From Gammaproteobacteria bacterium (GTDB taxonomy: Bacteria; Pseudomonadota; Gammaproteobacteria; Eutrophobiales; Eutrophobiaceae): DNA of 34,231 nt. Shown here piece after piece: positions 1-34,231 of the stretch. Made by a program: the position numbers and the translations under genes. Location: positions 1-34,231 of the forward strand of contig SCUJ01000002.1 in the NCBI GenBank assembly GCA_004297165.1, in the 5' to 3' direction. The notes under the pieces were generated by a model, which did not search any database, was not told where the DNA came from, and saw only the letters and a program-made list of their open reading frames with translations. Every line of letters starts with the position of its first letter. Within the stretch, counting starts at the first letter, position 1.

Positions 1-247
1 CAATCGAAACGCTTGGATCGCCAGCTTCCATTTTTGCAATGCGAGATTGGCTGGATTTAACAGCCTTGGCTAATTCAACCTGGCTCATCTTTCTCTTGAG
101 GCGCTGCTGTTTCAGCGAGCTGCTCAGCGCCAGCTTCATCTCAATGTATGCGGATTCCTCCGGAGTGAGTCCCAGGAACTCATCAGCGCTACCTACCTTC
201 CAGCCCTGGGCTTCAAGTTTTACTCGCTTATGTGCTCGCATTGTCAT
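1..247 (-). CDS. XRE-family antitoxin of a HigBA-type TA pair (partial, C-terminus off window)
   Basis: Reading the minus strand from the ATG at 247 gives 82 residues before the window edge. Residues 1-40 are a charged N-terminal segment. From about residue 45 there is a helix-turn-helix of the XRE/Cro type, visible as LKQQRLKRKMSQVELAKAV followed by SQSRIAKMEAG. In such pairs the antitoxin neutralises the toxin and represses the shared promoter through this DNA-binding domain. The ATG lies inside the end of the toxin gene (20-base overlap), so translation is probably coupled; a second in-frame ATG is at 241. The toxin-first order matches HigBA. The class is firm. The exact family and the C-terminus cannot be seen. 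Confidence 0.85.
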   Translation of the reverse strand, partial: MTMRAHKRVKLEAQGWKVGSADEFLGLTPEESAYIEMKLALSSSLKQQRLKRKMSQVELAKAVKSSQSRIAKMEAGDPSVSI

Positions 248-551
248 AAATCCTCAATCTATCTTTACAAACGTCGATGACCGGCTTTGGGGTTTTATCG
301 GTTGTCTTCTGCAAAACCTCGGCTATAACAATGGTATCGCTGTCTGTGCGGTACATTATTCGCCAAATCTTGTTGGCATCAGTAATTCTCAGCTCATGGC
401 AGCGAGCGCCTATCGTCGGCATTGGCCGGGAATGCGGCATGGTTAGTTTGGCTCCGCGCTGCAGGCTTCGAAGCAGTACACCAGCCTCCAGTCTGGCGCT
501 CGCCGAAAAAGGCGGGGTTTTTACTTGTCCATGTAGCCAAACTAAAGGCAT
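228..551 (-). CDS. HigB/RelE-superfamily toxin (phage Gp49-like family)
   Basis: This 107-residue protein resembles the Gp49-like/HigB toxins (PF05973), ribosome-dependent mRNA endonucleases of the RelE fold. Visible family marks are the N-terminal PLVWLHG strand, the central RCHELRI segment, WRIMYR, the hydrophobic strand TIVIAEVLQK, and the basic tail with TPKPVIDVCKDRLRIYD. An in-frame ATG at 566 would add five residues, but the predicted transcription start falls almost on it, so 551 is preferred. The reading frame ends inside the antitoxin start. Function is inferred from family resemblance and pairing with an XRE antitoxin. Confidence 0.85.
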   Translation of the reverse strand: MPLVWLHGQVKTPPFSASARLEAGVLLRSLQRGAKLTMPHSRPMPTIGARCHELRITDANKIWRIMYRTDSDTIVIAEVLQKTTDKTPKPVIDVCKDRLRIYDNAST

Positions 552-573
552 GTCCCTTTTGTCCATGGAACGC

Positions 574-602
574 AGGATATGTCAGATATGACATTGAGAC
601 AA
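574..602 (-). promoter_or_regulatory. TA promoter with palindromic operator
   Basis: On the minus strand a -35-like TTGTCT (602-597) and a -10-like TATCCT (579-574) are separated by exactly 17 bases. The perfect inverted repeat ATGTCA-GATA-TGACAT lies at 579-594, inside the spacer. Such a site is where an XRE antitoxin would bind to autoregulate the operon. The repeat is seen directly; the role is inferred. Confidence 0.5.
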
Positions 603-796
603 GCCCGTAGTTTATTTGCAAATAACCACAATGAGTTGGGGATGAGGACAATCCAATCCCTGGCACGCCGCTGTCCCTCACCCGACTTGGATATCGACAA
701 AAGCAAACTGGACTCCCCGGATACGGGGTGCATATACTCTGCCATTAAAGAGAAGGTTAATCGCCCAAACACGTCAAATTCACTTATGATAGCCAC

Positions 797-1195
797 ATGA
801 CAGTCCAAACCGTTTTGGTCGTCGATGACAACAACACCGACGCTTGGCTCGCGTGGAGAAAGCTGGAGCACGCGGGTTTCGCTTGCTTGCATGCGGAGAC
901 CGCCGAGCACGCGTTCGAACTGATCGCCGCCGCCCGGCCTGACCTTGTGGTCATGGATCTGGGGCTGCCAGGCATGGATGGGATTGAGGCAATCAGGCGG
1001 CTTCGCGCCACGGAGGTCACACGCTCACTGACCGTGATCGCAATAACCTCGTTCCGCGCCGATTTCCCGGAAAAGGAGGCGAAGCGATTCGGGGCTGACG
1101 CGTACATCGAGAAGCCCAATGCTTACCGGACGCTGGTTGATGCCGTTCGCGAACTGCTGCCCCCCCCGCAGGATAGGAATAAGCGCACGCCATGA
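797..1195 (+). CDS. Stand-alone response regulator receiver domain
   Basis: The 132-residue protein is a single CheY-like receiver domain without an output domain. The acidic pair is D10-D11, the phosphoacceptor is D54 in VVMDLGLPGMDG, the switch Thr is T84, and the conserved Lys is K106 in YIEKP. It would be phosphorylated by a histidine kinase and act through protein-protein contact. No kinase is encoded nearby, so the partner is unknown. No SD is obvious before the ATG, although a TATGAT hexamer lies at 785-790. The tail after residue 120 is short and basic and carries no recognised domain. Confidence 0.9.
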   Translation: MTVQTVLVVDDNNTDAWLAWRKLEHAGFACLHAETAEHAFELIAAARPDLVVMDLGLPGMDGIEAIRRLRATEVTRSLTVIAITSFRADFPEKEAKRFGADAYIEKPNAYRTLVDAVRELLPPPQDRNKRTP

Positions 1196-1327
1196 GCATT
1201 CGTCACGGGGCCAATGTGCTCCGTCTGAGAAGGATGTCCGAGAATCACCGCACATGACACCTAACCCCTCGCCCAACACAAGACCCTCCACAGCCGGCCG
1301 CCACATCGAGCACATCTTGCAACTGTT

Positions 1328-1669
1328 ATGGTAAACGACAGGAAGCAGAGCGTACGACGGGCTCTGCATTCGCTCGGCCAAGATCGGTTCGTGGCGTTCA
1401 TCCGGGCAGTCCGACGCGAACAGAGCCCTCACGCGGTGACGATGATGAACGAGGCCCTCGATAGTGGAGATGACGCGGAGGAGACGCTGCTCGCCGGGGA
1501 TGAGTACGGATACATCCTCGATGTGCGCCGGGTCGGCCCGCGGAGATACCGGATCGACTTCGGCTTTCTCGCGGGTCCCACCGCGGGAGATGGGGGCGAA
1601 TGGGAGGTCCAGTACGACGAGGAAAAACGGGTCGTCAGCGCGGAAAGCGACAGTTTTTGGATCTCGTAG
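1328..1669 (+). CDS. Hypothetical acidic protein, 113 aa
   Basis: I do not recognise this protein. It has no signal peptide or membrane segment. Residues 1-35 are basic and probably helical. Residues 45-113 look like an acidic beta-rich domain, with alternating strands such as YGYILDVRRV, RYRIDFGFL and EWEVQYDE. Codon use fits the GC-rich neighbours, and the acidic reading frame looks coding, but no SD precedes the ATG and the start is uncertain. It follows the orphan receiver gene by 132 bases on the same strand. A small cytosolic binding or immunity-like protein is possible, but nothing shows it. Confidence 0.5.
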   Translation: MVNDRKQSVRRALHSLGQDRFVAFIRAVRREQSPHAVTMMNEALDSGDDAEETLLAGDEYGYILDVRRVGPRRYRIDFGFLAGPTAGDGGEWEVQYDEEKRVVSAESDSFWIS

Positions 1670-1679
1670 CTTGGCAATA

Positions 1680-1714
1680 GAAGGCTTGGGAGTAACAACC
1701 CAATATTAGCCTTC
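1680..1714 (+). other. Hairpin after the 113-aa ORF
   Basis: GAAGGCT (1680-1686) pairs with AGCCTTC (1708-1714), and an inner TGGG pairs with CCCA. It lies 10 bases after the stop of the 113-aa ORF. There is no T-tract, so it is at best a weak terminator or an mRNA 3' stabiliser. Confidence 0.35.
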
Positions 1715-1813
1715 AATAACGGGACAAAACCCGACTCCTGCCCGACGAAAAAGCGGTTTATACTTCCGGTGGGGACAAATGTTGTGAACCTACACTCACG
1801 AGGAAACCACAAG

Positions 1814-2785
1814 ATGAACAAGAACAGACTGATTGCATGGCTGGGGACGGTCGCGTTGGCCGTTCTGGGGGGGATGGCGCAGGCCGCTGACAACGGGCTC
1901 GATCGGGATGCGCTGCTCAAACTTGCCGATACCTATTTTGCCGCGCTGGTCGCGCACGATCCCGGCAAGGCCCCGCTGGCCGCCGAGGCGAAGATCGTCG
2001 AGAACGTGAAGCGCATCCGTCCGGGAGAAGGTCTGTGGAAGACCGCCACGGCCGGTCCGACAGAGTTTCGCATCGTCATCCCGGACCCGGAATCGCAGCA
2101 GGTGGGCGGTATCGTGGTGATGCAATCCGAGGACAAGCCGGTGCAGTTCGGCTTCCGGTTGAAGCTCACGGACGGCAAGATCGTCGAGGCCGAACACCTG
2201 GTCGTGGCTGTGCGCGACGCGAATAATCCCTTGCTGCAGAACGTGCGTCCCGCCATCCCGATGGAGATTCCCTACGAATACGCGGATTCGCGCGGCCGGC
2301 TGATTCACATCGCGCTGTCCTACTACGATGCCCTCGACAACAACAATGGCAATCTGTCGCCGTTCGCCTCGGATTGCGAGCGCCGCGAGAACGGCATGCG
2401 CACCGCACCCTCCGGCGGTCCTTCTTTGGGCGTGGCGATTCCAGGCCAGACGCCGCGTCCGCCCAGTCTGCTGGGCATGCAGGACTGCACAGCGCAGATC
2501 AATTCCGGCGCGTTTCAGTACATCACCACCATCGACAATCGCCGCGTGGAGATTGCCGACACGGTGACTGGCCTCGCGATGGGTTTCTCGCACTTCCGCC
2601 ATCCGATGACGCAGAAAAAATTCAAGATCGTCAACAACCCGAACCGGACCGAGGCCGACATGACCAACCAGCGGACTTTCGACATGCCGGCGCTGCACAT
2701 CTACAAGATCTGGGGCGGCCAGATCCACGAGATCGAGGCGATCGGGATCGTCGTGGACTACAACTCGCCGACGGGCTGGGAATAG
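1814..2785 (+). CDS. Secreted protein with NTF2-like N-terminal region
   Basis: This 323-residue protein starts with a clear Sec signal peptide: a basic MNKNR, a hydrophobic core, and a cleavage site after AQA at about residue 25. The start at 1814 is chosen because it gives this signal and has a GAGG upstream. The mature N-terminus (DRDALLKLADTYFAALVAHDPGK) resembles the first helix of NTF2/SnoaL-like domains, and the remainder recalls secreted proteins annotated DUF8021; that assignment is from memory and tentative. Two Cys (in SDCERR and QDCTAQ) may form a disulfide. The end of the gene overlaps the convergent RND permease gene by 28 bases. Function is unknown; the protein is probably periplasmic. 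Confidence 0.75.
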   Translation: MNKNRLIAWLGTVALAVLGGMAQAADNGLDRDALLKLADTYFAALVAHDPGKAPLAAEAKIVENVKRIRPGEGLWKTATAGPTEFRIVIPDPESQQVGGIVVMQSEDKPVQFGFRLKLTDGKIVEAEHLVVAVRDANNPLLQNVRPAIPMEIPYEYADSRGRLIHIALSYYDALDNNNGNLSPFASDCERRENGMRTAPSGGPSLGVAIPGQTPRPPSLLGMQDCTAQINSGAFQYITTIDNRRVEIADTVTGLAMGFSHFRHPMTQKKFKIVNNPNRTEADMTNQRTFDMPALHIYKIWGGQIHEIEAIGIVVDYNSPTGWE

Positions 2786-5700
2786 GCCGGGGCGCCACCG
2801 TTCGCATCGGCGGCGAGTCCTTCTCGATGGTCCGCCGCGACCAGCGAGTAGAACACCGGCACCACGAACAGCGTGAAGATGGAGCCGACGATCATACCCG
2901 CGACGAGGATGATCCCGATGCTGTTGCGCGCGCCGGCGCCGGGACCGGAGACGAATACCAGGGGCAACTGGCCGAACACCATCGCCGCCGAGGTCATCAA
3001 CACGGGCCGCAGCCGCGTGAGGGCGGCGTCGCGCAGCGCGGCGATCTTCGCGAGTCCGAGCGCCTGGCGCGCATTGGCGAACTGGACGATGAGGATGCCG
3101 TTCTTCGCGACGAGGCCGACCAGCGTGATCAACCCGACCTGCGAATAGATATTGATCGTGGTCAGGTTTAGGAAACTGAACGCGAGCGCGCCGGAGATCG
3201 CGAGCGGGGCCGAGCCCAGCAAGACAATCAACGGATCGCGAAAGCTGTGAAATTGCGCGGCAAGCACGAGATAGATGAGCACTATGGACAGCCCGAGCGT
3301 CACGACCAGCGCCGATCCTTCCGTGCGGATCTGGCGCGATTCCCCGGCGTAATCGATCGTGATGTCCTGACCTCCGGCGGCCACTGCGGCCTCCTCGATG
3401 ACGCGCAGGCCCTCCTCCTTGGTCACGCCCGGCGCGACGCCGCCGAATACGCGCACAGCGTTGCGTTGCTGGAAACGGTTCAACACGCGCGGGGCGACGC
3501 CGGTCTCGATGCGGGCGAAGGTCGAGACCGGCACGAGATCCCCGCTCGGGGTTTTGATCTTGAGGTCGAGCAGCGGTCCCAACGTCGCCCGGCCTTCCTC
3601 GCCGATCTGCGGGATGACCTTGTAGCTGCGGTCGAACCAGTTGAACCGGTTGACGTAGCCGCCGCCGAGCAGCGTGCCGAGTTCCTGGCCGACGCTCGCC
3701 AGATCCAGGCCCAGGTCGGCGATCTGCTCGCGATCGAGCGCGACCCGCGCCTCGGGCAGATCCACCTTGAGATCGGTGTCCACGTACATGAACTTGCCGC
3801 TCTGCCACCCGGCATTCAGAACCGAACTCACCACTTCCGTCATCTCCTCCAGCGGGGCATCGCTCTCCATGACCAGCTCGACATCGTATTGCCCCGGGGT
3901 TGGCAGCGGCGGATCGAGCCGCGGATAAAGGCGCAGGCCGGGCACTTGCGATACCGCGCCGTAGACCGGACCGAACATCTCGCTGGTCGATCGCTCGCGC
4001 TCCCGCCAGTTCCTGGTGACCATGCCGCCGTAACCTCCCCAGGCCTGCGTCACGGACCACATGTACCACGATTCGGGGAATGAATTAATCGCCTTGACGA
4101 GCGCGAGCGTGTCGCGGTTGGTGGCGATGAGCGATGAATCCGGGGCCGCCTCGTAGTACAGGCTGATGTGGCTCTGGTCCTCGACCGGCGCCAGTTCCTT
4201 CTGCGAGAACATATAGAGCGGCCAGGCCGCGAGCATGATCAGGACCGCCGCGGCGACGACCGCCAAACGCATCCCGAGCGCTACATCGAGCATGCTGCCA
4301 TAGGCCTCGCGCACCTGGTCGAAGCCGCGATTGACGAGGTGCGTCAACCGTCCCTCCTTCCCCGGCGGATGCACAAACCGCGCGCTCATGAGCGGCGAGA
4401 GTGTGAGCGCGACGACCCCGGACACGACCACCGCGGCGGCCAGCGTAATTGCGAACTCCAGGAACAACGAGCCGGTCAGGCCGCCCTGGAAGGCGATGGG
4501 CGTATAGACAACGGCGAGCGTGATCGTCATGGCGATAATCGGACCGATCAACTCGCGGGCGCCGGACAGGGCCGCGTCGAGACGCGACTGACCGAGACGC
4601 ACGTGCCGCTCCACATTCTCGACCACGACGATGGCGTCGTCGACGACCAGGCCCACCGCGAGCACGATGGCGAGCATCGTCAGCAGATTGAGGCTGAAGC
4701 CCAGGGCATACATGAGGATCGCAGCGCCGACCAGCGATACCGGCATCGCGACCAGCGGCACCAGCGCCGTCCGGAGCGAACCCATGAACAGGAACACCGC
4801 GATGCCGACGATCGCAACGGTCTCGGCCAGCGTCTTTGTGATCTCCTGCAAGGCCTCGCGCATGAATTGCGTGCCGTCATAGACAAGCCGCATATCGATG
4901 TCGCGCGGCAGGGTGGGACGCAGGCGTTCCATGGCAGCCAGCAGATGATCCGCCACGTCCAGTTCGTTCGATCCCGCCTGCGGCCACACGGCGAGATAAA
5001 CGCCCTCGGTTGTGTTGTATTTCGCGGTCATCTCGGCCTCCTCCGCGCCGAGCTCGACGCGCGCGACGTCGGAGAGCCGCACGATGGCGCCGCCGCGTTC
5101 CACCACGACCAGATTGGCGAATTCTCCGGCCGAGCGCAGATCGGTGTCGGCGAGCAGATTGACCTGCACGAGGTTGCCCTTGGCCTGGCCGACGGCGGCG
5201 AGATAGTTGTTGCGTTGCAGCGCGGCGTATACGTCGCCCGGCGCGAGACCGTACGCCGCAAGGCGATCCGGTTCGAGCCAGACGCGCATCGCGATCTGGC
5301 GTCCGCCTTCGATGCTGACGCGCTGCACGCCCGGAATCGTCGCGAGTTGCGGTTGCAGGGTGCGCAACAGCCAATCCGTGATGGCGGGGACGCTGCGCTC
5401 GTTCGAGTTGAAGCTGATGTAAAACGTCGCGTTCGGCCGGTCGGCGCGCTGCACGTCGACGCTGGGCGGCTCGGCCTCCTGCGGCAGCTCGGAGCGCACC
5501 TGTTGCAGGCGGGTATTGATCTCGGCGAGCGCCGCGGTGCTGTCGTGGTTGAGTTTGAGCCGCACGGTGACCGTGCTTTGCCCGGCGCGGCTCGTCGACT
5601 CGATATAGTCCACGCCGGCGATGGCGGAAACCACACGCTCGATCGGCGTCGTCAGAAAGCCGCGCACGGTCTCGGCGCTGGCGCCGAAATAAACCGTGGT

Positions 5701-5856
5701 GATGACGATCGACGAGCTTTCGATCTGTGGATACTGCTGCACCGGCAGGGAAACGAGTGCGCGCCAGCCCACCAGCGCGATCATCAGATTCACGACGATC
5801 GCGAGCACCGGGTGTTTAATGAACACATCAGTGATCGCGGATTTTCGAACCGTCAT
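2758..5856 (-). CDS. RND multidrug efflux permease (HAE1 family)
   Basis: This 1032-residue inner-membrane protein has the normal length and layout of AcrB/MexB-type permeases: TM1 near residues 13-32, a large periplasmic loop, TM2-TM6 from about 340, a second periplasmic loop, and TM8-TM12 to the end. The proton-relay pair D406-D407 in GLVVDDAIVVVENVERH matches the AcrB pair in TM4. Such pumps export drugs, detergents or metabolites using the proton gradient. The ATG overlaps the stop of the adaptor gene in an ATGA, so the two are translationally coupled. No outer-membrane factor gene is adjacent, so a TolC-like partner must be encoded elsewhere. The substrate cannot be read from sequence. 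Confidence 0.95.
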   Translation of the reverse strand: MTVRKSAITDVFIKHPVLAIVVNLMIALVGWRALVSLPVQQYPQIESSSIVITTVYFGASAETVRGFLTTPIERVVSAIAGVDYIESTSRAGQSTVTVRLKLNHDSTAALAEINTRLQQVRSELPQEAEPPSVDVQRADRPNATFYISFNSNERSVPAITDWLLRTLQPQLATIPGVQRVSIEGGRQIAMRVWLEPDRLAAYGLAPGDVYAALQRNNYLAAVGQAKGNLVQVNLLADTDLRSAGEFANLVVVERGGAIVRLSDVARVELGAEEAEMTAKYNTTEGVYLAVWPQAGSNELDVADHLLAAMERLRPTLPRDIDMRLVYDGTQFMREALQEITKTLAETVAIVGIAVFLFMGSLRTALVPLVAMPVSLVGAAILMYALGFSLNLLTMLAIVLAVGLVVDDAIVVVENVERHVRLGQSRLDAALSGARELIGPIIAMTITLAVVYTPIAFQGGLTGSLFLEFAITLAAAVVVSGVVALTLSPLMSARFVHPPGKEGRLTHLVNRGFDQVREAYGSMLDVALGMRLAVVAAAVLIMLAAWPLYMFSQKELAPVEDQSHISLYYEAAPDSSLIATNRDTLALVKAINSFPESWYMWSVTQAWGGYGGMVTRNWRERERSTSEMFGPVYGAVSQVPGLRLYPRLDPPLPTPGQYDVELVMESDAPLEEMTEVVSSVLNAGWQSGKFMYVDTDLKVDLPEARVALDREQIADLGLDLASVGQELGTLLGGGYVNRFNWFDRSYKVIPQIGEEGRATLGPLLDLKIKTPSGDLVPVSTFARIETGVAPRVLNRFQQRNAVRVFGGVAPGVTKEEGLRVIEEAAVAAGGQDITIDYAGESRQIRTEGSALVVTLGLSIVLIYLVLAAQFHSFRDPLIVLLGSAPLAISGALAFSFLNLTTINIYSQVGLITLVGLVAKNGILIVQFANARQALGLAKIAALRDAALTRLRPVLMTSAAMVFGQLPLVFVSGPGAGARNSIGIILVAGMIVGSIFTLFVVPVFYSLVAADHREGLAADANGGAPAYSQPVGEL

Positions 5857-6968
5857 TCAGATTCGATCCCGCGCAAACCCGCATCAGCGGTTATGGCGAC
5901 GAGCGTTCCTTCGTTGAGCTTGAACGAGCCGGATGCCGCCACCTGCTCACCCGCGGCGAGGCCCGAAAGTATCAGCACCAGGTCGCCCAGCAGCGGTCCG
6001 GTCTGTACCGGTCGCAGGCGCGCCCGATAGCGGCCGCCGCCCTCATCCTCCAGCGCGAACACGTGATCGCCAGCCGGTCCCCGGCGCAGGGCGTTCGCGG
6101 GGATCGCGACCGCCATGATTTTCGGTCCGACCGGCGCGCGGACCCGCACCGAGGCGCCGGGCGAGGGCGTCGCGGCGCTCTCCATTTTTGCCCGCACCGT
6201 GGTATTGCGGGTGGCGGGATCGGCGCGCGCGTCGACCGCGATGACATGCGCTATAACCGGTTCGATTGCCCCAGGCGTGAAGACCTCAACGGCATCGCCT
6301 TCGCGTAACGCCGCCGCGACGGTTTGTGGCGCCTCGAAATCCACATGCACGGCGTCGTCAACGCCCTGCAACGTGGTCAGCACCGTGCCCGAATCCAGAT
6401 ATTGGCCGGGATGCACGTCCGCGATGCCGATACGCGCGCGAAACGGCGCCCGGATCGTCTTGCGGGCGAGAACGGCCTTGATCCGCTCGATCTCGGCCAG
6501 CGCGACATCATGTTCGGCGCGGGCGCGGTCAAGCTCTTCCTTGGCTACCGCGTGCGTGCGCCACAGATTCTGCATGCGCTCGAGCGTCGCGCGCGTCAGC
6601 GCGGCATGCGCCTCCTGGGCCTTCAATTCCGCCTCTTCCACCGAGACATCGAAACCGATCAACAACGTGCCCGCAGCGACAATCTCTCCAGGCGAGAGCC
6701 CCACCTCCCGCACTGTGCCCGGCAACTCGTTCTGGAGCGTGATGGAGCGCAGCGCCATGATCGTGCCGATTGAAACAGTGGTTGGTTGAAATTCGCGGGT
6801 CTCGGCCACGGCCGCGGTCACCGACTCGACGGGTTCCGGCTGGTTCGCGGCGGCGGCCAGCGCCGCCTGCAGGGTCGCATATTTCCACGCCGCCAGTCCC
6901 GCTCCGACGCCTACGATGGTCAGTAACAGCAGGCCAGCGCCAAGCCAACGGCGAGTCATGGGCGTCAT
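5853..6968 (-). CDS. RND periplasmic adaptor (membrane-fusion protein)
   Basis: This 371-residue protein has an N-terminal membrane anchor or signal (residues 6-27), a split lipoyl-type domain (SITLQNELPGTVREVGLSPGEIV and IRAPFRARIGIADVHPGQYL), a helical hairpin between them (about 110-160), and beta-barrel and membrane-proximal domains to the end. It would link the permease to an outer-membrane channel. Two in-frame ATGs occur, at 6968 and 6959. A GAGG lies 2 bases before the first and 11 before the second, so the start is ambiguous by three residues. It begins 18 bases after the EF-G-like gene and overlaps the permease by 4 bases, which indicates one operon. Confidence 0.93.
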   Translation of the reverse strand: MTPMTRRWLGAGLLLLTIVGVGAGLAAWKYATLQAALAAAANQPEPVESVTAAVAETREFQPTTVSIGTIMALRSITLQNELPGTVREVGLSPGEIVAAGTLLIGFDVSVEEAELKAQEAHAALTRATLERMQNLWRTHAVAKEELDRARAEHDVALAEIERIKAVLARKTIRAPFRARIGIADVHPGQYLDSGTVLTTLQGVDDAVHVDFEAPQTVAAALREGDAVEVFTPGAIEPVIAHVIAVDARADPATRNTTVRAKMESAATPSPGASVRVRAPVGPKIMAVAIPANALRRGPAGDHVFALEDEGGGRYRARLRPVQTGPLLGDLVLILSGLAAGEQVAASGSFKLNEGTLVAITADAGLRGIESE

Positions 6969-6986
6969 AACCTCGTTGGCGGCCGC

Positions 6987-9035
6987 TTATTCTTCAGCCG
7001 CCGGCTTGAAGGCCGCCATCAGTTCCTGCTGCGTTCGGGCCGGGACCGGGTCGTAGTGACTCAGGCTGATGGTGTAGGAACCCGCCCCGCCCGTGATTGA
7101 CTTGAGCGTCGATTGATAGGAACCGAGTTCGCTGAGCGGCGCCAGGCCGCTGGTCGTCGTCATTCCGCCCGGCAACGAGGTGGTATTGCTGATCCGGCCG
7201 CGCCGTCCGGACAGGTCGGCCGTGATGTCGCCCATCGACTGATTGGGGCTGGTGATGGAGATCTCGACGATGGGTTCGAGCACGACCGGCTTCGCCTTCT
7301 TCACCGCATCGATGAAGGCCTTGCGGCCGGCGGTAACGAAGGCGATTTCCTTCGAGTCCACGGCATGATACTTGCCGTCGTAGACCTCCACCCGGAGGTC
7401 CTTCAGCGGATAACCGGCGATGACGCCCTGTTCGAGCGCCTGCAGTATGCCTTTTTCCACCGCCGGGATGAATTGTCTCGGGATCACGCCGCCGACCACG
7501 CCGTCCACGAATTCGAAGCCCGCGCCGCGCGGCAGCGGCTCGACCCGCAGATAAACCTCGCCGAACTGACCGGCGCCGCCGGTCTGTTTCTTGTGGCGAT
7601 GGTGGCCCTCCGCGCTCGCGGTGATGGTCTCGGTGTAGGCGATCCGCGGCGGGTGGGTATCGACCTCCACATGATAGCGTTGGCGGAGTTTCTCCAGCGT
7701 CATGCGCAGATGCAGTTCGCCAATCCCCTTGATCACGGTCTCGTTCAGATTGCTGTTGTGCTCCACGCGGAAGCTCGGATCTTCCGCCTGCAGCTTGTGC
7801 AGGGCGTCGGAGATCTTCTGTTCGTCGCCCCGGCTGCGGGCGACGATCGCGATCCCGTACATCGGCGCCGGCAGCGCCACGGGTTCCAGGCGGATGTTGT
7901 CTTCATCGTGAGAGTCGTGCAGCACCGTATCGAATTCGAGTTCATCGAGTTTCGCCAGGGCGCAGATGTCGCCCGGGATCCCCTTGCCTATCTCGCTATG
8001 TTCCTTACCCTGCAATTTAAGGAGATGGTTAACCTTGACCGGTTTCCGGCCATCGCCCACGTACAACTGGCCGTCCTTGCGAATGGCGCCCTGATGAATA
8101 CGGAACACCCCCATGCGTCCAACGAACGGATCGATGGTCACCTTGAAGACATGCGCCAGGGCATGCCGCCCTGGGTCCGGGGAGAGGCGGATTGATTCCG
8201 CGCCTGCGCCGTCGCCCTTGAGGAAATGAGGCGGATTGCCTTCCTGCGGGTTGGGCATCAGCCGGGCGAAGATATCCAGCAATAGATCGATGCCGGCGCC
8301 GGATTGCGCCGAGACAAAGCAGATCGGCACAAGGTGGCCATCCCGCAAGGCCTTCTCGAAGGCCCCGTGCAGTTGTTCGGGAGTGACCGCCGATTCCTGT
8401 TCGAGATAGAGCGCCATCAATTCCTCGTCCAGTTCCACCACCTGATCGATGATGGCGGTGTGCGTCTCCCGCACCGAGGAAAAATCGGTCGCCCCGCCCG
8501 CGGCCTGGAAAAAACAGTCCACGACTTCACGGCCCTGGTTCGCCGGCAGGTTGAGCGGCAGGCATTCCGTCCCGAATTCCTCCCTTATGGCAGAGAGTAA
8601 TCCCTTCAAATCCACCTCGTCGGCATCGATCTTGTTGATGATGATCAACCGCTCCATATCCCGTTCCCTGGTGATCCGCATCATGCTCTTGGTAACCATC
8701 TCGATCCCGGTCTGGGCGTTGATGACGATGGCGCAGGTCTCGGCGGCCGGCAGGACCGCGAGCGTCCGGCCGATGAAATCCGGATAACCTGGGGTATCGA
8801 TGAGATTGATATGACCGCCGTGGTAATCCATGCTGACGATGGCCGTATCCAGCGAATGCTTGTGCTCCCGCTCCTGGGGGTCGAAGTCGCACACCGTGGT
8901 CCCGCGATCGACGCTGCCCGGCTGGTTGATGACCCCGGCCTTGTACAGGAGGGCCTCGACCAGGGTGGTTTTCCCGGCCCCGCCATGTCCGGCAAGGACA
9001 ATATTCCGGATGTCTTGAGTGGTGTAATCAGCCAT
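6987..9035 (-). CDS. EF-G-like translational GTPase (FusA paralogue)
   Basis: This 682-residue protein has the full EF-G domain order: a GTPase domain, a beta-barrel, and C-terminal domains III-V. The P-loop is GHGGAGKTT (16-24), G3 is DTPGYPDF (80-87) and G4 is NKID (134-137). It is not the housekeeping EF-G. The canonical AHIDAGKTT is replaced, and the RGITI of switch I reads REHKHSL, as is common in the EF-G-like paralogue class. Paralogues of this class act on ribosomes in recycling, stress or antibiotic protection, but the role here is unknown. An AAGGGGAT SD precedes the ATG. It heads the efflux operon rather than an rpsL-rpsG-tuf cluster, which is unusual. Confidence 0.9.
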   Translation of the reverse strand: MADYTTQDIRNIVLAGHGGAGKTTLVEALLYKAGVINQPGSVDRGTTVCDFDPQEREHKHSLDTAIVSMDYHGGHINLIDTPGYPDFIGRTLAVLPAAETCAIVINAQTGIEMVTKSMMRITRERDMERLIIINKIDADEVDLKGLLSAIREEFGTECLPLNLPANQGREVVDCFFQAAGGATDFSSVRETHTAIIDQVVELDEELMALYLEQESAVTPEQLHGAFEKALRDGHLVPICFVSAQSGAGIDLLLDIFARLMPNPQEGNPPHFLKGDGAGAESIRLSPDPGRHALAHVFKVTIDPFVGRMGVFRIHQGAIRKDGQLYVGDGRKPVKVNHLLKLQGKEHSEIGKGIPGDICALAKLDELEFDTVLHDSHDEDNIRLEPVALPAPMYGIAIVARSRGDEQKISDALHKLQAEDPSFRVEHNSNLNETVIKGIGELHLRMTLEKLRQRYHVEVDTHPPRIAYTETITASAEGHHRHKKQTGGAGQFGEVYLRVEPLPRGAGFEFVDGVVGGVIPRQFIPAVEKGILQALEQGVIAGYPLKDLRVEVYDGKYHAVDSKEIAFVTAGRKAFIDAVKKAKPVVLEPIVEISITSPNQSMGDITADLSGRRGRISNTTSLPGGMTTTSGLAPLSELGSYQSTLKSITGGAGSYTISLSHYDPVPARTQQELMAAFKPAAEE

Positions 9036-9160
9036 CGGTTATCCCCTTGTTATTGGTTGAAGCGGCTGCATCGACCAATGTGAACATTCCCCCGCGCCTC
9101 TTGCAAGGATAATTAATGCCCTGCCTTTAGGAAAGGGTCAGGTGTGAGGCCGCGCCACGC

Positions 9161-9188
9161 AAAAAAAAGGCGGGGAGAACCCCGCCTT
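9161..9188 (-). terminator. Rho-independent terminator of the hsp20 gene
   Basis: On the minus strand a perfect 9-bp stem of AAGGCGGGG and CCCCGCCTT with a 4-base loop (9188-9167) runs into eight T residues (9168-9161). It lies 20 bases after the hsp20 stop and insulates it from the EF-G-like operon. Confidence 0.9.
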
Positions 9189-9208
9189 GGAAAGTGCCTA
9201 TAGACGCC

Positions 9209-9667
9209 TTATTTCGCCTTGATTTCTATCCGCTTCGGTTTGACCTGCTCCAGTTTCGGCAACACGATCTCCAACACGCCGTTCTTGCCGGTGGCCACGA
9301 CCTTTTCAGCATCCGCGGTCTCGGGCAGGCTGAAGCGCCGGTAGAAACTGCCCTGATGCCGCTCCATGCGCCGGTAGCCTTTCTCCTCCTTTTCCTTGGT
9401 CTCGACGCGCTCGCCCTTGATGGTGACCATGCCGTTCTCCATCGTGATCTCGATATCCTCGGGCTTCACTCCGGGGATATCGGCCAGGATCACGTAGCGG
9501 TTCGGCTCTTCCTTGATATCCACCGCCGGACGCCAATCACTGGTGGCGATATCGGAAAGGTCTTCACCCATGAAATCGCGCAGCAGGGTGTCCGCCAGAC
9601 CCCAACGGCCAATTTCCTTGTGGAAACGGTCGAACAACGTGCCAGGTTCATATTTAGTCAGGTTCAT
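9209..9667 (-). CDS. Small heat-shock protein, Hsp20/alpha-crystallin family
   Basis: This 152-residue protein has an alpha-crystallin domain at about residues 47-138, starting at DWRPAVDIKEE, with the conserved GVLEIVLPK at 130-138 and a C-terminal IEI (147-149) that fits the oligomer-forming I-x-I motif. It is an ATP-independent holdase for unfolding proteins in the cytosol. The start at 9667 has a near-perfect AGGAGGA SD about seven bases upstream, so the longer frame from 9721 is rejected. It has its own promoter and terminator and appears monocistronic. Confidence 0.95.
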   Translation of the reverse strand: MNLTKYEPGTLFDRFHKEIGRWGLADTLLRDFMGEDLSDIATSDWRPAVDIKEEPNRYVILADIPGVKPEDIEITMENGMVTIKGERVETKEKEEKGYRRMERHQGSFYRRFSLPETADAEKVVATGKNGVLEIVLPKLEQVKPKRIEIKAK

Positions 9668-9723
9668 AATATTTCCTCCTCTTTGGGTTGCTCCTGTAAG
9701 GCTGAACAAATACTTCACCATTT

Positions 9724-9752
9724 TTTATAAGGCCGGATCTGACCGTTTTCAA
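9724..9752 (-). promoter_or_regulatory. hsp20 promoter (sigma70-like and possibly sigma32-like)
   Basis: On the minus strand TTGAAA (9752-9747) and TATAAA (9729-9724) are spaced by 17 bases, close to the sigma70 consensus. The same segment reads CTTGAAA and, about 14 bases on, CCTTATAA, which resembles the sigma32 elements CTTGAAA and CCCCATNT. Heat-shock control is therefore plausible. Confidence 0.6.
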
Positions 9753-9900
9753 GGCCGTCAGGCCAAGATGACTGTTTAACGTGGAGGTTTCACGGGAGGA
9801 GATAAACGCATATTATTCCCTCAGCTTGAGCACATGACCGTCTGGTTCCTGTAAACTCCTATTATTCCTTGAAAAACCGGAGAAAAGACACCCGTTAATA

Positions 9901-9929
9901 TTGACAGTCAGGGGCCCAATCCGTACCAT
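9901..9929 (+). promoter_or_regulatory. rplM-rpsI promoter
   Basis: A perfect -35 TTGACA (9901-9906), a 17-base spacer and a -10-like TACCAT (9924-9929) lie about 34 bases before the rplM start codon. Confidence 0.6.
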
Positions 9930-9962
9930 TGCCCCTCTTTTTTTGGCGCCCGAGTAAATCCC

Positions 9963-10391
9963 ATGAAAACGTTCTCCCTGACGCCCGCGGATATCCGCCG
10001 TGACTGGCATCTGATTGATGCCACCGGCAAGACGCTGGGCCGGCTGGCAACGGAAGTAGCCAGCAGACTGCGCGGCAAGCACAAGGCCGACTATACCCCC
10101 CATATGGATAATGGCGACTACATTGTGATCATTAATGCAGGGGCTATCCGCGTCTCCGGCCGTAAATTCAAAGACAAGATATATCACAGCTATTCCGGCT
10201 ATCCGGGCGGCTTGAAAACCACGACTTTCGAAAAATTGCAGACGAAACACCCGGAGAAGGCCATCGAGACTGCGGTCAAGGGTATGTTGCCCAAGGGACC
10301 CCTGGGCCGGGAGATGTTCCGCAAACTCCGGGTCTACGCCGGGGGCGAACACCAGCACAGCGCGCAACAACCCAAGCCACTGGAAATTTGA
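9963..10391 (+). CDS. rplM: 50S ribosomal protein L13
   Basis: This 142-residue protein is a typical bacterial L13, with the N-terminal [20 protein letters not shown], the central [13 protein letters not shown], and the C-terminal [18 protein letters not shown]. Length matches the family. It is an early-assembling 23S rRNA-binding protein of the large subunit. It is followed after 3 bases by rpsI, the widely conserved rplM-rpsI operon. Only a weak GAG precedes the start codon. Confidence 0.98.
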
Positions 10392-10394
10392 TAA

Positions 10395-10787
10395 ATGAGC
10401 ACACAAACTTATTACAGCACCGGCCGCCGCAAAAGCTCGACGGCGCGGGTATTCATCCACAAGGGCAACGGCAAGATCACCGTCAACAACCGCGACCTCG
10501 ACAAATACTTCGGCCGTGAAACCGGGCAAATGGTGGTGCGCCAGCCCCTGGAAACCGTGTCCATGACGGATAAATTCGATATTACTGTCACGGTATCCGG
10601 CGGCGGGATATCTGGGCAGGCCGGCGCCATCCGGCACGGCATAACCCGGGCCTTGATTAAGTATGACGAAACCCTGCGTCGGCCGTTACGGCTGGCCGGT
10701 TTCGTAACCCGGGATTCCCGCGAAGTGGAGCGCAAGAAGGTCGGTCTGCACAAGGCCAGAAAGCGGCCGCAGTACTCCAAGCGCTAA
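10395..10787 (+). CDS. rpsI: 30S ribosomal protein S9
   Basis: This 130-residue protein is S9: the N-terminal [15 protein letters not shown], the central [19 protein letters not shown], and the basic C-terminal tail ending KRPQYSKR, which reaches the decoding centre and contacts P-site tRNA. Spacing to rplM is 3 bases, so the two are co-transcribed. Confidence 0.98.
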
Positions 10788-10823
10788 TACCAGCCGCTTC
10801 AGGTGCAGCAGGGTCACCCCTAC

Positions 10824-10897
10824 TGGGGGTTCGTCTAATGGTAGGACTACGGACTCTGACTCCGTCAGTGGAGGTTCGAATCCTTCACCCCCAGCCA
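10824..10897 (+). tRNA. tRNA-Gln (anticodon CTG)
   Basis: The sequence folds as a complete cloverleaf with encoded CCA. The acceptor stem TGGGGGT pairs with ACCCCCA, the anticodon stem is ACGGA/TCCGT around loop CTCTGAC, and the T loop is TTCGAAT. The anticodon CTG is at 10856-10858 and reads CAG codons. It starts 36 bases after rpsI and may be read through from the rplM promoter. Confidence 0.97.
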
Positions 10898-10941
10898 CTG
10901 CTTCAATCTCGCGCGTTGCATCGTCCCGCAAAATAGCGACA

Positions 10942-10970
10942 CTTCGCCGGATCCGCCGATCCGGCGGAAG
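10942..10970 (+). other. GC-rich hairpin after tRNA-Gln
   Basis: GCCGGATC (10946-10953) pairs with GATCCGGC (10958-10965) around a CGCC loop. An outer CTTC/GAAG extends it with one bulged base. The following TTCATT is a poor T-tail, so a terminator role for the rpsI-tRNA transcript is possible but weak. The remaining 150 bases up to the ligM-like gene hold only a possible promoter. Confidence 0.4.
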
Positions 10971-11049
10971 TTCATTACAAGCCGAATTTCACAGGTTTTC
11001 ACCGTAATTTGAGCGCTCCAACAAGCCCTTCTACAGCAGACGTCCTGCC

Positions 11050-11083
11050 TTGCATTGCAATAGGTCGGGGTGTTAAATACCTT
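11050..11083 (+). promoter_or_regulatory. Possible promoter of the ligM-like gene
   Basis: Two overlapping arrangements fit. TTGCAA (11055-11060) with a 17-base spacer to TACCTT (11078-11083), or TTGCAT (11050-11055) with an 18-base spacer to TAAATA (11074-11079). Both are imperfect. Confidence 0.35.
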
Positions 11084-11104
11084 TCACCTACCCAAGCAAC
11101 CTGA

Positions 11105-12520
<1,416 letters not shown>

Positions 12521-12550
12521 ACTTGAAGATCATCCGCAAGCAATAAAGGA

Positions 12551-12584
12551 AATAACGGACGTCGCGAGGCGTCCGTTATTTTTT
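12551..12584 (+). terminator. Rho-independent terminator after the ligM-like gene
   Basis: A perfect 11-bp stem of AATAACGGACG and CGTCCGTTATT with an 8-base loop is followed by TTTT. It sits between convergent genes. On the minus strand the tail is TTTCCTTT, so it may also stop pabBC transcripts. Confidence 0.9.
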
Positions 12585-12589
12585 CAGCT

Positions 12590-14365
12590 TCAAGGGACGC
12601 TCATCGTGGGGAGTTTTACCTCCCACATCCCGCGCACGGAGTTAACCAACAAGATCCGGGTACACTTCGACAACTCTTCCTTGCGTATGATCCGTTCGGC
12701 TATTTTTCCCTCGCGCAGCAGCGCTTCCCGATAGACGCCGGCCAACAAACCGCAGGTCACGGGCGGTGTGTAGAGGTTGCCATCCAGTTCCACGACGAGG
12801 TTGGCGATGCAGGATTCTGTAAGCTCTCCCCTCTCATTCCAGAGCAGGACATCGTCATAGCCTGACGCCTTGGCCAATGCGGATGTGTAAACATGTCGTC
12901 GGGTTGTCTTGTGGTAGAGATATGGATCAGTGGAGTCGATCGACGCCTCCGCGAGGATTACACGATAATCCCCGGTCCTGGTCGATAGCGACGCGGTCTC
13001 CATCTGCATCTCGCCATTCCTGTGCACCAGCACACGGAGCCGATGTGGCTCTGGCGACAATCCGGCAGTGCGCTCCGCAAGCAGCCGCCGCAAACCCGGT
13101 TCATCGAGGTTAAAATCGAAATAAGCCGTTGAATTCCGCAGTCTGTGCAAATGTTCTTCCAGCAGGAAACACCCCGATTCAGGCGTCCACAACAGGGTCT
13201 CGATGAGCGAAAACTCCGGCGCCTGGCGCGTCACGATTCGGGCCTTGGCCATACATTCCGCAAGTTCATCCCCGGCTTGTGAATCCCAGACGACTCCGCC
13301 GCCGGTGCCATACTCCATGATCCCATCGCGGTGATTGATGATTACCGTACGGATCGCCACGCTGAACTGAGAGCGCCGGTTCGGCGAGAGATACCCGATC
13401 GCGCCGGTATAGAGGCCGCGCGGGGTCGATTCAACCTCGCGGATGATCTCCATCGTGCGCCGCTTCGGTGCGCCGGTGATCGAGGCGCAGGGGAACAGCG
13501 CCTGAAATATTTCCCGCAGACCGGCCCGGGTCCTGCAACTCACCGTGCTCGTCATCTGCCAGAGGGTGGGATATTTTTCAATCTCGAACAGATTGGCAAC
13601 AGCGATGCTACCGGTGCGGGCGATGCGCCCCATGTCGTTGCGGATCATGTCCACGATCATGATGTTCTCCGCGCAATTCTTCGCCGAATTGCGTAACCAC
13701 TCTGCCCTGGCGAGGTCCTCGCCCTGAGTCAGGCCCCGCGTAACCGTGCCTTTCATGGGACGGGAAATCAACTCCTCGCCATCCAGCCGAAAGAATAATT
13801 CATGCGAGGCGGAACTCACGCACCAGTCAGCGCCTTGGATGAATGCCCCCAGCGTCCGGCCCTGGGCCGCGATCATCGCGAGGAAGAGTCGCCAGGGATC
13901 GTTGACGGCCGTTCCACGCAGGCGGAAGGTGTAATTGACCTGATAGGTGTCGCCTTCCCGAATGTAATGCTTGATCCGCGCGATCTCTGCGCGATATTCG
14001 GCGTCACTGACGCTCGCCTGCCAGTCGATCTCCGGCACTTCGCCGCCAGTCTCCGGTCGAGGTAGATACACCGGGATTGTTGTGCGGTAAAGCCCGAACC
14101 AGGCAAAAGGAAATTCACCCCCGGCGCGGGTCGTCAACGCCTTGTCGAAGGCCGGGGCGGACTCATAGCTCACGAATCCGGCGGCATGGAGATTGTCACA
14201 GGCAACCGCAGTTTCCGCTTCGGCGAGCACGTCTGGGACGTCTTCCAGCCTGTGCGCGGTTAGTATCCTTTGCGGGCGCTCGAACAACAGCCAGCATTGT
14301 TGCGCTTCGCACCGCAACAAGACGCTGTTGGTATCCGGGCGCGATATCGGCGGGGTTTGTGGCAC
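12590..14365 (-). CDS. pabB: Aminodeoxychorismate synthase component I fused to aminodeoxychorismate lyase (PabB-PabC)
   Basis: This 591-residue protein has two parts. Residues 1-380 are a chorismate-binding PabB domain. It has PMKGT (203-207), whose Lys marks aminodeoxychorismate synthase rather than anthranilate synthase, and the conserved FPCASITGAPK (291-301). Residues 384-591 are a class IV aminotransferase-fold lyase (PabC) with YHKTTRR, where K486 would bind PLP. Together they make p-aminobenzoate for folate, with glutaminase PabA supplied from elsewhere. The start codon is GTG, without a strong SD, and no in-frame ATG lies nearby upstream. Folate supply would also serve the THF-dependent LigM-like enzyme across the terminator, though the two genes are convergent. 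Confidence 0.93.
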   Translation of the reverse strand: MPQTPPISRPDTNSVLLRCEAQQCWLLFERPQRILTAHRLEDVPDVLAEAETAVACDNLHAAGFVSYESAPAFDKALTTRAGGEFPFAWFGLYRTTIPVYLPRPETGGEVPEIDWQASVSDAEYRAEIARIKHYIREGDTYQVNYTFRLRGTAVNDPWRLFLAMIAAQGRTLGAFIQGADWCVSSASHELFFRLDGEELISRPMKGTVTRGLTQGEDLARAEWLRNSAKNCAENIMIVDMIRNDMGRIARTGSIAVANLFEIEKYPTLWQMTSTVSCRTRAGLREIFQALFPCASITGAPKRRTMEIIREVESTPRGLYTGAIGYLSPNRRSQFSVAIRTVIINHRDGIMEYGTGGGVVWDSQAGDELAECMAKARIVTRQAPEFSLIETLLWTPESGCFLLEEHLHRLRNSTAYFDFNLDEPGLRRLLAERTAGLSPEPHRLRVLVHRNGEMQMETASLSTRTGDYRVILAEASIDSTDPYLYHKTTRRHVYTSALAKASGYDDVLLWNERGELTESCIANLVVELDGNLYTPPVTCGLLAGVYREALLREGKIAERIIRKEELSKCTRILLVNSVRGMWEVKLPTMSVP

Positions 14366-14476
14366 TTGACGATCCAGCGGATGAATGGTCGGTACAGAAG
14401 TGTTGACGTACGCCGGTCAGAATACAGGATCCCCGCCGGAAGGGAAGTACCAGGTGAAACGGGATTCGACGGCGAT

Positions 14477-15571
14477 TTATCCGTCAGCAGGCTGACGCGA
14501 CAACACCGATCGCTCGTGCTCCAGGAGATAGCGTTTGCGCCAGATACCGGCGCCATAACCGGCGAGACCGCCATCGTTACCGATCACGCGGTGACAGGGA
14601 ATGAGGACTGCCAGGCGATTGGCGGCGTTGGCCCCCGCCACGGCGCGCACCGCCAGAGGTTTGCCAATCATTTCCGCCTGCTCCCTGTACGAGCGAGTCG
14701 CGCCGAACGGGATTTCCAGCAAGGCTTCCCAGGCGCGTTTCTGAAATTCCGTCCCGACTATGAGCAAAGGCAGATCGAAGATTCGCCGTCGGCCGTTAAA
14801 ATATTCCTCAAGTTGCGTTTCGAGCCGGGTCAGTAACGGATGCGCCCCGAACAGGCTGCCGTCACCGATTTTGCGACTGCTGGATTTACTGTTTGCGAGT
14901 GCATCTTCCAGTTCATCCTGGAAATCGAGCAGACAGATCCCCGCGTCCGTGCAACCCGCAAGCATGGGCCCAAGCGGACTCAGCAGGTGTCTGACGATCA
15001 CGAGTTCGCGCGTCCTGCTGCCCTTGGGTGAGAAACCTGTATGTTTTCTGAACGCGGCGTGAAAACCGCTGAGTGAGGCATAACCGGCATCCAGCGCCGG
15101 GGTTGTCACTTCGCCTTCCGACTTGATCCGCCGGTAGGCCTCGTTGATGCGCCTGGTCCGCAGATAGGCATGGAAGCTCATGCCGTGATGTTTGCTGAAC
15201 CATCGGCGCAAAGTGACGGGATCGAGTCCGCGATTGCGCAGATCGGAGTCCGTGATGCGCTGCCCCGGATCCTCGTCGATCTCGGCGAGCAACTTCCTGA
15301 TCCATACGGGCGGATCCCCGTAACGCAACAGCGGCTGACATTTTCGACAAGGACGGAAACCTGCGGACAATGCCGCACCAACACTGGCGAAGAACACGAC
15401 ATTCTCCCGCTTCGGTTTCTTTGCCGAACAACCCGGCCGGCAGAAGATCCCCGTAGTCCTGATACCCGCCCAGAAGATCCCTTCAAAGCGCTTGTCCCGG
15501 TCCACCAGCGCGCGGTAGTAAACCTTGGGTTTGGCTGACGGTTCGTTACAGGGCTGCGGCTCGGCTTTCAT
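14477..15571 (-). CDS. ada: Ada: methylated-DNA repair protein and transcriptional activator
   Basis: This 364-residue protein has the full Ada layout. The N-terminal zinc domain has four Cys (C44, C48, C75, C78) that repair methylphosphotriesters. An AraC-type DNA-binding region follows at about residues 90-180, with RRWFSKHHGMSFHAYLRTRRI. The C-terminal O6-methylguanine methyltransferase has IPCHRVIG with acceptor C326. Methyl transfer to the N-terminal Cys would convert it into an activator of repair genes, including itself. It lies 111 bases upstream of pabBC on the same strand and 65 bases after the tautomerase gene. Confidence 0.96.
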   Translation of the reverse strand: MKAEPQPCNEPSAKPKVYYRALVDRDKRFEGIFWAGIRTTGIFCRPGCSAKKPKRENVVFFASVGAALSAGFRPCRKCQPLLRYGDPPVWIRKLLAEIDEDPGQRITDSDLRNRGLDPVTLRRWFSKHHGMSFHAYLRTRRINEAYRRIKSEGEVTTPALDAGYASLSGFHAAFRKHTGFSPKGSRTRELVIVRHLLSPLGPMLAGCTDAGICLLDFQDELEDALANSKSSSRKIGDGSLFGAHPLLTRLETQLEEYFNGRRRIFDLPLLIVGTEFQKRAWEALLEIPFGATRSYREQAEMIGKPLAVRAVAGANAANRLAVLIPCHRVIGNDGGLAGYGAGIWRKRYLLEHERSVLSRQPADG

Positions 15572-15636
15572 GGGCAGCAGAATACACCGCGCACGAAAAA
15601 ATACTTCCGAAATTTGAACAGGAAATCCGGTCGCGA

Positions 15637-16023
15637 TCAGACGCTCAGCTTATGGATAAGCGCGGATTCATCCGCGGTCCGGCCGAGTATTCCCCAATTA
15701 TGACCCGGGGTTTCGTTGATGATGATCTCCACGTCCCGCGGAGAGAAGGCGGCTGATTGTTCGAGGCGCGAGAAGATGTTTTTCAACAACTGCTTCTTCA
15801 CTTCCGGCGGTTTGCCTTCCAGCATGGTCAGCTCGAGGATCAGATAATTTTCGCTGCGTTCATCCGGCGAGGTGAAATCGTAAGGCTCCAGGGAAAAGAA
15901 GCGATGATTCGAATGGACCGGGGCGCCCAGCACCTGCGTGACCGATTGGTGGATCGCCGTGGAGATCCGGTCGCGATAACCGTCCAGGGTCTTCTTGTTG
16001 GCGAATATCTTTACCTGAAGCAT
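15637..16023 (-). CDS. Tautomerase-superfamily protein lacking the catalytic Pro1
   Basis: This 128-residue protein resembles the tautomerase (4-OT/MSAD/MIF-like) family, with a first strand LQVKIFA, a helix to about residue 32, a central LILELTMLEGKPPEVKKQLLKNIFSRL, then DVEIIINETPGHNWGILG. Relatives start MPQVKIY and use the N-terminal Pro as general base after Met removal. Here the second codon is CTT (Leu), one base from CCT (Pro). The start codon is not in doubt, because no in-frame upstream start is visible. The protein may be a non-catalytic or altered relative. It is probably expressed on its own between the protease homologue and ada. Confidence 0.85.
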   Translation of the reverse strand: MLQVKIFANKKTLDGYRDRISTAIHQSVTQVLGAPVHSNHRFFSLEPYDFTSPDERSENYLILELTMLEGKPPEVKKQLLKNIFSRLEQSAAFSPRDVEIIINETPGHNWGILGRTADESALIHKLSV

Positions 16024-16092
16024 CGCTACAGCCTTCGTCCTGATTTGGTTGATTCAAACGCGGGTCATCATAGCTCGAAAATCTGGGCGGTT

Positions 16093-16114
16093 ATATACCC
16101 TTTCCGGGGTATAT
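16093..16114. other. Inverted repeat between the protease homologue and tautomerase genes
   Basis: ATATACCC (16093-16100) and GGGTATAT (16107-16114) form a perfect 8-bp inverted repeat with a 6-base spacer. It lies 10 bases after the protease stop and 70 before the tautomerase start. There is no T-tract. It could be an operator, a weak terminator or a processing site. Confidence 0.4.
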
Positions 16115-16123
16115 GGACACGCA

Positions 16124-16762
16124 TCACCAGAGCAAAAACAGATCCACGAAATGCAGCAGCAGTTCCAGCGGCGGGCCAAGAATCAGGCCCACCGCCTGAG
16201 TGGCCAGCAGCAACACCATGATGAGCAGGCCGATGCTCTCCAGCCGGTTATACCCATAGGCAATCCGCGGCGGGAGCAAGGCGCTCACCACCCGGCTGCC
16301 ATCGAGTGGCGGGACCGGCAACAGATTAAGCAGCATCAGGAGTGCGTTGATCATAATGCCGGCCTGACTCATCTCGAATGCCGCCCCGATCATGGCGCCG
16401 GGTTGAGCGTTCGACTCGAAACACAATTTCGCCAGGATGGTCCAGCCGATTAACATCAACAGATTGGCTAACGGTCCCGCCGCCGCGACTATCGCCATGT
16501 CGCGGCGGGGATGGCGGAGATTGCGCCAGTCCACCGGAACCGGCTTCGCCCAGCCGAAAATGAAATTACCCGCATACATCAGGAGCAACGGGACCAGCAC
16601 GGTGCCGATCGGATCGACATGTTTAATCGGGTTCAGGGTCAACCGGCCGAGCATACGGGCCGTTTGATCGCCCAGTTTGCTCGCCGTCCAGCCATGGGCC
16701 ACTTCATGGACCGTAACCGCAAAGACGACAGGTACGGCCCAGATGATTATTTTTTCGAGCAT
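16124..16762 (-). CDS. Site-2 protease family (M50) membrane metalloprotease homologue
   Basis: This 212-residue inner-membrane protein has the M50B core. HEVAH (H19, E20, H23) lies in the first membrane segment, AAGPLANLL is near 94-102, and PPLDGSRV gives the third zinc ligand D154. There are five or six hydrophobic segments and no PDZ or CBS domain, so it is a minimal form common in bacteria. Larger relatives cut transmembrane anti-sigma factors; the substrate of the minimal form is unknown. It starts 36 bases after ttcA but without a visible SD. Confidence 0.92.
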   Translation of the reverse strand: MLEKIIIWAVPVVFAVTVHEVAHGWTASKLGDQTARMLGRLTLNPIKHVDPIGTVLVPLLLMYAGNFIFGWAKPVPVDWRNLRHPRRDMAIVAAAGPLANLLMLIGWTILAKLCFESNAQPGAMIGAAFEMSQAGIMINALLMLLNLLPVPPLDGSRVVSALLPPRIAYGYNRLESIGLLIMVLLLATQAVGLILGPPLELLLHFVDLFLLW

Positions 16763-16777
16763 CGGAAAATCAGACAG

Positions 16778-16798
16778 CGGTTCGCGGGGAGCGAACCG
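16778..16798 (-). other. Intercistronic hairpin between ttcA and the protease homologue
   Basis: CGGTTCGC and GCGAACCG form a perfect 8-bp stem with a 5-base loop, directly after the ttcA stop codon. It has no T-tail, so partial termination or transcript stabilisation is more likely than a full stop. Confidence 0.45.
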
Positions 16799-17641
16799 TC
16801 ATTCTTCGCCAGCCAGCCAGTTCTGACTGCCGGCAGCGGCTTCTGCACGGGAACCCAGACTGCGGAAATCGTAATGACTGGGATCCGCGAGATGCGATGG
16901 CACCAGATTACGGATGGCGGCGAATATTGTTTCGCTGCGGCCGCTGTGTTTCCGATCCCATTCCCGCAACATGGCCTTGATCGCCTGCCGTTGCAGGTTA
17001 TCTTGGGACCCGCACAGATTGCAGGGGATGACCGGAAAACCGCGCGCCTCGGCGTAGGTCTTGATATCCGCCTCGCGGCAATAGGCCAGCGGCCGGATAA
17101 CCACATTGGCGCCATCGTCGCTGAGCAGTTTGGGCGGCATGGCCTTGAGTTTCCCGCCATGGAACATGTTCAAAAAGAGGGTCTCAATGATGTCATCGCG
17201 GTGGTGGCCCAAGGCGATGCGATTGAACCCCTGTTCCCTGGCAAAGGTGTATAGCGCGCCACGGCGCAGGCGTGAACAAAGTCCGCACATGGTATCGCCA
17301 TCCGGCACGATATTCCTCACCACGCTGTAGGTATCCTGTTCCAGGATTTTATATGGCATGCCGATGGATTCGAGATAGGACGGCAGTACATCCGCGGGAA
17401 AACCGGGTTGTTTCTGATCGAGATTGACCGCCAGCATTTCGAAATCGACAGGGGCCTTGCGTCGGAGGTTCAGCAACATGTCGAGCAGCGTGAAGGAATC
17501 CGCCCCGCCTGAAAGGCAGACCATCACCCGGTCGCCGTTTTCGATCATGTTAAAGTCCTGGATGGCGCGACCGGTGTCCCGGCGCAGCCGGCGCTGGAGC
17601 TTATTAAACTCGTAGTTTGCTTTTCGATTCAATGCTTCCAT
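16799..17641 (-). CDS. ttcA: tRNA 2-thiocytidine(32) synthetase TtcA
   Basis: This 280-residue protein matches TtcA, an iron-sulfur PP-loop enzyme that thiolates C32 of certain tRNAs. It has [20 protein letters not shown], the PP-loop, [36 protein letters not shown] and [13 protein letters not shown]. Numbered from the ATG at 17641, the Fe-S cysteines are C119, C122 and C210 (a fourth, C207, forms CNLC). The ATG is preferred to a TTG at 17650. The PP-loop reads SGGADS where TtcA usually has SGGKDS. Other PP-loop enzymes tolerate varied residues there, so activity is likely kept. Confidence 0.95.
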
Positions 17642-17713
17642 AGGCTTCAAGACGGGGATGACTGACAGCAGGGCCGCGATAATAACCTGTAACCGGGCCT
17701 AATGATAGGGAAC

Positions 17714-17758
17714 CTCTGATTTACTCAGAGATGGTTCTGCCCGGCACAGTCATGCCGG
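17714..17758 (-). other. Two hairpins after the 63-aa membrane protein gene
   Basis: CCGGCA and TGCCGG (17741-17758) and CTCTGA and TCAGAG (17714-17730) form two 6-bp stems between the 63-aa gene and ttcA. Neither has a T-tract. Confidence 0.35.
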
Positions 17759-17776
17759 TAATGCCCACGTATAAGA

Positions 17777-17968
17777 CTACGATCTGGCCATGACGACGAG
17801 CAGGATCACGAACAGCACAACCGCGCCAATCGGCAATAAAACGGCCAGCCAGTCCCGTTGCTCCGCCTGCCGGCTGCGCTCGAGGCTCGCCTTGACGCCC
17901 GGCCAGAAAAAGAACGCCAGCGCCAGCGCGACAATCCCCAATAACACCTGTTCCCAGGTCGTCATCAT
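17777..17968 (-). CDS. Small two-helix membrane protein, 63 aa
   Basis: I do not recognise the family. The protein has two hydrophobic segments (about residues 7-24 and 41-60) joined by a charged, Arg/Glu-rich loop (KASLERSRQAEQRD). That predicts a hairpin in the inner membrane, probably with the loop in the cytoplasm. The ATG at 17968 has GGAG nine bases upstream, which supports a real gene. It begins just after the terminator of the cold-shock gene, so it needs its own promoter or read-through. Confidence 0.65.
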   Translation of the reverse strand: MMTTWEQVLLGIVALALAFFFWPGVKASLERSRQAEQRDWLAVLLPIGAVVLFVILLVVMARS

Positions 17969-17986
17969 TATGTTTTACTCCAACAT

Positions 17987-18014
17987 AAAAAAATCCCCAC
18001 ACCAGGGTGGGGAT
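17987..18014 (-). terminator. Rho-independent terminator of the cold-shock gene
   Basis: On the minus strand ATCCCCAC and GTGGGGAT form a perfect 8-bp stem with a 6-base loop, followed by seven T residues (17993-17987, the first being the last paired base). It lies 29 bases after the csp stop. Confidence 0.9.
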
Positions 18015-18043
18015 CTCTACTCAACTCCTGAGTGTTAAGGGCG

Positions 18044-18250
18044 TCAGCTTTTAATTTGTACGGCCACCGCGTGATAACCCTTGGGTCCCTGCTCTGCTTC
18101 GAAGATGACACTCTGACCTTCATTCAGCGTCTTGTAGCCTTCGCTCTTGATCGCTGAATAATGGACGAAGATGTCATCGCCTCCCCCTTCAGGTTCTATG
18201 AAGCCAAAACCCTTCGCGTTGTTAAACCATTTAACAATACCATCACTCAT
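18044..18250 (-). CDS. Cold-shock domain protein (CspA family)
   Basis: This 68-residue protein is a single cold-shock domain with RNP1 (KGFGFI) and RNP2 (DIFVHY). It binds single-stranded RNA and DNA as an RNA chaperone. The ATG at 18250 has a strong AAGGGGGGGAT SD and gives the family start [10 protein letters not shown], so the longer frame from 18274 is rejected. It has its own promoter and terminator and a leader of about 120 bases. A leader of this kind is common in cold-inducible csp genes, where leader structure controls translation. Whether this copy is cold-inducible cannot be read from sequence. Confidence 0.96.
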
Positions 18251-18377
18251 TACTATCCCCCCCTTATGAAGCATAATGAATTAAAGTACAAGTGCAGCCG
18301 AGGATGAAGAGGCAGATATAAAAAGAGATACTTCCAACCCTACCGCTACCAATACTACTCTACTGCATGTGGAGATT

Positions 18378-18407
18378 AGCATAGTCCATAAAATCGGCTT
18401 CTGCCAA
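18378..18407 (-). promoter_or_regulatory. Cold-shock gene promoter
   Basis: On the minus strand TTGGCA (18407-18402) and TATGCT (18383-18378) are spaced by 18 bases. Transcription from about 18371 would leave a leader of about 120 bases before the csp start codon. Confidence 0.55.
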
Positions 18408-18420
18408 GTGCTCGTAACGT

Positions 18421-18450
18421 GCGCCCGGTTTCGAGCGAATCACCGGGCGC
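18421..18450. other. GC-rich hairpin between the lipoprotein and cold-shock genes
   Basis: GCGCCCGGT (18421-18429) and ACCGGGCGC (18442-18450) form a perfect 9-bp stem with a 12-base loop. It lies downstream of the lipoprotein gene and just upstream of the csp promoter. It has no T-tail on the minus strand, so it may be a weak terminator or insulator. Confidence 0.5.
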
Positions 18451-18534
18451 GATTAAACATTGGTGAGAATGTGTACGTGTATCGAGGAAATTTGAGGAGG
18501 GTTGCGGTAATCGGCAGCGCCGTTAAAGCCTGAA

Positions 18535-18849
18535 TCAGTCCGCTTCACTGACTACTGTTTCGCCGGGTATTTCCCGTTCAACGACGATGGAATCCCGGAA
18601 AAAGCTCGGATGCAAGGGCACATGAACCTTCACCGCCGCCTTTTCGCCGCCCCGGCCATCTTTATAGATGATGACATCTTCTTCAGGGAGTACGCGGTTG
18701 CGGAATACCTTTTTACCATCGGCATTCACCATTAATCGATCTGGGGTTTGATTCTGGTCCGTCGAGCGGACCATTATCTCTCGCGTGCACGCCGTCAATA
18801 ACATAATTACCGCGATCAGGGTGATACAGGATTGCTTGGTCATGGACAT
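18535..18849 (-). CDS. Small lipoprotein of unknown function, 104 aa
   Basis: The N-terminus is a lipoprotein signal: MSMTKQ, a hydrophobic core, and the lipobox LTAC with the lipidated C21. The mature part of about 83 residues is polar. It has RLMVNADGKKVFRNRVLPEED followed by a basic strand and an acidic end, with no domain I recognise. No Asp follows the Cys (the next residue is Thr), so outer-membrane sorting is likely. A second in-frame ATG is at 18843. It has a strong promoter of its own and is probably monocistronic. Confidence 0.8.
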   Translation of the reverse strand: MSMTKQSCITLIAVIMLLTACTREIMVRSTDQNQTPDRLMVNADGKKVFRNRVLPEEDVIIYKDGRGGEKAAVKVHVPLHPSFFRDSIVVEREIPGETVVSEAD

Positions 18850-18881
18850 AACATCATCTTCTTTGTAAAGAACTTGCCATA

Positions 18882-18910
18882 ACTATAGGATATATATAAA
18901 AATATTTCAA
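18882..18910 (-). promoter_or_regulatory. Lipoprotein gene promoter
   Basis: On the minus strand TTGAAA (18910-18905), a 17-base AT-rich spacer and TATAGT (18887-18882) nearly match the sigma70 consensus. The predicted start of transcription lies about 25 bases before the lipoprotein ATG. Confidence 0.7.
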
Positions 18911-19024
18911 ATATATTTCTACCGTGTGTAACGGTGTGCAGGCAACCCAATGGATTGAGGAGACAAACAAGCTGGTGATACCAGTGGTGGTGCACAATCA
19001 ATCCCCCGGTGCGTATAAGTTAAC

Positions 19025-19789
19025 TCAAGTAATTCCTGGCGTTCCTATCCCGAGGGCATCCCGCACTTCCTCCCAGAGATTCTCGAAGGACTTCACCGCG
19101 GTGCTGTCTACGCCGTAGCTGCCCAGCGGTGCGCGACGCACTCCCATCAATTCTATCTGACTTGCACTTGGTATGATGGTTCGCAGAAATCTTCCCTCAT
19201 CGTTGAACAGCATCTGGATGGTCTCGCGGTGGAGACGCTTGCGGTGATCGAGCATGGAAATGAACGGTAAAATCGCCGGCCCCTCGAATTCGGCATGTTT
19301 GAGATATTTCTCGAGTTGCTGAAGAGTGCGAACGGAAAGTGTTGTCGGTATGACCGGCACCAGCAAGGCATCGACGGCCAGAAAGATATTTTCCGCCGCG
19401 AGCGAGATCCCGGGGGCGCAATCCAGCAAAACCAAATCGTATTGCCCGGCAAACGGTTTGATAAGCTTGCGGAATTGCCTGACCGGTTTTTCGTGCTTGA
19501 TCAGCTTCGTGTCGAGGTAACGTAAGGAAGGATCGGCGGGGATCAGATCCAACCGCGGATAATCCGTCGCCTTGATGGCGGACTGCAACGGCCGTGTCCT
19601 GGCCAGGATATCCTTCAATCCGCCCTTGATTCGCGGCTGGACACGGAAATAGAAACTCGCCGCGCCTTGAGGATCGAGGTCCCATAACAATGTCCGATAG
19701 CCTTCCCGCGCCGCGAGATAGGCCAGATTGACGATGCAGGTGGTTTTACCAACGCCACCTTTGATGTTGTAACTGGCCAGCGCCTTCAT
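19025..19789 (-). CDS. Orphan ParA/MinD-family ATPase
   Basis: This 254-residue protein is a deviant Walker ATPase. The P-loop KGGVGKTT (from about residue 10) has the signature Lys. DLDPQGAAS and the Walker B-like LVLLDCAPGIS follow. Such ATPases bind nucleoid DNA as ATP dimers and position plasmids, chemoreceptor arrays or organelles. There is no N-terminal DNA-binding domain and no parB or parS nearby, so it is not a chromosome-partition pair. The ATG at 19789 is preferred to a TTG at 19795. It starts 24 bases after the CHAD-protein gene, so the two should be co-transcribed and may act together. Cargo is inferred, not shown. Confidence 0.9.
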   Translation of the reverse strand: MKALASYNIKGGVGKTTCIVNLAYLAAREGYRTLLWDLDPQGAASFYFRVQPRIKGGLKDILARTRPLQSAIKATDYPRLDLIPADPSLRYLDTKLIKHEKPVRQFRKLIKPFAGQYDLVLLDCAPGISLAAENIFLAVDALLVPVIPTTLSVRTLQQLEKYLKHAEFEGPAILPFISMLDHRKRLHRETIQMLFNDEGRFLRTIIPSASQIELMGVRRAPLGSYGVDSTAVKSFENLWEEVRDALGIGTPGIT

Positions 19790-19813
19790 GGGCAATTCAT
19801 CGGGATTACACTG

Positions 19814-21391
19814 TTAATGATGCGCGAGCGCGCGAAAATGCGCGCGGGTTTCTGTTGTGCTGAATTCATTGAAGGCCGCGGCGAAGTGTCTGCGCAACTC
19901 TGTATCCTCCGACCTGAGACTCGCGACGAGATGCCGCAGGACCGCGTGAGTCGTTGTCAGCGCGCCGGTTTGCGCCGGCAAGTTTCGCTGGATTTCCTCA
20001 AACTTGCGCCGCTGCACCTGGCAATCCTGCAGCAGACCCAGATTCTCTTGCAGGGATCGCAAACGATCGATCAACGGACGCATGGCGCGTTGGGGGTAGA
20101 GGTGATGGAAACTCTCGATCAGATAGCGCAGTTTTTTCACGGTCTTTCGCAACCGGTGCAACCTCGCCGAATCCCGGTAGCCATCAAGGCGCAACCCTTG
20201 CCGCCGCGCCTTGCGGTAGGCTTTCCAAATCCGTCGACCGGCGAACTCAATAATGGGTTGACGCGCATGCGCCAACTTTGTATGTGCCTCGTCCGGCCCA
20301 AGGAGCAACGCCTGCCAGTCATGACAAAGATCGCGGTAACGCCGGGAACCGAGGACTTTGTGAAGGCGCTGGTATTCATGATCGCGTTCCTTCCTGAGTT
20401 GTTCACGAATAGGCGCCATGGCTTCTTGCATGGCAAAAGGCAGGGTCGTGCGCGCCTGTTCGAGGGCGTGAAGATGCACATCCAGATCCCTGGCAACGCC
20501 ACTCGACCGTCCGAGCCAGGCGAAGGCCCGCTTGAAGCGCACCAGATGCCGCGCGTGAAAAACACCCCGCGATTGCCGCAGTAAGGCCCGGGTCCTGCGC
20601 ACCGCGACGCGGAAATCGTGCAGAAACTCGGTATCGATATCCTGCCGGATCCCCTCCTCCTGCAACTTTAATTTCTCGAAATGCCGGAGCTGGATCTGTT
20701 TGATCGCGGCCCCGCTATGGGTATGCGGCGCGGGTCTCTCGGCGGATGATCGCGGACCATTCGGGTCGATGCCGCAGAGTTCGAGATTATCGTACCAGGG
20801 ATCCCTCTCGACGGATCGCAAGCTTCCCAAGGCCAGCAAGGCCGCCCGCACGGATTCGGCCGCCTCGGTATAACCCCTCATCGGCAACAGTTTCACGCGC
20901 GTTGGCGACGGGCGAGGGATCGCCACCTCTCCTCCGCCCTGCCGCAGACAGACCAAATCCGCATCTTTTTCCAGTTGCAGCGTCAGTAGATTCTTGTCCT
21001 CGACATCGAGGAGTTGCAGGCTGCGTCTGCGACCGCGCAAGCGGACGAGCGGCAACAAGGCCCGCACCCCAATCACCTGCGCCAGCCGTTTCCTGACCGC
21101 CGGATTGTCGATTTCCGCCGCAAAGCGCGGCAATCCGGTCAGGGCGCAACTGTCCCTGGATGTAGTCTCATTGAGATTGCGCCATATCAAGCGCCACCCG
21201 TCATGCTCGTGTATCGCTTCAAGTACAGTTCCCGCGCTGTATAACCGCCAGTCGAAGGTATCCAGGAAGGTGGATTCTTCCACCACTTCCGCGTGGCCGC
21301 GCAGTTTCCACATTTCCCGCAATCCGAGCTTTAATGATCGATATGAAATCCTTCCGGAAAGCAAGAACCTGTTGGCGGCCGGTTTTTTCAT
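19814..21391 (-). CDS. CHAD-domain protein (probable polyphosphate-binding) with CYTH-like N-terminus
   Basis: This protein has 525 residues. Residues 229-510 form a CHAD domain: a helical fold rich in Arg and Lys with conserved His, seen as LHDFRVAVRRTRALLRQ (H258) and LHRLRKTVKKLRYLIESF (H412). CHAD domains bind polyphosphate and locate to polyphosphate granules. Residues 20-200 resemble a degenerate CYTH domain (TFLDTFDWRLYSAG), a common partner that hydrolyses or binds triphosphate chains. The ATG at 21391 is chosen because the open frame further upstream is antisense to the MFS gene. There is no signal peptide, so it is cytosolic. It leads an operon with the ParA-type ATPase. Confidence 0.9.
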   Translation of the reverse strand: MKKPAANRFLLSGRISYRSLKLGLREMWKLRGHAEVVEESTFLDTFDWRLYSAGTVLEAIHEHDGWRLIWRNLNETTSRDSCALTGLPRFAAEIDNPAVRKRLAQVIGVRALLPLVRLRGRRRSLQLLDVEDKNLLTLQLEKDADLVCLRQGGGEVAIPRPSPTRVKLLPMRGYTEAAESVRAALLALGSLRSVERDPWYDNLELCGIDPNGPRSSAERPAPHTHSGAAIKQIQLRHFEKLKLQEEGIRQDIDTEFLHDFRVAVRRTRALLRQSRGVFHARHLVRFKRAFAWLGRSSGVARDLDVHLHALEQARTTLPFAMQEAMAPIREQLRKERDHEYQRLHKVLGSRRYRDLCHDWQALLLGPDEAHTKLAHARQPIIEFAGRRIWKAYRKARRQGLRLDGYRDSARLHRLRKTVKKLRYLIESFHHLYPQRAMRPLIDRLRSLQENLGLLQDCQVQRRKFEEIQRNLPAQTGALTTTHAVLRHLVASLRSEDTELRRHFAAAFNEFSTTETRAHFRALAHH

Positions 21392-21454
21392 TGTTATTGC
21401 CGATGCGGTAATCCCGTCTTCTTTGTTACCATGTTCCGGATACGAGGGGGGAGC

Positions 21455-22810
21455 ATGAATAATAACACAACCGCCTATCCCGACCCGGCGTACGCCTGGT
21501 ATGTGGTCGCCATCCTGTTTCTCGCTTACACGGTTTCCTACATCGATCGGCAGATCATGTCTCTGCTTATCGAGCCCATCAAACAGGATCTGGCGATTAC
21601 CGATACGCAAGTGAGCCTGCTGCAAGGCTTCGCCTTCACCATCTTCTACACCGTCGCGGGGATCCCGCTCGGACGGATGGCGGACCGGAAAAACCGCCGG
21701 GCGATCATCGCTGCCGGCATTCTGGTGTGGAGCTTCATGACCGCCGCCTGCGGACTGGCCAGAAACTTTGCCCTGCTCTTTCTGGCGCGTATTGGAGTTG
21801 GCGTAGGCGAGGCCTGTCTTTCCCCCGCGGCCTATTCCTTGATTGCGGATTACTTCCCGAAGGATAAGCGCGCCATGCCAATCAGCCTCTACTCCATGGG
21901 GATCTTCTTCGGCGCCGGCCTGTCCTTCATCATCAGCGGTTACGTCATCCAGGAGGTGACCGCGGCGCGCGAGATTGCGTTGCCCATGATCGGCGTGGTC
22001 AGGCCCTGGCAACTCACGTTCTTCCTCGTCGGTCTCCCTGGATTGCTGATCGTGGCCCTGATGTCCACTGTACGCGAACCCGTGCGTCGCGATCTCCTGG
22101 CCATCGGCGCAAACAAGGATCACGTCAGCCTGTCGGCGGCCGGCCGTTTCCTGATCGCGCATGCACGGGCCTATGGCGCAGCTTTTCTCGGGTACTCCTT
22201 CGAGGCGACGATCTCTTATGGCTTTTTTGCCTGGGTCCCCAGTATGTTTGTACGGAGCTTCGGCTGGGAAGTAAGCCGTATTGGCTACTACTTCGGCCTG
22301 ATCGTCGGCATCCTCGGCACCGCGGGGATCCTCCTCGGGGGTATCCTGGCGGATCGGGCCCTCCACCGGGGCGTGCAGGACGCGCATATGCGCGTCGCCA
22401 TGTATGGAGCGGGTTTCATACTTGTTTTCGGCGTCGCCGCTATGTGCATGCCAACCCCGGCGCTGGTCCTGCTGATGCTCTGTCCGACGGCCGTGAGTCT
22501 GGGCATCCCCGTCGGGCTCGCCCCCGCCGCGGTAAATTACATCACCCCGAACCAGTTGCGGGGACAAGTAATAGCGGTATACATCTTTTTTGCTGCCCTG
22601 ATCGGAATGACCTGCGGACCGACCGTCGTCGCCCTGTTCACGGATTATGTCTACCGTGATCCCCTCGCCCTGCGCTGGTCCCTGGCTTCCTTCACCCTGC
22701 TTTTCGCGGTGTTATCGATTATCGCCTTCGCCCTTGGTCTGCGATCATTTCGAGAGAGCGCAGTTGCCCTCCTTGCCGGGAGCAGCGGTGGCGGTCCGCC
22801 GGATTCTTGA
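21455..22810 (+). CDS. MFS transporter, Spinster-like family
   Basis: This 451-residue inner-membrane protein has 12 predicted helices. The first is AWYVVAILFLAYTVSYIDRQ, typical of Spinster-like MFS proteins, and the loop 2-3 motif is GRMADRKNRRAI. The family moves small organic molecules or lipids by proton coupling; the substrate here is unknown. The ATG at 21455 has an AGGGGGGAG SD, so the upstream start at 21431 is rejected. It is divergent from the CHAD gene across 63 bases, which must hold both promoters. It lies 264 bases before the TonB-dependent receptor gene, so the two may serve uptake of one substrate. Confidence 0.9.
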   Translation: MNNNTTAYPDPAYAWYVVAILFLAYTVSYIDRQIMSLLIEPIKQDLAITDTQVSLLQGFAFTIFYTVAGIPLGRMADRKNRRAIIAAGILVWSFMTAACGLARNFALLFLARIGVGVGEACLSPAAYSLIADYFPKDKRAMPISLYSMGIFFGAGLSFIISGYVIQEVTAAREIALPMIGVVRPWQLTFFLVGLPGLLIVALMSTVREPVRRDLLAIGANKDHVSLSAAGRFLIAHARAYGAAFLGYSFEATISYGFFAWVPSMFVRSFGWEVSRIGYYFGLIVGILGTAGILLGGILADRALHRGVQDAHMRVAMYGAGFILVFGVAAMCMPTPALVLLMLCPTAVSLGIPVGLAPAAVNYITPNQLRGQVIAVYIFFAALIGMTCGPTVVALFTDYVYRDPLALRWSLASFTLLFAVLSIIAFALGLRSFRESAVALLAGSSGGGPPDS

Positions 22811-22895
22811 TCCAGGACGCGGGAGGGCCTGATGGTTAAGGATCTTGTCCAAGGCAACCCCTCCAGCCAAGTCATGGGAATGGATCACGAAAATC

Positions 22896-22973
22896 TACTG
22901 AAAGACAGAACGACAGCCGGCATCGCCCCCGGACCTTGCACATATACTACTTCCGCCCAAGAAACTTTCAGTA
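22896..22973 (+). other. Long-range inverted repeat before the TonB-receptor gene
   Basis: TACTGAAAG (22896-22904) and CTTTCAGTA (22965-22973) are perfect 9-base complements separated by 60 bases. They lie upstream of the predicted receptor promoter. The rest of the 264-base gap between the MFS and receptor genes shows no ORF or known riboswitch. Confidence 0.25.
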
Positions 22974-22994
22974 CTCTATTGTGGAAAACAGGGT

Positions 22995-23023
22995 TTGAAT
23001 TCACTTCGATTTACCACTAGACT
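22995..23023 (+). promoter_or_regulatory. Possible promoter of the TonB-receptor gene
   Basis: TTGAAT (22995-23000) and TAGACT (23018-23023) are spaced by 17 bases. Each matches four of six consensus positions. A strong GGGGAGG SD lies seven bases before the ATG at 23075. Confidence 0.4.
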
Positions 23024-23074
23024 GAAAATCGAGGTTCAATCCAACGCTTCATAAAAACCTGGGGAGGTAGTTTT

Positions 23075-26000
23075 ATGTACGCACCTTGCCGCAGTCGCAG
23101 GCTCACTCTCACTCTCACTGCTGTCCTGACCGCAGCCCTTGGCGTAATTCCACAGGCATCCGCCCAGGAGGACGAGGCCCTGGAAGAAGTCACGGTCACA
23201 GGCACGCGCATCGTCCGGCGCGATTTCACCTCGCAAAGTCCGATCGTGACGGTCGATACTGAATCCTTCGAAAACCGTACCAGCATCGGGATTGAGGCCA
23301 CTCTCAACCAGATGCCGCAGTTCAATGTGGCCGGATCGCAGGCGCAGAACAGTTCGGCGGCATCGCCGTTCCCGGCCGCCGATCAGGCGCCTGGCGCGGC
23401 GACTCTCAATCTGCGCGGCCTCGGTTTGAATCGCAATCTTATCCTGGTGGATGGCCGACGCGTGCAGCCAGTCAACCTCCAACTGGTGGTCGACCTTAAC
23501 ACCATCCCTTCTTCGGCCATACAGCGGGTTGAAGTCATCACCGGCGGCGCCGCGGCTGTGTACGGGGCCGACGCGATTGCCGGAGTCACCAACTTCATCA
23601 TAAAAAAGGACTTTGAAGGCGCGGAGTTCGGCGGCCAGTACGGCGTCAGCCAGGAAGGCGACGGCGCGGAAAAGCAGTTCAGCGGCCTCATTGGCGCCAA
23701 TTTCGCCGACGGCCGGGGCAACGTCATGCTGGGCGCAAACTACAGCGACCGGGAGATTATAATGGGGAGAGACCGTGACTGGGTCGTCGATGGCTGGCTT
23801 GACCCTGGTACGCAGGCTGGAGGGATTGGTAGCTCCAACCTTTCGCAATACACCGCATCGCGTGCCTCATTCTGCAGCGTCTCAAATTGCGGTCAGCCTA
23901 CGACGCCGAATGCCCCGACACTCTATTCCTTCCCCGCTGCGGCCAACTATATCATTGATCAGAACGGCAACGTCTTTAACGCTTCGGACCCGTTAAACGC
24001 CACCCGTCCCTATACCGGGCCGCTGGGCATGGATTCCGGTTTCAAGATCAATCCGGATGGAACTCTGGGTTATTTTGACCCGGCGCACACCTATTTACAG
24101 ATCCCGCTCGATCGTTATTCAGTCTTTGGCAGCGCCAGTTTCGCACTGACGGAACACATCAACATCTTCACGGATATCCGCTATGCGGAGACCTTCGCCA
24201 AGGCCTCGGGTTTCGTCTCCGGCTTGTTCAACGTCTGGTCGCCTTCTGTACCCTACGACTCCGCGAACGACGATCCAGATTCGCCGACCTTCGGACAAGG
24301 CGCGAATGATCACCCGGTACCTCGCGCACTGGCGGACCTGCTGAATTCACGCCCGACCCCGAATGCGCCCTGGACCTACGTCGGAGGCCTGGACTACATA
24401 CCCAATTTCACGACCGAGACGACCAGCAATGTCTATCAGGTCATCGGCGGCTTCAACGGCGATTTTAGCTTCATGGACCGGGAATTAACTTGGGAAGTCT
24501 ATGCCTCGCATGGCAAATCCACCGTGAATGCCCGTCAACCCGAGGGTTTCCCCTACCTGCCCCGGATCCAGAACGTGTTCAATGCCAATCAGTACGGCGA
24601 GAACTTCGATATATCCTCCCTGCCCGGCTTCTTCCCGTTGGCAGTGACTGGCCATTGCACATCGGGCCTGCCTATATTCAACGCTAATGGCAGCGTCGAT
24701 GATACGCCATCCGTCTCACAAGACTGCGCCGACTACATCGTTCTGCGGATGACCAACGTCACCACCCTGACCCAGGAGGTCATCGAGGGCAACATCCAGG
24801 GCAGCTTGTATGATCTGCCGGCCGGTGAGTTGCAGTTCGCCCTGGGGGCCGACTACCGGAGCGAGAACGCCCAGTTTGATCCGGATACAGCGTTCAACGC
24901 CAACCAGAACTTCCCGAATGTGATCCAGAACATCATCCTGCCGGTCTCCGTTGACGGATCCACGGATGTCAAGGAAGTCTACGCCGAGCTGGCGATACCC
25001 GTAGTCAAGGATTTGCCGTACATCAAATCGTTCGAGGTCGACCCCGGCGTGCGCTGGTCGGACTACGATACCACGGGAGGTTCCGAGACCTACAAGGTCC
25101 TCGGCGACCTGGCTGTGAACGACTGGGTTCGCTTCCGTGGCGGTTATCAGGTTGCCACCCGCTCGCCAAACGTGGCCGAGCTGTTTACCCCTAAGGGCGG
25201 GAGCCAGATTCAGGGGACCGGCGGGACAACAACCCCCGACTCGTGTGGGAACATCCCTGGTATCACGCCCTCGTGGGGTAACATCCCGGGCAATCCCAAC
25301 CGGGAGAATGTTCAGATCCTCTGCGACTACCTTATGGAGCGTGATGGCGCCCCGGGCGATGTCGCGGGTGATTTCTTTGATCCAGCCTTGCCCAGCGGCA
25401 CGCCGAACAGTGCCGACGATTACAGGTACAATGTCTTCGGCGCCACCTTTGCGTTCCCGTTCACCATTGCGGTGACCGAGGGTAATCCTGGCCTTGAAAC
25501 AGAGACAGCGGAAACCTTTACCGCAGGACTGATCCTCAATTCGCCAATAGATCATCCGTTGCTGGAACGGTTCACCTTGTCCGCGGACTACTACATAATC
25601 GATGTTGTAAACGCGATCGGCACACCGAATCATAACAGCGTCTATCAGCAATGCCTGGACGCTCAATACAACAGCTTGGTTGGCAGCGCGCCCGGCTCGG
25701 TGTCCGGCCCAGCGATGGCCGCCAATAATCCCTTCTGCGCCCTGATCGAACGCGAATGGACACCAGGCCTCGGCTGGGGTGCGGCACGCCGGTTCAAAGC
25801 CCGCACCATCAACCAGGGCGGCATAGAGACCCAGGGTATCGACATGCAACTGGATTGGGGTGCCGAACTCGCGGACTTGGGCATCGAGTTCATCCCCGGT
25901 TCGTTTAGCGTGAACGTTTTGGCGAGTTACCTCGACCTGTATGCTGAATCGCCGTTTCCGGGCGCCTCCTTCGTTGACTACACCGGGACATCGTTCAATT

Positions 26001-26329
26001 CCTCGTTCGATTACAGGTTATTGTCGACCTTTGGCTGGACCAGCGGGTCGTATTCCGTTGGTCTGCGCTGGCAGCATCTGCCCTCGGTGGATACACCGCC
26101 CGGCAGCGCAGCCACCGCACTCGGCATCGAGTCGCACGACCAAGTCGATCTGTTCGGACGCTGGTCATTCCTCGAAAATTATGAGTTGAGATTCGGGATT
26201 GACAACCTGCTCAATGCGGATCCCGAGATCGTGGGTGCGAATGCGACCAACAATGCCTTGGGTTCCACGAACAGTAATTACGATCAGATCGGCCGTCGCT
26301 TCTTCGTCGGCCTGACCGCCAGTTATTGA
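23075..26329 (+). CDS. TonB-dependent outer-membrane receptor
   Basis: This 1084-residue protein has a signal peptide (cleavage near SAQ, residue 31), a TonB-box-like EEVTVTGTR at about 36-44, and a plug domain to about residue 200 with LRGLGLNRNLILVDGRRV and VEVITGGAAAVYGADAIAGVTNFIIK. A long 22-strand barrel follows and ends in a C-terminal aromatic (GLTASY), which is required for outer-membrane insertion. It takes up a scarce ligand using energy from TonB-ExbBD. The plug resembles the large receptors abundant in Xanthomonadales-like and Sphingomonas-like bacteria, which import diverse compounds and not only siderophores. No Fur box is seen upstream, so an iron ligand should not be assumed. 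An excellent SD supports the start. Confidence 0.95.
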   Translation: MYAPCRSRRLTLTLTAVLTAALGVIPQASAQEDEALEEVTVTGTRIVRRDFTSQSPIVTVDTESFENRTSIGIEATLNQMPQFNVAGSQAQNSSAASPFPAADQAPGAATLNLRGLGLNRNLILVDGRRVQPVNLQLVVDLNTIPSSAIQRVEVITGGAAAVYGADAIAGVTNFIIKKDFEGAEFGGQYGVSQEGDGAEKQFSGLIGANFADGRGNVMLGANYSDREIIMGRDRDWVVDGWLDPGTQAGGIGSSNLSQYTASRASFCSVSNCGQPTTPNAPTLYSFPAAANYIIDQNGNVFNASDPLNATRPYTGPLGMDSGFKINPDGTLGYFDPAHTYLQIPLDRYSVFGSASFALTEHINIFTDIRYAETFAKASGFVSGLFNVWSPSVPYDSANDDPDSPTFGQGANDHPVPRALADLLNSRPTPNAPWTYVGGLDYIPNFTTETTSNVYQVIGGFNGDFSFMDRELTWEVYASHGKSTVNARQPEGFPYLPRIQNVFNANQYGENFDISSLPGFFPLAVTGHCTSGLPIFNANGSVDDTPSVSQDCADYIVLRMTNVTTLTQEVIEGNIQGSLYDLPAGELQFALGADYRSENAQFDPDTAFNANQNFPNVIQNIILPVSVDGSTDVKEVYAELAIPVVKDLPYIKSFEVDPGVRWSDYDTTGGSETYKVLGDLAVNDWVRFRGGYQVATRSPNVAELFTPKGGSQIQGTGGTTTPDSCGNIPGITPSWGNIPGNPNRENVQILCDYLMERDGAPGDVAGDFFDPALPSGTPNSADDYRYNVFGATFAFPFTIAVTEGNPGLETETAETFTAGLILNSPIDHPLLERFTLSADYYIIDVVNAIGTPNHNSVYQQCLDAQYNSLVGSAPGSVSGPAMAANNPFCALIEREWTPGLGWGAARRFKARTINQGGIETQGIDMQLDWGAELADLGIEFIPGSFSVNVLASYLDLYAESPFPGASFVDYTGTSFNSSFDYRLLSTFGWTSGSYSVGLRWQHLPSVDTPPGSAATALGIESHDQVDLFGRWSFLENYELRFGIDNLLNADPEIVGANATNNALGSTNSNYDQIGRRFFVGLTASY

Positions 26330-26352
26330 TCGGCTAACTGCATAAAACGAAA

Positions 26353-26379
26353 AAGCCGGGCTTTTGCCCGGCTTTTTTT
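26353..26379. terminator. Bidirectional terminator between the receptor and feoB genes
   Basis: AAGCCGGGC and GCCCGGCTT form a perfect 9-bp stem with a TTTT loop. A T-tract follows on the plus strand and a run of five T on the minus strand. It lies 23 bases after the receptor stop and 18 bases beyond the feoB stop, so it can serve both convergent genes. Confidence 0.92.
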
Positions 26380-26397
26380 ATGTCCCGTCTTTAATTT

Positions 26398-28242
26398 TCA
26401 CGAGACAATCCATCCCGTCAGTTGATAACCAATCCAGGCCACACCATAGGCGAGGATTCCATACCCAACGAACAACTGCGCCGGCAGGCGCAGGGAGCCG
26501 CTTTCCTTGGCCAGGATGGTGAGCGTGGAAACGCATTGCAGGGCCAACGCGAAGAGGATGAGACACGCCACGCCTGAGGCGGGACTGAGACCGCTGGCCT
26601 GTATCTTCTCCGCGAGCGAACTGATGTGTTCATCGGCCGCCTCGATCCCGTAAAGCGCACCCAGGGTGCCGACGAAGACCTCCCGTGCTAGAAAAGAACT
26701 CAGGACCGCAACCCCGTATTTCCAGTCCAGGCCCAACGGCGCGAACAGCGGCTCGATGAACCGGCCCATGGTCCCGAGCCAGGATGCGCCAAGGTCTGCG
26801 CCGCGATTGGGGAAATACGCCAGGAACCATACGGCAATCGTCACCGTACAGATGATGGCGCCGGCGCGGGTGACGAAATGCTTCGAGCGATTCCAGGAAT
26901 TACGCAACAGCGGTTTCCAGGATGGCAGGCGATAGGGCGGCATCTCCAGAACGAAGGGCATGTCATGCCGCATCCCCGGCGTGGTCCTCGATATCAGCGC
27001 GGTCACGATCAATCCCATGAACATCCCGAAGAAATACATCAAAAACATCGCGAGCCCCTGCGAACCCACCAGTCCACCCAGGGCGTAATTCGCCGGGATG
27101 AATGCGGCGATTAGCAGCGTATAGACCGGTAGCCGCGCCGAACACGGCATCAGGGGGATCGCCATGTACGTCAACCAGCGTTTGCGCGGGGAATCCACGG
27201 TGCGCGCGGCATAGATCGCCGGGATCGCGCAGGCGATTCCCGCCAGCATGGGGATGAAGCTCTTGCCGGTCAGCCCGAAATAGCGCAATGGTTTGTGGCA
27301 GATCACCGCCGCCCTGGCGAGATAGCCCGAGTCCTCCAGGATCCCTACCACGAGCGTCAAGACGAAGATCTGTGGCACAAAGACCAGAAATGCGCCAATC
27401 CCCTCGAACAACGCATCTTTCACAAAGTCATGCAGGATGCCCTCGCCGAGGAGTGGCAGGATCAGCCGGGCAATCAAACCGATCCCCGCCTCCACCGCAT
27501 CCATCACGGGCGCAGCCCAGGTGAATATCGATTGGAACAGGAGATACATGATCGCCAAAAATGCCAGACCGCCGGTCCAGGTATTGAGGAAGAAGGCATC
27601 GAGCCGGGACTGCGATCGGATCAGGAGATCGCCGCTCGGTCCGTATTGATGGGCCAGTTGATGTGCCAGGGTCCGCAGATCGAGATCGCCCATGTGGATG
27701 AGATCCGGCCGGTCCATCACTTCTGCCTTATTCTGACCATCGCCTACCATTGCGGTCAGGTTGGCAATCCCGTCGCCGGTTCGGGCCGACAACAACAACA
27801 CCGGGACCCCCAACGAGCGCGAGAGACCTTCGCAATTCAGTTTCATGTCGTGGCGTTGCAAGACATCCTTCATGTTCGCGACGAGCACCATGCGCTTGCC
27901 GGTCTTCTGGCACTCGCGATAGACCTGCAAGGCAAAATGCAGTCCCTTTTCGAGCCGCGTTGAATCCAGGATACAGATAACAGCAGTCAGATGTTCCTTG
28001 AGCAGGGCATCCTTGAAGGCGCGAATGGCGACCCGCTCCTCTTCCGAGATGGAATGCAACGAGTAGATGCCTGGATAGTCCACCAGGCTTACGTCCGGGC
28101 AGGCAATCACGGGCCCGGAGCTGATATCCACGGTGATGCCGGGGAAGTTTGCCACCTTCTGGTTCAATCCCGTCATCTGGTTGAACAACAGGCTCTTGCC
28201 TGAATTGGGCGTGCCAACAAGGAGGGCTTCCCGCATGCTCAT
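26398..28242 (-). CDS. feoB: Ferrous iron transporter FeoB (short form)
   Basis: This protein has 614 residues. The N-terminal G domain has G1 GTPNSGKS (10-17), G2 region NFPGITVD, G3 DYPG (55-58) and G4 NMKD (123-126). The GDI-like helical linker is short, and membrane helices start near residue 215. The core motifs GIACAIPAIYAARTV and PCSARLPVYTLL correspond to the Fe(II)-path motifs of FeoB. The length is about 150 below the usual 750-770, mostly from the reduced linker and C-terminus. It imports Fe(II) across the inner membrane. Its ATG overlaps the feoA stop in an ATGA, so the two are translationally coupled. No feoC follows. Confidence 0.95.
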   Translation of the reverse strand: MSMREALLVGTPNSGKSLLFNQMTGLNQKVANFPGITVDISSGPVIACPDVSLVDYPGIYSLHSISEEERVAIRAFKDALLKEHLTAVICILDSTRLEKGLHFALQVYRECQKTGKRMVLVANMKDVLQRHDMKLNCEGLSRSLGVPVLLLSARTGDGIANLTAMVGDGQNKAEVMDRPDLIHMGDLDLRTLAHQLAHQYGPSGDLLIRSQSRLDAFFLNTWTGGLAFLAIMYLLFQSIFTWAAPVMDAVEAGIGLIARLILPLLGEGILHDFVKDALFEGIGAFLVFVPQIFVLTLVVGILEDSGYLARAAVICHKPLRYFGLTGKSFIPMLAGIACAIPAIYAARTVDSPRKRWLTYMAIPLMPCSARLPVYTLLIAAFIPANYALGGLVGSQGLAMFLMYFFGMFMGLIVTALISRTTPGMRHDMPFVLEMPPYRLPSWKPLLRNSWNRSKHFVTRAGAIICTVTIAVWFLAYFPNRGADLGASWLGTMGRFIEPLFAPLGLDWKYGVAVLSSFLAREVFVGTLGALYGIEAADEHISSLAEKIQASGLSPASGVACLILFALALQCVSTLTILAKESGSLRLPAQLFVGYGILAYGVAWIGYQLTGWIVS

Positions 28243-28547
28243 GCCGCCTCAGAGATGTGGATCAACGCGGCAACGTCATCGTCCAGCGAATACACAGTAT
28301 TGTGCACCCGGTAGAGACGCGGGGCGCCGAGTTGGGGTGTATACAGACAGGTCACGACCTCGCCGGGGTGGAATCCCAGTTCCATCAACCGCACGCGATA
28401 AACCTCATCCAGATCGCCGTGGAAGCTCCGGATGAGGCAACGCTCATTACGGGCCAGATCCCAAAGGGTTTTTTCCGGTTTTACCGGTTCGTTGGCGACG
28501 GGACTTCGCATCGGGGCGTACTGGATCCTGTATTGACGAACAGCCAT
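28239..28547 (-). CDS. feoA: Ferrous iron transport protein FeoA
   Basis: This 102-residue protein has a FeoA SH3-like domain from about residue 27: TLWDLARNERCLIRSF, then YRVRLMELGFHPGEVVTCLY, ending with VYSLDDDVAALIHI. FeoA binds and modulates FeoB in the cytosol. The N-terminal extension of about 25 residues may be shorter if translation starts at the ATG at 28511; neither start has a clear SD. The inverted repeat CCATCC-AC-GGATGG (28544-28557) covers the first start codon and could mask it in the mRNA. Confidence 0.93.
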   Translation of the reverse strand: MAVRQYRIQYAPMRSPVANEPVKPEKTLWDLARNERCLIRSFHGDLDEVYRVRLMELGFHPGEVVTCLYTPQLGAPRLYRVHNTVYSLDDDVAALIHISEAA

Positions 28548-28618
28548 CCACGGATGGATTGATGGATAACCCCGATCGGCCTGTCCCTGCTGCCATTAAG
28601 GTTATCCAGGTGAAGTGG

Positions 28619-28647
28619 ATTATAAACTGAACCCGTTTATTTATAAA
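28619..28647 (-). promoter_or_regulatory. feoAB promoter
   Basis: On the minus strand a perfect -10 TATAAT (28624-28619) and a -35-like TTTATA (28647-28642) are spaced by 17 bases, giving a leader of about 65 bases before feoA. Confidence 0.65.
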
Positions 28648-28662
28648 TAAGATTAATTCTCA
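28648..28662 (-). promoter_or_regulatory. Fur box upstream of feoAB
   Basis: The 15-base site TAAGATTAATTCTCA (plus strand) matches the 7-1-7 Fur core TGATAAT-N-ATTATCA at 10 of 14 positions and abuts the -35 element. Iron-bound Fur would repress feoAB from here, as in many gammaproteobacteria. Binding is inferred. Confidence 0.55.
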
Positions 28663-28691
28663 TTTAATCAAGCCCCTTTACCCACCAGCCT

Positions 28692-30848
28692 TTAGCTCTT
28701 GCCTATGATGAACCTCGCATCGACCGCGACGCTGCGATCCTCGTAAGGGAAGAAGGGATTCAGATCGACCTGCTGGATCTCCGGGTGATCAATAAAGATC
28801 CGACCAAGGGACACCAGTGCCTTGGCGATGGATGGGACATGCATCGGTTTCTGTCCGCGGGCCCCGGCCAGCAGCGCCGGAGGGAGGGTCTGTACTATCA
28901 GATCCGTCGCATCTTCAAGGTCCAGGGGAGCGATGCGAAAACCCACCTTCTTCAGGATCTCGATATAGATCCCGCCCATCCCGGCCATGATCACCGGGCC
29001 GAAGAGCTTGTCCCGCAGGCCGCCGACCACCAGTTCCGTGGCCGAGGGCATCATCTTTTGCACCAGCACCTTCGGGGAAGTAATGAGCGGGGCCGCCTTG
29101 TGTACGTTGTCCACAAGCCGCTGATAGGCCGCATTGAGGTCTTCGTCCGAACGGATCCCCAGCATCACGCCGCCGATGTCCGTCTTGTGCAGGATCTCCG
29201 CCGACACCACCTTGAGCACAACGGGATAACCCATCGCCTTCGCGGCCGCGAGCGCTGTGGCGCGTGTCGCGACCAGTTCATAAGGCGGCACGTCGATGTC
29301 GTATTGCGCGCAGATCTCATAGGCCTCGGGTTCGAGCAGGCTCACGCGCCCCTCCGCCAGAGCCTTGTCAATCAGTTTGGCCGCGGGTCCGCTGGGCCGT
29401 CCGGCCTGTTTTCCCGTCTTCGCCCGTGTCGCCGCCATGTGGCGGCTCTCGCACGCCAGGGCAAGATTGCCCGCAACCCGCGCGCCAAGGTCAGGATAAT
29501 CGATCGTCGGCAGACTGCGCGCCTCGAGTCCGCTGCGCAGGACCTCGGCGAAATCGCCAAAGGTCACAATATTCAGCAACGGCTTTCTGCTTTCTCCTTG
29601 CGCTTCCCAGGCAGTGGCGATTTCCTCGGCGAGCAGCTTTTGATCCAGGAACGCGCTGGGCGCGAGGATCTGGATCACCATGTCGACGCCAGGATCGGCG
29701 AACATGAGTTTCAGGACCTCGTGATGCATCCGCTCGGAATGCGCGGCGGTGAGATCGAGATATCCGGGCGGATTCCCCAGATTGGCCGCGGGCGAGATGA
29801 TCTGCCGCAGGGCAGCGGTCGTCGCCTCCGAGAATTTCGCCATCTCGATAGATGGCGTCGAGGCGATCTCGTCGATGCAGATCGTCCCCGGTCCGCCCAT
29901 GTGGGTCAGAACGCAGACACGATTGCCTTTTGGCACTGGCTGCTTGGCGAAGGCGCGCAGGGTATCGTAGAACTCGGCAACGCTGCGCGCACGGATCACG
30001 CCCGCCTGCCGGAAGGCCCCGTCATAAATGGCGTCGGCGCCAGCGACGGCGCCCGTGTGAGACAGTGCGGCCGTGGATCCCATCTCGCTGCGCCCGCTCT
30101 TCAGGATCACCATCGGTTTCACGGCGGTAACTTCCCGCGCCACCTTGAAGAAGGATGCCGCGTCGGAAAGTCCTTCGAGATAGATGCCGATCACCCGCGT
30201 GGTGGGATCGTCTTTCCAGTATTCCAGGAGTTCGTGCATCTGCACGTCGGACATGTTGCCGATTGAGACATATTTATTAAGCCCGATGAGCCCGGTCATG
30301 CCGGACCACATCAACAGCGAATTGCCGAAGGCCCCGCTCTGGGTCAGTACGCTGACGCCTCCCGAGGGGTAGCTGCCGATATCGAAATTGGTGTTGAAAC
30401 CGCTCACCGTGTCCATCACGCCGAGGCAGTTGGGTCCAATCAGGCGGATCCCGGCCCCGCGCAGCGTGCCCACCAGGTCCTTCTCGCGTTGCACTGCCTC
30501 CTCGGTGTGCAACTCGCTGAAGCCCGCCGACATGCAAACCACCACCTGGATGTCGTTGTCCCGCGCCCGCTTCTCCGCGATATCCTTCGCGACCCGCACG
30601 GACAACTCGGCCGCCACCAGCAGCACGCAGGCCTCCACCGGCTCCTTGATCTCCAGCACGCTCTTGTAGCAAGGCAGATCCAGGATGTGGCTTTCGCGCG
30701 GGTTGATGGGATAGATCTTCCCCTTGAACCCGAGCGAGATCATGTTCTTCAGCGCGGTGTAACCGGGTTTCTTCGGGTCGGACGAGGCCCCCACGACGGC
30801 GACGCTTTTGGGCCTGAAAAAAACCTCCAGTTGAGAGACGGCTCCCAT
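28692..30848 (-). CDS. ADP-forming acyl-CoA synthetase (acetate-CoA ligase family)
   Basis: This 718-residue protein has the fused layout of NDP-forming acyl-CoA synthetases. A CoA-binding Rossmann domain comes first (VAVVGASSDPKKPGYTAL). Succinyl-CoA ligase-like domains follow, with GPNCLG (138-143) and the phospho-His loop SHTGAVAGADAIY (H264). An ATP-grasp domain starts at about residue 495 (LLEPEAYEICAQYDIDVPPYE). It interconverts an acyl-CoA plus ADP and phosphate with the free acid, CoA and ATP. The substrate acid is unknown. A perfect AGGAGGA SD lies before the ATG. It is separate from feoAB and probably monocistronic. Confidence 0.92.
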   Translation of the reverse strand: MGAVSQLEVFFRPKSVAVVGASSDPKKPGYTALKNMISLGFKGKIYPINPRESHILDLPCYKSVLEIKEPVEACVLLVAAELSVRVAKDIAEKRARDNDIQVVVCMSAGFSELHTEEAVQREKDLVGTLRGAGIRLIGPNCLGVMDTVSGFNTNFDIGSYPSGGVSVLTQSGAFGNSLLMWSGMTGLIGLNKYVSIGNMSDVQMHELLEYWKDDPTTRVIGIYLEGLSDAASFFKVAREVTAVKPMVILKSGRSEMGSTAALSHTGAVAGADAIYDGAFRQAGVIRARSVAEFYDTLRAFAKQPVPKGNRVCVLTHMGGPGTICIDEIASTPSIEMAKFSEATTAALRQIISPAANLGNPPGYLDLTAAHSERMHHEVLKLMFADPGVDMVIQILAPSAFLDQKLLAEEIATAWEAQGESRKPLLNIVTFGDFAEVLRSGLEARSLPTIDYPDLGARVAGNLALACESRHMAATRAKTGKQAGRPSGPAAKLIDKALAEGRVSLLEPEAYEICAQYDIDVPPYELVATRATALAAAKAMGYPVVLKVVSAEILHKTDIGGVMLGIRSDEDLNAAYQRLVDNVHKAAPLITSPKVLVQKMMPSATELVVGGLRDKLFGPVIMAGMGGIYIEILKKVGFRIAPLDLEDATDLIVQTLPPALLAGARGQKPMHVPSIAKALVSLGRIFIDHPEIQQVDLNPFFPYEDRSVAVDARFIIGKS

Positions 30849-31022
30849 GAATTTCCTCCTGTGACGGAAAGGCTGAACGGACTCGGACGCGCTGACTTGA
30901 AACGGATGGCAATCCGGGGGCGAGGCGTTTCGAGGTTGTTATTGCAGGGGCAGGAGAATATACGATCTCCCCTGTGAGATCCATGTCCCGGACCAGGGAC
31001 CAAGCACTGATTTATCGTCTAT

Positions 31023-31060
31023 AAAAACCGGGACACCGCCGTCGCCGACGCTGTCCCGGT
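31023..31060 (-). terminator. Terminator after the Pro/Gly-rich secreted protein gene
   Basis: On the minus strand ACCGGGACA and TGTCCCGGT form a perfect 9-bp stem with a 16-base loop, followed by five T residues counting the last paired base. Confidence 0.85.
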
Positions 31061-31097
31061 AATGTTATTTCAGGAAACTTGCATGACTGGCGCTACA

Positions 31098-31562
31098 TCA
31101 CTGGGCGCGCACCGCGGACCAGGTCGGCGGAGCCATTCCTCCACCCGGTCCTCCTGGACCTCCTGCGCCCCCGCCGGGTCCTCCCGGACCGCCAGCACCT
31201 GCGCCCGGTCCGCCACCACCAGGGCCGCCGGGCCCACCGGGACCGCCGCCTGGAGGACCACCGGCCATCGCCATCGTGCCGTCGATCTTTCCATCCGCGA
31301 GCTTGCCGGTGTAATTCAGGGTCATTTCGCCCATCTGAGTCGTGCGAACCACCGGAAAGGTGACCGTATCGCCTTCGACCTTGAACGCGGTCTCCTTGCC
31401 ATCGAAGGTCCCTTTACCGTCCGCGTTGATCACCATCTGCGCGGTCCGTTCACCCATCGGCGACTTGATCGTCACGTTCCAGGTCCCGGCGAAATCCTCC
31501 GCCCAGGCAGTATTCGCCAACAACATGAGCGCCATGATCCGCAGCGCATACATTCTTTTCAT
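31098..31562 (-). CDS. Secreted protein with small beta domain and Pro/Gly-rich tail
   Basis: This 154-residue protein starts with a signal peptide (MKRMYALRIMALMLLANTAWA, cleavage at about residue 21/22). A small domain of about 75 residues follows, with repeating beta strands such as FAGTWNVTIKSPMGER, AQMVINADGKGTF and LADGKIDGTMAMA. Then come 42 residues almost wholly of Gly and Pro (31137-31262), and a short end APPTWSAVRAQ. The start at 31562 has a GGGAGGAT SD. Function is unknown; the strand-rich domain suggests extracellular ligand binding, and the tail is a flexible or collagen-like spacer. The 250 bases upstream hold no gene; they carry the hipBA control region at their far end. Confidence 0.75.
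   Translation of the reverse strand: MKRMYALRIMALMLLANTAWAEDFAGTWNVTIKSPMGERTAQMVINADGKGTFDGKETAFKVEGDTVTFPVVRTTQMGEMTLNYTGKLADGKIDGTMAMAGGPPGGGPGGPGGPGGGGPGAGAGGPGGPGGGAGGPGGPGGGMAPPTWSAVRAQ
31137..31262 (-). repeat. In-frame PGG/GPG low-complexity repeat
   Basis: Forty-two codons encode only Gly, Pro and Ala in imperfect units GGPGGPGG. Because the coding strand is G-rich, it may also form unusual DNA or RNA structure, and its length may vary between strains by slippage. Confidence 0.85.
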
Positions 31563-31773
31563 TGTCTTGATCCTCCCATTTGGAAATTCGAGATGTGTTG
31601 CAGAACCGAATCCCGCCGTCTCAGTTTCAGATTTGATTTTCCTCGAGACTCTCAGCCCTACTCTAACAATGAACCAAGTCTTGATTATGGACAAATGAAG
31701 GAATTTGCCCACAGGCACGCCCATGTCCGGCATCACACCTTATGTTTATCTTGATTTTATTCGCACGCGGTAT

Positions 31774-31789
31774 ATGCTCTTAACAGCAT
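31774..31789 (+). promoter_or_regulatory. Candidate HipB operator
   Basis: ATGCT-CTTAAC-AGCAT is a 16-base near-palindrome (14 of 16 symmetric) lying 26 bases before hipB. HipB dimers bind palindromes before their own operon, so autoregulation here is plausible. No clear sigma70 promoter was assigned. Confidence 0.4.
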
Positions 31790-31814
31790 TTAATAATTGA
31801 TAACAGGCTCTTGA

Positions 31815-32162
31815 ATGTATATGACAGCCCGGAATCCCTTGACGACCGCCCCTCCTTATCCTGTTGAGCAGGCAATGAAAACCTTGGGCGCCAACTTGCG
31901 GACGGCCCGCCTGCGCCGCAATCTCACGATTCAGGAGGTTGCCGGGAAGATCGGCACGGGTCTGCGCGCGGTTGCCGACGCGGAAAAGGGCAAAGCCACG
32001 ACTGGCATCGCGATCTATGCCGCCCTCCTCTGGGTCTACGGTCTGCTGGAGGATTTTACCCAACTCGCAGATCCGGCCAGCGACGAGGCGGGACTCGCCC
32101 TCATGCACGAAGGGGCACGGGAGCGTGCGCACCGGAAGGATGAGATCGACAATGAGTTTTAA
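31815..32162 (+). CDS. hipB: HipB-like antitoxin and repressor
   Basis: This 115-residue protein has an XRE-type helix-turn-helix at about residues 25-80, with LGANLRTARLRRNLTIQEVAGKIGTGLRAVADAEKG, then an acidic helical tail. It would repress hipBA and neutralise HipA. In-frame ATGs at 31821 and 31875 are alternatives, and no SD decides between them. The end overlaps the hipA start by 11 bases, which indicates translational coupling. Confidence 0.88.
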   Translation: MYMTARNPLTTAPPYPVEQAMKTLGANLRTARLRRNLTIQEVAGKIGTGLRAVADAEKGKATTGIAIYAALLWVYGLLEDFTQLADPASDEAGLALMHEGARERAHRKDEIDNEF

Positions 32163-33444
32163 GAAAGGCCAGAGCGAGTGTTTCGTATACATCACATTGC
32201 CGGGAAGGACAGCGCCGGTGACTGCGGGAAAATTCGTCATCTCGATCAGCCCTTCCGGTCTTGCCACTGGCAGGTTCCGGTACGGTAAAAGCTATCTTGC
32301 CCGAGAGGCCAAGGTCCCGCTCGACCCGGTCGAACTCGTGCTATCGGATCGCACCTACAGCACTACGGCCCTGCGGGGCGTCTTCGGCGCGTTGCGGGAC
32401 GCGAGTCCCGACTACTGGGGCCGCTGCGTCATCGATCGCCAGACGGACATCGCCGGGCTCGGCGAGATGGATTATCTGCTCCATTCCCCCGATGATCGCG
32501 CCGGCGCGCTGGGATTCGGAATCGACCTGGAACCGCTTGTACCGAAGCATCATTTCAATCCGATTATCAATCTTGCCAGGCTCCAGACCATCGCCGATGC
32601 GATCATCAATAACGAATCCATCCCGGACGATGCCGCGACCGCACAGGTCGATGAACTCATGCTCCTAGGCACCTCCATGGGCGGGGCGCGGCCCAAGGCA
32701 GTCGTGGAGGATGGCGACGGCCTTTGGCTGGCCAAATTCAATCGGCCGGACGATCGCTGGAATCAGGCGCGCGTGGAACACGCGATGCTGACACTGGCCC
32801 GGGAATGCGACATCCGCGCTGCAACCTCCAGGATTGTCGAGGTTGCCGGACGGGATGTGCTGCTGGTCAAGCGCTTCGATCGGGAAAAAACGGAGGCAGG
32901 CTACCTGAGACACCGCATGGTAAGCGGGCTGACACTGCTGCGCGCCGATGATGCCCAGCATGATCGCGGTAAATGGTCCTATCCCCTCCTGGTAGAAGAA
33001 TTACGGCGCGTCTCCGCCGAGCCGAGGGAAGATGCACGGGAACTCTTCTCCCGCATGTGTTTCAACGCGATGATCTCGAACTCGGATGATCATCCACGCA
33101 ATCATGCCCTGATCGCCCCGGCGGAGCGCTGGCATCTGGCCCCGGCCTATGACCTGACGCCGTCGACCCCAATCAGCACCGAGCGGCGGGACCTGGCCCT
33201 CGTCTGCGGGGACGCGGGACGTTATGCGAACGCCGAAAATCTTCTGTCCCAGTGCGCCCGTTTTCTCCTCACGGAAGATGAAGCCCGCGCCAGATTGAAC
33301 GCCCTGCGCGAATGCATCGAAAACCGCTGGTACACCACAGCCCGCTCCGCAGGCGTATCGGAGGCGGACTGCGAAAAGATCCGCAGCGCGTTTTTGTATG
33401 AGGGTTTTTTCTACGATAACGAAAGAGTAAGTAAAAATTCTTAA
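32152..33444 (+). CDS. hipA: HipA-family Ser/Thr kinase toxin
   Basis: This 430-residue protein has the HipA layout. An N-terminal subdomain (about 10-130) is followed by the ATP-side loop GTSMGGARPK (173-182), LWLAKF with K195, the catalytic motif SDDHPRNH (D312, H314, N317), and AYDLTPS with the metal-binding D334. In E. coli HipA phosphorylates glutamyl-tRNA synthetase and causes growth arrest and persistence; other HipA proteins target other synthetases. All catalytic residues are present. The ATG at 32152 lies within the end of hipB, and the frame open from 31939 is antitoxin sequence in another frame. It ends 14 bases before the tRNA fragment, at the island edge. Confidence 0.92.
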   Translation: MSFKKGQSECFVYITLPGRTAPVTAGKFVISISPSGLATGRFRYGKSYLAREAKVPLDPVELVLSDRTYSTTALRGVFGALRDASPDYWGRCVIDRQTDIAGLGEMDYLLHSPDDRAGALGFGIDLEPLVPKHHFNPIINLARLQTIADAIINNESIPDDAATAQVDELMLLGTSMGGARPKAVVEDGDGLWLAKFNRPDDRWNQARVEHAMLTLARECDIRAATSRIVEVAGRDVLLVKRFDREKTEAGYLRHRMVSGLTLLRADDAQHDRGKWSYPLLVEELRRVSAEPREDARELFSRMCFNAMISNSDDHPRNHALIAPAERWHLAPAYDLTPSTPISTERRDLALVCGDAGRYANAENLLSQCARFLLTEDEARARLNALRECIENRWYTTARSAGVSEADCEKIRSAFLYEGFFYDNERVSKNS

Positions 33445-33458
33445 CTCATTGCTTTAAT

Positions 33459-33503
33459 TGGCGCTCCCGGCAGGGCTCGAACCTGCAACCCTCGGGTTCG
33501 AAG
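33459..33503 (-). other. tRNA 3' fragment (probable attachment site of a genomic island)
   Basis: Reading the minus strand from 33503 gives an anticodon loop CTTCGAA (anticodon TCG, Arg), the 3' anticodon strand, a variable loop, a full T arm GCAGG/CCTGC with loop TTCGAGC, the acceptor 3' strand, a discriminator G and CCA. The expected 5' partners of the anticodon and acceptor stems are absent beyond 33503. Only the 3' 45 bases of a tRNA remain, the usual core of a tyrosine-integrase attachment site. Given the orientation, the island should lie to the right, with an intact tRNA at its far end. Confidence 0.7.
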
Positions 33504-33643
33504 TTTGGGAGGATTAACAGTAGGTATTATAAATCAATGCCTTGCAGCGCTCGCACATTATATAATTAGTTATGCTCACAGGGATTACAGCCACAAAATA
33601 TGGATGACGGGTTACGAAATGGCTACGTACAGGAGACAATCTC

Positions 33644-34096
33644 GTGCCTATTGAAGCTTGGTATCCTTCCGTAACCACAACTATAGCACTTGGATTTTTA
33701 GGGTGGTTATGCCGAAGTTGGATCATCACACGACTCAGAGAAAGTGTCAGTCACGAGTTTAATAGTCAACTGGAGTTACTCAGAGCTGACCTGAGAATAA
33801 AAGAAGCAGAAATAGCAACACTACGCGCTAGTGCTATGTCAGCCATGTCAAACCGTCAAATTGCTGTAGATAAGCGAAGACTTGAAGCAATAGAACAATT
33901 ATGGTCTTCGATCATTTCTCTTACTAAGGCACGTGGGATTTCAAGGCTGATGTCGTTTTTAAAATTTGAATATGCTGCTGAAGTTGCACAGAAAAATCAG
34001 AAAATGAGAGAAATGTTGTCGGTGATGGGTGGCGACTTCGATATCACCAAAGAGCTTAAAGGGTTCTCACCCGATTTCTCGGACACATCTAAATAG
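33644..34096 (+). CDS. Membrane-anchored coiled-coil protein, probably truncated by an IS element
   Basis: I do not recognise the family. The start is GTG with an AGGAGA SD seven bases upstream. Residues 8-28 form one membrane segment. Residues 30-75 are heptad-rich and charged (LELLRADLRIKEAEIATLRA), a coiled coil facing the cytoplasm, and a second helical region follows. The last ten or so residues (FSPDFSDTSK) are encoded by what looks like the left end of the adjacent IS3-family element, so the original C-terminus is probably lost. A TATAAT lies at 33561-33566. AT-rich codon use differs from the rest of the window, which fits foreign DNA. Confidence 0.6.
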   Translation: MPIEAWYPSVTTTIALGFLGWLCRSWIITRLRESVSHEFNSQLELLRADLRIKEAEIATLRASAMSAMSNRQIAVDKRRLEAIEQLWSSIISLTKARGISRLMSFLKFEYAAEVAQKNQKMREMLSVMGGDFDITKELKGFSPDFSDTSK

Positions 34097-34231
34097 GGTA
34101 ATAATGCCCGTGGAGGTGTGTCATGCAGAAACGCAAGAAGTATACGCAGGAGTACAAACGGGAAGCGGTGGTGCTGGCCCGGTCATCGGAGGTGCCAATT
34201 AGCCAAGTGGCCCGGGAACTGGGAGTCAATG
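34062..34231 (+). mobile_element. IS3-family insertion sequence, left end (continues off window)
   Basis: A transposase OrfA starts at 34123, and its leader resembles the left end of an IS3-type element. The outer boundary is not determined, because the right end and the target duplication are outside the window; 34062 is a guess based on where the sequence character changes. Confidence 0.55.
34123..34231 (+). CDS. IS3-family transposase OrfA (partial)
   Basis: Thirty-six residues are visible before the window ends. They start MQKRKKYTQEYKREAVVLAR and continue with ISQVARELGVN, the N-terminal helix-turn-helix of IS3/IS911-type OrfA (PF01527 type) that binds the element's inverted repeats. 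A GGAGG SD lies six bases before the ATG. OrfB and the frameshift site would follow beyond the edge. Confidence 0.88.
   Translation, partial: MQKRKKYTQEYKREAVVLARSSEVPISQVARELGVN

Follow-up and report, generated by a model that had tools for sequence, protein, structure and literature searches.

The McdA-McdB system, as outlined in PMC13052382 and PMC10241942, spaces carboxysomes over the nucleoid and offers a functional analogy for the gene pair described here, since in both cases the gene of a ParA-type ATPase lies beside that of a presumed cargo adaptor and no parB accompanies them. The two differ in their cargo, which would be polyphosphate in our case, and in the adaptor, here a CHAD protein with a TTM-like domain. 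For polyphosphate granules, the parts of a 2025 review used here (PMC13052382) list only AlgP and call ATP dependence unknown. AlgP of Pseudomonas aeruginosa serves the even spacing of these granules (according to PMC9239181), as we propose for our pair, but it is a histone H1-like DNA-binding protein that is neither an ATPase nor a CHAD protein.

The two kinds of genes have been seen together before: A folD-ppk-parA-CHAD neighborhood of Acidithiobacillus is already in print in connection with copper (PMC10892726) and with cAMP (PMC6416229). By its published description it has parA and CHAD genes side by side as in our locus, together with ppk, but the active-site residues of its CYTH domain are said to be conserved, unlike those of the N-terminal domain described below. 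Among the matches listed for the open literature (with subscription papers and bioRxiv outside the scope of the search), no paper proposed a ParA for polyphosphate granules.

The CHAD-ParA gene pair and its two proteins

The window, i.e., the whole stretch of 34,231 nucleotides that was analyzed, contains the two genes on one strand (Table 1). An initial annotation had described them as lying 24 bases apart without parB or parS, and this description proved correct: a search allowing up to 3 mismatches to the parS consensus found no parS-like site in the window, no parB adjoins the pair, and ParB_N matches in this genome (G000) are confined to other contigs. A second parA with an adjoining parB is found on contig G000:C2. 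A remnant of a plasmid partition system is ruled out by the lack of parB and parS at the pair and by the parA-parB pair elsewhere in the genome. The same genome has a single CHAD match and one ppk, the latter on G000:C5. Divergently from the CHAD gene run a putative MFS transporter gene (21431-22810, +) and a putative TonB-dependent receptor gene (23075-26329, +), both recognized by eye. The nearest named record among the matches listed in a contig scan (at least 4 relatives) is Gammaproteobacteria bacterium RIFCSPLOWO2_02_FULL_56_15 with a ParA of 78% identity.

Table 1. Features of the CHAD-ParA locus (positions refer to the window).
Feature	Position	Strand	Basis
CHAD protein gene, 525 aa, first of pair	19814..21391	-	ORF and translation; Pfam CHAD; start matches homologues
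ParA-type ATPase gene, 254 aa, second of pair	19025..19789	-	ORF, Pfam, ParA/Soj fold, family clade
Spacer from CHAD stop codon to ParA ATG, 24 bases	19790..19813	-	Sequence
N-terminal TTM/CYTH-like domain (predicted), approximately residues 1-205, without ExExK	20777..21391	-	AlphaFold, Foldseek, motif test
CHAD domain, residues 236-462, polyphosphate-ligand equivalents H258, R261, R265	20006..20686	-	Pfam; residues matched by spacing

Neither protein passes NCBIfam cut-offs, and Pfam recognizes both, the CHAD domain as PF05235 (E 1.1e-51) and the ATPase as AAA_31 (E 4.6e-33) with the deviant Walker A motif KGGVGKT. The ParA model (pLDDT 76) finds its best PDB match in the ParA/Soj structure 8ray (TM 0.82), and profile scores are likewise highest for ParA/Soj (90-130 bits), ahead of McdA (52-56 bits) and BcsQ (24 bits). 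Its family forms one clade of 95 rows (support 100/100, bootstrap not settled) apart from 6 ordinary ParAs, and the signature lysine K10, the Walker A lysine K15, and the aspartate D39 of the DxDPQ motif are invariant in all 101 aligned rows. The protein thus shares fold and ATPase motifs with Soj/ParA of ParABS systems but differs from it in lacking an adjoining parB and a parS in the window, in its clade, in a replaced arginine of Soj's IPRN motif, and at position 219. Here, the arginine that marks the family is found in 47/52 CHAD-linked and 33/39 other family rows, glutamine in 3 rows linked to a short CHAD (see below), and glycine in 6/6 ordinary ParAs. Considered as basic residues for putative nucleoid binding, R183 is, like R219, present in 47 of the 52 CHAD-linked rows, while the IPRN arginine of Soj is the one replaced.

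The model of the CHAD protein (pLDDT 87) combines a beta-rich N-terminal domain with helical bundles. Its CHAD half matches the phosin CtCHAD of C. tepidum in complex with polyphosphate (6qva; TM by target 0.90, 30% identity; Foldseek), in which a joint change of His253, Arg256, and Arg260 lowers polyphosphate binding (PMC6537752). Matched by spacing, these residues correspond to H258, R261, and R265, which are kept in 51, 52, and 48 of 53 CHAD rows. From fold and residues, we strongly expect the domain to bind polyphosphate and so to coat the granule. What sets the protein apart from phosins is its cotranscription with ParA, as judged by spacing, and the fusion to a TTM-like domain without catalytic motif.

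This N-terminal half is a weak fold match to TTM/CYTH proteins (Foldseek). The catalytic motif of TTM proteins is ExExK, which a motif test did not find in the N-terminal part of the window's protein, and Pfam CYTH gives no match there up to E 5. Canonical CYTH-CHAD proteins of the YgiF type have the same domain order and folds. Near the N-terminus, ExExK stands in 11/20 CHADs without ParA, whereas ParA-linked CHADs do not have it at that place: the N-terminal part is devoid of the motif in 45/50 linked CHADs (five of these, L070, L118, L142, L145, and L149, have little or no such part to read), and in the other 5 the motif lies elsewhere. Pfam CYTH likewise matches the canonical protein L205 (E 2.4e-30), one of these 11, and none of 6 linked CHADs. 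Both kinds coexist in genomes G147 and G263, where the ExExK protein adjoins ppk1 and ppk2 while the linked CHAD goes with ParA.

ParA partners commonly feature a positively charged, disordered N-terminus (among the general features given in PMC10241942), and this hallmark is not consistently found in the CHAD protein. Across 14 CHAD rows, the net charge over residues 1-25 ranges from -3 to +7, and the first strand of the CHAD model begins at residue 8.

Conservation of the pair and its phosphate context

We searched for ParA and CHAD separately in 58 genomes, the window's own and 57 relatives. ParA scores separated clearly, with 10 relatives scoring at least 190 bits and the next match 93, and 10/10 relatives with this ParA carry a CHAD gene immediately upstream of it in the same orientation. 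CHAD matches without this ParA occurred in 18 other genomes of the set, one of them a broken fragment. A 13-row ParA profile was then applied to an even class-wide sample (369 genomes, the window's own among them) and identified family ParAs in 56 of them at 57 loci (at least 232 bits, except for one split gene at 186; next match 150). All 57 loci were read with flanks to the contig limits, and 6 ParA loci with lower scores served for comparison. Of the 57, 42 have a CHAD gene immediately upstream in the same orientation, 39 times of the window's CHAD lineage and 3 times of a short, unrelated type (L147, L152, and L163), while at one further locus (L157) ppk1 ends around 10 bases before parA. 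Neither CHAD nor ppk is directly upstream at the remaining 14 loci (L139, L150, L156, L158-L162, and L164-L169). The adjacency is therefore not confined to this genome, as it would have been under one of the refuting outcomes named in the initial annotation, and with 10/10 relatives and 42/57 class loci a chance neighborhood is ruled out.

The two genes are also closely packed. In the linked pairs whose start could be placed (49), an overlap of 4 bp occurs in 28 and one of 1 bp in 4, so that translational coupling of CHAD and ParA genes is likely; the 24-base gap of the window is on the wide side among linked pairs. No CHAD-ParA fusion was found among the class-sample loci examined.

By genome, CHAD accompanies ParA in 49/56 genomes of the class sample as compared to 71/313 genomes without ParA, and PPK in 51/56 as compared to 164/313, with kinship ignored in both comparisons. 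Before counting, six CHAD matches had been discarded as weak or broken, one of which came from a genome with ParA, and an intact CHAD is missing from 7/56 genomes with a family ParA. Two genomes (G106 and G235) have a long-branched family ParA but lack both CHAD and PPK; at the two loci (L168 1377-3287, +; L169 1389-3317, +), the preceding gene looks DnaJ-like by eye.

Since raw ORF clusters were noisy from antisense frames, neighboring genes were used only if checked with Pfam or readable by eye. Searches with PPK1, PPK2, SixA-like phosphatase, PstB, PhoU, PhoB, PhoR, and Na/Pi transporter queries found at least one phosphate or polyphosphate gene in 19/50 linked loci (stretch read, up to around 6 kb on each side; PPK1 8, PPK2 7, SixA-like 12, Na/Pi 2, PhoU 2, others 1), as compared to 0/14 CHAD-less family loci and 0/6 ordinary ParA loci (Fisher 7e-4). 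Pfam backs the assignments of PPK1, PPK2, PhoU, PhoR, and Na/Pi; SixA-like denotes a histidine-phosphatase match, while the names PstB and PhoB were given to an ABC ATPase and a response regulator, respectively, on the basis of place and sequence. One neighboring ORF, at L124, has no Pfam match. At L122, phoB-phoR-CHAD-parA-ppk lie on one strand and pstB and phoU on the other. No phosphate genes were found at the 3 short-CHAD loci or in the whole window. Phosphate neighbors follow CHAD, with or without ParA, because 8/20 CHAD loci without ParA also have them within around 3 kb.

Partner exchange and the wider ParA clade

In the CHAD tree, which has many long branches and a bootstrap that is not settled, 55 linked and 13 unlinked CHADs form one set (support 96/90), and all 11 ExExK proteins fall outside it (the duplicate L067 and the partial L118 and L142 were left out). 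The three short CHADs make up a very long separate branch, and, judging from this branching, either one CHAD partner replaced another on at least one occasion or CHAD became associated with ParA two times.

Within the linked CHAD lineage, the N-terminal domain is present in 50/52 measured linked rows and in 6/13 unlinked ones (Fisher 7e-5, kinship ignored; 3 linked rows lie outside the measured set, and 4 Paracoccus matches are partial). L145 and L149 are ParA-linked CHADs without this domain, and at least 6 CHADs of the lineage keep it without ParA. Three relatives of the window's genome (L083 5702-6658, +; L084 2107-3051, +; L085 5330-6304, -) have a CHAD of this lineage with neither N-terminal domain nor ParA, as if both had been lost together. 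Because of this distribution and these three loci, the N-terminal domain is our candidate for the ParA-coupling part.

Beyond the class, the picture changes. In a sample of the phylum, 68/398 genomes have a family ParA, 58 of them outside the class, and CHAD lies beside ParA in only 5 of these 58 (G776, G525, G501, G540, and G703), as judged by coordinates for all 58 and with loci read for L177-L204. The link to CHAD is thus typical of a part of the ParA clade and not of the whole. A CHAD anywhere in the genome was found in 55/66 phylum-sample genomes examined.

On plasmids, the ParA has matches in 22 records at E 1e-20. Every Paracoccus record among these (6, of which 4 are P. marcusii) has a directly adjoining CHAD match, and in the four loci that were read (L225, L227, L233, and L234) the CHAD-ParA pair is followed by a CYTH-annotated gene in 4/4 and then a NUDIX gene in 3/4, with a small ORF before CHAD in 3/4; the one CYTH checked scored just below the Pfam cut-off (20.3 of 23.2 bits). 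Carriers of CHAD-ParA-CYTH plasmids include P. aestuarii DSM 19484 and P. marcusii, both of environmental origin. No CHAD was found in the fetched stretch for five other plasmid-borne family ParAs (203-311 bits) of Halomonas, Pontibacter (the upstream side of which lies outside the stretch), Marinobacter, Sphingomonas, and Novosphingobium. In Thiodictyon syntrophicum, in turn, a linked-type CHAD lies close to pstB and pstS, but no ParA accompanies it.

Family ParAs without adjacent CHAD keep other company. At three loci outside the class (L181 492-1169, -; L201 2470-3171, +; L204 2475-3170, +), a gene with an RnfH domain, assigned by Pfam for L201 and L204 and by eye for L181, is divergent from the family ParA. 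Its product has a long Lys/Ala-rich tail that recalls the histone H1-like AlgP, and TruA and cysteine synthase genes, read by eye, lie farther out. At L156 (5066-6898, +) and also at L158, L161, and L166, a CHAD-less family ParA is divergent from a long-chain acyl-CoA synthetase gene (matched by Pfam AMP-binding at L156), beyond which a thioesterase and a FadL-like gene were again read by eye; these ParAs perhaps serve another cargo. Plasmid pMAQU02 of Marinobacter nauticus (L230 673-5747) has a family ParA scoring 259 bits in the vicinity of phbB, a gene of PHB synthesis.

A proposed positioning system and its alternatives

A conserved and tightly coupled gene pair, with intact ATPase and polyphosphate-binding residues and in a phosphate context, probably encodes a ParA that spaces polyphosphate granules over the nucleoid and a CHAD protein that serves as granule adaptor. 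In this two-gene operon for a ParA/MinD-type positioning system, the C-terminal CHAD domain would bind polyphosphate and coat the granule, while ParA-ATP dimers, judging from their family and the intact ATPase residues, would bind the nucleoid irrespective of sequence. Most likely via its non-catalytic N-terminal domain, the CHAD protein would then contact ParA and trigger ATP hydrolysis, and the resulting ParA gradient would space granules along the nucleoid or share them between daughter cells. Translational coupling could keep CHAD protein and ParA at a fixed ratio.

The initial annotation had already cast the CHAD protein as adaptor and ParA as motor, and our analysis supports this idea in part: adjacency, phosphate context, and the swap of partners (short CHAD, ppk) speak for it, while the 5/58 adjacency outside the class and the 7/56 class genomes without intact CHAD speak against it, and the function itself is what we infer from these patterns. 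What weighs most heavily against it is the occurrence of the ParA clade without adjacent CHAD as well, together with the lack of a consistent N-terminal tail in the adaptor.

Several other roles would be compatible with parts of these data. The conserved pairing and the phosphate context would also suit a ParA that acts locally on polyphosphate metabolism as a regulator or assembly factor, much as BcsQ does for cellulose secretion, binding the CHAD protein and recruiting or switching kinases or phosphatases while granules stay unmoved; the CYTH and NUDIX genes after the pair in Paracoccus fit such a role, and the weaker matches of our ParA by fold and family include BcsQ. We nevertheless regard it as unlikely, given that the nearest solved proteins are ParA/Soj, that BcsQ reaches 24 as opposed to 130 bits, and that the N-terminal domain has no catalytic motif. 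With AlgP, a DNA-binding protein does affect granule spacing in P. aeruginosa (according to PMC9239181 and PMC13052382), and ParA might be, as has been proposed for AlgP, a passive or division-coupled tether that merely anchors granules to DNA without ATP-driven spacing; however, a mere tether would have no need for ATPase residues that are invariant in 101/101 rows, which makes this reading very improbable.

It is also quite improbable that the pair has another role altogether, be it in cAMP signaling, in copper tolerance as in Acidithiobacillus, or with another cargo of the ParA clade and CHAD as a bystander. The published contexts (cAMP in PMC6416229, copper in PMC10892726) point in this direction, as do the RnfH gene with its Lys/Ala-rich tail, the acyl-CoA synthetase, and phbB next to ParAs of the wider clade. 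However, the N-terminal domain does not have the motif that one would expect in a cyclase or triphosphatase, and PMC10892726 itself, in the part considered here, reports that metal-resistance genes are absent from that neighborhood.

Returning to granule positioning by ParA and CHAD protein, we tentatively consider a broader version that could be true but falls short of being probable: ATP-driven positioning of polyphosphate granules may be widespread, with a TTM/CYTH domain that lost catalysis and became the ParA-coupling half, and the ParA clade may serve storage bodies generally, drawing in some lineages on CHAD, PPK, or an unrelated CHAD as handles and, where it lies beside lipid or PHB genes, on other partners.

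How bacterial polyphosphate granules are spaced and inherited is the question that the pair bears on. A conserved ParA with a presumed polyphosphate-binding partner makes an active granule mechanism directly testable and gives a new reading to a gene neighborhood that was already known but otherwise explained. If true, polyphosphate granules would be a new cargo for the ParA/MinD family.
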